Shown here: piece after piece, positions 1-54,618 of the stretch
Layout: each line of letters begins with the position of its first letter
How positions within the stretch are numbered: the stretch's first letter is position 1
Assembly: GCA_902789555.1 (NCBI GenBank)
Contig: CADAOF010000016.1
Coordinates: forward strand, 1 to 54,618
DNA from: an uncultured Lachnospiraceae bacterium
GTDB lineage: Bacteria; Bacillota; Clostridia; Lachnospirales; Lachnospiraceae
Direction of reading: 5' to 3'
DNA: 54,618 nt
Notes under the pieces: model-generated
Told to the model about the DNA's origin: nothing
The model's input: only the letters and a program-made list of their open reading frames with translations
Database searches by the model: none
Made by a program: the position numbers and the translations under genes

Positions 1-1
1 T

Positions 2-304
2 TACAAGAAGCTCGTGGACAAAGACGGCAGGTTCATTGCCGGCGTGATCGCGGACGTGGACAAGGACGCCTACGGCTTTGTGGACGCGCTCTTTGTGGAG
101 GAAGCGCTCCGACATCAGGGCCTGGGCACGTCTCTTTTGAAGGCGGCGGAGGACTTCACAAGGGAAAACGGCGCTTCCATGATTTTGACGAATGCGGGCG
201 ACTGGAACGTCGATTTCTTCAAAAAGAACGGCTATCTTCTCAGAGGCGAGCTCAAGGACGTTCCCAAAGGGCATGACTGCTATGAACTCTACAAAATGAT
301 TTGA
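2..304 (+). CDS. GNAT family N-acetyltransferase, 5' end outside window
   Basis: This is the C-terminal part of a GNAT acetyltransferase, which would transfer an acetyl group from acetyl-CoA to an amine. The reading frame is open to the left window edge, so the true start lies outside; a GTG at 14 is only an internal candidate. The acetyl-CoA binding motif is visible as RHQGLGTSLL (the R/Q-x-x-G-x-G/A loop), followed by an FFKKNGYLLRG segment typical of the last strand-helix unit. The substrate cannot be read from the sequence. The next gene is more than 500 bases away, so this is probably the end of its own transcription unit. Confidence 0.85.
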   Translation, partial: YKKLVDKDGRFIAGVIADVDKDAYGFVDALFVEEALRHQGLGTSLLKAAEDFTRENGASMILTNAGDWNVDFFKKNGYLLRGELKDVPKGHDCYELYKMI

Positions 305-533
305 AGCGTTGGAAACGGTAGCAAAGATTAGGACAAGCATCTTGAAATGGTCCTCTGTTCTGGTATAATAACAGCACTATTATCCATAGCAATTCCACTC
401 CACTGTTATCAACGCTGATAACAATTTGATAACGTTTTGGCGACGAAAAAACATAAAAAACCAAATGAAACCTACTGATGCGATATGGCAGAGATTATGA
501 TTATCAACCCTGCAATTGTTTTTTCTTTGCGCA
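305..533. other. Non-coding stretch with an orphan promoter and GATAAC repeats
   Basis: No convincing gene is seen. A good promoter-like pair, TTGAAA (342-347) and TATAAT (364-369) with a 16-base spacer, is followed by an inverted repeat GTTATCA (405-411) / TGATAAC (416-422) and a further direct copy TGATAAC (427-433). The three 7-mers in 29 bases look like an operator for a dimeric repressor or a recombinase site. There is no recognisable reading frame behind the promoter before the next promoter at 534, so its product may be a short RNA, or a lost gene. Confidence 0.4.
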
Positions 534-562
534 TTGATTTTCACAGAGACATCATATATAAT
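534..562 (+). promoter_or_regulatory. Promoter of the GNAT-hydrolase leader
   Basis: TTGATT at 534-539 and TATAAT at 557-562 are separated by exactly 17 bases. Transcription should start near 569, giving a leader of about 260 nucleotides before the ATG at 830. Confidence 0.7.
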
Positions 563-595
563 AATTTTGCTAATCTGCGAAAGGAGCGTAAACCA

Positions 596-622
596 GTGAT
601 TAACAGAGAGGTTATCCGCTGA
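596..622 (+). CDS. Nine-codon leader peptide ORF
   Basis: A GTG-initiated ORF encodes the octapeptide MINREVIR and ends with TGA at 620-622. It has an excellent ribosome binding site (AAAGGAGC, 579-586) at normal spacing and lies about 27 bases behind the predicted transcription start. Two terminator-like hairpins follow it and the structural gene begins at 830. This arrangement is known for ribosome-stalling attenuators of antibiotic resistance genes (erm, msr and vga types). Its role here is inferred from layout only. A direct repeat TGATTAAC occurs at the start of the ORF and again just across its stop. Confidence 0.5.
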   Translation: MINREVIR

Positions 623-636
623 TTAACTGAATAAAA

Positions 637-687
637 GGCGCATAGCGTGATCGAAGGGGACATCCCTCTGTTTTAGTGCGCCGTTTT
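637..687 (+). terminator. Leader hairpin 1 (putative attenuator)
   Basis: GGCGCA (637-642) pairs with TGCGCC (677-682) and a small inner GGGA/TCCC stem lies near 656-666; a short T tract (683-687) follows. It sits between the leader peptide and the structural gene. The sequence supports a terminator or a pairing switch; whether it ends transcription is not shown. Confidence 0.5.
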
Positions 688-710
688 AAGTAACTTTCGG
701 ATAGTGGGAA

Positions 711-756
711 CCGCAGGACGCAGCCACGACGGGAGCTGCTTCGCTGCGGTATTTTT
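711..756 (+). terminator. Leader hairpin 2 (putative attenuator)
   Basis: Nested stems CCGCAG/CTGCGG (711-716 with 744-749) and GCAGC/GCTGC (720-724 with 735-739) are followed directly by TATTTTT (750-756). This is a good intrinsic terminator 74 bases before the ATG at 830. It argues against the longer reading frame that opens at 704, because that extension would consist mainly of this hairpin. Confidence 0.6.
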
Positions 757-829
757 GCGCCTGTTTTCAGCAGCTGCCATGATACAGGAACAATTCACGC
801 TAAAACATATGATCAAGGAGAAAAAACTT

Positions 830-2320
830 ATGATAATCAAACTGGAACCCATTAATGATAATAATCGGGAAGCCGTTCTGGCTCTTTTCGTGCGGGAGGA
901 TCAGCTTTTCGTGGCCAGCAATCAAACCTCTCTGCGGCAGGCGGATGAGATTAACGCGGAGCAGCCCGGCATGGCCCGGCCCTTTGCCATCTATGCAGAT
1001 GAGAAGCTGGTGGGCTTCTGCATGTTCGCATTCGATCCTGAAGAAGAGGACGAGGATGACCGCTACTGGCTATGGCGCTTCATGATCGACAAAAGCGAAC
1101 AGGGCAGGGGTTATGGCCAGGCGGCGCTGGCTGAGATCATTAAGTATTTCAAGGACAACGGCGCCGACAGGCTCTTCCTGTCCACCGAACCGGAGAACGA
1201 GCGGGGCCTGCACATCTATCATAAAGCCGGCTTCCGGGAGACCGGCATCATCGACAGCGGTGAGGCCGTGCTGATGCGGATGCTCAAAGGCCCGAACCGG
1301 GTCATCAAGAATTTTTACGGCGTCGATGTGGATAAAGCTATGCACCTCAGGGGGAAGAAGGGATACGGTGTCAGCATCGCTGTTTACGACAGCGACGGTG
1401 ATTTTAACACCTACTGCGCCGGCAGCGGCAGATACGGCGAGGACTTCCCGGTGAACCCGGACATGCTGTTCCAGGCGGGGTCCGTCAGCAAACCCATGTT
1501 CTCGCTGACCCTCCTGCGGTATGTTGACAAAGGTCTCATCGACCTTGACGCTGACATTTCCGGCGTCGTGCCGGAGTTCGCGGGGAAAGGACCGCTGACC
1601 TTCGCTGCCCTGCTTTCCCACACGGCGGGTTACAATTTGCATGGCTTCCCCGGCTATCCGGCAAAACACGAGCCGCTCTCGCTCGAGGACGTGCTGAGCG
1701 GCAAGGGCGTCACGCCCAGGCTCCGCAGGATCCGTCCCTACGGTAAACAGCACATGTACTCCGGCGGCGGCATCACGCTGGCACAGCTCGCCTTTGAGCG
1801 CATCACCGGCACGACCCTCCGCGAAGCCTTCCAAAAGGAAGTTGCCGAGCCTCTGGGGCTGAAGCGCACCGGTTTTTTCCAGCCGCTGGATGAGGAACTG
1901 GTTTCCAACGCCGCGTTCGGTTTCAGGCTGGCGCAGAAGGAAGACCCTGCACACGGCTATCACTATTATCCCGAGCACGCCGCTGCAGGGCTTTGGACCA
2001 CTCCGACGGAACTGGTCAAAATCGGCCTCGAACTTTCAAAGAGCTACCGTAAAGGCGGCCTCCTCAAAAAGAAGACAGCGCGGCGCATGATGACGCCGGT
2101 CATGGACGGCTACGGCCTCTGCCTCGACGTTTGGGAGTCGGAAGCCCGCAAGGACAGCGTTGCCGGTCACGGCGGGGAGAATTGGGGCTTTCTGACCAGC
2201 TGGGTCTTTTCCCGCAAAAAAGATATCTGCGTTGCCGTCATGTACAACAACGTCACGGAAGCCGCCGACGAAGCAATGAACGACATCGCTTGTGAAATCT
2301 ACAAAAATGCAAAAGAATAA
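830..2320 (+). CDS. GNAT acetyltransferase fused to a class C beta-lactamase-like serine hydrolase
   Basis: Start chosen at ATG 830, where AAGGAG lies 7 bases upstream. The 496-residue protein has an N-terminal GNAT domain (about 1-155) resembling BltD-type polyamine acetyltransferases; the acetyl-CoA loop reads QGRGYGQAAL. The rest is a penicillin-binding/beta-lactamase class C fold: the S-x-x-K motif is S218-V-S-K221 and the late H-G-G motif is H447-G-G. The usual Y-x-N motif is YSG (Y310-S-G312), so the third position has changed and true beta-lactamase activity is doubtful; an esterase or D-amino-peptidase role is as likely. No signal peptide is visible, so it should be cytoplasmic. It is followed after 15 bases by a second serine hydrolase, so the two probably form an operon under the attenuator-like leader. 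Confidence 0.85.
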   Translation: MIIKLEPINDNNREAVLALFVREDQLFVASNQTSLRQADEINAEQPGMARPFAIYADEKLVGFCMFAFDPEEEDEDDRYWLWRFMIDKSEQGRGYGQAALAEIIKYFKDNGADRLFLSTEPENERGLHIYHKAGFRETGIIDSGEAVLMRMLKGPNRVIKNFYGVDVDKAMHLRGKKGYGVSIAVYDSDGDFNTYCAGSGRYGEDFPVNPDMLFQAGSVSKPMFSLTLLRYVDKGLIDLDADISGVVPEFAGKGPLTFAALLSHTAGYNLHGFPGYPAKHEPLSLEDVLSGKGVTPRLRRIRPYGKQHMYSGGGITLAQLAFERITGTTLREAFQKEVAEPLGLKRTGFFQPLDEELVSNAAFGFRLAQKEDPAHGYHYYPEHAAAGLWTTPTELVKIGLELSKSYRKGGLLKKKTARRMMTPVMDGYGLCLDVWESEARKDSVAGHGGENWGFLTSWVFSRKKDICVAVMYNNVTEAADEAMNDIACEIYKNAKE

Positions 2321-2335
2321 AGGAGAACTGATTTT

Positions 2336-3712
2336 ATGGATAAACACACAATGATGGAAAATCTGGCCCGCGAGCTGAAGGAAAAGGACAGCTTCAACGG
2401 GGCATGGCTCTATGCTGAAAATGGTGAGATCGTGTCCAAGGGCGTTCTCGGCTTCCGGGATCCCGAAGATACGCTGCCGATCGCGGAGGACACGATCTTC
2501 CAGCTCGCTTCCGTCACCAAGCAGTTCACGGCGGCAGCGGTCATGCTGGTTCGGCGGGAAGGCCTGCTCGACTTTGGCGACGAGATCACGAAGTTCTTCC
2601 CTGAACTCACCGCTTATAAGGGCGTGACGGTCTGGCATCTGCTGACCCATACGAGCGGCATTCCCGATTACTTTGACGATGCGGATTGGTTCATCAGGAT
2701 CTGGAAGGAAGAAAAACGGGTGCCGGGCAACGATGAGATCCTGCGCTTTCTATGCGAAACCGAGGCGAAACCGTACTTCGCCCCGGGGGAAGGCCTGCAT
2801 TACTCCAACACCGGTTACAACCTGCTGGCGCTGCTGGTGGAGCGGCTCTCCGGCGTTCCCTTTGAAGAGTTCCTGCAAAAGAACATTTTCAAGCCCGCAG
2901 GGATGACCTCCACCCGCTGCTGCCATATCCGCAGGGACGGCGTTCCGTTTGAAAACTATGCGCAGGCAACGGTGTATGATGACGGAAAATGCGTGGCTGA
3001 CATCGACTCCGCGGAAGAAGACGACGTGGTCGCTTTTGACGGCCTGAACGGCGACGACTACGTGTACACCGACATCTTTGACATGTTCCAATGGGACAGG
3101 GCGCTGCGCGAGGGTAAAGTGCTCACTTTGGAAGAACAGCAACTCATGTATACCCCCGCAAAACTGAACAGCGGCGAGGATGCCGTTTACGATGAGGATG
3201 ACGGGCTGGGCTACGGCTTCGGCTGGGCCGTCGGCCGTGAGGAGGAATACGGCCTCGTCGTCAGCCACAGCGGCGGCATGCCGGGCGTCGCTACCTGGTT
3301 TGAGCGTTTCATCGATGCGGACAGGGTCCTTGTGATCCTCAGCTGCCGGGATTACAGGGATGTCAGAGCGTATCTGGGCTACTGGGACGGCATGGAAGAA
3401 ATCGCAAGGGACAGGGAGCCCGAGCCCATCGTCTCCATCGAGGATATCGCGGTCAAGGGTCCCGACAAGTCGAAATGGGAGAGCTTCTGCGGTAAATATG
3501 AGCACCCCGGGGACGCCGACTTCATCGTCGATGAGGTCTTCATGAAAGATGGCGAGCTCCATGCCAACGCCATAGACGAAGACGGGGATGAGATGAGCTT
3601 CCGGCTCTATCCCATCGGCGAGGACGAGTTCGGCAGAAAGGGCGGCCTGCTGAAGCTGAAATTCGGCGACGGCTGCCTGATGTTCGACGATCATACCTGC
3701 AAAAAGCTGTAA
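2336..3712 (+). CDS. Beta-lactamase-family serine hydrolase
   Basis: A 458-residue cytoplasmic-looking class C beta-lactamase-fold hydrolase with all three signature motifs: S59-V-T-K62, Y156-S-N158 and H311-S-G-G314. The last 120 residues form an extra acidic beta-rich domain, as in other proteins annotated as beta-lactamase family esterases. No signal peptide is seen. The start is supported by AAAGGAG upstream of ATG 2336. It follows the GNAT-hydrolase fusion by 15 bases and is probably co-transcribed. The hydrolase halves of the two proteins are likely paralogues. The substrate is unknown. Confidence 0.88.
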   Translation: MDKHTMMENLARELKEKDSFNGAWLYAENGEIVSKGVLGFRDPEDTLPIAEDTIFQLASVTKQFTAAAVMLVRREGLLDFGDEITKFFPELTAYKGVTVWHLLTHTSGIPDYFDDADWFIRIWKEEKRVPGNDEILRFLCETEAKPYFAPGEGLHYSNTGYNLLALLVERLSGVPFEEFLQKNIFKPAGMTSTRCCHIRRDGVPFENYAQATVYDDGKCVADIDSAEEDDVVAFDGLNGDDYVYTDIFDMFQWDRALREGKVLTLEEQQLMYTPAKLNSGEDAVYDEDDGLGYGFGWAVGREEEYGLVVSHSGGMPGVATWFERFIDADRVLVILSCRDYRDVRAYLGYWDGMEEIARDREPEPIVSIEDIAVKGPDKSKWESFCGKYEHPGDADFIVDEVFMKDGELHANAIDEDGDEMSFRLYPIGEDEFGRKGGLLKLKFGDGCLMFDDHTCKKL

Positions 3713-3739
3713 GAATACTGAAAAGAGCGGCGGGGCGCG

Positions 3740-3762
3740 ATGCCAGCCTGCAGGGCTGGCAT
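3740..3762. repeat. Perfect 9-bp inverted repeat
   Basis: ATGCCAGCC and GGCTGGCAT flank a 5-base loop just behind the second serine hydrolase. No T tract follows, so it is more likely a mobile palindrome, a processing site or a protein site than a classical terminator. Confidence 0.6.
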
Positions 3763-3811
3763 TGTGTGATCATGGGGATGATACAGGCAGATAAAGCGCC
3801 ATCTGACGCTC

Positions 3812-3961
3812 GTGAAATACAAACTGAAGCAGCTTCGGAGAGAGGAAATACCTGAAGGGACACCGGAAAACAGGAAAATCCTGAAAGAGATGAACCTGAC
3901 GAGCGAGATCAGCAAGGCACGTGAAGCGACCTATGAAGTATTACCGCCTGAAAACGGATAA
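3812..3961 (+). CDS. Small hypothetical protein (49 aa)
   Basis: A GTG-initiated frame of 49 codons encodes a charged, helical protein beginning MKYKLKQLRREEIPEG and ending YEVLPPENG. It has codon use like its neighbours and runs in a different frame over the first 41 bases of the next small ORF. No clear ribosome binding site precedes it. No family is recognised. It could be the remnant of a larger mobile-element gene. Confidence 0.35.
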   Translation: MKYKLKQLRREEIPEGTPENRKILKEMNLTSEISKAREATYEVLPPENG

Positions 3962-4115
3962 CGGCGGAAAGGACAGCTTTACATACACCGCCGGAGCAAA
4001 CCGGGCAGCCGCCAAGATGATCTACCTCATGCATGTCGGCTATAAGAACATGACGCGGGAGGAGAAAGAGCAGATGTGGGCGCAGCATCAGATCCCGGAA
4101 GGGCCGAGTCTGTAA
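3921..4115 (+). CDS. Small hypothetical protein (up to 64 aa)
   Basis: The frame opens at GTG 3921; an ATG at 3933 gives 60 residues starting MKYYRLKTDNGGKD. The product is soluble and charged and ends in IPEGPSL. It overlaps the previous 49-codon frame by 41 bases (or 29 from the ATG), which would allow translational coupling since neither start has a strong ribosome binding site. No family is recognised; both ORFs could be fragments of one decayed gene. Confidence 0.4.
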   Translation: MKRPMKYYRLKTDNGGKDSFTYTAGANRAAAKMIYLMHVGYKNMTREEKEQMWAQHQIPEGPSL

Positions 4116-4230
4116 AAAAAGCATGTTTTTCTGTGAAAAAATCGCTAGTTTGAGAAATCGGTAGAATGCGGAAAAATGAGATGCTATACTTCGCATGATC
4201 CTGAAAATATGAAAAAGGAGAAGCGAAAGC

Positions 4231-5082
4231 ATGAAAAAAATCATCTCATTTGCGCTTGCTTTGATGCTGATCATGTCTCTGACGGCATGCGGCCAAAACA
4301 GTGCGGAATCTTCATCACGGACGCCGGTCCCCGGCAAAACGGATCCGGTGGAGGCTTCATCACAGACGCCGGCAGACACCAAGGCGGATCAGACGGAAGC
4401 TTCAACGAAAGCACCCGAGACGACTGCACCGGCCACAACAGAGGAGGCGGTCGTCAAAAAAGACCTTTCCGTTGATGAAGTCGGACTGATCAATGTACCG
4501 TATACAGATCACGTCCGTTCATCTGCAGTTTTTCTTATCAGCAATCCGAGCAGCGGCATCACATATGACCGGGTGAAGCTGACGGTCTCCTTCTATGATG
4601 AGAAAGACAATTTCATGGAAGCAGTCAAGTACAGGCTGACCCCTGCTGTTCGTCCGGGTGATCAGGTTCCCTTCCGGGTGGATTGTACCGAAAAGTATAC
4701 CTTAAAAGCGGCGCGTGCCGAAGTGAGCATAGACTCTTTTGAAATGCTCGATAACAAGCAGCTCCAGCGCGAGATCGACGGCAAAAGGGTATCGCTTGTT
4801 GATGACGGAACACTGTTCGAACTCACCAAGCAGAATTTTACGAGAAAAAGCACCGGAAAATTCCGCATCGATTTTACGGTCAAAAACAAGAATGCCGAAA
4901 AAGAGAAATGTTATGTTTTCTTCATTTTCAGGAAGGATGGCAAGATCGTTTACGGTCAGGAGGCCATGCTCTACGTCAATGGGTCTTCTTCCAAGGATGA
5001 TTATTTCTACGCGGACCATGAAGATTCCAAGGATTTTCCGGACTACGATGAAGTGGTGACTGTACTGATTAACGGACATTAA
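4231..5082 (+). CDS. Surface lipoprotein, FxLYD-like domain
   Basis: A 283-residue lipoprotein. A Lys-rich start and hydrophobic core lead to a lipobox (LTAC, Cys at about 20), followed by a Ser/Thr/Glu-rich linker to about residue 80. The rest is predicted beta-sandwich; the stretch with YDRVKLTVSFYD and RPGDQVPFRV resembles the FxLYD-type domain common in Firmicute lipoproteins of unknown role. AAAAGGAG precedes ATG 4231 at good spacing and a possible -10 box TATACT lies at 4185-4190. It stands alone and ends at a strong terminator. Confidence 0.8.
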   Translation: MKKIISFALALMLIMSLTACGQNSAESSSRTPVPGKTDPVEASSQTPADTKADQTEASTKAPETTAPATTEEAVVKKDLSVDEVGLINVPYTDHVRSSAVFLISNPSSGITYDRVKLTVSFYDEKDNFMEAVKYRLTPAVRPGDQVPFRVDCTEKYTLKAARAEVSIDSFEMLDNKQLQREIDGKRVSLVDDGTLFELTKQNFTRKSTGKFRIDFTVKNKNAEKEKCYVFFIFRKDGKIVYGQEAMLYVNGSSSKDDYFYADHEDSKDFPDYDEVVTVLINGH

Positions 5083-5108
5083 CGCGCAAAGCAGTAATTA
5101 CATGTAAA

Positions 5109-5146
5109 AACAATGACCCTCGTTTCAGCCGAGGGTCATTGTTTTG
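5109..5146. terminator. Bidirectional terminator
   Basis: A 14-bp stem (AACAATGACCCTCG with its exact complement, 5109-5122 and 5130-5143) with a 7-base loop is flanked by A's on the left and T's on the right. It serves the lipoprotein gene on the + strand and the STAND gene on the - strand. Confidence 0.9.
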
Positions 5147-5172
5147 TATTATCTGCTGCGGGCATGCCGTAC

Positions 5173-8049
5173 TTATTCCGGCGAAAGCGCAGCCAGGCGT
5201 TCCCGGACATATTTCCGCTTCGGAAAATCCCTGCCGTAGGACGCTTCCATGAGCGGCGCGGCTTTTTTCAGCCAGAAAAGCTCCTGCTCCGTATCGTTTT
5301 TCTGCCGGTATGCTTTTGACAGCAGGTAGCATTGTTCCGCATGAACGGCACCCTGAAGGTCTTTGAAGCCGGCAACGTCGCTTTGCAGCAGCAAACGGGC
5401 TTTTTCCGGCATCCGGGCATCCAGATAGGCGCCCGCGAGCTGGCAATGCATGGCATGGAGAGCCTGATAATTCGGATAGTCCTTTTCCACGCAGGCGATA
5501 TTTGCCTCATAGAGTGCAATTGCCTCTTCGAGCCGTCCGCTTTCCTTGTAAACCTTCGCCCGTTCGACCTCCGCGATATATACGTTGATATGCCGCGGGC
5601 CGTCGACCTGCTTATGGGACTCGATGAGTTCCGTAAAAAGCCGGATCGCGTCTTCATACCGCTTTTCGACCCGCGCGAGATGCGCTTTGTAAGAGAGCGC
5701 CTGCTGGCGGAGATTGGCGGACGGAACGGCCTTCACATACTGGAGGCGCCGGGCGAAGACCTTGCGGGAATAGTCTGTCTCACCGGCAAACAGCGTATAG
5801 AGGGCACGCTGCACGCAGGCGGTCTGCATTGCGGTCTGCAGTTTTTCGCTGCTGTCAAAACCGCGGACTCTTTCGGCTTCTTCCTGCAGCTTCTCGAACA
5901 GGGCGGAGGCTTCCTGCCGGTGATAGCTGCGTTCTGCCTGGAAATAGACCAGCAGGTGAAGTCTTAAGAGAGTTTCCGGATCCGTGATCAGTTCTTCGCA
6001 TTTTTCCAGGGTCAGCCGGACATATTCCCACTCATCGGAGCGGTACAGGAAATAATGGAAGAGCAGTGAGGCGTCGGCCAGAGCTGCCCCGGGATCCGCT
6101 GCCGCTTCGTCAAGACAATTTAAGAAGCTTTCATATAAGGGTCCGGCTTCAGCCGTTTTCAGGAAGGCAGCCTCGGTCAGCCGGGTCAGAAAAACCTGCT
6201 CTGCGCTCTTTTCCCCGGCAGCGGCCAGAAGCCGGCTGATCAGCCGGTATCGGGCAGACATGATGTCCAGATCCTGCTCGGTCAGGGCAGCCGCAGAGAT
6301 CATCCGAAGATTATCTGCGGAAACCGCTCCTTTTAAATGCTTTGCTGCGGACAGCACATAGCGGCAGATTTTCTGTTTCTCTTCATACAGCGTATAATCA
6401 AGGACATAGCTGCCCAGGTTTTCCCGTGCATACGCCCAGAAGCAGGCCAGCGCTTCTTCCGGAAAGCCGTCTTCCGCCACACATTCGGCAAGCAGCGGAT
6501 GAAGGGAATACGAGGATCCCTTCTTTTCGATCCAGCCCCTCTGATACAGTCCGTTCAGCAGCGACTCAGTCTCTTCCGGACTTATTTCCTTCAGACAGAA
6601 CTGCCTGAGTTGTCCGGCCGCATATTGTTCATAGGGAAGGCAGGATAAGAGCTGCACCAACCGCAGTTCTTCGCCGTTTAATGCCGCCTCTTCATACAGA
6701 CTGCGGTAGATGAGACGCAGCCGCGGAAGAAGCCGGATCAGGGGCTCTTCCGGTGACCACAGCTTCTGTGCGATTTGCCTGCCGGTCCATCCGTTTCTCT
6801 TTGCAGCGGCTGCGGCAAGGCGGATCGTGAGCGGATGCCGCATGAGTGGCTGATGACGGATCATCTCCGTGAGATCCTGCTGCATTTCCCGCAGCCGGTC
6901 GTCAGTATGCCTTCTCAGCATCAGCAGGGAGGCTTCTTCGCTTAAGCCGTCCAGAGAAAGTTCCGCAAAGCCTTCCGGTGCCTTTTCCCTTGAACTTACG
7001 ATCACCGCGCAGGCAAGACGGGCGAGCGCTTTCCAGTATTTGTTTTCTTCCGGTTTCACTTCTGCATTGTCGATCAGCAGCACGGTCTTTTCCGCAGGCA
7101 ACGCTTCAAGCCGCTTCAGACAGGCAGCAAAGCCTTCCTGATCCGCATGCCCTGAAAAGTCAGGGAAAAGGTGCAGGAGGCTTTTCGGCAGCGTCTCTTC
7201 GTAGCAGACGGGAATGAGCTGCGTGTACTGTTCCGATTCGGAAAGGTGCGAAAGCAGCTGCCGCAGCAGTTCGGTCTTGCCGACACCTCCGATCCCGCTG
7301 ATGAAGATCTTGCCTCTGTCCCTGACGGCTTCGGTCAGATCAAAAAGTTCCTGCTGCCGGCCGAAAAAGAAGATCGGGTTTTCGGCGGCACCGTAGGCGT
7401 CCGCAGCCAGACGGCGCGGGAAGGCTTTCGCCGGTGCTTCATTCTTAAAGCGATAAAGCGCTTTCGGCGTAAGTTCCTTTTGCCAAAGCATTCTCAGCAG
7501 CAGGGATACGTTTTCGGCTTTTCCGCACATGGCGCACAGCATCAGCACGGTGAAGACCCAGGCGTCACAGAATTCCTCGGGCAGATTTGCTTTGCGGCTC
7601 CCGCTGTAGACTTTGAGCAAGGATACACAGTCCTGCTTCGTCAGATATTTATCCTCCTGAGAAGCCTGGATCAGCCATTCCGCTTTGCGCTGAAACAGAT
7701 CCGGATCATAGCCGTGCGCAAGAAAAAAGGCGGCCAGAAGGTCCATCTGCTCGCAAAAACGTTCCTGATCGAGCAGCGCGCGGACCTCCCCGGCATACTC
7801 CGCATAGAAGGGAACCGTATCCCGCCTGTTGCAGAAATCGGAAAGATACCGGCTGCGGTCCCGGCGCCAGATCTCTCTGCCGTAGATCCCGTTCTGCCAG
7901 GCCGGCAGAAGGATATCCCGCCAGAAGGATGTGAGCGTCAGGCCGGAACGGTATTTGATCGGCAGCACGCCGTTGGAAAACAGCAGGTAGTCGTTTACCG
8001 TAAGCAATCGGTAAAGGTTTTTTAATGTTATCGCATATTGATTCGTCAT
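5173..8049 (-). CDS. STAND-type P-loop ATPase with C-terminal TPR repeats
   Basis: Start chosen at ATG 8049 (MTNQYAITLK), preceded by CGGAG; the frame extends to 8094 without a better site. The 958-residue protein has an alpha-helical N-terminal region without a recognised domain (1-215), an NB-ARC/STAND NTPase core with Walker A GIGGVGKT (Lys near 258) and Walker B TVLLIDN (near 322-328), a winged-helix-like region, and a helical repeat tail (about 580-958) with TPR-like units. STAND proteins are signal sensors that oligomerise on ligand binding; bacterial members include transcription regulators and anti-phage Avs-type sensors. No DNA-binding, nuclease, TIR or protease effector can be recognised at either end, so the output is unknown. 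It is a single-gene unit. Confidence 0.8.
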   Translation of the reverse strand: MTNQYAITLKNLYRLLTVNDYLLFSNGVLPIKYRSGLTLTSFWRDILLPAWQNGIYGREIWRRDRSRYLSDFCNRRDTVPFYAEYAGEVRALLDQERFCEQMDLLAAFFLAHGYDPDLFQRKAEWLIQASQEDKYLTKQDCVSLLKVYSGSRKANLPEEFCDAWVFTVLMLCAMCGKAENVSLLLRMLWQKELTPKALYRFKNEAPAKAFPRRLAADAYGAAENPIFFFGRQQELFDLTEAVRDRGKIFISGIGGVGKTELLRQLLSHLSESEQYTQLIPVCYEETLPKSLLHLFPDFSGHADQEGFAACLKRLEALPAEKTVLLIDNAEVKPEENKYWKALARLACAVIVSSREKAPEGFAELSLDGLSEEASLLMLRRHTDDRLREMQQDLTEMIRHQPLMRHPLTIRLAAAAAKRNGWTGRQIAQKLWSPEEPLIRLLPRLRLIYRSLYEEAALNGEELRLVQLLSCLPYEQYAAGQLRQFCLKEISPEETESLLNGLYQRGWIEKKGSSYSLHPLLAECVAEDGFPEEALACFWAYARENLGSYVLDYTLYEEKQKICRYVLSAAKHLKGAVSADNLRMISAAALTEQDLDIMSARYRLISRLLAAAGEKSAEQVFLTRLTEAAFLKTAEAGPLYESFLNCLDEAAADPGAALADASLLFHYFLYRSDEWEYVRLTLEKCEELITDPETLLRLHLLVYFQAERSYHRQEASALFEKLQEEAERVRGFDSSEKLQTAMQTACVQRALYTLFAGETDYSRKVFARRLQYVKAVPSANLRQQALSYKAHLARVEKRYEDAIRLFTELIESHKQVDGPRHINVYIAEVERAKVYKESGRLEEAIALYEANIACVEKDYPNYQALHAMHCQLAGAYLDARMPEKARLLLQSDVAGFKDLQGAVHAEQCYLLSKAYRQKNDTEQELFWLKKAAPLMEASYGRDFPKRKYVRERLAALSPE

Positions 8050-8219
8050 ACGGCGTCTCCGAAAAATACTGATCAGACGGTAGTATTGTAGCATTTACTG
8101 CATTCAACTTCCATATCTTCGGAGCAGAACCGTTTTTTTGACAGATTTCCGTGTCTTTTTTACAGGAGAAGAAAGGCATCTCCGCCCGTGACTCAGACAG
8201 CGCCGGCAGCTTCCGGCTC

Positions 8220-9587
8220 TCAGACGGGCTTTTTTTCGAAACTGTGCAGCCAGTCTGAAACATGATAATAGACCAGATAGATCGCGGAACTGATAGCCCA
8301 GGTGATGGGATACGCCCAGTACAGCAGGACGATGTCGTGGCGGAACTGCATGGCCACGGTAATGTAAACAATGCGCAGCACGCACCAGATCGCCAGCATG
8401 ACGATCATGGAAACGAAAGCTTTCCCGGCGCCGCGCAGCACGCCGGCGATGCAGTTGGAATAAGCGAGCAGGAAGAAAAACAGCGAGACTGTCCGGCAGT
8501 GTTCAATGCCCCAGCGGACAGATTCCTCTCCGCTCAGGAAAAAGCGGATCAGCGGCTCGGCAAAGAGATAGATCAGCAGACCGATCAGCTCGGCGAGCAG
8601 GAGAGAGGTGATGAGCCCGAAACGCGCGCCGCGTTTGGCTCTTTCGTGTTCGCCCGCACCGAGATTCTGCCCAATGAACGTCGAGAGCGCCATGGAAAAG
8701 CTGGTGATCGGCAGGAAGGCAAAGCCTTCGATCTTGGAGTAGGCGCCCCAGGAGGCCATGCCCACTTCCCCGAAGGTGTTGACGTTCGACTGCACCAGGA
8801 GGTTCGCGAAGGCTATGACGGAATTTTGTACGGCGGTCGGCAGGCCGTAGCGCAGGATCTCCTTCAGAATGTCGCCGCTGATCTTCAGCTTGCGGAAGGA
8901 CAGCCGGTAAACGGTTCCTTTCCGGGTAAGCTGTCTGAGGCAGAGCAGCGCGCTCGCCCCCTGCGACATGGCCGTCGCGATGGCTGCCCATTCGATGCCG
9001 AGGCCCATCGCTCCGACAAAGAGCCAGTCCAGGAAAATATTCAGAAGAGACGAAAAGATCAGGAAATAGAGCGGTCTGCGGCTGTCGCCTACGGCATTCA
9101 TGATCCCCTTCAGGGAATTGTACATGATCATTGCCAGCGCGCCGGAGAAGTAGTAACGGAAGTAGACCGTGGAAAGCGGCAGGATCGCTTCATCCACGTG
9201 GATCCAGCGCAGCAGGGTCGGCGTCATGATCACGCCGAACACGGTCATGAACAGACCGCAGAGAAAGGACAGTACCACATTGGTATGCACGGCGCGGGAC
9301 ACCCTGTCCGGGTCGCCGGCACCGAAATAGCGGCTGATGACCACGCCGGCGCCCATGGACGCGCCGACAAAAAAACTGATCATGAGGAAGATCAGACTGC
9401 CGGACGAACTGACGGCGGCAAAGGCACTGTCGCCCAGATACCGGCTGACGATCCAGGCATCGGCGGTGTTGTACAGCTGCTGGAAGAGCTGACTCAGGAA
9501 AACAGGCGCGGCAAAAGTGAGGATCACCTTCCGGGGATCCCCTTCCGTCATTAATACTGCCGATCGCTTGTCATGAAACAGACTCAT
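8220..9587 (-). CDS. MATE family multidrug/sodium antiporter
   Basis: A MATE-family exporter with about twelve membrane segments; the N-terminal sequence around LFQQLYNTADAWIVSRYLG is the typical MATE helix 1-2 region. Such proteins export cationic drugs or metabolites using Na+ or H+. Start uncertain: ATG 9587 (MSLFHDKR) is chosen; ATG 9632 would add 15 residues and overlap the zinc-ribbon gene, and ATG 9551 begins just before the conserved part. None has a clear ribosome binding site, so translation may be coupled to the broken gene upstream. Confidence 0.88.
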   Translation of the reverse strand: MSLFHDKRSAVLMTEGDPRKVILTFAAPVFLSQLFQQLYNTADAWIVSRYLGDSAFAAVSSSGSLIFLMISFFVGASMGAGVVISRYFGAGDPDRVSRAVHTNVVLSFLCGLFMTVFGVIMTPTLLRWIHVDEAILPLSTVYFRYYFSGALAMIMYNSLKGIMNAVGDSRRPLYFLIFSSLLNIFLDWLFVGAMGLGIEWAAIATAMSQGASALLCLRQLTRKGTVYRLSFRKLKISGDILKEILRYGLPTAVQNSVIAFANLLVQSNVNTFGEVGMASWGAYSKIEGFAFLPITSFSMALSTFIGQNLGAGEHERAKRGARFGLITSLLLAELIGLLIYLFAEPLIRFFLSGEESVRWGIEHCRTVSLFFFLLAYSNCIAGVLRGAGKAFVSMIVMLAIWCVLRIVYITVAMQFRHDIVLLYWAYPITWAISSAIYLVYYHVSDWLHSFEKKPV

Positions 9588-9607
9588 TTTGGCAACTGGT
9601 ACCGTTT

Positions 9608-10195
9608 TTACTTGATCAGCTTTCTGCCGCATTTGACGCAGAACTTATAGCCCTTGACTCTGGCGCCGCAGTACGGACAGAAGTTGACCGCGGGGGGGGT
9701 TGGGAAATCCTCTGGCCTGGCGGCTGGAGCGGAAAGTCCGGCGGCGGGTTCGGCAGGAGGCAGCGGTTCAGCCGCAGCAGTATGGTTCTCCGGCTTATAG
9801 CTGTCAAAGAGCTCCGGCCGGACTTTGCTCATGGCGTACAGGAATCGGGAAATATACCATCATAAGCGGCAGGTCTCTCGGGAAGGTGAAGATGCTGGAA
9901 CCGTCATAATTCTTGAAATCGGGTAAAGTGAGCTCTTTCACCTGGTAAGTCAGATACATCCCATGCCTTCTGTTTTGATCGCCTCCGACAAATGCTTCGT
10001 TGAGCAGCCAGGCGGGATCGCTCATGAAAACGATGCCGATCGTCTCATCAGCGAGGTAATCGTCTGCGCTGTCTTCAACCTCCCGCCGGACCTTTATGTA
10101 GTCCCAGACATAGGATTCCGGCAGCGTAATGGAGGAAGACAATTGTGAAGCTTGGGATATTGTCCGATATTCCTTATCTGCTCGTAAAGTGCCAT
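9608..10195 (-). pseudogene. Zinc-ribbon protein gene with two compensating frameshifts
   Basis: A good promoter, AAGGA site and ATG (10195) start a frame MALYEQIRNIGQYPKLHN that soon runs into a stop. The next frame (10142-9804) carries a plausible protein body (SITLPESYVWDY to LMMVYFPIP), and a zinc ribbon frame (to 9608) carries FCPYCGARVKGYKFCVKCGRK with four Cys. The first and last frames are the same frame, so two opposite-sign shifts, near 10128-10142 and near 9806-9850, would restore one protein of about 195 residues. It is either a decaying gene or an assembly artefact. A run of eight or more G at about 9692-9699 lies within the zinc-ribbon part but does not break the frame. Function unknown. 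Confidence 0.7.
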
Positions 10196-10228
10196 TACAG
10201 ATTTTCCTTGCGCTTCTCTCTGGAAAAG

Positions 10229-10257
10229 GTCATAGCAGAGCGGCATTCCGATGTCAA
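10229..10257 (-). promoter_or_regulatory. Promoter of the zinc-ribbon gene
   Basis: On the - strand TTGACA (10257-10252) and TATGAC (10234-10229) are separated by 17 bases, placing transcription start near 10222 and the ATG at 10195. This supports the start chosen for the broken gene. Confidence 0.7.
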
Positions 10258-10293
10258 GAGTCTGGGCAAATCCCTATTCAGCACTTGACAGTC

Positions 10294-10328
10294 TTTTCAG
10301 TTTGCCGGATAACAAACTATAATCAATA
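10294..10328 (+). promoter_or_regulatory. Putative mscS promoter
   Basis: A TATAAT-like box in ACTATAATC (about 10317-10322) precedes mscS, with a weak TTTTCA at 18 bases. A consensus TTGACA at 10283-10288 is too far away (27 bases). Confidence 0.4.
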
Positions 10329-10356
10329 TTTCTGCGGAGAAACGGAGGCAGACAAA

Positions 10357-11158
10357 ATGGATATAGAAAAGATCAAGTCATTTTTAACCACGGCAGGAGT
10401 AAACCTTCTTCTGGGAATCATCATCCTCATTGTGGGATTTTTCCTGATCCACTGGCTCGTCAAGTTCCTGCGGCGGAGCAAGGCTTTTACAAAACTTGAT
10501 CCTTCCCTGCAGTCATTCTTTGTTAATACGATCAAGCTGATCCTGGCCGTGATCGTTGTCCTCTCGGCCGCCAATGTCATCGGCGTCCCGCTCACCTCTG
10601 TCCTTACCATTTTCGCTTCCGCCGGCGTGGCCATCAGCCTTGGCATGCAGGGCGCGCTGGGCAACCTGGTCGGCGGCCTGACCCTGCTCATCCTGAAGCC
10701 CATCAAGACCGGAGAGTACGTCAAGATCGGAGAGTACAGAGGCATCGTCAAGACCATCGGTGCATTCTATACCGAGATCAAGACGCTGGACAATTCCCTG
10801 ATCAGTCTCCCGAACAGCAACCTGACGAATACGGCTATCGTCAACTATTCCCGCGAGGGCATTTCCCGGATCGAAGCGTCCTTTACGGTCAGCTATAACA
10901 GCAATATCGACAAGGTACGCGAAGTTCTGCTGGAAATGGCAAGGAAGTGCGACTATGTGCTGGGAAGATCCGTCGCCCTGGGTGCTGATCACCAAATGCA
11001 CGGAAACGGGTATCATTGTCCTGGTCAGAGCCTGGGGAAAAGCGGAAGACTGGGGAAATGTGTACTATTACCTGCTTGAGCAGGGCAAACGGGCACTGGA
11101 TGCTGCCGGCATCAAGGTACCGTATCAGCAGATGGACGTCCACCTGCAGAAGGACTGA
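10357..11158 (+). pseudogene. mscS: Small-conductance mechanosensitive channel MscS, frameshifted
   Basis: MscS channels open under hypo-osmotic membrane tension and let solutes escape. ATG 10357 has GGAGG upstream. Three membrane helices are visible, with the pore helix region GVAISLGMQGALGNLVGGL and the following beta domain. The frame is intact to about codon 202, then leaves the family sequence at a GGG run (10962-10964); removing one G continues into EDPSPWVLIT and EQGKRALDAAGIKVPYQQMDVHLQ, the normal C-terminal cage. As written, translation ends at 11079 with about 39 foreign residues. Repaired, it would be about 266 residues, normal for the family. It is either a recent null mutation, a phase-variable tract or a sequencing error. 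Confidence 0.85.
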
Positions 11159-11198
11159 CAAAACGAATCTGGATGCTGACTGGAAAGCGGCATGAAAA

Positions 11199-11240
11199 AG
11201 CGGCGGCGGGGAACTCCCTGCCGCCGCTTCTGCTTTTTTT
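11199..11240 (+). terminator. Terminator after mscS
   Basis: AGCGGCGGCGGG pairs with CCTGCCGCCGCT (about 11199-11228) and T7 follows at 11234-11240. It overlaps the last bases of the convergent lipoprotein gene. Confidence 0.85.
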
Positions 11241-12864
11241 AATGTCCGAGGATCTGTTTCGCTGTGTCGCTTTCCGCATCGAGAACGACGACACGACGGT
11301 TCTTTGCGCCTTCGGTTTCCACGAACTTTCCGCTGGCATCAATTTCCCGGCCGCGGACGAACGGGTCATCTTCATAGCCTAAGCCCACCGTGATCAGCTG
11401 TGATTCCGGAATGCCGAAATGGCTGACCAGAAGATCCTTGACTGCATCCGCGCGTTTATTGGACAGAGCGACACAGGATTCCTGGCTGCCCCATTTCGCC
11501 GTGGTTCCGGCAAGCAGGATCGGATGGTCCGGATGGGCAAGAATGATCTCGGCGACAGGTGCCAGAACCTTTTTTACCTCGTTTTCATCGATGAAGACGG
11601 CCTGATTGGCGACGAAACGCACCTGCGTGGAACTAAGCTCAAACGGTGTTTCAAACACCACGTCTTCTGCAGTTTCGACAGGCGTATTGTTCTGACGGCG
11701 AACGGTCAAAGCATAACCGACAGCATCTTTTCGGGTCGAACTGTTGCTGCGTTTTTTGACGACAAGGCGAATATAGTAAACGGTATTGGGCTGCAGATCA
11801 TCCGGCGTGATCGTTTCGGTGATCCCGTCGCTGTAGGCTGACCCGCTGATGATTTCCGTGCCGAACTCATCAAAAACTTCGATGCCTATCCGCAGGCTGT
11901 CATCGACCGATTTGCTGACCGCACTGATGAGATAACTGCTGTCCGTGTCGGAGTCCGTGGCAAAAGCGAACCACCCGCCGAGAGCGTCTTTCAGTTCACC
12001 GGACACGGTCTTGTCAAAGGGAATCAGCGCGGAGTCGTCCTGGTTGGTCCCCACGACGAGATCATCTGTGTTCTCAGGAGGAACGATTGCATTGACAAGA
12101 TCGTTGGTCGTACTTACTCCCTCTGCCTGAGGTCTGGTATCCCGGATCGTGATCGCAAAACGGGCAGTATCTTTTCTGGTGCTGCTGTTGCTGCGGCTCC
12201 TGACGACCAGGCGAAGATAGTAGTCCGTATCAGGCGCAAGTCCGTTCATGGTAAGCGTGGATGCGATCCCGTCATCATAGGCTGATCCGTCGGTAAGTTC
12301 CGTACCGAAGCTGTCAACGACTTCAAGCCCTATCCTCGCGTTTTCATTCATCGGCGTCTTATTGATCACGGTGATCAGATATTTGCTGCCGGCGTCGGGA
12401 CCGGTATGGAAGGAGAGATACATGTTCTGCGCATCGTGCAGCGTTCCGTAGACTTTCGTATTCATGGGGAGCTGCATTGCATCGGCCTGATTCGTGCCTC
12501 CGCGGATCTCCGTTTCCGAAACGTCAAAGATCTCCTCGGCTGTGGTAGTTTCGGGTTCCGTCGTTTCGGGCTCCGTCGGGGCCGGAGTGGTTTCTTCCTC
12601 GGTTGTCGTTTCGGCAGGCGTCTCTTCCGCGGTCTTTTCTGCCGCCTCAGATGCGGCACGGGCTTCCTCTATTTCTTTTTCCAGGCTCTCCAACTGGTCT
12701 TTCATCGACTCATAAACCTGCGCGAACTGCTCCTTTTCTTTCTGCAGGCTTTCCATTTGTTCCTTCAGGGCATCGTATTCTTGTTGGGCGACTCCCTGAC
12801 TTCCGCAGCCGGCCAATGTGCTGAGGATCAGCAGGAGGGAAAGCAGCAAAGCGATCTTTTTCAT
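11239..12864 (-). CDS. OmpA-domain lipoprotein with two PPC-like repeats
   Basis: A 541-residue lipoprotein: lipobox LAGC (Cys near 20), a coiled coil (about 25-75), a Glu/Thr/Pro-rich spacer (75-115), two homologous beta-rich repeats of about 130 residues (beginning GGTNQADAMQLP and VGTNQDDSALIP, resembling pre-peptidase C-terminal domains), and an OmpA/MotB-like domain (about 405-541). The latter is a peptidoglycan-binding fold; residues in SNKRADAVKDLL and GAKNRRVVV match its signature. AGGAG lies 7 bases before ATG 12864. It follows the sigma gene by 35 bases and is probably its co-transcribed target, tying the membrane to the cell wall. Both repeats share the phrases GSAY and RSNSSTRKD, indicating duplication. 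Confidence 0.85.
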   Translation of the reverse strand: MKKIALLLSLLLILSTLAGCGSQGVAQQEYDALKEQMESLQKEKEQFAQVYESMKDQLESLEKEIEEARAASEAAEKTAEETPAETTTEEETTPAPTEPETTEPETTTAEEIFDVSETEIRGGTNQADAMQLPMNTKVYGTLHDAQNMYLSFHTGPDAGSKYLITVINKTPMNENARIGLEVVDSFGTELTDGSAYDDGIASTLTMNGLAPDTDYYLRLVVRSRSNSSTRKDTARFAITIRDTRPQAEGVSTTNDLVNAIVPPENTDDLVVGTNQDDSALIPFDKTVSGELKDALGGWFAFATDSDTDSSYLISAVSKSVDDSLRIGIEVFDEFGTEIISGSAYSDGITETITPDDLQPNTVYYIRLVVKKRSNSSTRKDAVGYALTVRRQNNTPVETAEDVVFETPFELSSTQVRFVANQAVFIDENEVKKVLAPVAEIILAHPDHPILLAGTTAKWGSQESCVALSNKRADAVKDLLVSHFGIPESQLITVGLGYEDDPFVRGREIDASGKFVETEGAKNRRVVVLDAESDTAKQILGH

Positions 12865-12899
12865 GACATATTCTCCTATTCGTTATTATTTGGTTTTAT

Positions 12900-14384
12900 T
12901 CACTCATTCGTTTCGCAGATACGGATGTCGTGGGCCCATGGGATCCCGATCGGCACGCTTGTATCGCTTGCCCTGCTGAAAGATCCGGCACTGCAGATGA
13001 TATGTTTCCCTGAATAGCCGTTCATGATATTCTCTCCGTATTCGGAACCGGATGAGTGCCTTGTCCAGATCAGGACGACGGAATATTCCTTTTCCCATGT
13101 GCTTACGTCCTGTGAACCTTTGAGGATCTGCGGCTGGTCCAGCTGGATGATGATCCAGGTTTGGCCTTTGTCGGCGGCATTGTAATCCGGATAACCCTGC
13201 AGTTTCACGGCCTGATCATAGCCGATGCTTTCGACGGTTCCGGTCAGAACGGTCCGTCCGGCGGCCAGCTCGTTGGCGATCCATTCGGCCGACGGGTCTG
13301 CCGTGGATGTCAGCTCGGTTTCTTCCTCCGTCGTTTCGGCGGAAGGCTCCGTCTCGGGTGCCGCGGTGGTCTCTTCGGACGTGCTTTCCGCAGCGGTGGT
13401 TTCCGCTGCGGCTGCAGTGCTTTCGGGAACGGGGAAGGCCGATTCTTTTGTGGCTGCTGCGGCGGATGGAGACGTCACCGGCGCAGCAGGGCCTGATTGC
13501 TTTGTGATCTTCGTGATGCCGAAGATCGCTCCGCCGAGCACGGCCGCCGCAGCGATGACGGCGATCGCCAGCTTTGCTCCGGAAAGGCCGGTTCCCGCAG
13601 CTGCTGCAGCTTTTGCCGTTCCGGCTGCCCTGACGGTCCCTGCTGCTGCCGTGCCTGCCGCGCCGGAAGTGCGCGCTGGAGAGGAGAGTTCTTCCAGGAC
13701 ATTCTGCAGAACGGCAGCGTTCGGTTTTTCGGCAGCCTGAGCTTCGCGGCTTCTGAGAAGCCAGAGCAAGAACAAAATCGGGGAAAGACTGTAGAGCTTT
13801 GTGCCTTTCTTTTCCAGCTCGCGGACTTTTTTCTCTATTTTTCTGCGCCCGTAGAGCAGACGGCTTTTTACGGCGTTTTCCGTTGCATCCATCGCTGCGG
13901 CGATCTCTTTGACAGACATTTCCTCGTAATAGTACATGCCTATGGCCGCACGCTGGTCTTCGGGAAGCTCGTCCAGGATCTCCCTGATCAGGCGGGAGGT
14001 TTCGTCCCGGTCAATGACGTATTCCGGAAGATGTTCGGCATTATCGTCCTCGAACCGTTCTTCCACGGGAATGTCCGATTCATTGCCCTGCTCCAGTTCC
14101 GAGAAGAGAAGCGGCCTTTTTTTCTTCAGGGCGTCCCGGGCGGTATTGGCTGCGATCTCGCGCACCCATGCCGTGAACTTGTCTCCTTCAAAACTGTCCA
14201 GGTGGGTGAAGACTTTCATGTATGAATCCTGAAGAATATCAAGCACTTCATCCTCATCCCTGATCATTGATCTGACGGTATGGTAAGCCTGATCATAGGT
14301 TTGCTGATACAGATCGGTGATGGCGGACTGATCACCGCTTCGGGCTTTTTGGATCAGTTCGGCATTTGCATATGTACGGTTCAT
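12900..14384 (-). CDS. Sigma-70 family (ECF-like) factor fused to a membrane-anchored C-terminal domain
   Basis: Residues 1-170 form a complete two-domain sigma factor: region 2 (near RDEDEVLDILQDSYMKVF) and region 4 (ELPEDQRAAIGMYYYEEMSVKEIA). After a Lys-rich stretch and an Ala-rich linker comes one membrane helix (about 268-290, LAIAVIAAAAVLGGAIFGI), a low-complexity Ala/Glu/Thr region (about 300-370) and a compact domain of about 120 residues expected outside the cell. The protein is therefore 494 residues instead of about 180. This looks like a sigma factor that carries its own sensing domain instead of a separate anti-sigma factor; release by proteolysis is one possible model. Its start overlaps the stop of a 42-residue ORF, and the OmpA lipoprotein follows. 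Confidence 0.88.
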   Translation of the reverse strand: MNRTYANAELIQKARSGDQSAITDLYQQTYDQAYHTVRSMIRDEDEVLDILQDSYMKVFTHLDSFEGDKFTAWVREIAANTARDALKKKRPLLFSELEQGNESDIPVEERFEDDNAEHLPEYVIDRDETSRLIREILDELPEDQRAAIGMYYYEEMSVKEIAAAMDATENAVKSRLLYGRRKIEKKVRELEKKGTKLYSLSPILFLLWLLRSREAQAAEKPNAAVLQNVLEELSSPARTSGAAGTAAAGTVRAAGTAKAAAAAGTGLSGAKLAIAVIAAAAVLGGAIFGITKITKQSGPAAPVTSPSAAAATKESAFPVPESTAAAAETTAAESTSEETTAAPETEPSAETTEEETELTSTADPSAEWIANELAAGRTVLTGTVESIGYDQAVKLQGYPDYNAADKGQTWIIIQLDQPQILKGSQDVSTWEKEYSVVLIWTRHSSGSEYGENIMNGYSGKHIICSAGSFSRASDTSVPIGIPWAHDIRICETNE

Positions 14385-14509
14385 GGCTTTTTCTTACCTC
14401 TGTTTCTGTTATGCAGCAGTCTTCTGAGGATGAGTTCTTTTCTTTCCCGGTCAATGGGAAAACTTTCGACCGCTGACCGGATGAGCTGCTTTAACGTGTG
14501 CATGATCAC
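14381..14509 (-). CDS. Small 42-residue protein upstream of the sigma factor
   Basis: GTG 14509 lies 7 bases behind a strong AGGAGG. The frame encodes MIMHTLKQLIRSAVESFPID followed by a very basic tail (LRRLLHNRNRGKKKP) and ends with a TGA that overlaps the ATG of the sigma gene. The layout means translational coupling. The protein is helical and basic; it could bind the acidic sigma regulator, core polymerase or RNA, but no family is recognised. An internal ATG at 14503 is an alternative start. Confidence 0.65.
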   Translation of the reverse strand: MIMHTLKQLIRSAVESFPIDRERKELILRRLLHNRNRGKKKP

Positions 14510-14546
14510 ATCGCCCCCTCCTTTGTGTTTTTGGCCTTACACCCAT

Positions 14547-14575
14547 ATAACGAGCGGGAGGAGGTATCGGTTGCA
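14547..14575 (-). promoter_or_regulatory. Probable ECF-sigma promoter of the sigma operon
   Basis: On the - strand TGCAAC (14575-14570) and CGTTAT (14552-14547) are 17 bases apart, unlike housekeeping promoters but like autoregulated ECF-sigma promoters of Firmicutes (AAC motif and CGT motif). It lies just before the AGGAGG of the 42-residue ORF, suggesting the fused sigma factor controls its own operon. Confidence 0.6.
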
Positions 14576-14749
14576 GCAATAAAAAAATTTTTTTAACGTT
14601 TCTGATGCGGTCACGGCACGCCGGGAGTTGCAGCATATATAAAAATCACATAAAAACAATACTATATGTTTAGCACAGAATGTCAACCCGGTCAATTCTT
14701 CTTTTTTGTGGTATAATGATCTCAGATCCTGAAAAGGAGGTGCCGGGCG

Positions 14750-16147
14750 TTGAGCACCGAGCGAAGCAGCAAGGAAACAAAAGAACTGAACCGTCTGAAA
14801 AAACAGAGCGCCATCCCCGCAGCAGGCAAATATCTGCTGTTCGTGATGATCGTCCTGACCGTGGTCTACATCGTCGATGAGATCACCTCCAACGTAAACG
14901 CGGCGATGCAGCCGTACGTGCTGTTCGACCTGTTCGGCATCGGATCCCGGAACGTCAATTCTTCGGAATATACCGCAGCCATCAACACCGTCGCGCCCTG
15001 GCAGGTCGCTTCGAACCTGTTTCTGATCATCACGCCGTTTTACAAGGCACTGTCGGACAAGTACGGCCGTCGGCTTTTCCTGATGATCAATACCGTAGGG
15101 ATGGGCGTGGGGATGCTGATCGTGATGACGAGCAGATCCGTCACCCAGTACATCCTTGGCATGCTTTTCATGATGTTCTTCACCCCGAACGACATGCAGG
15201 TGCTTTACATCATGGAAACGGCACCGAAGGAAAAAAGGGCTACCTACAGTTTTGTTGCCAAGGGCATCGCGCTGATCAGCGTTTCCCTCATCGGCGTCAT
15301 GTCCCGGGCTTTCCTGAACGAAAACGATGCCGGAAGCTGGCGCACGGTCTATCTGATCCCCGTCGCCGTGGCGATCGTCATCGGCCTCATCTCATATTTC
15401 CTGCTGAGGGAAACGCCGGTCTTCGTGGAGCAGCGCATCGGCTATCTGCAGCTCACGCCGGAGCAGCGGGCGGCAAAAGCGGCGGAGAATAAGAAGAACG
15501 GCACGGCGGAAGAGGGCGGCGTGTTCCGCGCCGTGAAATTCATTTTTGTCAATCGGCAGCTTCGCTGGATCCTGATCGCCGGCTTCCTGTTCTTCGCGAC
15601 GACCTTCTATACCTCCTACTACGCGACCGTGCTGGAAGGCGCGATGTCCACCGAATCGGTCGCAAACGTGCTGATCATTTATCCCTTCCTGAACGGGATC
15701 GTGACCATCGTCAGCGGATTCTTCTCCGACAGGCTCGGACGGAAGAAGGTCTGCGTGCTGCTGGGCAGCATTGCTCTCCTCGGCCTGCTGTTCTTCGTGC
15801 TGGCTTGCCGCGGCGGATGGGGACCGGCGGCTGCCGGGATCGCCTACGGCTGTTCGATCGGCGGCCTCTGGTCGATGTCGGATACCATCATTCTGACGAT
15901 GCCGGCGGAATCCTCACCTTCCGGCATGCGGTCCTCCGTCATGGGAACGATCTCCGTGATGATCGGCGCAGGCATGTTCCTGGGCCAGGTCCTGTTCATC
16001 GTCCTGCAGAACTTCATGCCGATGGATCTGCTCTTCCTGATCATCTGCGTGCCGTTCATGGCAGTTTCCCTGCTTCTTCTGATCACGAAGGTCAGGGAGA
16101 CGAAAGACGCCGATCTGGACAGCATCACGGCAGACACCTACAGGTAA
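14750..16147 (+). CDS. MFS transporter
   Basis: A 465-residue major facilitator with about twelve membrane helices and the MFS motif ALSDKYGRRLFL between helices 2 and 3, repeated as FFSDRLGRKKV in the second half. The start is a TTG at 14750, supported by AAAAGGAGG 9 bases before it; TATAAT at 14712-14717 gives a likely -10 box with a poor -35. Substrate unknown. It is followed after 6 bases by the Pr6Pr gene and then an esterase and an ATP-grasp gene, so these four probably form one operon. Confidence 0.85.
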   Translation: MSTERSSKETKELNRLKKQSAIPAAGKYLLFVMIVLTVVYIVDEITSNVNAAMQPYVLFDLFGIGSRNVNSSEYTAAINTVAPWQVASNLFLIITPFYKALSDKYGRRLFLMINTVGMGVGMLIVMTSRSVTQYILGMLFMMFFTPNDMQVLYIMETAPKEKRATYSFVAKGIALISVSLIGVMSRAFLNENDAGSWRTVYLIPVAVAIVIGLISYFLLRETPVFVEQRIGYLQLTPEQRAAKAAENKKNGTAEEGGVFRAVKFIFVNRQLRWILIAGFLFFATTFYTSYYATVLEGAMSTESVANVLIIYPFLNGIVTIVSGFFSDRLGRKKVCVLLGSIALLGLLFFVLACRGGWGPAAAGIAYGCSIGGLWSMSDTIILTMPAESSPSGMRSSVMGTISVMIGAGMFLGQVLFIVLQNFMPMDLLFLIICVPFMAVSLLLLITKVRETKDADLDSITADTYR

Positions 16148-16153
16148 AGAACT

Positions 16154-16750
16154 ATGGCCGGTATTATTCTGAACATCGCGAATGCGCTCATGATCACGAC
16201 GTCCGTCATCTACGCCTGCCGGAAGGTGAAGAAGAACAACGGGAAACTCGGCGAGGTCTTTCGCTATTTCACCGTTCTTTCCAACGTTTTCTGCGCGCTG
16301 GCGTCGGCAGCTGCTGCGGTCAGCGCGGCAGCTGGAGAGATCAGTTTCAGCGTGTCCGTGATCAAATACACTGCGACCTGCGCCGTAACGGTGACGATGC
16401 TGACGGTCTTTGTCTTCCTTGCCCCGACGGTCGGCAGCCTTGGGCCGCTGATCCAGGAGCAGGATCTGTATCTGCACCTGATCTGCCCGTCAGTTGCTGT
16501 CGCGACTTATCTTTTGTTCGACGGAGCGGCCATGCCTTTTTCCTTCACGCTGATCGGGACCTCTCCCGTGCTTCTCTACGGCCTGTTCTATCTGTATAAG
16601 ATCATGTACGCGCCGGAGGAAAAACGCTGGGAAGACTTCTACACCTTCAACAGAGGCGGAAAATGGCCTATCAGTTTCGCGGCCATGCTGCTCGGTGGGT
16701 TTCTCATCAGCATCGTGCTGCGGGCGGCAGGCATGCTTCGGGGGACCTGA
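16154..16750 (+). CDS. Pr6Pr family membrane protein
   Basis: A 198-residue integral membrane protein with six predicted helices. The pattern FRYFTVLSNVFCALASA in helix 2 and the spacing of the six helices match the Pr6Pr (putative six-transmembrane) family, whose function is unknown. It follows the MFS gene by 6 bases and precedes the esterase gene by 23 bases. A plain start at ATG 16154 is supported by the tight spacing, although no strong ribosome binding site is seen. Confidence 0.7.
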   Translation: MAGIILNIANALMITTSVIYACRKVKKNNGKLGEVFRYFTVLSNVFCALASAAAAVSAAAGEISFSVSVIKYTATCAVTVTMLTVFVFLAPTVGSLGPLIQEQDLYLHLICPSVAVATYLLFDGAAMPFSFTLIGTSPVLLYGLFYLYKIMYAPEEKRWEDFYTFNRGGKWPISFAAMLLGGFLISIVLRAAGMLRGT

Positions 16751-16773
16751 CTAAAAACGTAAGGAGAAAAGCC

Positions 16774-17511
16774 ATGCAGACAAAAGCACTGACCCATTAC
16801 AGTCCCGCTCTCGGGAGAGACATGCACATGATGATCTACGGAAACGGCGGCATTCCGTTCCTGGCCTTTCCGACGCAGGACGGCATGTGCCGCCAGCTCG
16901 AGGATTTCGGCGTGGTCGATCAGATCAGCGATTTTCTCTGGAACGGCAGCATGCAGCTTTTCGTCGTGGATACGGTGGATGCCGAAAGCTGGTCGGCGCG
17001 AGGCGCCGATAACGACTTGCGCGCGGAACGGCAGGAGCAGTATTTCAAATACATCACCGAGCAGGCCGTTCCGCTGATGCGGGAATACAACGATCTGCGT
17101 CCCTGTACGATGGGGATGAGCCTGGGGGCAAATCACGCAGCGGTCAGCTTCCTGCGCCGGCCGGACCTTTTCCGGGGCATGCTGGCGCTGTCGGGCGTAT
17201 ACGACACGGACTGCTTCTTCGACGGATTCATGAATCCCACGCTTTACGACAGCTCGCCGGAGAGGTTCCTCCCGAACATGCCTGCCGACCATCCGTACGT
17301 GGAGATCTATAACCGGAAGAAGATGATCTTCTGCGTGGGGCAGGGTGCCTGGGAGGAAGACGGCGTGCGGACGCTCCGCCATCTGCAGCGCGTCTTTGAG
17401 AGCAAGGGGATCCGCGCCTGGTGCGACTTCTGGGGCTACGACGTCAATCACGACTGGCCCTGGTGGTACAAGCAGCTGCGTTACTTCCTGCCTTTCCTGC
17501 TGAGGGAATGA
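16774..17511 (+). CDS. Alpha/beta-hydrolase, esterase family
   Basis: A 245-residue cytoplasmic esterase-D-like alpha/beta-hydrolase. The nucleophile elbow is GMSLG (Ser116), and the catalytic His is likely H226 in NHDWPWW near the C terminus; the acid is probably in the FCVGQGAWEED segment. Start chosen at ATG 16774 with AAGGAG upstream; the frame opens earlier inside the preceding gene but without a site. It sits directly before an ATP-grasp ligase in the same direction, a pairing that suggests work on one shared metabolite. The substrate is unknown. Confidence 0.82.
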   Translation: MQTKALTHYSPALGRDMHMMIYGNGGIPFLAFPTQDGMCRQLEDFGVVDQISDFLWNGSMQLFVVDTVDAESWSARGADNDLRAERQEQYFKYITEQAVPLMREYNDLRPCTMGMSLGANHAAVSFLRRPDLFRGMLALSGVYDTDCFFDGFMNPTLYDSSPERFLPNMPADHPYVEIYNRKKMIFCVGQGAWEEDGVRTLRHLQRVFESKGIRAWCDFWGYDVNHDWPWWYKQLRYFLPFLLRE

Positions 17512-17550
17512 CAGGGGCAGACGGCTGATCTGATGAAAAGGGGAAACAGC

Positions 17551-18732
17551 ATGAATTTCGTCTTTATCTCTCCGAATTTTCCCCGTACCTACTGGCAGTT
17601 CTGCGACTGCCTGCGGAATAACGGCATCAACGTGCTGGGCATCGGCGATTCGCCCTACGACGGGCTCGAAGAGCCGCTGAAGGCTGCCCTGACGGAATAT
17701 TACCGCGTGGACAGCCTGGAGGACTACGGTCAGGTCTACCGCGCCGCGGCATTTTTTGCATTTAAGTACGGCAGGATCGATTGGATCGAATCCATGAACG
17801 AGTACTGGCTGGAACAGGACGCTCGCCTGCGTGAGGATTTCAACGTGACCACCGGCATCCGGCCGGACCGCATCGGCTTCATCAAGGAAAAGTCCCTGAT
17901 GAAGGAGATCTATCTGAAGGCGGGGATCCCGACCGCGCGGCAGAGCATCGTTTCCGACAGGGAGGCCGGCCGGGCGTTCGTCGAAAAGGTCGGTTATCCC
18001 GTGATCGTCAAGCCGAACATCGGCGTCGGCGCGGCAAACACCTGGAAACTGGAGAACGACAGCGACTTCGAGGCTTTCTATGACGGTCTGCCGGAAGTCC
18101 CCTACGTGATGGAAGAGTTCATCGAAGGGATCATTTGCTCCTATGATGCGATAACGGACTCCCGCTGCGAACCGCTGTTTGAAAGCATGACGGTTTGGCC
18201 GCCGGTAATGGATATCGTGAATAAGGACCTTGATCTCATGTACTATACCTGTCCCCGGGTGCCGGAGGGACTTCGGACTCTGGGGCGGAAGGCTGTCAGG
18301 GCGTTCGGCGTGGACCGGCGCTTCGTGCATCTGGAGTTCTTCCGCCTGACAAAAGCCCGCAGAGGCCTGGGCGAGGTCGGTGATTTTGCCGCACTGGAGG
18401 TCAACATGCGGCCGGCGGGAGGGTATACGCCGGACATGATGAATTTCGCCCACTCGACGAACGTGTATCAGATCTACGCGGACATGGTCGCTTATGACAG
18501 CCGCAGAAAGGCAGAAGGCCCGGAGCATTTTTACTGCGTCTATGCCAGCCGGAAGGACGGGCATGTCTATGCGCGCACCCATGAGGAAATCATGGCCAGG
18601 TACGGCGCGGACATGGTGATGCAGGAGGAAATGCCGCCGATGAACTGGCCGCAGATGGGCCGTTACATGTACACGGCACGGCTCCGGACCAAAAAAGAGG
18701 CCGAGGCATTCATCCGCTTCGTTCAGGGGTAA
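17551..18732 (+). CDS. ATP-grasp ligase
   Basis: A 393-residue ATP-grasp enzyme starting at ATG 17551 (MNFVFISPNF), with AAGGGG before it; an ATG at 17533 is less likely. The ATP-grasp signatures are VGYPVIVKPNIGVGA (Lys binding the ATP phosphate), VMEEFIEG (adenine clamp) and the late metal-binding LEVNMRPAGGYTPD. Such enzymes join a carboxylate to an amine or thiol through an acyl phosphate. Substrate unknown. It ends the MFS-Pr6Pr-esterase-ATP-grasp unit at a strong terminator. Confidence 0.82.
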   Translation: MNFVFISPNFPRTYWQFCDCLRNNGINVLGIGDSPYDGLEEPLKAALTEYYRVDSLEDYGQVYRAAAFFAFKYGRIDWIESMNEYWLEQDARLREDFNVTTGIRPDRIGFIKEKSLMKEIYLKAGIPTARQSIVSDREAGRAFVEKVGYPVIVKPNIGVGAANTWKLENDSDFEAFYDGLPEVPYVMEEFIEGIICSYDAITDSRCEPLFESMTVWPPVMDIVNKDLDLMYYTCPRVPEGLRTLGRKAVRAFGVDRRFVHLEFFRLTKARRGLGEVGDFAALEVNMRPAGGYTPDMMNFAHSTNVYQIYADMVAYDSRRKAEGPEHFYCVYASRKDGHVYARTHEEIMARYGADMVMQEEMPPMNWPQMGRYMYTARLRTKKEAEAFIRFVQG

Positions 18733-18745
18733 AGTTGACAGGAAT

Positions 18746-18784
18746 AAAAAAGAGCAGGCATTCTTCGGAATGCCTGCTCTTTTC
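18746..18784. terminator. Bidirectional terminator
   Basis: A 13-bp perfect stem (18751-18763 with 18768-18780) closes a TTCG tetraloop, with five A's on the left and four T's on the right. It separates the ATP-grasp gene from the convergent comB gene. Confidence 0.92.
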
Positions 18785-18809
18785 ACGGACCGATGCTCCC
18801 GGCGGAGGC

Positions 18810-19517
18810 TTATTGCCTGCGTCCCGGTGTGACGAACGGCTTCGAAAGGAACCCATCCCCGTCTTTTTCAATGCGGATCACGAAGTCGAAGATATCCCGG
18901 TCGATGCACATCCAGAAATCCTTTTCCGGATAGACTTCCTGCAGTGCAGGGTCAAAGAAGTGGCGGCCGCCGCCGGTTCTGAGTGCCTGCAGCCTCTCAT
19001 CGATGTCAGGCATCGGCCGGCCTTCCAGCAGTGACTTCAGATACAGTGCACAGAGCTCGTCCTCCTCAGCGGGGGCGAGCCCTTCTTTTCCCATGCAGAC
19101 GAGAGAGACGTTTTCCGGCGCTTTCCTGCGGATGTATTCCGCGACGGCGCGTGCATTGACGAAACTTCCGGTAATGATCTCCTCCGCGCGGATGGCATTC
19201 GCGACACCCTGCGTACCGGCGCTCGTCGTATGGATGATCCGCCTGCCGCGGATCTTCTCCGGGTCAAAGGAGGAAGGCGAGTTGCCCATGTCGCAGCCCT
19301 CGATCATCCGGCCGTGCCGCTCGCCGATCAGGAAGCACGAAGGATCCTTTTTCCGCCAGGCAAAGGTATCTTCAATGCTGCCGACCGGGCGGATCTCCCG
19401 CGCGCCGGCGGCGAACAGATAGCATTCCAGGGAAAATGCCCGGAAAACGTCGATGATGACGGTGAGGCCGTCAGCTTCTTTGGCGCCTTCGATGAGGCGG
19501 CGGATCGTAATGTTCAT
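18810..19517 (-). CDS. comB: 2-phosphosulfolactate phosphatase family protein (ComB)
   Basis: A 235-residue ComB-family phosphatase; in methanogens ComB removes phosphate from 2-phosphosulfolactate on the way to coenzyme M, and bacterial members act in sulfolactate metabolism or on unknown substrates. Family motifs are IIDVFRAFS, IGERHGRMIEG, DMGNSPSSF and HTTSAGTQG. Start chosen at ATG 19517 (MNITIRRL) with GGAG upstream; the frame extends to 19679 but the extra part covers the promoter. No other sulfolactate genes are near. Confidence 0.82.
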   Translation of the reverse strand: MNITIRRLIEGAKEADGLTVIIDVFRAFSLECYLFAAGAREIRPVGSIEDTFAWRKKDPSCFLIGERHGRMIEGCDMGNSPSSFDPEKIRGRRIIHTTSAGTQGVANAIRAEEIITGSFVNARAVAEYIRRKAPENVSLVCMGKEGLAPAEEDELCALYLKSLLEGRPMPDIDERLQALRTGGGRHFFDPALQEVYPEKDFWMCIDRDIFDFVIRIEKDGDGFLSKPFVTPGRRQ

Positions 19518-19548
19518 GAGGGTGACTCCGTTTTCTGTGTTTTTCGCC

Positions 19549-19577
19549 ATTATACCCCGCTCTCCGGAGATTGAGAA
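19549..19577 (-). promoter_or_regulatory. comB promoter
   Basis: TATAAT (19554-19549 on the - strand) with TTCTCA 17 bases upstream (19577-19572). Transcription would start near 19541, leaving a leader of about 24 bases. This decides the start at 19517. Confidence 0.6.
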
Positions 19578-19588
19578 GGGAAAATTGC

Positions 19589-19617
19589 TTGACAAAAAGA
19601 TGTCCTGGACCGAAAAT
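19589..19617 (+). promoter_or_regulatory. Putative flavodoxin promoter
   Basis: TTGACA (19589-19594) and a weak GAAAAT (19612-19617) are 17 bases apart and run divergently from the comB promoter. About 75 bases of leader follow. Confidence 0.4.
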
Positions 19618-19691
19618 AGTCTTAACAAGGCTGGGAGGACTGAAAAAGACAAAAGAACGGATGAAGAAGCAGGAAGCAAAGGAGAAATGAC

Positions 19692-20168
19692 ATGAGCAAG
19701 GCTTTGGTGGCATATTTCAGCGCAGGCGGAACGACCGCTGCACTTTCCGAAAAACTGGCAGCCGGGATCGGCGCGGACCTTTTTGAGATCAGGCCGGAGG
19801 TGCCGTACACGAAGGCGGACCTCAACTGGTTGAACAAGCAGAGCCGCAGCAGCGTGGAGATGAACGACCGGAGTGCGCGCCCGGCCATTGCGTGCCGCGT
19901 TGAAAACATGGATCAGTACGATGTCGTTTTCGTGGGCTTCCCGATCTGGTGGTACCGCGAGCCGTCGATCATCGATACGTTCATGGAAGCCTATGACTTC
20001 AGCGGGAAGACGGTCGTGCCTTTTGCAACTTCCGGCGGCAGCGGCATGGGAGATTCCTCGGAGAACATGCAGGCGCTCGCGAAAGGCGCGAAGGTGACGG
20101 CGGGCAAACGCTTCGGGCGCCTTGCTTCGAAGGCGGAACTGAAGAACTGGGCGGAGCTGTGGCTGTAG
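19692..20168 (+). CDS. Flavodoxin
   Basis: A 158-residue flavodoxin. The FMN phosphate loop is [16 protein letters not shown] at the N terminus, and the [16 protein letters not shown] and [14 protein letters not shown] segments are the usual flavin contacts. It would carry electrons or reduce small substrates in the cytoplasm. AAAGGAG lies 8 bases before ATG 19692. Its last 10 bases overlap the next gene, so translation is coupled. Confidence 0.88.
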
Positions 20169-20584
20169 TCCTTTTTACCGCTCCGGACGGACTTCTGCCG
20201 GCTTTTCTGCTCACGGCCGCTTTCTATGCCGTGACGGTGGGACTGACGATCCTGATCGAAACGCCTGTCATCGTCCGCGGCGGGGTGACGGACAATAAAC
20301 GGTATATCGCAGGGGTCAACGCCGTGACGAACGTCCTGCTTCAGATGAGCCTCGCCGGCGTCCGCCAGTTCGGACGGACTGTTCCGGGCGGCGCGGCCGA
20401 TACGGCCTTTCTGCTCTGGTTTGCCGTCGCGGAACTGATTCTGATCCCCGTGTCGGAAGCGCTCGCCTACGGGAAGATCTCCCGCGCGGGAAAGAAGCGG
20501 ATCTTCGCCTTTTCTTATCTGGCGAATCTGCTGTCGTGCGCCGCCGGACTCGTGCTGGACGTCCTCGTCCGCAAGTTTTTTTGA
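20159..20584 (+). CDS. Small integral membrane protein (141 aa)
   Basis: GTG 20159 overlaps the end of the flavodoxin gene by 10 bases. The product has about four membrane helices with basic loops ([20 protein letters not shown]) and no recognised domain. It is the first of three tightly packed membrane-protein genes (20159-21928). Confidence 0.6.
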
Positions 20585-20612
20585 AAGAATGAAATGACAG
20601 AACGGAGGAAAA

Positions 20613-20891
20613 ATGATGGAATGTTTTCTGCTTCTTGACGTAAGCTTCGGCTTCTGGGATTATCTCCGCTTTCCGATCATCGGCATACCGGTCGCCCTGA
20701 TCGGGATACTTCTGATCTTTCTGGGTGTGAGAGCCATTCGCCGCGAGCTGCGAAAGAAAAACGGGGTTCCGGTCGAAGCTGCACCGATGATCGAATCCGA
20801 GGATCCCGAAACCGAACCGCTGCCTGAGGCGGAAGCGCAGGCTGCGGAGCCGCCTGCCGGTGCGGCCGCGGAAGAGAACAAAACCGAATGA
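20613..20891 (+). CDS. Small membrane protein with acidic tail (92 aa)
   Basis: One membrane helix (about 20-42) is followed by a short basic stretch RRELRKKN and an acidic, Ala/Glu/Pro-rich tail. A good GGAGG precedes two ATGs (20613 and 20616). Its TGA overlaps the ATG of the next MFS-like gene. No family is recognised; a membrane adaptor for the transporter is possible. Confidence 0.65.
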   Translation: MMECFLLLDVSFGFWDYLRFPIIGIPVALIGILLIFLGVRAIRRELRKKNGVPVEAAPMIESEDPETEPLPEAEAQAAEPPAGAAAEENKTE

Positions 20892-21928
20892 AGCACGGCA
20901 GGGGGAACCTGACGGGGACGAAGTATTTCTTCGTTCACGCGTGCGTAGAGATCGTCTGCTTTTATTTGCTGCGGATCCATTTTCCGACGGTGATGGCAGG
21001 CGCTGTTGCTTTGCTCTACGATTTCTTTGCCTTCCTGCCGCAGGGGCTGATCGGGGACTTCATCATTAAGCACCGGAAGATCCCCTATGAGACTGTCGGC
21101 CACCTGCTGATGGCTGCCGGCGGCGTCTGCATCCTGGCCTTCCCGGCAAAAGCCGTGCACTTTCTCGGCTACATTCTGCTGGCGCTCGGCAATGCCGTCC
21201 TGCACGAATGCGGCGCGGTCGCAACGGTCGCGGAAAGTGAAGGGAAGATCTTCCCCTCGGCGCTTTTCGTTGCCGGCGGCTCCTTCGGCGTGGTCATCGG
21301 CCAGACGATGGGGACGCATCAGGTCTCACCGTACTTCCTGCTCATTCCGCTCGTCCTCTCGGAACTCCTTTGCCTTTCGGCGAAAACGTCGGTCCGGAAG
21401 GAAAAATATCCCGAATTCAGCGTGGTCAGCCCTAAGGTCGCGGCCGGGACCGTCCTGCTGATCGCTTTTCTCGTGACGGCGGTCAGAAGCTACATCGGCT
21501 ACGCGATCCCGATCTCCTGGAACAAGGAGGTCTGGCAGTCCTTCTTCCTGTTTTTTATCATGGGCGCGGGGAAGGCGCTCGGGGGATACCTTGCCGACCG
21601 CTTCGGCGCGCGGAAGACCGCTTTCATCGGGACGCTCGCTGCGATCCCCTTCCTGCTGTTCGGCGACAGGGTCATGATCGTTTCGTGCATCGGCGTGTTC
21701 TTCTTCTCGATGACGATGAGCATCACCTTTGCCATGTGCCTGAGCATTCTTAAAACGAACCCGGGTCTCGCCTTCGGCATCACGACGGCAGGCCTTTTCC
21801 TGGGACTGCTGCCGGCCTTTTTCATACAGTTCAGTCCGCTTGTTAATGCCGTGCTGATCACGGTCTTTTCCGTCCTTTGCTTCGTGCTTCTGAGGTACTC
21901 ACTGACAGACGGGGCACCTGGCCGCTGA
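20888..21928 (+). CDS. MFS-like membrane transporter (346 aa)
   Basis: About ten membrane helices with an MFS-like loop GGYLADRFGARKTAF. Shorter than typical MFS proteins (about 400). Its ATG overlaps the stop of the 92-residue ORF by 4 bases. Substrate unknown. Ends at a strong terminator. Confidence 0.7.
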   Translation: MKHGRGNLTGTKYFFVHACVEIVCFYLLRIHFPTVMAGAVALLYDFFAFLPQGLIGDFIIKHRKIPYETVGHLLMAAGGVCILAFPAKAVHFLGYILLALGNAVLHECGAVATVAESEGKIFPSALFVAGGSFGVVIGQTMGTHQVSPYFLLIPLVLSELLCLSAKTSVRKEKYPEFSVVSPKVAAGTVLLIAFLVTAVRSYIGYAIPISWNKEVWQSFFLFFIMGAGKALGGYLADRFGARKTAFIGTLAAIPFLLFGDRVMIVSCIGVFFFSMTMSITFAMCLSILKTNPGLAFGITTAGLFLGLLPAFFIQFSPLVNAVLITVFSVLCFVLLRYSLTDGAPGR

Positions 21929-21941
21929 AACCGGCCCGCCG

Positions 21942-21979
21942 GGCAAAAAGCAGGCAGGGATCATTTCCTGCCTGCTTTT
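21942..21979 (+). terminator. Terminator
   Basis: GCAAAAAGCAGGCAGG pairs with CCTGCCTGCTTTTGC (about 21943-21981), with T's in the 3' arm. It closes the membrane-protein operon. Confidence 0.8.
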
Positions 21980-22035
21980 GCTTTTGACAGAACCGTGCTA
22001 TGATTAGTGCAAAATACACACGAAGGAGAACGCAT

Positions 22036-22338
22036 ATGCCGCCTGTATGGATCGCAGTCATCACCTGGCTGATTATCATCAATCTCACCGCTTTTGCCGT
22101 TTTCGGCATCGACAAGAAACGCGCGAAAAAAGGACAGTGGCGCATCCCTGAGAAGACACTCTTCCTGAGTGCAATACTCGGCGGCAGCATCGGCGCCATT
22201 CTCGGAATGTACATCTTTCACCACAAGACGAAACACTGGTATTTCCAGTTCGGGATCCCGGCGATCATGATCGTTCAGATCGCAGCAGTCTACTGGTTGT
22301 CGCAGAAAGGTGTGATCACCCTGCCGTTTGCGCCGTGA
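22036..22338 (+). CDS. DUF1294 family membrane protein
   Basis: Start chosen at ATG 22036 (MPPVWIAV) with AAGGAG upstream. The 100-residue protein has three hydrophobic segments and the DUF1294 pattern of FGIDKKRAKKGQWRIPE followed by a GGSIGAILGM helix and HHKTKHWYFQFG. Function unknown. A single-gene unit between two terminators. Confidence 0.88.
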   Translation: MPPVWIAVITWLIIINLTAFAVFGIDKKRAKKGQWRIPEKTLFLSAILGGSIGAILGMYIFHHKTKHWYFQFGIPAIMIVQIAAVYWLSQKGVITLPFAP

Positions 22339-22360
22339 ACGCTGCCGCGCCGCCGTACCG

Positions 22361-22396
22361 AAAACGCCTCTTTCTCCGCGTAAGAGGCGTTTTCAG
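22361..22396 (+). terminator. Terminator after DUF1294
   Basis: AAAACGCCTCTT and AAGAGGCGTTTT form a 12-bp stem around a 9-base loop, with T's in the 3' arm. Confidence 0.85.
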
Positions 22397-22425
22397 TTGC
22401 TTTATCTGCTCTTATCCGCTATAAT
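22397..22425 (+). promoter_or_regulatory. Promoter of the GPH-GH36 operon
   Basis: TTGCTT (22397-22402) and TATAAT (22420-22425) with a 17-base spacer lie directly behind the terminator; GGGAGG and ATG 22473 follow. Confidence 0.7.
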
Positions 22426-22472
22426 GCTTTCGAAACATATGCCCCGTCTGCGGGGCCGGGAGGAAGTTAATC

Positions 22473-23855
22473 ATGAAAATGACAACCGGCAAGAAGATTG
22501 CCTACGGTATCGGCGCCGTCGGCAAGGACATGGTGTATGCTCTGTCCGCCAACTACGTGCTGTACTACTATCAGGACATCATCGGCCTGAGCGCGACCTT
22601 CGTCGGCACGATTCTGATGATCGCCCGCGTTTTCGACGCGCTGAACGATCCCTTCATGGGCGTTCTCGTCGCGAAGACCAGGACCAAATGGGGCAGGTTC
22701 CGCCCGTGGCTCTTTACGGGTACCGTGCTGAATGCCTTCGTTCTGTACGCGCTGTATTCGGCTCCGGTAACTTCGGAAAGCAAGATGATGGTCTTCTTCA
22801 GCGTCGTCTATATCCTCTGGGGCGTCACCTATACCATGATGGACATCCCTTACTGGAGCATGATCCCCGCTCTGACGGAAACGCAGACGGAACGTGAGAA
22901 CCTCTCCGTGGTCGGCCGTACCTGCGCCGGCATCGGCGCTGCCATCATGGCCATGGGTACGATGCTGATGGTCGGCATCCTCGGCGGTGACAGCGAACGC
23001 ACGGGCTTCCGCTACGTGGCCCTGATCGTGGCGATCATCTTCATCATTACGGAGCTGGTCTGCTGCCTGAACGTGAAGGAACGCGAGACCAAGATGGAGA
23101 ACGTCAGCGTGAAGGAAATGTTCCGGGCGCTCTTCCACAACGATCAGGCCCTGACCGTGGTCCTGACCATCGTCATGGTCAACATGGCCCTGTACCTGAC
23201 CTCCAACTTCATCATTTACTTCTTCAAATATGACTTCGGCGGCGCCGGCTGGAAGGGCAGCTACACCCTGTTCTCCACGGTAGGCGGCGCCTTCCAGATC
23301 GTCGGCATGATGATCGTCTATCCGCTGCTCCGCGCGAAGAAGATCGCCAACGAGAAGATCTTCCGCCTGGCAGTCGGACTCGCACTTATCGGTTACGTCA
23401 TCCTGCTCGGTCTCATCTTCGTGGGCTTTGCCGGCAGCCTGTACGTGCTGCTGGTCCCGGGCATCCTGGTGTTCCTGGCGAACGGTATCCTCTCCGTGCT
23501 GACCACGGTCTTCCTGTCGGGCAGCGTTGACTACGGCGAACTGCAGACCGGCCGCCGCGAGGAGAGCGTGATCTTCTCCATGCAGACCTTCGTCGTGAAG
23601 CTGGCCTCAGGCGTTGCGGTCTTCCTGACCGGTGTCGGCCTCGACCTGATCGGACTCGAAGGCAATACCGAGGATACCGGCGTGATCGCGCAGCAGAGCG
23701 CCGAGACCATCGTCGGTCTCAGACTGCTGATGACTGTCCTGCCGATCCTGACGCTTGTCGCCGTGTTCTTCTTCTTCGGCAAGAAGTTTAAGCTGACCGA
23801 TGCGAAGATGGCGGAGATCGGTGAAGAATTAAAGGAGCGCCGCGGTGAAGCTTGA
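22473..23855 (+). CDS. GPH family glycoside:cation symporter
   Basis: A 460-residue glycoside-pentoside-hexuronide symporter (MelB/LacS type) with about twelve helices. The N-terminal phrase KIAYGIGAVGKDMVYAL and the motif FDALNDPFMGVLVAKTRTKWGRFRPW are hallmarks of the family. It would import a glycoside with Na+ or H+. The next gene, a GH36 alpha-galactosidase, overlaps by 11 bases, so the likely cargo is an alpha-galactoside such as melibiose or raffinose (inference). Confidence 0.92.
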   Translation: MKMTTGKKIAYGIGAVGKDMVYALSANYVLYYYQDIIGLSATFVGTILMIARVFDALNDPFMGVLVAKTRTKWGRFRPWLFTGTVLNAFVLYALYSAPVTSESKMMVFFSVVYILWGVTYTMMDIPYWSMIPALTETQTERENLSVVGRTCAGIGAAIMAMGTMLMVGILGGDSERTGFRYVALIVAIIFIITELVCCLNVKERETKMENVSVKEMFRALFHNDQALTVVLTIVMVNMALYLTSNFIIYFFKYDFGGAGWKGSYTLFSTVGGAFQIVGMMIVYPLLRAKKIANEKIFRLAVGLALIGYVILLGLIFVGFAGSLYVLLVPGILVFLANGILSVLTTVFLSGSVDYGELQTGRREESVIFSMQTFVVKLASGVAVFLTGVGLDLIGLEGNTEDTGVIAQQSAETIVGLRLLMTVLPILTLVAVFFFFGKKFKLTDAKMAEIGEELKERRGEA

Positions 23856-25413
23856 TTGGACCGTAAACGGAATGAAAGGCACCGCCGAATGGATCGGTGA
23901 GGTGCACATTCACGGACCCTTTGACGGGACTGTGAGAGAGGCGAGGGCGACACTGAAGATCGACCCTCCGGAAGCCATGTATTTCAACGGCTACCAGAGC
24001 TGGACCTACAGCCCGGAATGGCGCCCGGCGCAGCGGATGAACGGCGTCAGGCATCTGCCGAAGAAGCTGATCGACATGTTCGCGCTGGACCGCTACGGCG
24101 ATGCGCACATTGTGGATTCCTCCCTCATGCGCGGCCGTTTCCACGGCTTTTCCTGGTGCTGGTTCCGCAGGGGAGAGACCTGCCGCCTTTTTGCCTCGCT
24201 TGACGAATCGAACGGCTATACGATCTTTGCCTACGACACGCTGCGCCGTGAGATGACGATCACCCGCGACGCCGAAGGCCTGAAGGTGAGCGGTGATTTC
24301 CGCGCCTTCGACCTCTTTACCGCCGAGGGAAGCCTCGAGGAGGTCTTTGCCGCATGGTTCAGAGCCATGGGCACGGAAAAGCGGGACATCCCGAAGCTGT
24401 ACGGCTACAGCAGCTGGTATCACCGCTATCAGGACATCAATGAAAGCTGCATTCTGGAAACGCTCGACGGCTGCAAAGGGATCTTTGAGACCGGCGATCT
24501 TTTCCAGATCGATGACGGCTGGGAAGCGTACATCGGTGACTGGCTGGAAGCCTCCGCGGAGAAGTTCCCGGGCGGCATGAAGCGGATGGCCGGGATCATT
24601 CACGGTGCCGGCTTCCGGGCGGGACTGTGGATGGCGCCCTTCGTCGCGGAAGAGAAGTCTTCCGTCTTTCAGGAGCATCCTGATTGGTTCTACATGAAGG
24701 ACGGAAAGCCCTGGAAATGCGGCAGCAACTGGAGCGGTTTCTACGCCCTGGACATCGATAACGAAGAGGCCATGGCCTATGTGGAGAAAAGCATCCGCCA
24801 GGCCGTGGAGGACTGGGGCTTCGACCTCTTAAAACTGGATTTTCTGTACGGCGCCGCCTGCTTCGGCAGCGAGACCGAGACCCGCGCTGCGCGCATGCGC
24901 CGGGCCATGGAAATGCTGCGCAGCTGGTGCGGAAACGCGCTGATCCTCGGCTGCGGCGTGCCGCTGATGCCGGCCTTCGGCCTGGTTGATTACTGCCGCA
25001 TCGGCTGCGACGTGAGCCTGGACTGGGACGACAAGTTTTACATGCACATTGCTCACCCGGAACGTGTTTCCACGCGTCGTTCCATGGCGGATACGATGAA
25101 CCGGATGCCGCTTGACGGCTGGGCTTTCGGCTGCGATCCGGACGTTCTGTTCCTCCGCACGGAGAACCTGAAACTCTCCGAGAAGCAGAAGGATCTGCTG
25201 GCGAAGGTCGATGCCCTCTGCGGCAGCGTGTTCCTGACCTCGGACGACCCGGGAAGCTACACCGACGAGCAGAAAAAGCGTTACCGCGAGTATCGCGAGA
25301 TGACGAAACTGCCGCACGGAAAGCTCCTGCACGACGGCCGCAGAACGAAACTCGCCTACGAGGAAGGCGGCATAGATAAACAGATCGTTCTGCCGCGGGA
25401 CGTCAGAGTCTGA
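23845..25413 (+). CDS. GH36 family alpha-galactosidase
   Basis: A 522-residue glycoside hydrolase of family 36 in the cytoplasm. The nucleophile is D332 in KLDF and the acid/base is D389 in CRIGCDVSLDWDD; WYHRYQDINE and QIDDGWEAYIGDW are further GH36 landmarks. It is shorter than standard GH36 enzymes (about 700) with a reduced N-terminal beta domain. Start is GTG 23845, preceded by AAGGAG and overlapping the symporter by 11 bases. The pair would take up and split alpha-galactosides. Confidence 0.9.
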   Translation: MKLDWTVNGMKGTAEWIGEVHIHGPFDGTVREARATLKIDPPEAMYFNGYQSWTYSPEWRPAQRMNGVRHLPKKLIDMFALDRYGDAHIVDSSLMRGRFHGFSWCWFRRGETCRLFASLDESNGYTIFAYDTLRREMTITRDAEGLKVSGDFRAFDLFTAEGSLEEVFAAWFRAMGTEKRDIPKLYGYSSWYHRYQDINESCILETLDGCKGIFETGDLFQIDDGWEAYIGDWLEASAEKFPGGMKRMAGIIHGAGFRAGLWMAPFVAEEKSSVFQEHPDWFYMKDGKPWKCGSNWSGFYALDIDNEEAMAYVEKSIRQAVEDWGFDLLKLDFLYGAACFGSETETRAARMRRAMEMLRSWCGNALILGCGVPLMPAFGLVDYCRIGCDVSLDWDDKFYMHIAHPERVSTRRSMADTMNRMPLDGWAFGCDPDVLFLRTENLKLSEKQKDLLAKVDALCGSVFLTSDDPGSYTDEQKKRYREYREMTKLPHGKLLHDGRRTKLAYEEGGIDKQIVLPRDVRV

Positions 25414-25421
25414 TGAAATAA

Positions 25422-25449
25422 GGACGCGCTTTGCGCGTCCTTTCTTTTT
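25422..25449 (+). terminator. Terminator after GH36
   Basis: AGGACGCGC/GCGCGTCCT stem with a 3-base loop followed by T-rich sequence. The next promoter overlaps its 3' arm. Confidence 0.8.
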
Positions 25450-25459
25450 GTGCTAAAAT
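25431..25459 (+). promoter_or_regulatory. Promoter of the esterase-GH31 operon
   Basis: TTGCGC (25431-25436) and TAAAAT (25454-25459), 17 bases apart, overlapping the preceding terminator. Confidence 0.55.
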
Positions 25460-25492
25460 AAGTTCCATCATTGAGGTGAGGAAACGGTACGG

Positions 25493-26836
25493 ATGAAACT
25501 GAAAACATCACTGGGGACCCTGATCGGGCGGGAAACGGAAGACGGATATGAATTCCTCGGCGTACCTTATGCGCGGGCGGAGCGCTTCGGCTACGCGAAG
25601 CCGGTAAGCAGCTGGGAGGGCGAGCTTGACGCATCCTCCTTCGGCGCGGCCTGCCCGCAGTACCGGATGTATTTCCCGCAGCTCGAAAACCCGGAGCGGC
25701 GCTTTTACCATAAGGAATTCCGGGACGGCTTATCCTTCAATTATGACGAAGACTGCCTGAACCTGAACATTTACGCGCCGAAAGAGGCGGAAAGATGTCC
25801 GGTCATCGTTTTCATTCACGGCGGCGGCTTCAACTCCGGCGCGAATTCGGAAGAGCCGTTCCGCGGCGGGGAGTACGCGAAACGCGGGATCGTCACGGTC
25901 TTCATCAACTACCGGGTCGGTGTCCTGGGGTATCTCACGCACGCGGAGATCAAAAAGGAATACGGCCGGGAGGGGAATTTCGGGCTGGACGACCAGCTGA
26001 CGGCGATCCGCTTCGTGAAGGCGCACATCGCGGAGTTCGGCGGCGATCCGGACAACATCACCCTTATGGGGCAGAGCGCCGGGGCAATCTCAATCCAGTA
26101 TCTCTGCCTGAACCATGACCTCATCGGGCTTTTCCGACGCGCAGTCATGATGTCCGGCGGGGGCATGTTCCCGCGCTTTGCCCTGCCGAGACCGGCGGAG
26201 GAGACGCGCCCCTACTGGCTGGAACTGATGGCGCGCTGCGGCTGCAAGACCTTTGCCGCGCTGCGGGCGCTGCCGATAAAGGAACTCCTCACTGCGGAGC
26301 AGGAGATGAAAACGGAGCGGAAGGATGCGACCTACCACACCATGCCGGTCGTGGACGGCGTACTCATCCCGGACCGTATTGACCGCCTGATCGAACTGCC
26401 GCTGCCGCTTTCCTACATGATCGGCTTCACGAACAACGACATGTATGCGCCGGTCATGGCGCACATCGGCACGAAGTTCGGCCGGGCAAACGGCGCCTAT
26501 CTCTATTATTTCGATCTGGACGCCCCGGGGGATCACAACGCGGCCTTCCATTCCTGCGACCTCCGCTATGCCTTCGGGCGCCTTGAACAGTCCTGGCGGC
26601 CGTACGGGGAGCGTGATCACGAAGCCTCCCGCGAAATGATGGAATATATCGCGAATTTCGTGCGGACGGGCGATCCGAACGGGGAAGGCCTCCCGGCATG
26701 GAAGCCGGCGGCAAAGCATGACGGGGCAGTGCTCTGCTTCAGAAAGGCGCGGACCGTGATGGGGCGGCCGGATTATGCAAAGATGACGAAAAACATGCTG
26801 ACCAAGGGAGATCCGAAGGATGAAGTTCAGGCATGA
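25493..26836 (+). CDS. Carboxylesterase type B
   Basis: A 447-residue type-B carboxylesterase. The oxyanion loop is HGGGFNSGANSEEP, the nucleophile is S195 in GQSAGA, and the catalytic His is in AAFHSCDLRYAFG, matching the family. No signal peptide, so cytoplasmic. It overlaps the GH31 gene by 17 bases, suggesting that the two act on one acylated glycoside. Confidence 0.9.
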   Translation: MKLKTSLGTLIGRETEDGYEFLGVPYARAERFGYAKPVSSWEGELDASSFGAACPQYRMYFPQLENPERRFYHKEFRDGLSFNYDEDCLNLNIYAPKEAERCPVIVFIHGGGFNSGANSEEPFRGGEYAKRGIVTVFINYRVGVLGYLTHAEIKKEYGREGNFGLDDQLTAIRFVKAHIAEFGGDPDNITLMGQSAGAISIQYLCLNHDLIGLFRRAVMMSGGGMFPRFALPRPAEETRPYWLELMARCGCKTFAALRALPIKELLTAEQEMKTERKDATYHTMPVVDGVLIPDRIDRLIELPLPLSYMIGFTNNDMYAPVMAHIGTKFGRANGAYLYYFDLDAPGDHNAAFHSCDLRYAFGRLEQSWRPYGERDHEASREMMEYIANFVRTGDPNGEGLPAWKPAAKHDGAVLCFRKARTVMGRPDYAKMTKNMLTKGDPKDEVQA

Positions 26837-28835
26837 TTTTACCTTAAGCGAAGCCGGCGCGTCCCACCGCATTTACCGGGCGGACGGCGTCAGCATGCGG
26901 ATCGATTTTTTCGACCATGTCCTGCGCACGGCGCTGATCAGGGACGGGCGGGATCTGCTCCCGACCTGGAGCGTCTGCCCGGACGGTAACTGTCCCCTTG
27001 AAGGGCGGGATAAGCTGAGCACGGAAGGTTTTGTTCTTGAAAATCCCGCGGTGGAAGAGGATGAAGAGACGGTCCGCTTTACGCTTTCCGGGGTGCGTTT
27101 CCGCATTGAAAAGAGAAACTTCCGCATCAGCGCCGAAAATGAGCGCGGCGTTTTTTACTGCGACCGGAGCGGCCTTGCCATGAATTTTGACGGGGAGCTC
27201 GGCGACGGGAGCGTGCATTTTACGGCGCGGGAAGAAGGGCAGCGCATCTTCGGCCTCGGCGACAAGGGCGGCATGGTCAACAAGAACGGCAGGAGTTTTG
27301 CACTCGGCGCCGGCGACGCCATGGGCTTTAAGGCCGAATACATGGATCCGCTGTATAAGCACTGGCCGTTTTTCCTCTGCGAAAACAAGGCCGGGAGCTA
27401 CGGTCTGTTTTACGATACGATGAGCGGCGGGCGCGTGAACTTCGGCGAAGAGCACGACAACTATTTTGAACCCTTCAATTCGGTCTGCTATGAAGAGGAA
27501 AACATGGTCTTTTACCTGATCCTCGGCAGCGTGCCGGAGATCATCCGCCGTTTCAACGCCCTCTGCGGCGGGATCAGGGAGGTGCCGGAGCGGGCTTTCC
27601 GCTATTACGGCAGCACCATGGAGTATACGGACTCTGAAAATGCCCAGGAACGGATAGAAGGTTTTGCGAAGCAGTGCGAAGCGTGCGGGATCCTCGCGGG
27701 CGGCTTTTACATGTCGAGCGGCTACACCGATCACGAAGGAAAACGCTGCGTCTTCCACTGGAACCGAAGCAGGATCCCTTCCCCGGAAGGGCTTGCGGAT
27801 TATTTTGCCGCGCGCGGCATGGAGATCCTGCCAAACGTGAAGCCGGCTTTCCTGACGGACCATCCCCTGTACCCGGAACTGGCCCGGCAAGGCCTCTTCC
27901 TGCATTACGCGGACGGAACGCCGGCGCTCTTTCCTTTCTGGGGCGGCATGGCGAGCTATCTGGACTTCACGAATCCCGCGGCGTACGCTTTCTGGAAAAC
28001 GTGCGTGCGGACACAGCTCGCGGACAAGGGCTACCGCAGCATCTGGAACGACAACAACGAATATGACGTCTGGGATAAGGACGTATTTGCCTGCGGCTTC
28101 GGAAAACCGGTCAGCGCCCGGCTGATCCGTCCGCTGTTCGCCCTGCTGATGAGCCGGGCGAGCCGGGAAGCCGTGACGGAGGCGGGAGAAGCGCCGGAAG
28201 GACCTCTCTTCATGGTTTCCCGCGCGGGTATGCCCGGTGTGCAGCGCTATGCGACGACCTGGACCGGGGACAATTACACAAGATTCCGGGAACTGCGCTT
28301 TAACCATTACCAGGCGATGACGATGGCGCTCTCCGGCTTTGCCTTTTTCGGGCAGGACATCGGCGGCTTTTTCGGACCGAGGCCGGATCCGGAGCTGTTC
28401 CTGCGCTGGCTGCAGTACGGCCTCTTCATGCCCCGCTTCGTTCTCCATTCATGGAAGCCGGGCGAGCCTTCCACCATGCCCTGGCTCTATCCGGAACTGC
28501 TGCCGCAGGTCAAGCGGATCTTCGCCCTGCGCGAGCGATTCATCCCCTATCTTGCCGCGGAAATGCGGCGGGCCGTGAAGAAGAACGAGCCGCTGGTCTA
28601 TCCGGTCTTCCTGCGCGATGAGGCGTACGATCCCGAGGCAGACTGCTTCTTCTTCGGCGACAGGATCCTCGCCTGCCCCGTGCTGGACGAAGGCATGACC
28701 GAAGTGAACGTCAGGCTCCCGGAATGCGGGGCAGACTTCCGCCTCCGCGGCGAAGGAGGCATCATAAAAGGAGGCGCTGCGGTAACGGTACCGTGCGCCC
28801 CCTCTGACGAACCGGTCTGGTTCGAACTCATTTGA
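26820..28835 (+). CDS. GH31 family glycoside hydrolase
   Basis: A 671-residue GH31 enzyme (alpha-glucosidase/alpha-xylosidase clan) in the cytoplasm. The nucleophile is D411 in IWNDNNEYDV (usually WxDMNE) and the acid/base is D484 in TWTGDN. The N-terminal beta domain carries RIFGLGDKGGMVNKNG, the usual GH31 entry signature. Substrate not certain: alpha-glucosidase or transglucosidase are likely, the altered WNDNNE hints at a subgroup. It overlaps the carboxylesterase by 17 bases. It ends only 2 bases before the stop of the convergent symporter gene, with no terminator between. Confidence 0.9.
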   Translation: MKFRHDFTLSEAGASHRIYRADGVSMRIDFFDHVLRTALIRDGRDLLPTWSVCPDGNCPLEGRDKLSTEGFVLENPAVEEDEETVRFTLSGVRFRIEKRNFRISAENERGVFYCDRSGLAMNFDGELGDGSVHFTAREEGQRIFGLGDKGGMVNKNGRSFALGAGDAMGFKAEYMDPLYKHWPFFLCENKAGSYGLFYDTMSGGRVNFGEEHDNYFEPFNSVCYEEENMVFYLILGSVPEIIRRFNALCGGIREVPERAFRYYGSTMEYTDSENAQERIEGFAKQCEACGILAGGFYMSSGYTDHEGKRCVFHWNRSRIPSPEGLADYFAARGMEILPNVKPAFLTDHPLYPELARQGLFLHYADGTPALFPFWGGMASYLDFTNPAAYAFWKTCVRTQLADKGYRSIWNDNNEYDVWDKDVFACGFGKPVSARLIRPLFALLMSRASREAVTEAGEAPEGPLFMVSRAGMPGVQRYATTWTGDNYTRFRELRFNHYQAMTMALSGFAFFGQDIGGFFGPRPDPELFLRWLQYGLFMPRFVLHSWKPGEPSTMPWLYPELLPQVKRIFALRERFIPYLAAEMRRAVKKNEPLVYPVFLRDEAYDPEADCFFFGDRILACPVLDEGMTEVNVRLPECGADFRLRGEGGIIKGGAAVTVPCAPSDEPVWFELI

Positions 28836-28837
28836 GA

Positions 28838-30319
28838 TCAGATGTCGATCTCCTGATTTTCATAGGCTTCTTTGAGCTTCAGTTCCTTTGCGAGCTGGAG
28901 CTCTTCCGTTTTTTTGCGGCTTAAGGGATAGAAGATCAGCAGGATGACGGCCATGATGCCGAACATGATCGCGGGGATAAGCGTCCCCAGATCGTACATG
29001 ATCTTCAGGTTGGACAATGTCTGCACCGCACCCTTCTCATATTTGTAATCCATGCCGAGGAGGGCCCCGTTCACGCAGATGGCGGCGAGGACCTGGCCGA
29101 CTTTCCGGAAGAGGTTGAAGACAGAATAGGCCGTGCCGTCGTCCCGGCTGCCGGTCTTCACCTCAATGTCATCGATCGCATCGGTCACCATGGCCCAGAG
29201 CTGCATGACGAGGGTCGTAAGCCCGAAGCCGCTGACGAGATTCATGAGAAGGAAGACCCACATCAGGACGGAAGGATCCATCCCGCGCAGGAAGAAGAGC
29301 AGGAGATTCGCTGCGGCGGCGAGCGTCATGCCGACGGCGGTCACTTCCTTCTTGCCCTTCGCGCGGGTCAGCTTCGGCAGGAAGAACATGAAGACGATCA
29401 TGGGCGAGTAGGTGCAGGCCTGCGTCGCCAGATTCATCCAGTTGGCATGGAAGTAGTCGTTGAAGAGGTAGGTATAGAAACTCTGCGTGAACATCTGCCC
29501 GGCCAGGAGGAGCATGGAGACCAAGGTGACGGTCACGAAGGCGCGGTTGTGAAAAAGGAGCGTGATCGCCTTTTTCGCGGCGCCCGGCTGCGGCGGCTGA
29601 GGCTTCGTCTTTACACGCTCGCGGTTCAGGAAGAAAGCGACGATCAGCATGACGAAGGAAACGGCGGCCATGATGATGACGCCCCTGATCACCGGCGCGT
29701 ACTGCATGTCCGTGATCACCTTGCCGTTCTCGCCGATCACCGGTTTTCCGGCGGCGTCCAGGCGGTCCGCGTAGGCGAAGCTCGCAATAAGCAGCACCGG
29801 GATGGAGCCGAGCGCGGCGCCGATGGAGCGGAAGACCGAGAGCTTGCTGCGCTCATGCGCATCGGTCGTCACGACGGAGGCCAGAGAGCCGTAGGGAATC
29901 TGCAGCACCGTATAGGCCATGCCGAACAGGATATAGGTGAGCGTGGCATACAGCGCTGTCACGAAGCCGTGGCCGTCCTCACCGATGCCCGGGAGTTTCA
30001 GGAACATGAGCACCGCGGAAATGGCCAGCGGAAGCGCCGCGACCAGGATCCATTTACGATAGCGGCCGGACTTTCCTGGCTTTGCCGTGTCGGCGATGCG
30101 GCCCATGATCGGGTCGTTGATGCCGTCCCAGACCCGCGCGACGATGAACATGATCATGATGAAGAGCGGGCTCAGGTGGAAGATGTCCGTGTAGAATTTC
30201 TGCAGCAGCGTGGTCACGAGAGAAAAGACGAGGCAGCCTGCCGTGTCGATCATGGCGTAGCCGACGTAGTCCTTCGCCTTCAGCCCGCTGGTCCGGGCGA
30301 TATAGCTTTGTTCTGTCAT
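28838..30319 (-). CDS. GPH family glycoside:cation symporter (second copy)
   Basis: A 493-residue symporter with twelve helices; KDYVGYAMIDTAGCLVFSL and ARVWDGINDPIMGRIADTAKPGKSGRYRKW are GPH landmarks. It is divergent from the first GPH symporter and likely moves another sugar, plausibly the substrate of the neighbouring GH31. GGAGG precedes ATG 30319. Convergent with GH31 at a 2-base gap, which implies overlapping 3' ends. Confidence 0.92.
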   Translation of the reverse strand: MTEQSYIARTSGLKAKDYVGYAMIDTAGCLVFSLVTTLLQKFYTDIFHLSPLFIMIMFIVARVWDGINDPIMGRIADTAKPGKSGRYRKWILVAALPLAISAVLMFLKLPGIGEDGHGFVTALYATLTYILFGMAYTVLQIPYGSLASVVTTDAHERSKLSVFRSIGAALGSIPVLLIASFAYADRLDAAGKPVIGENGKVITDMQYAPVIRGVIIMAAVSFVMLIVAFFLNRERVKTKPQPPQPGAAKKAITLLFHNRAFVTVTLVSMLLLAGQMFTQSFYTYLFNDYFHANWMNLATQACTYSPMIVFMFFLPKLTRAKGKKEVTAVGMTLAAAANLLLFFLRGMDPSVLMWVFLLMNLVSGFGLTTLVMQLWAMVTDAIDDIEVKTGSRDDGTAYSVFNLFRKVGQVLAAICVNGALLGMDYKYEKGAVQTLSNLKIMYDLGTLIPAIMFGIMAVILLIFYPLSRKKTEELQLAKELKLKEAYENQEIDI

Positions 30320-30441
30320 TCTGTTTTCCTCCGCGGCTGACCCATCGTGCGGTCAGCATCCGTTGCCGTCATCATAGCACGGTTTCGGTGAAAAGAGAAG
30401 ACGCTTCCCCGGCTGCCGAGCGCAGGCGGCTCAGTTTTTTC

Positions 30442-30470
30442 TTGAAAAACCGGCGCGTACATATTATGAT
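30442..30470 (+). promoter_or_regulatory. Promoter of the serine acetyltransferase gene
   Basis: TTGAAA (30442-30447) and TATGAT (30465-30470), 17-base spacer. Confidence 0.65.
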
Positions 30471-30471
30471 T

Positions 30472-30511
30472 AAGACTGTCTTTCGCGGCGCGGAGGACAG
30501 TCTTTTTTCAG
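30472..30511 (+). terminator. Terminator-like hairpin in the 5' leader
   Basis: AAGACTGTC (30472-30480) pairs with GACAGTCTT (30496-30504), followed by T's to about 30508. It lies directly behind the promoter and a few bases before the ribosome binding site of the next gene, in the correct orientation for an attenuator. Part of the left arm may precede the transcription start, which would weaken this idea. Confidence 0.5.
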
Positions 30512-30522
30512 GAGCAGTATCG

Positions 30523-31305
30523 ATGAAAGGCAATTATCTGGGACTTAAAAATACGGTCAGGGAGGCACTGGACCATTTCTTCGCAGCGCTGTACCCGCGG
30601 CATTTCGGAGCGGAGGAGCATTTTGAGGAGGCGGAAAAGAAGAGGTTGGAGCATTCCCTCTTCAAGGACACACTTCTGAAATCAATGAAATATTTCCTGG
30701 ATGAAAAATGCGCAGAAAACGTTTTTGCAAGTCTCGAGGAAAAATTGCCGGAGATCGCCGCGCTGATCGGGACCGACATCCAGGCGGCCTACGAGGGAGA
30801 CCCTGCGGCCATGAGCACCGACGAGGTGATCCTTTCCTATCCGGCCTTCCCGGCGATCTCTGCCTACCGCCTCGCGCACGAACTGTACCTGCTGAAGGTC
30901 CCGGTGGTGCCCCGCATGATGACGGAACTGGAACACAGTTCGACCGGGATCGACATCCACCCCGGCGCGTCCATCGGCCCGTACTTCTTCATCGACCACG
31001 GGACCGGCGTCGTCATCGGTGAGACCACGACCATCGGCGAGCATGTGAAGCTTTATCAGCACGTGACCCTCGGGGCGAAGAGCTTTGAGCTGAACCCGGA
31101 CGGCACGCCCGTCAAGGGCATCAAGCGCCATCCGGACGTGGGCGACCGCGTGGTCATCTACTCCGGCGCGACCGTGCTCGGCGGCCGTACGAAGATCGGC
31201 CACGACGCCGTGATCGGCGGCAACACCTGGGTTACCTCGAGCGTCGAACCTTACGAGACCGTGTCCATCCGGGCTTACCGCAGTACCCGCGGACCGGAGG
31301 AATAA
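30523..31305 (+). CDS. cysE: Serine O-acetyltransferase
   Basis: The enzyme makes O-acetylserine from serine and acetyl-CoA, the precursor of cysteine. Start chosen at ATG 30523 with AGGAG upstream; the open frame back to 30388 spans the promoter and hairpin. The 260-residue protein has an N-terminal helical domain and a left-handed beta-helix of hexapeptide repeats (IDIHPGASIG, IGETTTIG, KIGHDAVIGGNTWV). Conserved catalytic His are in DIHPGA and FIDHGTG. It is a single gene with no cysK nearby; the N-terminal domain resembles EpsC-type enzymes. Confidence 0.88.
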   Translation: MKGNYLGLKNTVREALDHFFAALYPRHFGAEEHFEEAEKKRLEHSLFKDTLLKSMKYFLDEKCAENVFASLEEKLPEIAALIGTDIQAAYEGDPAAMSTDEVILSYPAFPAISAYRLAHELYLLKVPVVPRMMTELEHSSTGIDIHPGASIGPYFFIDHGTGVVIGETTTIGEHVKLYQHVTLGAKSFELNPDGTPVKGIKRHPDVGDRVVIYSGATVLGGRTKIGHDAVIGGNTWVTSSVEPYETVSIRAYRSTRGPEE

Positions 31306-31350
31306 TAAGGGTAGGAATGAATACGGTAAGGTACAAGCCATGATAAGCAC

Positions 31351-31433
31351 TGTCATTCTGAGCGAAGGCTCCGCAGGAGCCGCAGTCGAAGAATCCTTCA
31401 ATGAGAAAATCCTTCGCTTCGCTCAGGATGACA
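31351..31433. repeat. Inverted repeat element, non-coding (17-bp arms)
   Basis: TGTCATTCTGAGCGAAG (31351-31367) and its complement CTTCGCTCAGGATGACA (31417-31433) match at 16 of 17 positions. This is the well-known dispersed repeat type that gives translated phrases such as LSEAKDF; a truncated relative seems to lie near 39381-39397. It sits in the 290-base gap between the serine acetyltransferase gene and the sulfatase-like gene. Confidence 0.75.
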
Positions 31434-31491
31434 TTTTTTGGCAATGACATTTTTGGGCGACGACATTTCTTGGCGATGACAGTGAGTGGGG
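31428..31491. repeat. Tandem repeat, 16-base period, four copies
   Basis: Four adjacent degenerate units of 16 bases start with ATGACATTTTTTGGCA and continue as ATGACATTTTTGGGCG, ACGACATTTCTTGGCG and ATGACAGTGAGTGGGG. They begin inside the right arm of the inverted repeat. A short variable-number repeat is plausible. Confidence 0.7.
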
Positions 31492-31520
31492 AAGTCAGAA
31501 GCCCGTGAGTGAGGAAAATC

Positions 31521-31549
31521 TTGATTTTGCGACGTCATGTGTGTATGAT
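31521..31549 (+). promoter_or_regulatory. Promoter of the sulfatase-like gene
   Basis: TTGATT (31521-31526) and TATGAT (31544-31549) with 17-base spacer. It lies inside the longest open frame and so fixes the start at 31598. Confidence 0.7.
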
Positions 31550-31597
31550 GATAATGGCGAAAGGTGTACTTTTTGCCAAAGCATGACGGAGGAGATC

Positions 31598-33331
31598 ATG
31601 GATAAAAAAGCCAATGACAATAAAAGAAAAATGAGGTTGGGGCTGCCGTTTCTCATCGGAGCGGCCGGTGCCCTGACCTTTTGTTTTTTCAGCGTGACGG
31701 AGGTCTTTGCGGGCAACCGTGCGGAGCTCCTGTTCAACCTGAAGGATTTCATCTGGTGGATCCTGTTCGCAGCAGTCTGCGTGACGGTCATCGCCGCTGC
31801 CCTCATTGCCGTTCCCCGCGGGAAGGCGAGCCGCATCGTCGGTGCTGTCTTCGTGTGGCTGACCGTGATGGGCTGGGCGCAGGGGACTTTCCTCAACAGT
31901 TCGTCAGGCCTTGCCGGCGATGACCGCGAAGCCTTTGAACTTGGCACGCCCGCCGTCATCAACCTGATCATCTGGATCGCTGCGCTCGCCGGGATCCTCT
32001 TCACTGCGCTGAAACTGAAAGAAGAGTCCCTGCGGACCGCCGCCGCAGTCCTGATGATCGCGGTCATCGGCATGCAGGCCGTCGGCTTCCTGACGAATCT
32101 GCCGCGCATCACGAAGGACCGCTTTGCCATGGCTGCCGAAGAGGGAGAGGGCACCGATGACAACGACATGCTGATCGCGGCCAGCTACCTGTCCATAGAC
32201 GGCATGACCGAGACAGCGTCGAAGAACAACGTCTACGTGCTGATCCTGGACCGCCTGGACGTCTACTATGTCGAAAACATCATGAAGGAAGATCCGGATT
32301 TCTTTGCGCCGCTTTCCGGTTTCACCTATTACAATGACAACCTGTCCCTTTACAGCCGCACCTTCCCTGCTGCGGCGACCATCATTGCGGGGCAGGACGG
32401 CGACCTGAAGCCCTCGAACGAGACCTTCTTCCGGACGGTCTACGGTACTTCGCCCTTCCTGAAAGATCTGAAGGACAACGGCTACAAGATCAAGCTTTAC
32501 GCCCCTTCCTACTACGCCTATCGGAGCGGCAGGTCCCTCTACGGCATCGCCGACAACATGGCCAGCTATACCGGCTACCACGTGGACCGTCCGGCCGATC
32601 TTTCCGCGGACCTTCTGCTGCTTTCGGTCTACAAGGCAGCGCCCACGCTGCTGAAACCGCTTTTCGAGATCTCCACGGGGACTTTCGAAAATTACGTCAC
32701 CTACTATGCCTCTTCGCCGCAGGCCGGCTGGGATGATTTCGGCTTCTATCAGGTCCTGACGGAAAAAGGCCTTTCAGACGGAGGCTATGAGAACGCCTAT
32801 ACCTACCTGCACTTCCATGGTGCGCATGATCCTTACGAAATCGATGAGAACGTCCAAAAGGTGGAGAAAGGCTCCGCGAACGGCCAGGTGAAGGGTGATT
32901 TCCGCATCCTGTACGAGCTCTTCGATCAGTTGAAGACGAAAGGCCTCTACGAGCAGGCAACGATCATCATCACGGGCGACCACCCGCGCGCCCACTCGGA
33001 CAGCAAAGTCCCGACCCAGGCCCGCGTGACGGCGCTTTTCGTGAAGGAAGCCGGCCGGAACGGCGAGCCGTTTGCGGTCAGCACCGCACAGGTCTCGCAG
33101 GAAAACCTCGCGGCGACGATCGTGAAGTCCGCAGGCCTCGCAACGACTCACGATTACGGCCCCGCCTACAGCGAAGTCCCGGAAGGCGTGGATCAGGTCC
33201 GCTACCACCAGTTCCAGCAGGTGACCGACGCCGGGAACATCATCCTGCGCTACCGCGTGGAAGGCCCCGGCAATGATTTTAAGAACTGGAGCATCGATTC
33301 CGAGATCAATATCGGGAAACTGTACAAATAA
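31598..33331 (+). CDS. Membrane-anchored sulfatase-like hydrolase (LTA synthase type)
   Basis: Start chosen at ATG 31598, with GGAGG 5 bases upstream. The 577-residue protein has four membrane helices (about 15-180) and an extracellular domain of the alkaline-phosphatase superfamily. Visible metal-site residues are the Asp in YVLILDRLD, the Thr in YSRTFPAAATI (nucleophile position), the His in HFHGAHDP and the Asp-His in TGDHPRAH. It resembles lipoteichoic-acid synthases and phosphoethanolamine transferases, which transfer phospho-head groups on the cell surface. Substrate not determinable. Confidence 0.8.
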   Translation: MDKKANDNKRKMRLGLPFLIGAAGALTFCFFSVTEVFAGNRAELLFNLKDFIWWILFAAVCVTVIAAALIAVPRGKASRIVGAVFVWLTVMGWAQGTFLNSSSGLAGDDREAFELGTPAVINLIIWIAALAGILFTALKLKEESLRTAAAVLMIAVIGMQAVGFLTNLPRITKDRFAMAAEEGEGTDDNDMLIAASYLSIDGMTETASKNNVYVLILDRLDVYYVENIMKEDPDFFAPLSGFTYYNDNLSLYSRTFPAAATIIAGQDGDLKPSNETFFRTVYGTSPFLKDLKDNGYKIKLYAPSYYAYRSGRSLYGIADNMASYTGYHVDRPADLSADLLLLSVYKAAPTLLKPLFEISTGTFENYVTYYASSPQAGWDDFGFYQVLTEKGLSDGGYENAYTYLHFHGAHDPYEIDENVQKVEKGSANGQVKGDFRILYELFDQLKTKGLYEQATIIITGDHPRAHSDSKVPTQARVTALFVKEAGRNGEPFAVSTAQVSQENLAATIVKSAGLATTHDYGPAYSEVPEGVDQVRYHQFQQVTDAGNIILRYRVEGPGNDFKNWSIDSEINIGKLYK

Positions 33332-33387
33332 CGGTACATTTCGGCAATCAGCGATAAATAAGTCATTAATAAACGGAAGGAAACTGT

Positions 33388-35199
33388 ATGGATTTCTTCA
33401 GCATCATAGCGCTGTTCGGCGGCCTCGCCCTCTTTCTTTACGGCATGCGCCTCATGGGCGACTCCCTGAAGGAAGGCTCTTCGGGCACACTGAAAAAAGT
33501 CATGGAAAAGCTCACGGACAATCCGCTGAAAGCGCTTGCCCTGGGCATTCTCGTGACCGCGCTCATCCAGTCCTCGACAGCGACCATCGTGATCACCTCC
33601 GGCCTTGTTGCGGCCGGGATCCTCACGCTCCACCAGTCCCTCGGCATCATCATCGGTGCGAACGTCGGTACCACGGTGACCGGCCAGATCATCCGCCTGC
33701 TGGACATCTCCGATTCGGCCACGGCGTGGCTCCGCCTCTTCAAGCCTTCGACCCTGGCACCCATCGCCCTGATCATCGGCATCGTCCTGATCATGTTCCT
33801 GAAGTTCCGGAATTCGCGGACCGTCGGGAACATTGCCATGGGCTTCGGCATCCTGTTCACCGGTCTGATGAACATGACCGGCGCGGTCGACGTCCTTTCG
33901 GAAAAGGGCGTGTTTGATTCCCTCTTTGCGAATCTCGGAACGAGCCCCGTGCTCGGCTACGTGACCGGTGCCGGCGTGGCCTTCATCCTGCAGAGCTCTT
34001 CGGCGACCGTCGGTATCCTGCAGGCCTTTTCCATGTCCGGCCAGCTGACCTTCAAGGCTATCTACGCGGTCATCGTGGGCATTTACCTCGGCGACTGCGT
34101 GACGACCGCCATCGTCTGCTCCATCGGTGCGAAATCGGATGCGAAGCGCGTCGGCATCGTCAATATCCTCTTCAACCTTTCGGAAACCGTTCTGGTCCTT
34201 GCCGTCGTTACCCTTCTCCATCAGTTCGGCCTGCTTTCCGGACTCTGGGATAAGGTGGCGAGCCCGGGCCTGATCGCGAATACCAATACCATCTTCAACC
34301 TTTCCTGCGCCCTGCTGCTCTTCCCCTTTGCCGGGATCTACGAGAAGCTCAGCCGGAAGATCGTGAAGGATGAAAAGGTCCCGGCCAATAAGTATCAGGA
34401 CAAGTTCGACGCCCTGAACCCGGTCTTCTTCGGCACGCCGGCCCTTGCCCTCCGCAGCTGCTACGACATGCTGCTGACAATGATCACGGCGGCCCGCGGG
34501 AACCTTGAAGCGGCCTTTGCGCAGATCACGGACTGGCAGGAAAAACGCGCCGCCGCGATCGACGAAGAGGAAGACAACATCGACCGCATGACGGATGCCG
34601 TGAGCAATTACATGCTGGCCCTGAACCCGCATCTTAAGGAAGAAAACCACGTCCATATCATCGACCAGTATTACAAGGTGGTCACGGAGTTCGAGAGGTT
34701 GGGCGACCACGCGACGAACATCTCCGAGATGGCTACCGACATGCACCGGAAGGATCTGCAGTTCTCCGATAAGGCCCTGCACGATCTGAAGGTATTAAAG
34801 GAACTGATCGACCGCATCCTGGATCTGGCCTATCAGGCGTTTTCGAAGCGCGACGGCGAAGCGGCGGCCCGCATCGAGCCGCTCGAGGAGGTGGTGGACG
34901 ACATGACGAACGTCCTCAAGGAAGGCCACATTGCCCGCCTGCGCCGGGGCGAATGCAACATCGACGCCGGCACCTGCTTCCTCAACCTGCTCTCGGATAT
35001 CGAACGCATTTCAGACCTCTGCTCCAATATCGGCGTGGAGACCATCGCCCGCATCAATCCGGAACTGGAGTTCCAGTCCCATGACTATATGAGTTCTCTG
35101 CATTCCGGCAGCAGCGAGCGCTTCAACCGCGAATACCATGCTGCCCACGATGAGTTCTTTGCCAAACTGAGTGCTGAAGCGGAACCCTCGGAAGAGTAA
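33388..35199 (+). CDS. Na/Pi cotransporter family protein with PhoU-like tail
   Basis: A 603-residue PNaS-type transporter (NptA/YjbB). The two QSSxA signatures, LIQSSTATIVI and ILQSSSATVGI, mark the inverted repeat of the transport core (residues about 1-320). The C-terminal third is helical and PhoU-like (HIIDQYYKVVTEFERLGDHATNI). It would move phosphate with Na+, import or export. GGAAGG precedes ATG 33388. Confidence 0.9.
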   Translation: MDFFSIIALFGGLALFLYGMRLMGDSLKEGSSGTLKKVMEKLTDNPLKALALGILVTALIQSSTATIVITSGLVAAGILTLHQSLGIIIGANVGTTVTGQIIRLLDISDSATAWLRLFKPSTLAPIALIIGIVLIMFLKFRNSRTVGNIAMGFGILFTGLMNMTGAVDVLSEKGVFDSLFANLGTSPVLGYVTGAGVAFILQSSSATVGILQAFSMSGQLTFKAIYAVIVGIYLGDCVTTAIVCSIGAKSDAKRVGIVNILFNLSETVLVLAVVTLLHQFGLLSGLWDKVASPGLIANTNTIFNLSCALLLFPFAGIYEKLSRKIVKDEKVPANKYQDKFDALNPVFFGTPALALRSCYDMLLTMITAARGNLEAAFAQITDWQEKRAAAIDEEEDNIDRMTDAVSNYMLALNPHLKEENHVHIIDQYYKVVTEFERLGDHATNISEMATDMHRKDLQFSDKALHDLKVLKELIDRILDLAYQAFSKRDGEAAARIEPLEEVVDDMTNVLKEGHIARLRRGECNIDAGTCFLNLLSDIERISDLCSNIGVETIARINPELEFQSHDYMSSLHSGSSERFNREYHAAHDEFFAKLSAEAEPSEE

Positions 35200-35231
35200 G
35201 CCGCACGGAGAAGAAGCAGAAAGGAGTGACC

Positions 35232-37577
35232 ATGCCTCCCGGAAATTCCCTCGGTCCCCGCGGTCATCTGACCGAAGAAGAAAAGGCCAACAAACCGAAA
35301 GTGACGGGCGCGCTGATAAAGCGCATCCTGTCGTACCTGAAGCCCTACTGGGTGCAGTTCGTATTCGTTTTCATCGCGATCCTGCTTTCGGCCGCCGTCG
35401 GCCTGCTCCCGTCCATCATCACCGGGAAGATCGTCGATAAGGCGCTCGTCGAACGCGACATGGGGCAGCTCATCCAGCTCTGCCTTGCAGCCTTCGGCGC
35501 CGTGGCCGTGAGCCAGATCATCGGCGTGGTGGAAAGCTACATCAACTCCTGGATCAGCCAGCGGATCATCTTCGACATGAAGAACCAGATGTACAAACAT
35601 CTGGAATACATGCCGCACGCCTTCTTCACGACCGAGAAGCAGGGTGACATCATCACCCGCATGAACACCGACATCTCCGGTGTCGGTTCGGTCATCAGCG
35701 GCACGCTCACGAGCATCGTCTCGAACATCGCGACGGTCGTGACCACGGTGATCGCGCTGCTCTCCATGGACTGGAGACTGGCCGTAATCGGCATGGTCGT
35801 GATCCCGCTCATGATCTTCCCGAGCCGCGCCGTCGGCAATACGCGCTACAAGCTCGCGACGGAAAGCCAGGCGAAGCGGGACGAGATGAACCAGGTGATC
35901 AACGAGACCCTGAGCGTTTCCGGCTCGATGCTTGTCAAGCTCTTCACGAGAGAGCAGAAGGAATACGACAACTTCGTCAAGGTGAACGAAGAGGTCACGC
36001 AGCTCTCCCTGAAAGAGAACCGCAGCGGCAAATGGTTCCGCGTGGCGATGGGAATGATGATGCAGATCGGGCCGCTGCTGATCTACCTGGCGGGCGGCTA
36101 CTTCCTGATCAGGGAGCCGGGATCAACTCTGACCGTCGGTGCCATCACGGCTACGGTCGCCCTCATCAACCGCCTCTACCGGCCGGTGGAATCGCTCCTG
36201 AACCTGGGCGTGGACTTTACGAGGTCCCTGGCGCTGTTCACCCGCATCTTCGACTACCTGGACCGCCCGATCACGATCAAAAGCCCGGAAAACGGCAAAA
36301 AGCCTTCCCTGGAGCGTCAGGATATCGTTTACGACCACGTGAAGTTCCAGTATACGGAAGATAAGCCCCTTCTTACCGACGTCGATTTCACGGTGCCCGG
36401 CGGCAGGATGTACGCGATCGTCGGGCCTTCCGGCTCCGGCAAGTCTACGGTCGTCAACATGATCCCGCGCCTCTACGACGTGAACGGCGGAAAGGTGACG
36501 ATCGCCGGCGTGGACGTGCGCGAGATGGATCTGCCGTGGCTGCGCTCTGCCATCGGCATCGTGACGCAGGACACCTACCTCTTCAACGGGACGATCCGCG
36601 AGAACCTCCTCTATGCGAAGGAAGATGCGACCGAAGAGGAACTGGAGGCAGCCTGCCGGAAGGCGTCCATCCACGACTTCATCATGCGGCAGCCGAAGGG
36701 CTACGATACGGAGGTCGGCAACCGCGGCCTTAAGCTCTCCGGGGGTGAAAAACAGCGCATCTCCATCGCGCGCGTGATCTTAAAGGATCCGAAGATCCTG
36801 ATCCTCGACGAAGCGACGAGCGCCCTCGACTCGATCTCTGAAAGCGCCATCCAGGACGCCCTGGACATCATGATGCAGGGCAGGACGAGCATCGTCATCG
36901 CGCACCGCCTCTCCACCATCCTGAAGGCTGATCAGATCCTGGTCGTGTCCGGCGGCGTGATCGCCGAGCAGGGCACGCACGAGGAACTGCTGGCGAAGAA
37001 CGGCGTCTACCGCGAGCTGTATGAGACCCAGTTCCGGGCTGCGATCGACTATGAGAACAGCGCGGAAGGTACGCTGGACACGGATGCCCTCTCGACCGAC
37101 TACGACGTCAGGCGCATCACGGAAGGCGACATCACGGCGGTCTACGACCTCTGCCGCGCGAACCGCCGCTACTACCGCTACATGAAGACGGAACCGACGA
37201 AGCGGAACCTCACCGAGGTCATCAGCGAGATGCCCGAGGGCACCGATGCGGCGCAGAAGAACTTCCTGGGCTTCTATGATGCGGACGGAAAGCTTGTTGC
37301 GATCCTTGACCTGATCACGGATTATCCGCAGGCAGGGAGCGCGTTCATCGGATGGTTCATGGTCGAAGCCGAGCTGCAGGGGCAGGGCATCGGTTCGCAG
37401 ATCTTTGCGGACATTCGCGCGTCGCTTGAAGCGCAGGGCTACACCGAGCTTGCGCTTGGCGTGATCAAGGAGAACGAACCGGCCATCGAGTTTTGGGAAA
37501 AGCAGGGCTTTGTCCTGAGCGGGAAGGAAGAAAAGAAAGAAAGGTTTACCGTTGTTACGATGAACAGAAAACTGTAA
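35232..37577 (+). CDS. ABC exporter (MsbA type) fused to a C-terminal GNAT acetyltransferase
   Basis: Start at ATG 35232, with AAGGAG 5 bases upstream. Residues 1-330 hold six membrane helices of an ABC export domain; the ATPase follows with Walker A GPSGSGKST (near 398), signature LSGGEKQR (near 502) and Walker B ILILDEATSALD (near 520). A normal half-transporter would end near 605. Instead an uninterrupted frame continues into a complete GNAT domain (about 623-781) with the acetyl-CoA loop QGQGIGSQIF and the late segment EFWEKQGFVLSGK. The join has no stop, no overlap and no repeat sequence, so the fusion seems real. It might acetylate the exported compound or a regulatory residue. Substrate unknown. 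Confidence 0.9.
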   Translation: MPPGNSLGPRGHLTEEEKANKPKVTGALIKRILSYLKPYWVQFVFVFIAILLSAAVGLLPSIITGKIVDKALVERDMGQLIQLCLAAFGAVAVSQIIGVVESYINSWISQRIIFDMKNQMYKHLEYMPHAFFTTEKQGDIITRMNTDISGVGSVISGTLTSIVSNIATVVTTVIALLSMDWRLAVIGMVVIPLMIFPSRAVGNTRYKLATESQAKRDEMNQVINETLSVSGSMLVKLFTREQKEYDNFVKVNEEVTQLSLKENRSGKWFRVAMGMMMQIGPLLIYLAGGYFLIREPGSTLTVGAITATVALINRLYRPVESLLNLGVDFTRSLALFTRIFDYLDRPITIKSPENGKKPSLERQDIVYDHVKFQYTEDKPLLTDVDFTVPGGRMYAIVGPSGSGKSTVVNMIPRLYDVNGGKVTIAGVDVREMDLPWLRSAIGIVTQDTYLFNGTIRENLLYAKEDATEEELEAACRKASIHDFIMRQPKGYDTEVGNRGLKLSGGEKQRISIARVILKDPKILILDEATSALDSISESAIQDALDIMMQGRTSIVIAHRLSTILKADQILVVSGGVIAEQGTHEELLAKNGVYRELYETQFRAAIDYENSAEGTLDTDALSTDYDVRRITEGDITAVYDLCRANRRYYRYMKTEPTKRNLTEVISEMPEGTDAAQKNFLGFYDADGKLVAILDLITDYPQAGSAFIGWFMVEAELQGQGIGSQIFADIRASLEAQGYTELALGVIKENEPAIEFWEKQGFVLSGKEEKKERFTVVTMNRKL

Positions 37578-37622
37578 AAAGGTAAATCTAAGAAATATTT
37601 CTCAAAAAAAAGGAGTGTTGTC

Positions 37623-39362
37623 ATGAAAAGCGGAAAAATCGGGCTGCTCAGGGCAGCGCTGGCGATGCTGCTGGCAATGAGTCTGTGCCTCGGCGGCTGC
37701 GGAAACAAGAACGAATCGAGCGGGGCGGATACGACCGCCGCGGAAACGGAGACAGTACCGGTGGAAACAAGCAGCGAGATGGATAAGTCGGGAAAGTACC
37801 CGATTGACGCAAAGACGGGCGAAGCGGTCATCACCGGTCCCGAATTCAAGTCTGCCGGCCCGAAAGCGGACGACGCCCGCGTGTTCTACGAGATCTTTGT
37901 CGGATCCTTCTCGGACAGCAACGGCGACGGCATCGGCGACCTCCGGGGCATCATCAACCGGATGGACTACCTGAACGACGGCAAGCCCGATTCCGGCGAA
38001 AGCCTCGGCATCGAAGGCATCTGGCTCACCCCCATCTTCAAGTCCCCGACCTACCACAAGTACGACGCGACCGACTACTATCAGGTCGACCCGCAGTTCG
38101 GCACGATGGATGACCTGAAGGATCTCATCAAGATCTGCCATGAGCGGAACGTCAAGCTGATCATCGACCTTGCGATCAACCACACGGCGAGCAACTGCCA
38201 GTGGTTCCTGGATTTCACGAAAGCGCACAAGAACGGCGACACTTCGGACCCGTACTACGATTTCTACTCCTGGAGCAATCAGGGACGCATCGCCGGCCGC
38301 ACCTTCTCGCGCCTCAGCGGGACCGAGGATTACTACGAATGCAACTTCTGGGGCGGCATGCCGGAACTGAACTACGACAATGATGCCGTACGCGAAGAGA
38401 TGGTGAAGGTCGCAAAGTTCTATCTGGACATGGGCATCGACGGCTTCCGCTTTGATGCCGCGAAATACATCTATTTCGGCGACGATCCGGCTTCGGAGGA
38501 GTTCTGGGCCTGGTACATCAGCGAATTGAAGAAGATCAAACCGGATATCTACACCGTCGCGGAGGTCTGGGACAGCGATTCCATCACCCAGCTGTACTAC
38601 CCGGCGCTCAACTGCTTCAACTTCACCGTAGCGCAGTCGACCGGCATGTACGTGGACATTGTGCGCATGGGCAACGTGAACACCCTGACGAATTATACGG
38701 AGAAATACATCAAGGCCGTGCAGGCGATGCGCTCCGACGCGATGATCGTGCCTTTCCTTGCAAACCATGATACCGACCGCGCGGCAGGCTATCTGACCGT
38801 GGCTTCGGGCTATGCGAAGGTCGCGGCAAATCTGCTGATCCTCGGCCCCGGTTCGCCCTTCATGTACTACGGTGAAGAGGTCGGCATCAAGGGCTCCCGC
38901 GGCTCGGCCAACACCGACGCAGACAGACGTCTCGCGATGGTCTGGGGCGACGGCGATACCGTGAAAGATCCGTCCGAAGCGACCTATAACCAGAAGAACC
39001 AGCAGTCGAACGGGACCGTGGCAGGCCAGATCGGCGACGGAGACAGCCTGTATAACTACTACAAGAAGCTGATCATGATCCGAAATGCGAATCCGGAGAT
39101 CGCGTGCGGCGAATACACCTCGCTGAACCTTGAGGGGACGAACGTAGGCGGCTTCATCGCCTCCTACAACGAAAGCCTCTGCATGGTGCTGCACAACACG
39201 ACCAACAAGACCGTGACCCTGGACCTTTCCGAGATCGGCGGCGGGCACTTCACGAAGCTTGCAGCCTTCATCGGCGTGACGAATCTGGAAGATCCGGCAG
39301 AAACGGCGCTGAACGGAACGACGCTGACTCTCGACCCGCAGACCAGCGCGGTGCTGCGGTAA
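37623..39362 (+). CDS. GH13 alpha-amylase family lipoprotein
   Basis: A 579-residue surface lipoprotein: lipobox LGGC (Cys near 26) and a short Ser/Thr/Glu linker precede a GH13 (beta/alpha)8 barrel. The catalytic residues are D278 in GFRFDA, E314 in VAEVW and D383 in ANHDTD; the first conserved region is LIIDLAINHT. It would cleave alpha-1,4-glucans outside the cell. AAAAGGAG lies before ATG 37623. It converges with the maltodextrin ABC operon that begins at 45007, which likely imports its products. Confidence 0.93.
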   Translation: MKSGKIGLLRAALAMLLAMSLCLGGCGNKNESSGADTTAAETETVPVETSSEMDKSGKYPIDAKTGEAVITGPEFKSAGPKADDARVFYEIFVGSFSDSNGDGIGDLRGIINRMDYLNDGKPDSGESLGIEGIWLTPIFKSPTYHKYDATDYYQVDPQFGTMDDLKDLIKICHERNVKLIIDLAINHTASNCQWFLDFTKAHKNGDTSDPYYDFYSWSNQGRIAGRTFSRLSGTEDYYECNFWGGMPELNYDNDAVREEMVKVAKFYLDMGIDGFRFDAAKYIYFGDDPASEEFWAWYISELKKIKPDIYTVAEVWDSDSITQLYYPALNCFNFTVAQSTGMYVDIVRMGNVNTLTNYTEKYIKAVQAMRSDAMIVPFLANHDTDRAAGYLTVASGYAKVAANLLILGPGSPFMYYGEEVGIKGSRGSANTDADRRLAMVWGDGDTVKDPSEATYNQKNQQSNGTVAGQIGDGDSLYNYYKKLIMIRNANPEIACGEYTSLNLEGTNVGGFIASYNESLCMVLHNTTNKTVTLDLSEIGGGHFTKLAAFIGVTNLEDPAETALNGTTLTLDPQTSAVLR

Positions 39363-39417
39363 GATCTTTCGCCGCTCTGCTCCTCAGGATGACAGGGCGG
39401 CGCCCTGCCCGCACAAT

Positions 39418-39462
39418 AAAAAGAACACCGCACGGAGCGCTCCGTGCGGTGTTCTTTTTTTG
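39418..39462. terminator. Strong bidirectional terminator
   Basis: A near-perfect palindrome of about 44 bases (AGAACACCGCACGGAGC and complement, centred at 39439) with A and T tracts on its two sides. It separates the GH13 gene and the ABC operon. Confidence 0.93.
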
Positions 39463-39468
39463 CCCGGC

Positions 39469-40596
<1,128 letters not shown>

Positions 40597-40616
40597 TTTT
40601 CTTTCCTCCTAAATGA

Positions 40617-41516
40617 TCAACCCTTGACGGCGCCGCCGGTGACGCCTTCGACATAATACTTCTGCAGGCACAGGAACAGGATCGTGACCGGTATGGCAAC
40701 GAGTACGCCGCCGGCGCAGAACATCGTATACTTGTACTGGACCTGGTCCGGTGTCAGCCAGCTCCATAAGCCTACGGCTACGTTCATGCCCTTCGAGGTA
40801 TTCATGGAGATATACCGGGCAAACACGAAATCGCCGAACGGGCCCATGAAGGCGGTCAGGATCGTATAGATGACGATGGGCTTGGCAAGCGGCAGGATGA
40901 TCTTGGTGAGCACCTGCGCGCGGGTGGCTCCGTCAATGCGGGCGGCTTCATCCAGGGATTTCGGCAGCGTGTCGAAGAAGCCCTTGGAGATGTAGTAGCC
41001 CATACCGGAGGAAGCGATGTAGACAAGAATGAGTCCGGGCACCGCGTTGGCCTGCGTGAGGCCCAGGTCTTTTAAGACGCGGTACAGGATGATCATGGTC
41101 AGCATCCCGGGGAAGAGTCCGAGGACCAGCATGAACTTCATCAGGGGCTTTCTCAGTTTGAAACGAAAGCGGGAAAGCGTGTAGCTCATGCACAGGACAA
41201 TGACGGTCTGCAGCACGGAAACGCAGAGAGCCGTGATCAGGGTGTTGCGGTACCAGATCGGGAAATCGGTCTGGAACAGGGCCTTGTAATTGTCCAGACC
41301 CCACTGCTGAGGAATGACGTAGCCCACGATGTAGGTGCTCTCGCAGCGGAAGCTCTGCAGCACGATGCACACGAACGGCGTAAGCCAGATGACCGTCATG
41401 ATGATCAGCAGAATGTAGATCAGGGTGTTGCCGATCGTACGGGAGGCTTTCAGACCGATGTGTTTTTTCAGTTCATTTTCCGGTGTTTTTTCGGAAAGCT
41501 TTTTCAAATCAGCCAT
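40617..41516 (-). CDS. Maltodextrin-type ABC permease (MalG-like)
   Basis: A 299-residue inner permease with six membrane helices and the EAA loop DEAARIDGATRAQVLTKIILPLAKP, which binds the ATPase. Its start touches the stop of the MalF-like gene (shared base at 41516), so translation is coupled. Confidence 0.92.
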   Translation of the reverse strand: MADLKKLSEKTPENELKKHIGLKASRTIGNTLIYILLIIMTVIWLTPFVCIVLQSFRCESTYIVGYVIPQQWGLDNYKALFQTDFPIWYRNTLITALCVSVLQTVIVLCMSYTLSRFRFKLRKPLMKFMLVLGLFPGMLTMIILYRVLKDLGLTQANAVPGLILVYIASSGMGYYISKGFFDTLPKSLDEAARIDGATRAQVLTKIILPLAKPIVIYTILTAFMGPFGDFVFARYISMNTSKGMNVAVGLWSWLTPDQVQYKYTMFCAGGVLVAIPVTILFLCLQKYYVEGVTGGAVKG

Positions 41517-43045
41517 TACTGGAAATCCTCCTCGTTCTTATTTGACGGCAGCAGGCCGTAGACGACGACCGTAATGAGGGCCATGACGACGAAGACCATG
41601 ATACCGATGACGGAAGCCTGATAGTACTTGGATTCCGCGCCGGTCGTCACCTTGAACAGCCAGGTGATCAGAAGGTCTGTCTGGCCGGGACTGCCGCCGG
41701 CCGCAGATGCCCAGGCTTTATCCGGCCCGCCTCCTGTCAGCAGGTAGATGACGTTGAAGTTGTTCATGTTGCCGGTAAAGCTCGTCAGCAGGTAGGGGCC
41801 GGTGACGAAGAGCATGTACGGCAGGGTGATGTGCGCGTACTGCTGGAAGCCGCTCGCGCCGTCGATCTTGGCCGATTCGTACAGGTCCGCCGGGATGTTC
41901 ATCAGGATACCGGTCGCGATCAGCATCAGGTACGGAATACCGATCCAGATGTTGACGATGATGACCGTGAATCTGGCCCAGGTCGGGTCTGTCCAGAACG
42001 GCAGCGGATCTTTGATCCACCCCAGATCCTTCAGGAAGCCGTTTACGATACCGTTCTGTGCGAACATCTTCGAAACGTACAGCAGGGAAATGAACTGCGG
42101 AATGGCGATGGTCAGCACCAGCACGGTACGCCAGAACTTCTTGATCTTGATGCCCTTCTTGTTGATCATCATGGCAACGAACATGCCCAGGAAATAGTTA
42201 GTGAACGTTGCGAAGAAGGCCCAGATGAGCGTCCAGGTGAGGATCTCGCCGAAGGCTGCGGTATAGACCTTGTTGCCGTCGGAGAAGGAGAGGAGCTGCT
42301 TGAAGTTCTCGAGGCCCACCCAGGTGAAGAGGTTATTTGAAAAACCGTTGTGCGCGCCGTCGTAGTTGGTGAAGGCGACCAGTATCATAAAGACGATCGG
42401 CATGACCGTGAAGATCAGGATGCCGGTCAGGGGCAGCGCCAGCAGCGTCTTGTGGAAGGAATCATCCACGAGGGAGCGAAGATCGTCCTTGCCGCTCTTA
42501 AGGGGCTTACCCGTGGCGAGGATCTTTTCCGCCGTCTGGTTTTGCTTGATATTCATGCGCCAGGTGTAGATAAACGCAATAATGAAGAAGATGGTCAGCA
42601 CGCCGTACAGAAGGATCTTGAACGAGTCGTCCCCGTACACCTTGGTATAGGCGTCCAGGATCTCGTCATATTCCTCGTGAGGGCCCACGGTGCCGAGCGT
42701 GGGGAGTTTACTCAGCCAGTTCACACCGGTCGTGACCATGTAGAAGATGAATACGGCTTCAAAAGCCAGGAAGAGGAGACCGCGCAGGATCTGCCCTCTT
42801 GCAATATTGCCGAAGCCCATGACGACGTAGGAGATCTTGGTCTTCCAGTCCCCGTGCACAAAGGTCATAGCAATATCTTTCAGTTCGCGGCCGATCCCCA
42901 GGAACAGATTCTTGAAGAAACGGCCGATGGCAATTCCGATCTTGGCAAACCAGCGGGGAATCGCCGCAAAGAAGCATCTCAGGTTGTACAGAAATTTCTG
43001 TCCCTTTGACAGCTTCAGATATTCCAGATCGCTGTATAGTTTCAT
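41516..43045 (-). CDS. Maltodextrin-type ABC permease (MalF-like)
   Basis: A 509-residue permease with seven to eight helices and an EAA loop YESAKIDGASGFQQYAHITLPYM. Longer than a MalG partner through an extra N-terminal part, as usual for MalF. AAGGTG precedes ATG 43045. Confidence 0.92.
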   Translation of the reverse strand: MKLYSDLEYLKLSKGQKFLYNLRCFFAAIPRWFAKIGIAIGRFFKNLFLGIGRELKDIAMTFVHGDWKTKISYVVMGFGNIARGQILRGLLFLAFEAVFIFYMVTTGVNWLSKLPTLGTVGPHEEYDEILDAYTKVYGDDSFKILLYGVLTIFFIIAFIYTWRMNIKQNQTAEKILATGKPLKSGKDDLRSLVDDSFHKTLLALPLTGILIFTVMPIVFMILVAFTNYDGAHNGFSNNLFTWVGLENFKQLLSFSDGNKVYTAAFGEILTWTLIWAFFATFTNYFLGMFVAMMINKKGIKIKKFWRTVLVLTIAIPQFISLLYVSKMFAQNGIVNGFLKDLGWIKDPLPFWTDPTWARFTVIIVNIWIGIPYLMLIATGILMNIPADLYESAKIDGASGFQQYAHITLPYMLFVTGPYLLTSFTGNMNNFNVIYLLTGGGPDKAWASAAGGSPGQTDLLITWLFKVTTGAESKYYQASVIGIMVFVVMALITVVVYGLLPSNKNEEDFQ

Positions 43046-43060
43046 ATGTTCGCACCTTGT

Positions 43061-43100
43061 TAAAAAGAATGAGGGCCGGAGATGTTGGTCTCCGGCCCTC
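43061..43100 (-). terminator. Partial terminator between binding protein and permease genes
   Basis: On the - strand an 11-bp stem GAGGGCCGGAG with an 8-base loop is followed by ATTCTTTTTA. Such intercistronic stems commonly make the binding protein mRNA more abundant than that of the membrane parts (known for malE-malF). Confidence 0.75.
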
Positions 43101-43147
43101 GGTACTTAAGCGAGCGGCTTAAATACCCGCAGCCTTAAGGCCGGGCA

Positions 43148-45007
43148 TTATTCCGCGGAAAGGGAAACTTCGGTAGTGGTCGGGTTGAACACAACGTAGA
43201 ACTTGCCGGCGGTCTCGACTTTGAAGTTGTCGGTGCCGTTGCCCCAGCTGTTGTCCCAGTTCTGGCCCTGACGTACCTTGAATTCAGCACCGGCTTCCAG
43301 ATCGAAAGCATCGACGCTCTTGTAGGTACCGTCAGCCTGCAGTTCCATGTCGAAGTCCTTATCCCAGTTGGCTCCGGCGATCGCGCCGATCACGGTCCAG
43401 CCGGTGGAAGGGCTGTTCTTTTCCAGAGAGATGACGCCTTCTGTCAGGCCGGCGTTCACGACGACCTTGATGAAATACCAGCCGTCTTCTTCAACGACCA
43501 CGTTCGGGCCGTTGACCTTATTATCAGCGCCGAAGTTGACGTCCCAGCTCTTGCCCATGCGGACCTTGAACTCGTCACCCTTCTTCAGTTCGATGGGTTC
43601 GGTGGTGTACCAGGTGCCTTCCGGCTTCTGGGTCATTTCGAAGTCGGTGTCCCAGTTGGTGCCGGCAATCGCGCCGATCACGGTCATGGCAGTGGCTTCG
43701 TCTTCGGGCATGTCGATGATGCCGGCAAGAGCTTCCTTGTAGATATCAAGGGCATCCTGCAGACCCTTTTCATCGGTAGCATTTTCAACGTTGGTAGCGA
43801 TCGCTTTCGCGATATCCCACCAGCCTCCGCTGATCTGACCCTGAGGCGTTCCATACTTCTTCTGCGCGTCAAAGGCGGTCAGAGCAGGGGAACTGGCCTT
43901 TTCACGGGCTGCCAGATTGGCCGGACCCCAGCCAAGCTGCTCGAAAAGTTTGGTTTCGCATTCTTCGTTGGTCAGGAACTGAGCCAGTCTGTGCAGCACG
44001 GCCTGCTTCACTGCATCGGTCTGCGGCTTTACGCCCAGCAGCTTGCAGCCGGTGTAGGAACCAAGGTGATAAGACTTGCCGTCCACAGTGAAGGAAGGCA
44101 GCTCGGCAGCGCCGAGGTTGTCGCCCAGGATATCCTTGATCGTGTTGTAATCCCAGGTACCGGTCACGACGATGGCCGAAGGAGTGGCAGCCGCGAAATC
44201 GGCGCCGGAGGAGCTGTTGTTGTAGGCCTTGGAGCTGACGAAGGCCTTCAGACCCTTGGCAGCGATGAGGCCGTTTGCGGAATTCCAGTTGTCGCGGCAG
44301 GCAATGGCTTTGCCGTTGTCATCATATTCCCATTCGGAAGAGCAGCCGGTGGCAAAGAAGAAGGATGCCACATACCAACCGTTCTTAACATCGAAGGAGA
44401 AGTACTTGCCGGCCTTCTCGCAGTCTTCAAGCAGCTTTTCCATGGAGCCGAGGTCGGCTTCCGGGATGACGCTCTTGTCATAGTACATGAAGAAGCCGTT
44501 GTCGGAGGTCAGCGGGTAGGCATAGAGCTCGTCACCGCTCTTGACAGCGATGACGGAGGTTTCTTCATTGTTCTCAAGGACATTGGCAGCAGCAGCCTTG
44601 CCGAGCTTGGCCAGGGCGCCGGCTTCGATCAGACGTGCAGTCTGGTCCTGCGCAAAGAAGAACAGGTCGCCGCCGGCTTCCACGTCAGTGATCATGGAAG
44701 TGGCCGCATCACCTTCACCAACGGCTTCGACGGTCGCGTTGATCACGATGCCGTCTGTGTTGGACTTGTTGAAGCTATCGATCTGTTCTTTGGTCCACGA
44801 TACGGCGTTTTCAGGGCACCACACCTTGATGTCATAGGTGCCGGCCAGCTGGGAACCGGAACTCGTGGAGCCCTGCGGAGCCGCAGTGCTGCCCTGAGGG
44901 GCGGCGGAGCTGCCGGTCGTCGGGTCCTTCTGGCCGCCGCAGGCGCCGAGACTCAGCACCATAACGAGGGTCAGAAGCAGGGAAATCAATTTGAGTGATT
45001 TCTTCAT
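43148..45007 (-). CDS. Extracellular solute-binding protein with two tandem starch-binding-like repeats
   Basis: A 619-residue lipoprotein: lipobox (LGAC, Cys near 23), a Gly/Ser/Thr/Gln-rich linker, and a cluster 1 solute-binding fold (MalE type, about 55-430) typical for maltodextrins. The last 180 residues are unusual: two repeats of about 90 residues (starting near 440 and 532; both begin TVIGAIAG, then NWDxDF/W...GDEFKVRxGxxWD), resembling the SusE/SusF starch-binding repeats of Bacteroidetes and similar add-on domains in Firmicute amylases. The DNA of the two repeat starts is almost identical, suggesting recent duplication. AGGAGG precedes ATG 45007. Confidence 0.9.
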   Translation of the reverse strand: MKKSLKLISLLLTLVMVLSLGACGGQKDPTTGSSAAPQGSTAAPQGSTSSGSQLAGTYDIKVWCPENAVSWTKEQIDSFNKSNTDGIVINATVEAVGEGDAATSMITDVEAGGDLFFFAQDQTARLIEAGALAKLGKAAAANVLENNEETSVIAVKSGDELYAYPLTSDNGFFMYYDKSVIPEADLGSMEKLLEDCEKAGKYFSFDVKNGWYVASFFFATGCSSEWEYDDNGKAIACRDNWNSANGLIAAKGLKAFVSSKAYNNSSSGADFAAATPSAIVVTGTWDYNTIKDILGDNLGAAELPSFTVDGKSYHLGSYTGCKLLGVKPQTDAVKQAVLHRLAQFLTNEECETKLFEQLGWGPANLAAREKASSPALTAFDAQKKYGTPQGQISGGWWDIAKAIATNVENATDEKGLQDALDIYKEALAGIIDMPEDEATAMTVIGAIAGTNWDTDFEMTQKPEGTWYTTEPIELKKGDEFKVRMGKSWDVNFGADNKVNGPNVVVEEDGWYFIKVVVNAGLTEGVISLEKNSPSTGWTVIGAIAGANWDKDFDMELQADGTYKSVDAFDLEAGAEFKVRQGQNWDNSWGNGTDNFKVETAGKFYVVFNPTTTEVSLSAE

Positions 45008-45030
45008 AATTTTTCCTCCTCATAATAATC

Positions 45031-45058
45031 GCCGGGACATAAAAAAACTGATCCCGGA
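45031..45058 (-). promoter_or_regulatory. Leader inverted repeat of the maltodextrin operon
   Basis: CCGGGA and TCCCGG (on the - strand, about 45058-45033) flank 14 AT-rich bases between the promoter and the first gene. It could be an operator or a leader stem. Confidence 0.4.
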
Positions 45059-45099
45059 GATATTCACTTTTTCAGGCTTTTCGCCTATGTGATGGCTAT

Positions 45100-45128
45100 A
45101 TTTTACTTCAGTGCGGCTGTGAAATCAA
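45100..45128 (-). promoter_or_regulatory. Promoter of the maltodextrin operon
   Basis: On the - strand TTGATT (45128-45123) and TAAAAT (45105-45100), 17 bases apart, give a leader of about 90 bases. Confidence 0.7.
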
Positions 45129-45352
45129 GATTATTTTATATTTTTTTTCGAATTTGAGCTTTCCGCAGCTGTCTTTTCCGGCTTCTATGCCGTTTTTATG
45201 CTCTTTCGGCGGAAGTGCTGAAAAAAGAAACTGCATTGGTTATGATGGGAAACGGCAGGAGGGCGAAGCCCCTGCCGGACATAAATAATGCGACAGGAGA
45301 CAGACATATGGCATAACGATATTTTTGAAAAAGCGTCTCGATTTGGGGAAGG
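45129..45352. other. Intergenic stretch at the island boundary
   Basis: No gene seen. It holds AT-rich sequence upstream of the maltodextrin promoter, a stem CGGCAGG/CCTGCCG near 45252-45278, and a possible three-codon ORF (ATG at 45308). Base composition shifts to AT-rich around here, marking the start of the accessory island. Confidence 0.5.
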
Positions 45353-45381
45353 TTGATGAAACTATTTGGAAGTGGTATGCT
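45353..45381 (+). promoter_or_regulatory. Promoter of the DUF2075 gene
   Basis: TTGATG (45353-45358) and TATGCT (45376-45381) with 17-base spacer; moderate fit. ATG 45442 is the first good start behind it. Confidence 0.5.
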
Positions 45382-45441
45382 CTATAAGGGAAGATGCCAT
45401 GCTTCTTTATGTTGATGCGAGGCATGCGTTTGGGTGAAGAT

Positions 45442-47301
45442 ATGATTGTTTACAGCGCAACGAAAGCACAGTTCAATGATGACGTGAATCTGAACAAAAT
45501 TTCGGATATTATTCTTCAGAATCTACGCGAAAAGAATGTTTCCGGCGGACAACTGGCAGAATACAATTCCTGGCAGAACTCGCTGCATTTCATGCGTGCA
45601 GCAATCGATGATCCGGAGATTCCCGGGGACGTTGAGGTTGCGGTAGAATACCAGATTCCGAGAACTTCAAAGCGTGTCGATTTCATGATTGCCGGGGCGG
45701 ATAAGGACAGCCGCAGCAATGTTGTCGTGGTCGAACTGAAGCAATGGGAAAAAGCAGAAAAAGTCGATGACCTGATGCAGCACAGTGTTCGTGCTTTTAC
45801 CGGCGGCGCAAAGAGAATCGTCAATCATCCGTCTTATCAGGCGTATGCTTATGCGACATTCATAAAGAACTCTTCAGAACAGGTGCAGGACGAGAGAATA
45901 GGCATCTGGCCTTGTGCATATCTGCATAATTGCTCGCCAACTTACCGAACTCCGCTCGACGATGTGATCTACAAAACCTGGCTTGAAGAGGCACCTCTTT
46001 TTGACAAGAGCCAGACGCTTAAACTGCGGAGTTTTATCAAGCAATTTATAACCAAACGCTCTTCGTCGGGAAAGCTTCTGTACAAGATCGATAACGGACG
46101 GATCCGTCCTTCAAAAGCACTTCAGGACTACTTGGTTTCACTTATGAAAGGAAATGAAGAATTCCTTCTTCTGGATGATCAGGCAGTGGTTTTTGATATG
46201 TGCAAGAAGATCATGGACCAGTGCCTGAAGGACCTTAAGAAAAGGACGATCATTATCCAGGGCGGCCCCGGCACGGGCAAATCCGTTCTTGCCGTCAATC
46301 TGCTGAAAGAGTTTATTACCAAGGGATTAAATGCCAGTTATTGCACGAAAAACAGTGCGCCGCGAGAGGCATATCAGCGCTTGCTGGCAAAATCCGATCT
46401 TAAGGCGCAAGTCAATATCAAACAGCTCTTCAGGTCACCGTTTGGACTCAGTAATGCTGCTCCGAACTTTTTCGATTGTCTGATCATTGATGAAACGCAT
46501 CGGCTTGTGGCAAAAATGTACGGCGATTGGAACGGAGAGAATCAGGTCAAGGAATGCCTGAATTCATCATTGTTTACGGTGTTCCTTCTGGATGAAAATC
46601 AGCAGATCACAACGAAGGATATCGGTTCCGTTGCTGAGATAAAGAAGTGGGCTTCTGCTCTCGGCAGCCAGGTGATCATGAATGATGATACCGTGCTGCG
46701 GTCACAGTTCCGATGCAACGGCAGTGACCAGTACATACAATTCCTGAACAATATTTTGCAGATCGGCGAACCGGTCGATATTGACAAGGGCGAGATGCGT
46801 TTTGACATGAGGGTCTTTGATGATCCGAATGAATTTAGGGATGCTTTGCGTGAGATCAATAAGATAAACAATAAGGCAAGAATGGTTGCCGGATATTGCT
46901 ATGACTGGAATGTAAAAAACGATCGCGGAGATTATGACATCTATCTGGAAAACGGATTCAAGGCTCAGTGGAATCTTGCAACAGATAAGGTGTGGGCGAT
47001 CAATCCAAAATCGTTTGAACAGGTCGGCTGCATCCATACTGCACAGGGACTGGAATTTGATTATGTCGGTGTGATAATCGGTCAGGATCTGCGCTACGAC
47101 CCTATTGCCGGAACAATAGTGACAGACCGTTCGAAGATTTCGAAGGATGATAATTCATCCGGCATTCGTACGGCGCGAGATGACATCGCAGAACGGCTGA
47201 TAAAAAACACTTATAAAACGTTGTTGACGAGAGGCCAAAAAGGATGCTTCGTGTATTGTGAAGACAAGGCATTGGCCGAGCATATTCGCTCATTTCTTTA
47301 A
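45442..47301 (+). CDS. PD-(D/E)XK nuclease-like domain fused to DUF2075 (Schlafen-like) helicase
   Basis: Start chosen at ATG 45442 (MIVYSATKAQF). The 619-residue protein begins with a PD-(D/E)XK nuclease-like core: D80 in RVDFMI and E98-L-K100 in VVVELKQW. Residues about 250-610 are a DUF2075/SF1-type helicase: Walker A G274GPGTGKS281, Walker B LIIDETHR (D350-E351), motif III-like FLLDENQQ, and a C-terminal TAQGLEFDYVGV. Proteins of this kind are common in defence islands; a DNA- or RNA-degrading nuclease-helicase is inferred. Its neighbour at 47319 is a MazG-like NTP pyrophosphatase, a frequent partner. Confidence 0.88.
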   Translation: MIVYSATKAQFNDDVNLNKISDIILQNLREKNVSGGQLAEYNSWQNSLHFMRAAIDDPEIPGDVEVAVEYQIPRTSKRVDFMIAGADKDSRSNVVVVELKQWEKAEKVDDLMQHSVRAFTGGAKRIVNHPSYQAYAYATFIKNSSEQVQDERIGIWPCAYLHNCSPTYRTPLDDVIYKTWLEEAPLFDKSQTLKLRSFIKQFITKRSSSGKLLYKIDNGRIRPSKALQDYLVSLMKGNEEFLLLDDQAVVFDMCKKIMDQCLKDLKKRTIIIQGGPGTGKSVLAVNLLKEFITKGLNASYCTKNSAPREAYQRLLAKSDLKAQVNIKQLFRSPFGLSNAAPNFFDCLIIDETHRLVAKMYGDWNGENQVKECLNSSLFTVFLLDENQQITTKDIGSVAEIKKWASALGSQVIMNDDTVLRSQFRCNGSDQYIQFLNNILQIGEPVDIDKGEMRFDMRVFDDPNEFRDALREINKINNKARMVAGYCYDWNVKNDRGDYDIYLENGFKAQWNLATDKVWAINPKSFEQVGCIHTAQGLEFDYVGVIIGQDLRYDPIAGTIVTDRSKISKDDNSSGIRTARDDIAERLIKNTYKTLLTRGQKGCFVYCEDKALAEHIRSFL

Positions 47302-47318
47302 GAATGAGAGGAGAGAAA

Positions 47319-47642
47319 ATGAATCAGGAAACTATTGATAGAATAAGACGCTTTACCGAAGACCGGGACTGGGATCAGTTCCATTCTCCTGCGAATCTGG
47401 CCAAGTCCATTTCCATAGAAGCGAACGAATTGTTGGAGTGTTTTCAGTGGAGTGACACGAATTATGATCTGGAACATGTGAAGGAAGAACTGGCTGATGT
47501 ATTGGTATACTGCCGGGATATGCTGGATAAACTTGGCTTGGACGAAGACGAAATCGTCAATGCAAAAATGGATAAGAACGAAGCGAAATATCCGGTAGAG
47601 AAAGCTAAGGGAAAAGCGGATAAGTACGACAGTTTTTCTTAG
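47319..47642 (+). CDS. MazG-like nucleotide pyrophosphohydrolase
   Basis: A 107-residue all-alpha MazG-like (RS21-C6/dCTPase type) enzyme that would hydrolyse NTP or dNTP to monophosphate and PPi. The metal-binding pattern is SIEANELLECFQW and KEELADVLVYCRD. Start ATG 47319 has GGAGAG upstream; an earlier ATG at 47304 is less likely. It is 17 bases behind the DUF2075 helicase gene and almost certainly in the same operon. Possible roles: nucleotide depletion during infection or house cleaning. Confidence 0.88.
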   Translation: MNQETIDRIRRFTEDRDWDQFHSPANLAKSISIEANELLECFQWSDTNYDLEHVKEELADVLVYCRDMLDKLGLDEDEIVNAKMDKNEAKYPVEKAKGKADKYDSFS

Positions 47643-47747
47643 TGACAGCAATGGTAGAATAAAAAAGATTCATATAAACGAAAAACAAAAAGAACTAATC
47701 GAGAATCGTATAATTGTGTCAACTGCGAGTATTGAATAAGGTGAAGG

Positions 47748-47813
47748 ATGATAATAAAAGCGTTGGGGGTTGTTGATGGTGCGAGATTACCAGGCGAGAA
47801 AATATATTTTTGA
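47748..47813 (+). CDS. Tiny ORF (21 aa) before the C-H-D protein
   Basis: ATG 47748 with AAGGTGAAGG directly upstream encodes MIIKALGVVDGARLPGEKIY + F and ends at 47813, overlapping the start of the following gene in another frame. It may be a leader peptide or only chance. The ribosome binding site is better than that of the main gene. Confidence 0.3.
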   Translation: MIIKALGVVDGARLPGEKIYF

Positions 47814-48399
47814 ACAAACTTTTCGATACAATGATTCTCGTCTTACAAATGTACTAATTAAAGCGTTTGACATTATGTTCAACAATAAAGAACCAGATGG
47901 ATGCTTTTCTACTAGCGTTGCGCTTCACGTTATTTTGAGTTCTTTTGGGTACGCGCCAAAGATTTGTTATGGAAAGATTATAACATCGGAAAAACATCAG
48001 CATTATCATGCGTGGCTTGAACTCGATGGAAAGGTTTTGGATTTGGCGGTATATGGCAATTCTCACTTTAGTCCTTTTTGGCATGATAAACCATTAGGTC
48101 CTGTTGTGTTCGAAAACTATGTTGATACTCCGGTTTGTTACAAAAAACAGTACTTTGATAATGATTGGACTGATTGCAATATATACCAAGCTATTAAAAT
48201 GGGGTCAATTGCAGAGTACATCTCACAAGCACCTTCTGTAAACCATCCATCAAGGAATGGGATGTGGGCACTTATTTTTTCTATTTTGGATGAAACCTAC
48301 ACGAGTACAAGACGTAAAGAACTTGAGCATTACGCTTGTCAAGAATCATTCATTTTGGATAGTTCTGAAATAGATAATCAATGTAAAGGTGCCTTATGA
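47776..48399 (+). CDS. Transglutaminase-like (Cys-His-Asp) protein
   Basis: A 207-residue cytoplasmic protein with a transglutaminase-like/lasso-peptide-B2-like core: C43 in DGCFSTSVAL, H78 in HYHAWLELDG and D89 in VLDLAVYG are spaced as a catalytic triad. Lasso-type leader peptidases and papain-fold transferases share this pattern. A precursor peptide or RRE/cyclase gene was not found nearby, so the role is open. The gene is AT-rich compared with its neighbours. Start ATG 47776 has only a GGGGG-type site; TTG 47770 is an alternative. Confidence 0.6.
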   Translation: MVRDYQARKYIFEQTFRYNDSRLTNVLIKAFDIMFNNKEPDGCFSTSVALHVILSSFGYAPKICYGKIITSEKHQHYHAWLELDGKVLDLAVYGNSHFSPFWHDKPLGPVVFENYVDTPVCYKKQYFDNDWTDCNIYQAIKMGSIAEYISQAPSVNHPSRNGMWALIFSILDETYTSTRRKELEHYACQESFILDSSEIDNQCKGAL

Positions 48400-48449
48400 T
48401 TTGCTCGATAATCATTTGACCAAGTATATTCGGGATTACAATCGATTTT

Positions 48450-48484
48450 CAATTTGATCATTTATGGCGCAAATGATTAAATTG
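48450..48484. repeat. 14-bp inverted repeat, possible operator
   Basis: CAATTTGATCATTT (48450-48463) and AAATGATTAAATTG (48471-48484) match at 13 of 14 positions around a 7-base spacer; a further half-site ATGATCAAATT follows near 48492-48502. It lies just before the NERD gene and looks like a repressor site or a pairing region. Confidence 0.6.
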
Positions 48485-48533
48485 AAGCGTATGATGATCA
48501 AATTAAAAATGATGACAGGAGTGATGTTTAGAG

Positions 48534-49814
48534 ATGGATATGGAGACCATTTACGGGAATCTGACATCGGTAGACATTAAGGAACAGCAGAGACTCTGGG
48601 ATGAGAGAGGAAAAGGTTATTACGGAGAATACCTTCTCCTGACAGAACTCTATCAGCATATTAAGGGGCAGTGCAAGATTCTGATGAATCTGAACGTTCC
48701 GACCGCTGCAGGAAAGACGACCGAGATCGATTTACTCATGATCCATGAGACCGGTCTGTATGTTTTTGAGGCGAAGTATTACAAGGGAACGATTTACGGA
48801 AAGTACCAGGATGCGAAATGGACACAGTACTTCCGTACGCAGGAGAACAGCCATTTCAACAGCCCGATCAAGCAGAATGAGTACCATATCGAAGCACTGA
48901 AAAGGCTGTTCCCCGGAACACCGGTATACTCATTTATCGTGTTTACCAACAACGATACAGACATAAAAGTGACCGGTTGGGAGAACACGGGAATCGTAGT
49001 CTGCAAGCTGAATGAGATCCGGCAATATATCGACAAGATCAATATGAAAACGGATACACGTCTTTCTGTGGAGCAGATTGACGAGACGTTCAAGTCTCTC
49101 AGTATTTACGCTCCGATCAGAAAAGACGAGGTTTCTGAAGAGGTCCGCGTCATACCGCTTACGGAATACATTGAGCAAATGAAGTCCGACTATGCGACGG
49201 GGCTGGAAGCAGTACGAAAAGAGGAAAAGAAACGGTTCAGCAAGAAGGTCGTCGGAATACTCGGTGCTGCATTGATTGTCAGTGCCGTTGTAATCGGGGC
49301 CGCTTCGATAATCGTAATGGGAGCGAAAAAGAAAGCATCTGAAGCCGAAAAGGCACAGCAAAGCGCCGAACAGGCAATGGAGGAGTTTGCCAAAAAGTTC
49401 AAGCAGGTCGATCCCATGAACGGGGGAGATGTGGAACTGGAAGACAACTTCCTGGAAGTCATAGACAGCAAGTTGGAGAAATCGGAGGATTTGAAGGATA
49501 CATTTTTGTTTTCCGGCAAGCTGCAGGTGAACAGTAAAAAATATAGCCTTCGTTTGACGAAAGATACGACTATTATTGTTCAAATGAAAGACGGTACGAT
49601 TGCGGAGTATAATTTCGGTACAATTGCGGGAATATACAGTAATCATTGGGTATCTTTTGGCAGACCGGACGAATTCCCGGAGATCCAGATATTTACGGAT
49701 TCGGTTGACAATATTGATTATATCAAACTGAGCAAAGTAAGTGTATGTGATGAACGAAACCTGCATGCGGATTATATCCCCTGCATTGAATTTGAACTGT
49801 ACAACGCAGAATAA
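48534..49814 (+). CDS. NERD nuclease-related domain membrane protein
   Basis: A 426-residue protein with an N-terminal NERD domain (PD-(D/E)XK-like; D66 in TEIDLLMI, E79 and K81 in VFEAKYYKG), one membrane helix (about 238-263, VVGILGAALIVSAVVIG), a short coiled coil (about 265-290) and a C-terminal beta-rich domain without a known name. NERD proteins are frequent in defence and plasmid islands. Start ATG 48534; ATG 48540 is an alternative; AGGAG is 12 bases upstream. Confidence 0.82.
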   Translation: MDMETIYGNLTSVDIKEQQRLWDERGKGYYGEYLLLTELYQHIKGQCKILMNLNVPTAAGKTTEIDLLMIHETGLYVFEAKYYKGTIYGKYQDAKWTQYFRTQENSHFNSPIKQNEYHIEALKRLFPGTPVYSFIVFTNNDTDIKVTGWENTGIVVCKLNEIRQYIDKINMKTDTRLSVEQIDETFKSLSIYAPIRKDEVSEEVRVIPLTEYIEQMKSDYATGLEAVRKEEKKRFSKKVVGILGAALIVSAVVIGAASIIVMGAKKKASEAEKAQQSAEQAMEEFAKKFKQVDPMNGGDVELEDNFLEVIDSKLEKSEDLKDTFLFSGKLQVNSKKYSLRLTKDTTIIVQMKDGTIAEYNFGTIAGIYSNHWVSFGRPDEFPEIQIFTDSVDNIDYIKLSKVSVCDERNLHADYIPCIEFELYNAE

Positions 49815-49846
49815 TCAAAACTAAAAAACGTGAAACACTAATTACT

Positions 49847-50950
49847 ATGAACCTTCCTGCTGATTCAAAACTGAATATCTCGGGATTATCTCGCCTGTTT
49901 GACAACAAGTCGGAGTGCTACAAACTCTTCTGGTTTCAGGCGATCTTGACCTATGTCTGTAACGGACGGCGGGAGATCTGTTATGAAGACCTGATCGATG
50001 AGATGATTGCAGATGCCTGGTATATGGTCACGGAGTATCATCTGAATCTCGGTCCGAATGACACCCTGGAGAAGGCAGTTAATTACATTTCGTCTGTTGC
50101 GGGAATGCTTCCTTCGACGAAAAAACAGGATATCCTGGACTGGCTGAAATCGTGCTCGGATCAAACTGTTCTTTGGTATAAACGGATACTTAGTCTGAAT
50201 GTTCCGTACCGCCTTCAGGCTCCGCTGATGAATGGTTTCAAAGGCGACGATTGGAAATGTGGGACGAAGAATCTCGCGGAAAAGATTAATCAACAGGAAA
50301 GACTGATCTACTATTTCATTTGGGACTCCGGACTGAAAAGTCAGATTCGGATAGATGATGCCTGGGCAGCGTATCTGCGCGACAATCAAGAGATCCTCAG
50401 AGGATGGATCCAGTATAATATGATCATCTATCTGCAACGGCGCAATCCCAGTGTGCCGGGTATTTCCGACAAACTGTATCCGCCGCAGGAACGTAAGTTG
50501 GAGAAGGTCAAGAAGTACTGGAAACTGCTTACGGGTATTGAAGAGATCCATGAAATCTACGGAGCAGGTCTGTTGCTTCCGGATGATATTTCCATCGATC
50601 ATTTTGTTCCTTGGTCTTATGTCGCACATGATGAATTCTGGAATCTTCACCCCACCACGCGTTCAATAAATAGCAGTAAGAGTAATAATCTTCCGGACTG
50701 GGATCTTTATTTCCCGCGGTTTGCTGCGCTGGAATTTGAATCTTATAAGATGATCTGGACATACGACAAAGTCCACGATGAATTCGAAAAATGTGCCCGG
50801 GAACATCTGAATAATTCGGAAATCAAACAACATCTTTATCGAGAAGGTCTGTCGGCGACGGAGTTCAAAAACCAACTGGAAAGCGTCGTTTATCCGGTCT
50901 GGCAGTCAGCAAAGACCTGCGGGTTCAAGAACTGGGAATACACGTTATGA
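49847..50950 (+). CDS. HNH endonuclease domain protein
   Basis: A 367-residue protein with a long helical N-terminal region (1-240) of unknown fold and a C-terminal HNH/ENDO VII-type nuclease: IDHFVPWS (D251-H252), WNLHPT (N266) and N275/N280 in INSSKSNNLPDW. The arrangement is a typical Cys-free HNH core. Its TGA overlaps the ATG of the methyltransferase by 4 bases. Nuclease plus methyltransferase in one unit suggests a restriction-like or nucleic-acid modification pair, but the methyltransferase has no DNA-target motif. Confidence 0.85.
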   Translation: MNLPADSKLNISGLSRLFDNKSECYKLFWFQAILTYVCNGRREICYEDLIDEMIADAWYMVTEYHLNLGPNDTLEKAVNYISSVAGMLPSTKKQDILDWLKSCSDQTVLWYKRILSLNVPYRLQAPLMNGFKGDDWKCGTKNLAEKINQQERLIYYFIWDSGLKSQIRIDDAWAAYLRDNQEILRGWIQYNMIIYLQRRNPSVPGISDKLYPPQERKLEKVKKYWKLLTGIEEIHEIYGAGLLLPDDISIDHFVPWSYVAHDEFWNLHPTTRSINSSKSNNLPDWDLYFPRFAALEFESYKMIWTYDKVHDEFEKCAREHLNNSEIKQHLYREGLSATEFKNQLESVVYPVWQSAKTCGFKNWEYTL

Positions 50951-51540
50951 CGTACGATACGATTGCATATTATAACGAAAATGCTGTAGCCTTTGTTGAA
51001 GGGACGCTGGATGCAGATATGAGTTATGTTAGAGACCTGTTTCTCCGATACGTCAAGGCAGGAGGACGGATCCTGGATGCCGGCTGCGGGAGCGGCCGGG
51101 ACTCGCTGGCCTTTATGGATGCCGGATACGAGGTTGATGCTTTTGATGCTTCTGAAGAGATCTGCCGCCTTGCTTCGGAGCGGCTGGGCTTCCAGGTGGC
51201 CTGCAAACGCTTTGAGGATCTGGACGGGGAAGAAGAGTACGACGGGATTTGGTGCTGCGCTTCGCTGCTTCACGTCCAGGCAGATGATTTGCTGGATGTG
51301 ATGAACCGGCTGAGAAAGCTCCTGAAACCGGAAGGCGTGATCTATATTTCATTCAAGAAAGGCGACATTGAGAGAGTAAAAAACGGCCGGTTCTTCCATG
51401 ATATGACCGCTGAGGCGTGCGAAAAGCTGCTGTTGGATAATGGATTTGAGATACTGGAACTGTTTGAAAGCGGTGACGTCCGGACCGACAGAGCAGAAGA
51501 AAAATGGGTAAATGCAATAGGGCGAAAAGAGTTGCCATGA
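50947..51540 (+). CDS. Class I SAM-dependent methyltransferase (TehB/UbiG-like)
   Basis: A 197-residue Rossmann methyltransferase. Motif I is ILDAGCGSGRDS (about 42-53), the acidic end of strand 2 is VDAFDAS, and IWCCASLLHVQADDL is motif IV/V. The small size and missing DPPY-type motif point to a small-molecule or protein target rather than DNA. It overlaps the HNH gene by 4 bases. Confidence 0.85.
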   Translation: MTYDTIAYYNENAVAFVEGTLDADMSYVRDLFLRYVKAGGRILDAGCGSGRDSLAFMDAGYEVDAFDASEEICRLASERLGFQVACKRFEDLDGEEEYDGIWCCASLLHVQADDLLDVMNRLRKLLKPEGVIYISFKKGDIERVKNGRFFHDMTAEACEKLLLDNGFEILELFESGDVRTDRAEEKWVNAIGRKELP

Positions 51541-51583
51541 GGAATAGTGTGGATTTAGATTAATGTGAGAAAGGACAATCGTT

Positions 51584-52309
51584 ATGCCATCAAAACCCTC
51601 TTCCCTTACATTTTATAAAATAATTGCACTTGTCTTAACCGGTCTAGCTGTTATTATGTTGTTCTTACCCTGGATGACGGTTTCTGCTTCGATTCTGGGC
51701 AGTACTTTTCATAGAGGCGGCAACATTTTTGATATGGTTGGTGTGGACGACCTTTGGTCAGTTGCGATGCTTTTTTCGACTATCATAGCTATTGCAACTA
51801 TTATTCTTGCTGTCATTGGTATCTTTAAAGACCGCAAGTTTTATGTTCTTCCATTGGCAGCAATGGGGATTATTATGTTTTTACTTGTAGGTTTCCGGTT
51901 GTTACAGACAAAATCTTCAATGGATTTGGATAATAATATATTCGTTGGCTTTGTGAGCATCAATATTGGAGTAGGTGCTTGGCTGTTTCTGGCTTTTAGT
52001 CTTGGTGCTTTGGGTGTTTTATGTTTCGAGGATTATAAAAAAGGTCACAAAGTTTTTGATTTCTCCAACCATCAAAATGTTTCATTTGCCGAACAGAACG
52101 AGAGGAATCTTGGCGGTTGGACTTGCCCCGTCTGCGGAGCTGAGTGTGCTAGGAATCAACTCATATGTATCGCTTGCGGAGCCACAAAACCGGAACCGAT
52201 TATTTGTCCTAAATGCAGAGCAAGGAACACTGAGGACGCCGTATTTTGCACAAATTGCGGTCAACGGATACCGGAAGAGTTCGACTATGACGAACATCAA
52301 CCCTTTTGA
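51584..52309 (+). CDS. Four-helix membrane protein with C-terminal zinc ribbons
   Basis: A 241-residue protein with four membrane helices (about 10-30, 60-85, 88-108, 130-152) and two to three zinc-ribbon units in the last 80 residues (CPVCGAEC, LICIACGA, CPKCRA, VFCTNCGQ). The ribbons should lie in the cytoplasm. AT-rich and weakly supported by its ribosome binding site. It ends 27 bases before the nucleotide-cyclase-like gene, so the two may work together. Function unknown. Confidence 0.7.
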   Translation: MPSKPSSLTFYKIIALVLTGLAVIMLFLPWMTVSASILGSTFHRGGNIFDMVGVDDLWSVAMLFSTIIAIATIILAVIGIFKDRKFYVLPLAAMGIIMFLLVGFRLLQTKSSMDLDNNIFVGFVSINIGVGAWLFLAFSLGALGVLCFEDYKKGHKVFDFSNHQNVSFAEQNERNLGGWTCPVCGAECARNQLICIACGATKPEPIICPKCRARNTEDAVFCTNCGQRIPEEFDYDEHQPF

Positions 52310-52336
52310 ATGCTATAACAAAGACTGAGTGGTGCT

Positions 52337-53185
52337 ATGGAATACGAAAAACGAATAGTGTGCTATTTGGACATATTAGGCTTTAAGAATATGATCTATG
52401 AAAGCGCCAAGAATGGTCATATTAGAGAAAGAATTTTTAAACTCCTGGAAGATGTAAAGGGCATTCATCAGAACTTTCAAGTGAGCCGTGAATATACGGT
52501 TGTTCCTGAGAAAGAATTTGTAGATGGCTTTACCCCGAAAAACGTATTCGACTCAGGGCTGCAATCTGAAATGTCATTCTTTTCTGATAGTATAATCTTT
52601 TCTTATAAAATGACTCAGAAAAGAAAAGACTTAATGGATATTCATATTGTATTGCATGAAATTAGCTTTTTTGCTTTTCAATTACTGGCAATGGGCTTTT
52701 TTGCACGAGGGGGAATGGTGTTTGGAGACGTTTATCATAAAGATAATGTCTGTTTCGGCCCGGCACTCGTAAAAGCTGTTTTATTAGAGGAAAAGGCTGT
52801 GCATCCCAGAATATCCATTGATCCTTTGTTTTTCAATCCCGAATCTCCGGATTCAGTGTATTATGGAAGGAAGAACATATTTAAACATAACCGGGATTTT
52901 ATTGAGGACACTTATCATTGTGTGGATATTTTCGAAGGGCAACAAAGCAGTAATGATATTTACAGCATCCGTTTGGATAAGAACCTGGTCCACTATTTAG
53001 ATATTTTAGATATCAATATTGATCGCAATATGGCGAGAGCATTGCATATTAAATCAGTTATTGAAAAAGAATTGAAAAAAGATTATCCACCGCATATTGC
53101 AGAAAAATATCAGTGGATGAAAGATTACTATAACTCGATTGTTTGGAATGTTCAGTGCATGGACGGGGGTAAAATAGAAATCTAA
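52337..53185 (+). CDS. Divergent class III nucleotide-cyclase-like protein
   Basis: A 282-residue soluble protein. Its layout matches class III adenylate/guanylate cyclases: D12 in CYLDILGF (metal Asp 1), D84 in FFSDSIIF (metal Asp 2), R124-G-G-M-V-F-G-D (the RxGIHxG-like turn) and FGPALVKAVLLEE where classical cyclases have VNxAxRLE. The Asn and Arg of the usual transition-state pair are replaced by Lys and Leu, so it could make an unusual cyclic nucleotide, bind NTP only or be inactive. Cyclases of this fold drive Pycsar defence, but no cyclic-nucleotide-binding partner is recognised. The gene is markedly AT-rich. Confidence 0.6.
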   Translation: MEYEKRIVCYLDILGFKNMIYESAKNGHIRERIFKLLEDVKGIHQNFQVSREYTVVPEKEFVDGFTPKNVFDSGLQSEMSFFSDSIIFSYKMTQKRKDLMDIHIVLHEISFFAFQLLAMGFFARGGMVFGDVYHKDNVCFGPALVKAVLLEEKAVHPRISIDPLFFNPESPDSVYYGRKNIFKHNRDFIEDTYHCVDIFEGQQSSNDIYSIRLDKNLVHYLDILDINIDRNMARALHIKSVIEKELKKDYPPHIAEKYQWMKDYYNSIVWNVQCMDGGKIEI

Positions 53186-53242
53186 TAATTATCAAATGCA
53201 TCGAACCGCACTGGATCATTATGGGTGAAGTGCAGTCTGTGT

Positions 53243-53248
53243 TATAAT
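53243..53248 (+). promoter_or_regulatory. Promoter -10 box of the alcohol dehydrogenase
   Basis: TATAAT at 53243-53248 precedes AGGGAGG and ATG 53279; no good -35 box is seen at 17-18 bases. Confidence 0.45.
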
Positions 53249-53278
53249 TGATCTGAGAAACTGCAGGGAGGTATTGTT

Positions 53279-54478
53279 ATGCAGAAATTCACGTACTATG
53301 CGCCGACGGAGATCGTGTTCGGTCCCGCGGCGGAAGACCGTACGGCGGAACTCGTTAAGAAATACGGCGGAAGCCGCGTGCTGCTTATCTACGGCGGCAA
53401 GTCTGCCGAAAAGAGCGGCCTCTTGGGCCGTGTGAAGGAGAACCTCAAGGCGGCCGGGATCGAGGTCCTTGCCATGGGCGGCGTCGTGCCGAACCCGTTA
53501 GTTTCGACGGCAGTGAAAATGGCTGAAGAAGGAAAGCGTTTCGGCGCCGATTTCGTACTGGCGGTCGGCGGCGGGAGCGTCATCGATACCGCGAAGGCCG
53601 TGGCACATGCCATTGCCGCGCCGGAGCATGAGATCTGGGATTTCTGGACCGGAACGAAGGTGCAGGCGAGCCTCCCGAAGGGGGCCATCCTGACCATTTC
53701 CGCGGCCGGAAGCGAGACCAGCAATTCCTCCGTGCTGACGAACGATCTGCTGGATGCGCCCACGAAGCGCGGGATCAATACGGATTTCAACCGCTGCAAG
53801 TTTGCGATCATGAATCCGGAATTGACCATGACGCTGCCGCTGTATCAGATCGGCGCAGGTGCGGCCGATATCTTCATGCACACCTCCGAGCGCTATTTCG
53901 CGGCGATCCTGGGCAATCACCTGACCGACGAGATCGCGGAAGGCCTGTTCCGCGACATCATCAAATACGGACCGCGCGGCGTGGCCGATCCGAAGGATTA
54001 CGAGGCCATGAGTGAGATCATGTGGTGCGGCAGCGTGTCGCACGTGGGGCTCACCGGCATCGGGGCGCAGGGCGATACGCCGCGGGAAGGCGACTGGGCC
54101 TGCCATCAGCTGGGCATGGCCATTTCAGCGCTGTACGATTCGACGCACGGTGCGACGCTGACGGCTGTCTGGGCGGCCTGGAGCCGCTATGTGAAGGAGG
54201 CGAACGTCGCCCGCTTCGCGCAGTTTGCCCGGAAGGTCTACGGCGTGACGGAGGCCGACGATGAGAAGGCCGCGGAAGAAGGGATCCTTCGGACGAATGC
54301 GTTCTTCCGGAGCCTCGGCATGCCGCTCAGCCTTACGGAGCTGCTGGGACACGAACCCACGGACGAAGAGATCGAGAAGATCGCTTGGGAGTGCACCTTC
54401 GGCCGCAAGCGGACCATCGGGGCCTTCAAGGTCCTCGGCTACGACGACATCGTGGCCATTTACAAGGCCTGCCGCTGA
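53279..54478 (+). CDS. Iron-containing alcohol dehydrogenase (butanol dehydrogenase type)
   Basis: A 399-residue cytoplasmic NAD(P)-dependent alcohol dehydrogenase of the iron-containing family (BdhA/YqhD type). The nucleotide-binding motif is AVGGGSVIDTAKAVAH; metal-binding Asp/His lie in AGAADIFMHTSE and DSTHGATLTAVW. It would reduce aldehydes to alcohols in fermentation. GGGAGG precedes ATG 53279. Its higher GC and codon use again resemble the core chromosome, so the accessory island ends near 53.2 kb. Confidence 0.92.
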   Translation: MQKFTYYAPTEIVFGPAAEDRTAELVKKYGGSRVLLIYGGKSAEKSGLLGRVKENLKAAGIEVLAMGGVVPNPLVSTAVKMAEEGKRFGADFVLAVGGGSVIDTAKAVAHAIAAPEHEIWDFWTGTKVQASLPKGAILTISAAGSETSNSSVLTNDLLDAPTKRGINTDFNRCKFAIMNPELTMTLPLYQIGAGAADIFMHTSERYFAAILGNHLTDEIAEGLFRDIIKYGPRGVADPKDYEAMSEIMWCGSVSHVGLTGIGAQGDTPREGDWACHQLGMAISALYDSTHGATLTAVWAAWSRYVKEANVARFAQFARKVYGVTEADDEKAAEEGILRTNAFFRSLGMPLSLTELLGHEPTDEEIEKIAWECTFGRKRTIGAFKVLGYDDIVAIYKACR

Positions 54479-54526
54479 GAACCCGCCGGCACTGCCGGAA
54501 TATGAAAAACAGGCTGCTTAGATATG

Positions 54527-54560
54527 TACCCTCTTTACTGGACAACCAGTAAGGAGGGTA
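54527..54560 (+). promoter_or_regulatory. Hairpin sequestering the transposase ribosome binding site
   Basis: TACCCTCTTTACTGG (54527-54541) and CCAGTAAGGAGGGTA (54546-54560) pair at 14 of 15 positions plus one G-T pair around a 4-base loop. The 3' arm contains the AAGGAGG of the next ORF, so transcripts reading in from outside would hide it. This is a known way for insertion sequences to avoid activation by neighbouring promoters. Confidence 0.7.
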
Positions 54561-54567
54561 TATTCTT

Positions 54568-54618
54568 ATGCGTTACAGTTATGAGTACAAGCGGAAATGC
54601 GTTGAGCTGTACAGGGAA
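54568..54618 (+). mobile_element. Insertion sequence, first 17 codons of a transposase (partial)
   Basis: ATG 54568 opens MRYSYEYKRKCVELYRE, which resembles the helix-turn-helix start of IS3-type (OrfA) and related transposases. The gene runs off the right window edge. The left end of the element should lie between 54479 and 54527; no terminal repeat can be verified here. Confidence 0.7.

Follow-up and report, generated by a model that had tools for sequence, protein, structure and literature searches.

Nuclease-helicase immunity (Nhi) and AbiO combine a nuclease-like N-terminus and a Schlafen-group-3 (DUF2075) helicase in one protein. Nhi has been described as a single-gene system and, to our knowledge, such nuclease-helicases, like the SauUSI-like type IV restriction enzymes, are mostly regarded as weapons that work alone. 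A protein of the same general make-up is encoded in an uncultured Lachnospiraceae bacterium from the rumen (GCA_902789555.1), where it is followed, 2 bp downstream, by a gene for a predicted nucleotide pyrophosphatase. The window analysed here is the whole stretch of contig CADAOF010000016.1 from position 1 to 54,618, forward strand. Its open reading frames place these two genes, A and B, at the head of a block of eight (A to H), all on the + strand and all located where the original prediction had put them. No paper describing a linkage between a nuclease-helicase and a pyrophosphatase was found in a literature search.

The G+C content between 45394 and 53185 is 0.430, against 0.567 in the remaining window; in 189 windows of 7.8 kb placed left of the block it spans 0.539-0.597. 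Values also differ from gene to gene, being higher in A (0.46), B (0.43), D (0.45), E (0.46) and F (0.51) and lower in C (0.36), G (0.41) and H (0.35), so that both the AT-richness and the uneven composition read by eye are confirmed by measurement. The block lies between what we read as a sugar ABC transporter binding protein gene with permease genes following (43148..45007, − strand; relatives at L032, L034 and L035) and an iron-containing alcohol dehydrogenase gene (53279..54478, + strand; Fe-ADH, 139.5 bits; relatives 99% and 94% identical in genomes G010 and G005). No tRNA genes were found in the 54,618-nt window, and no Rfam match reached its gathering score between 41000 and 54618. The proposal of an acquired composite accessory island of probable virus-defence genes is supported, with a core plus passengers; two relatives carry type I restriction genes at the corresponding place, adjoining the same alcohol dehydrogenase. 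The combination A to H, which had not been recognised as any known system, is named as a whole by no PADLOC-DB model.

Gene A (45442..47301, + strand) is predicted to encode a PD-(D/E)XK nuclease (approximately residues 1-240) fused to an SF1-type helicase of Schlafen group 3 (residues 267-608). The helicase matches Pfam SLFN-g3_helicase (formerly DUF2075, PF09848) with 300 bits; here and below, Pfam assignments are scores above the curated cut-off. Nuclease and helicase motifs are invariant in the alignment, A has its own PD-(D/E)XK set, and a structure search gives nuclease neighbours. Its make-up suggests an enzyme for unwinding and cutting DNA, a predicted DNA-destroying effector.

Gene B (47304..47642, + strand) was originally called MazG-like. 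The Pfam match (MazG-like, PF12643, 60.6 bits) upholds this, and its sequence narrows the assignment to the dCTPP1/RS21-C6 branch of these all-alpha NTP pyrophosphatases. In a profile search against the PDB, dCTP pyrophosphatase 1 was the best match among named enzymes (6e-27), below a solved protein labelled just "pyrophosphatase" (1e-29). The predicted catalytic residues E39, E42, E62 and D65 are invariant in 23 aligned rows. Of eight DCTPP1 pocket residues named in PMC4491611, seven are identical in B, the exception being His38; the same paper reports that DCTPP1 favours dCTP and 5-methyl-dCTP. The activity of B is probably directed at the (modified) dCTP pool.

The association of A with B was examined in 150 genomes of the same family. 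A B gene lies within 1.5 kb of 24 of the 36 full SLFN-g3 helicases, where random placement of B in 3 Mb would give an expectation of 0.05. Anywhere in the genome, B is present in 31 of 34 helicase genomes and in 12 of 116 others (odds ratio 90), some of these 43 B genomes being counted on weak matches of 34-40% identity. The corresponding odds ratios for other island genes are 2.4 (E), 2.5 (DUF3427) and 1.0 (zinc-ribbon matches). With the 24 adjacent-pair genomes removed, B is still found in 7 of 10 helicase genomes versus 12/116. Because the genomes are related, p-values attached to these statistics overstate the significance. Of the 80 closest named A loci, 46 have a B gene no more than 300 bp away, which shares the strand of A in 45 cases and lies upstream of it in 31 and downstream in 15. 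A distances and B distances are correlated (Mantel r 0.36; 0/2000 permutations as high). The pair recurs in distant bacteria and archaea. Eight A loci on plasmids, phages and viral contigs were inspected, including a haloarchaeal one, and 6 of the 8 have B immediately upstream. At 29 of the 80 named loci, few of which are contig ends, B is absent from the examined stretch; these include the three spirochaete loci and the Methanobrevibacter bin. In a phylum sample, 11 of 17 evaluated B loci have no nearby SLFN-g3 helicase, and distant B relatives are often free-standing. B is not exclusive to A, since its relatives also adjoin type I restriction or pAgo-like genes. Taken as comparative evidence, these patterns make it very probable that A and B form a functional unit, and the unit is probably antiviral.

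Gene E (49847..50950, + strand) encodes an HNH nuclease (HNH_4, 35.4 bits) with a long N-terminal part without known fold. Residues D251-H252, N266, N275 and K278 are invariant in 17 rows, and the top solved matches are Cas9 HNH domains (E-value about 1e-4). Gene F (50947..51540, + strand), which overlaps E by 4 bp, encodes a small class I methyltransferase of 197 aa (Methyltransf_25, 57.3 bits; 10-row alignment). In relatives, both genes occur with the first pair in the orders A-B-F-E (L125, L126), E-F::B-A (L036, the double colon marking a fusion) and A-B-E-F (L210); L187 has the order SF2-NUDIX-A-B-E. E and F thus appear to be a second overlapping pair, repeatedly recruited into A-B operons. 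Among relatives, fusions occur in all three pairings, NUDIX::F, F::B and NUDIX::B. A parallel arrangement is seen for PLD-SF2-DUF3427 helicases, covered in PADLOC by a model for type IV methyl-directed restriction enzymes, which in relatives are accompanied by a NUDIX gene on the same strand in 27 of 30 cases. This NUDIX partner passes no NCBIfam cut-off and is as near or nearer to MutT than to the 5-methyl-dCTP enzyme NudG.

The other genes are more loosely attached. C (47770..48399, + strand) is a transglutaminase-like protein (Transglut_core3, 30.5 bits, cut-off 26) that weakly resembles lasso peptide B2 proteins and has one weak relative among the 149 other family genomes. G (51584..52309, + strand) is a membrane protein with a C-terminal double zinc ribbon (38.3 and 34.2 bits), and its matches in family genomes are confined almost wholly to that end. 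H (52337..53185, + strand) matches no Pfam, NCBIfam or PADLOC family. In a Foldseek search with a low-confidence model (mean pLDDT 53.9), class III nucleotide cyclases make up 48 of the best 50 rows, the other two being GGDEF domains (best E-value 5e-4), so the label "cyclase-like" was right, and H is read as a divergent class III nucleotide cyclase-like protein. It has three relatives in the 150 family genomes, with D12 and D84 invariant in the four rows; no G-like gene was seen within short flanking stretches of these relatives. A Pycsar-like G-H pair was considered, and neither gene has a PADLOC match at E ≤ 0.1. C, G and H are probable passengers. The NERD-domain protein D (48534..49814, + strand; NERD, 88.5 bits) has a 70.5% identical relative adjoining the left flank gene in genome G001 (L035), and is perhaps a resident of the site. 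D was compared with MAD6 of the methylation-associated defence system, MADS (33.7 bits, cut-off 460), and with BREX PglW (23.2 bits, cut-off 990), with which it shares the NERD part alone; the match of F to mad2 is restricted to the C-terminal part (284-424 of 492). The original prediction had asked whether the genes stay linked in relatives. A-B and E-F do, and are joined to each other in several; C and H have few relatives in the family genomes, and G shares mainly its zinc ribbons. The idea of a single eight-gene system is not sustained.

Our preferred reading, with a probability of roughly 0.45, is a composite defence island in whose core A degrades invading, probably replicating, DNA and B clears (modified) dCTP. 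B would hydrolyse dCTP and, more likely, 5-modified dCTP, and so bar cytosine nucleotides supplied by the phage, or freed by DNA destruction and salvage, from incorporation into DNA. This could both protect the host genome and deny the phage building blocks, self-protection being somewhat ahead of phage starvation if B does act on this pool. The analysis shows which genes are present, that catalytic residues are conserved, and that the genes are linked, co-occur and are fused in relatives; the phage target, the substrate of B and the benefit that matters are inferred. Possible, though doubtful, is a general, undescribed design for immune operons in which a DNA-destroying machine is coupled to an enzyme that guards the pool of cytosine nucleotides. 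Schlafen-group-3 nuclease-helicases, SauUSI-like type IV helicases and type I restriction enzymes could each serve as the machine. The guard could be dCTPP1-like or NUDIX, or perhaps have a third, small fold unrelated to these, and a small methyltransferase acting on nucleotides rather than DNA may be fused to it. By keeping modified cytosine nucleotides that come from the phage or from recycled phage DNA out of the host genome, such a guard would let a modification-sensitive nuclease be carried safely, and would simultaneously deprive phages of protective bases.

B could instead be an effector in its own right, draining dCTP upon infection in the way of dCTP deaminase and dNTPase defences, with A as an independent second arm. 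The match to dCTP pyrophosphatase 1 suits this, and dNTP-hydrolysing defence enzymes such as Clover are known (PMC12265719). However, B is a small protein in which no sensing domain can be seen, and its presence goes with that of the helicase in a genome; and in human cells, DCTPP1 levels moved 5-methyl-dCTP and left dCTP unchanged, according to PMC4491611. This account is unlikely. It is more unlikely still that B is a regulator rather than a pool guard, its effect on nucleotide levels switching the ATP-driven A on or off much like the nucleotide control described for Gabija. The seemingly obligate partnership and the fusion to, or swapping with, other NTP pyrophosphatases would fit, but relatives of B favour dCTP over ribonucleotides (PMC4491611), and control through ATP is therefore improbable.

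Since defence islands commonly contain MazG-like, NUDIX and HNH genes, these might adjoin A without any functional link, as the 11 B relatives beside unrelated genes, and those beside type I restriction genes, would suggest. Against this, the co-occurrence is specific to B among the island genes compared, and A and B are close, co-directional, rebuilt in both orders and present in distant lineages, making mere hitchhiking highly improbable. We give slightly less credence yet to E and F alone forming a small restriction-modification pair in which F methylates DNA and E cuts unmethylated DNA. Where an E gene has F nearby, the two overlap in 17 of 18 cases, but F is missing from the neighbourhood of 20 of the 38 E reading frames, and is fused to nucleotide pyrophosphatases in relatives. 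DNA-methylase motif IV was not seen in 10 aligned rows of F, nor is there an obvious recognition domain in its 197 aa. No DNA-methylase Pfam family scores above cut-off (N6_N4_Mtase, 14.9 bits, cut-off 26.7) and the PADLOC MTase_II match is weak (E-value 0.03); F does not qualify as the DNA methyltransferase of a Type II system.

The A-B linkage suggests that a dedicated nucleotide-pool enzyme accompanies such nucleases, so that certain immune systems would regulate the availability of DNA precursors at the same time as they destroy foreign DNA. If so, the two-gene operon makes testable both how a nuclease avoids self-damage and how the host responds to modified-cytosine phages, and MazG-like and NUDIX genes beside restriction genes, now annotated merely as house-cleaning, would gain a role.

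Among described systems, those that target nucleotides share the theme of the nucleotide pool as a battleground; dCTP deaminase and dGTPase belong here, as does Clover (PMC12265719). They differ in enzyme fold, and B is tied to a DNA nuclease-helicase. DCTPP1 shares with B the fold family, the catalytic residues and most of the pocket but is a house-cleaning enzyme of animals, whereas B, whose activity is predicted, accompanies a defence nuclease-helicase. The SauUSI kind of type IV methyl-directed restriction offers, in relatives, the parallel of a nuclease-helicase with an NTP pyrophosphatase (NUDIX), built on another helicase superfamily and nuclease; DUF3427 is not in the block, and a weak match lies on another contig. 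The PADLOC candidate PDC-S41 corresponds to a 713-aa SLFN-g3 relative at L128 (4e-241) and matches A only in part (1.6e-16), and PDC-S07 corresponds to the NUDIX partner (6e-48); as far as PADLOC output shows, these are separate single-gene candidates and not one operon. The PADLOC matches of A to AbiO (5.8e-17) and Nhi (8.7e-15) cover residues 220-473, the helicase part, and stop short of its N-terminal domain. Unlike Nhi as described, A is accompanied by a dCTPP1-like partner, and in many cases by HNH and methyltransferase genes.

The nuclease-helicase encoded by gene A, in which a PD-(D/E)XK nuclease is joined to a Schlafen-group-3 (SLFN-g3, DUF2075) helicase, recurs together with the MazG-like pyrophosphatase of the dCTPP1/RS21-C6 type encoded by gene B. 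A sample of 150 genomes from the family, one per genus, was searched with the SLFN-g3 family, with B and with E, the HNH nuclease. Full helicases, taken as matches of at least 95 bits, numbered 36 in 34 genomes; the weaker matches, mostly short and to other helicases, were dropped. B gave 44 matches in 43 genomes. For 24 of the 36 helicases a B match is found no more than 1.5 kb away, in 21 of these with less than 110 bp between the matches; chance placement across 3 Mb would give 0.05 pairs within 1.5 kb. B is present in 31 of the 34 helicase genomes versus 12 of the 116 others (odds ratio 90, p = 5e-19), and the odds ratios are the informative statistic here because genomes are non-independent samples. 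Control co-occurrences are weak, with odds ratios of 2.4 for B with E, 2.5 for B with DUF3427 and 1.0 for B with zinc-ribbon matches. The tie persists when the 24 genomes in which the two genes are adjacent are removed, B being found in 7 of the 10 remaining helicase genomes versus 12 of 116. Three helicase genomes lack B: two have completeness values of 60% and 84%, and the third (G094) carries a NUDIX-methyltransferase fusion in the operon.

In a scan covering a single genome per species, at least 586 relatives of A were found, of which the best 80 were inspected. These loci were retrieved with two short peptide patterns, one of which spans the nuclease residues E-x-K; since this pattern contained the motif, its conservation was judged on 14 rows found through the helicase domain. 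Of these 80 loci, the top-ranking among at least 586, 46 have B no more than 300 bp from A (45 co-stranded) and five more have it 0.5 to 4.5 kb away, and at 29 no B was found in the stretch examined, a count that speaks against the A-B reading. The pyrophosphatase inside a methyltransferase-B (F::B) fusion at L212 was left uncounted, and L198 has no intact A; L212, having the same genes, is almost certainly identical to G002:C60 and not independent of it. Within the same 80, the pairs occur in Bacillota, Bacteroidota, one Saccharibacteria bin and one Zetaproteobacteria bin, and A without B occurs at three spirochaete loci and in a Methanobrevibacter bin; several of these records come from metagenome binning and may be misnamed. 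B is upstream of A at 31 of these loci and downstream at 15. The mean distance between A proteins is 0.49 and 0.46 within the two gene orders and 0.49 between them, and the A and B distances are partly correlated (Mantel r 0.36; none of 2000 permutations reached this value). The A-B pair has thus repeatedly been exchanged or rebuilt, which favors selection on the link between the two genes.

Relatives of A are also found in 39 of 72,556 plasmid records and 4 of 50,697 phage records, and two further relatives come from viral contigs. At six of the eight plasmid, phage and viral-contig loci inspected, B is directly upstream, as in Halalkalicoccus jeotgali B3, Priestia aryabhattai and a Microcystis phage; the A gene of a Marivirga plasmid is fragmented. 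On the P. aryabhattai plasmid (L360), genes for MutT, DUF3578, a nucleotide pyrophosphohydrolase and DUF2075 are followed by type I methylase and specificity genes. The structural model of the N-terminal part of A had no Foldseek match at E <= 0.001.

Genes related to B also occur away from A. In the family sample, 20 B matches lie apart from SLFN-g3 helicases, of which 19 were examined together and one (L127) separately; the frame caller recognized B at 12 of these 19 loci. Of the 12 loci evaluated, 4 have B next to, or one gene off from, type I restriction or pAgo-like genes, and B is therefore not exclusive to A. Examples of dCTPP1-like genes that adjoin type I restriction genes or lie close to them are L342 3154-6620, L345 4895-8763 and L350 5006-9490. 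A phylum sample gave 22 B matches of at least 60 bits, from which 20 loci were taken, leaving out the window and one match at a contig start; three (L276, L277, L281) were excluded because the frame caller did not call B. An SLFN-g3 helicase is beside B or one gene off at 6 of the 17 evaluated loci and absent at 11, and these 11 distant relatives, which adjoin unrelated genes, also count against the A-B reading. An unnamed protein of about 330 amino acids, starting like LFYFTASN, adjoins a MazG-like gene at two unrelated loci (L270 4125-5099 and L272 5693-6700), and in one of them is located between the MazG-like gene and an A-like helicase.

The second linked pair consists of E and F, a small methyltransferase. 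E was counted as 38 reading frames above 90 bits at 37 loci, L301 contributing two pieces of one gene and L303 a short fragment. At 18 of the 38 frames F is no more than 1.5 kb away, and in 17 of these 18 cases the two genes overlap; such overlaps depend on the choice of start. Within 5 kb of the 38 frames are found SLFN-g3 helicases (8), SF2 helicases (8), NUDIX genes (11) and PRA-PH-like genes (4); B was counted 7 times, but the true figure is 8, because the caller missed the B of the window, 2.2 kb from E. E occurs in only 3 of 299 phylum-sample genomes, that of the window included; this rarity outside the family was counted against the reading, and it makes E, unlike A-B, largely a family-level gene. 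The idea of E as a hub of broad distribution was accordingly rejected.

The two pairs are joined in several operons. The order is A-B-F-E at L125 and L126, A-B-E-F at L210, SF2-NUDIX-E-F::B-A at L036 and SF2-NUDIX-A-B-E at L187, the last containing the closest A (83%) among the 80 inspected loci, themselves the best of at least 586 relatives. Helicases with an N-terminus that we read as GIY-YIG, where PADLOC gives weak PDC-S14 matches, head the orders helicase-B-E-F (L122) and helicase-B-E (L123). The window order, A-B-(C-D)-E-F, is a member of this set with two genes interposed. A small gene of about 105 amino acids overlaps or adjoins E at L124 7521-7838, L150 5970-6287 and L123 5437-5751. 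This gene, which we label PRA-PH-like, perhaps encodes a third type of pyrophosphatase; two examples (L124, L150) had no Pfam, NCBIfam or PADLOC match at E <= 0.001.

Several of these operons also carry a PLD-SF2-DUF3427 helicase, which matches the PADLOC model for type IV methyl-directed restriction enzymes (1e-107 and 1e-203). DUF3427 is found in 42 of the 150 family-sample genomes, and at 27 of the 30 best DUF3427 loci a co-stranded NUDIX gene lies within the 1.5-kb flank. Fusions exist in all three pairings of NUDIX, F and B: NUDIX::F in two genomes (L128 10073-11086 and L293 3342-4355), F::B in one (L036 11840-12781) and NUDIX::B in one (L041 9098-9835). Such fusions usually join proteins of one pathway. 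PMC7159879 treats DUF3427 as a predicted binder of modified DNA, based on its likeness to SauUSI.

The block of eight + strand genes, A to H (45394-53185), is located on contig 16 of a draft genome of 2.26 Mb. The original prediction described it as an uneven island richer in A+T than its flanks, and the composition agrees: G+C is 43.0% in the block and 56.7% in the remaining window, and all 189 windows of 7.8 kb on its left side have at least 53.9%. The transglutaminase-like C (0.36), the zinc-ribbon membrane protein G (0.41) and the cyclase-like H (0.35) have the lowest G+C, and A, B, the NERD protein D, E and F range from 0.43 to 0.51. The proposed family names also match the Pfam assignments. 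A distance of 2 bp separates A from B, E shares 4 bp with F, and C has gaps of 127 and 134 bp on its two sides. In the family sample, C has one weak relative and H three, and G has mainly zinc ribbons in common with its matches. C, G and H are probably passengers. Of the candidate system or systems predicted for the island, comparison with relatives retains the A-B and E-F linkages and not C, G and H, which are not co-carried. A single eight-gene system was rejected, as C, G and H do not travel with A-B or E-F in relatives and composition divides the block. A mobile element with an attachment site found no support: the window has no tRNA, the two edges (45008-45450 and 53151-53300) share no exact repeat longer than 10 bp, and none of the eight genes is an integrase or transposase by Pfam. 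Promoter-like sites (26; shuffles 17.1 +/- 4.1) and terminator-like sites (6; shuffles 6.8) provided nothing usable.

H (52337-53185) looks, in its predicted structure, like a divergent class III nucleotide cyclase; such cyclases fill 48 of the 50 Foldseek rows shown for a low-confidence model, and D12 and D84 are kept in four rows including the relatives L163, L164 and L165. The H sequence is not recognized by any Pfam, NCBIfam or PADLOC model, and H merits separate study. At L163, the gene after the H relative reads to us like a RES-domain protein.

The insertion site was compared in 16 genomes of the same genus. The iron-containing alcohol dehydrogenase of the right flank is kept in G010 (99% identical) and G005 (94%), where its window-side neighbors are A+T-rich type I restriction genes. 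The two systems differ: L033 1899-8638 in G010 (PADLOC MTase_I 5e-180, Specificity_I 4e-79, REase_I 4e-179) and L034 3893-12430 in G005 (2e-182, 3e-57 and 6e-158, respectively). Past these genes, about 26 kb (G010) and 13 kb (G005) from the dehydrogenase, is a relative of the left-flank gene, which we read as a sugar ABC transporter binding protein, and since the identity is only 52% the left border corresponds in arrangement and is not proven equivalent; the intervening space in G010 is partly host-like in composition. In G001, a D relative (70%) directly adjoins a relative of the left-flank gene (85%). This looks like a variable, hotspot-like site used for defense genes. At a different site in G007 (L043 6800-8942), of the same genus, the alternative form of the pair, a GIY-YIG-type helicase and a 77% B relative, is found about 0.9 kb downstream of a gene reading as groEL.

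It is possible to propose how the linked proteins might act. A would destroy invading DNA, perhaps at replication intermediates, a site of action proposed for Nhi (PMC10732053). B would remove cytosine nucleotides from the pool, modified ones first. This could keep phage-derived modified bases out of the host's own DNA; it could also deprive the phage of building blocks, and the two benefits are compatible. A pool-wide duty fits the presence of B in 7 of the 10 helicase genomes without an adjacent pair, and protection of the host fits the tie of NUDIX genes to helicases modeled as modification-directed. The NUDIX protein could instead be an 8-oxo-dGTP enzyme. The nucleotide-pool theme draws on homology. 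We infer phages as the target, the substrate of B, the trigger of A and the roles of E and F.

In the open-licence literature, no description was found that ties SLFN-g3 or DUF3427 helicases to MazG-like or NUDIX pyrophosphatases, and none that treats DUF2075 together with MazG; DUF3427/SauUSI and NUDIX are not connected in the available portion of PMC7159879. The parts are already known, namely Nhi-like helicases, dCTPP1-like enzymes, HNH proteins and the PADLOC candidates PDC-S41 and PDC-S07. What appears to be new here, relative to that literature, is the linkage of helicase and pyrophosphatase.
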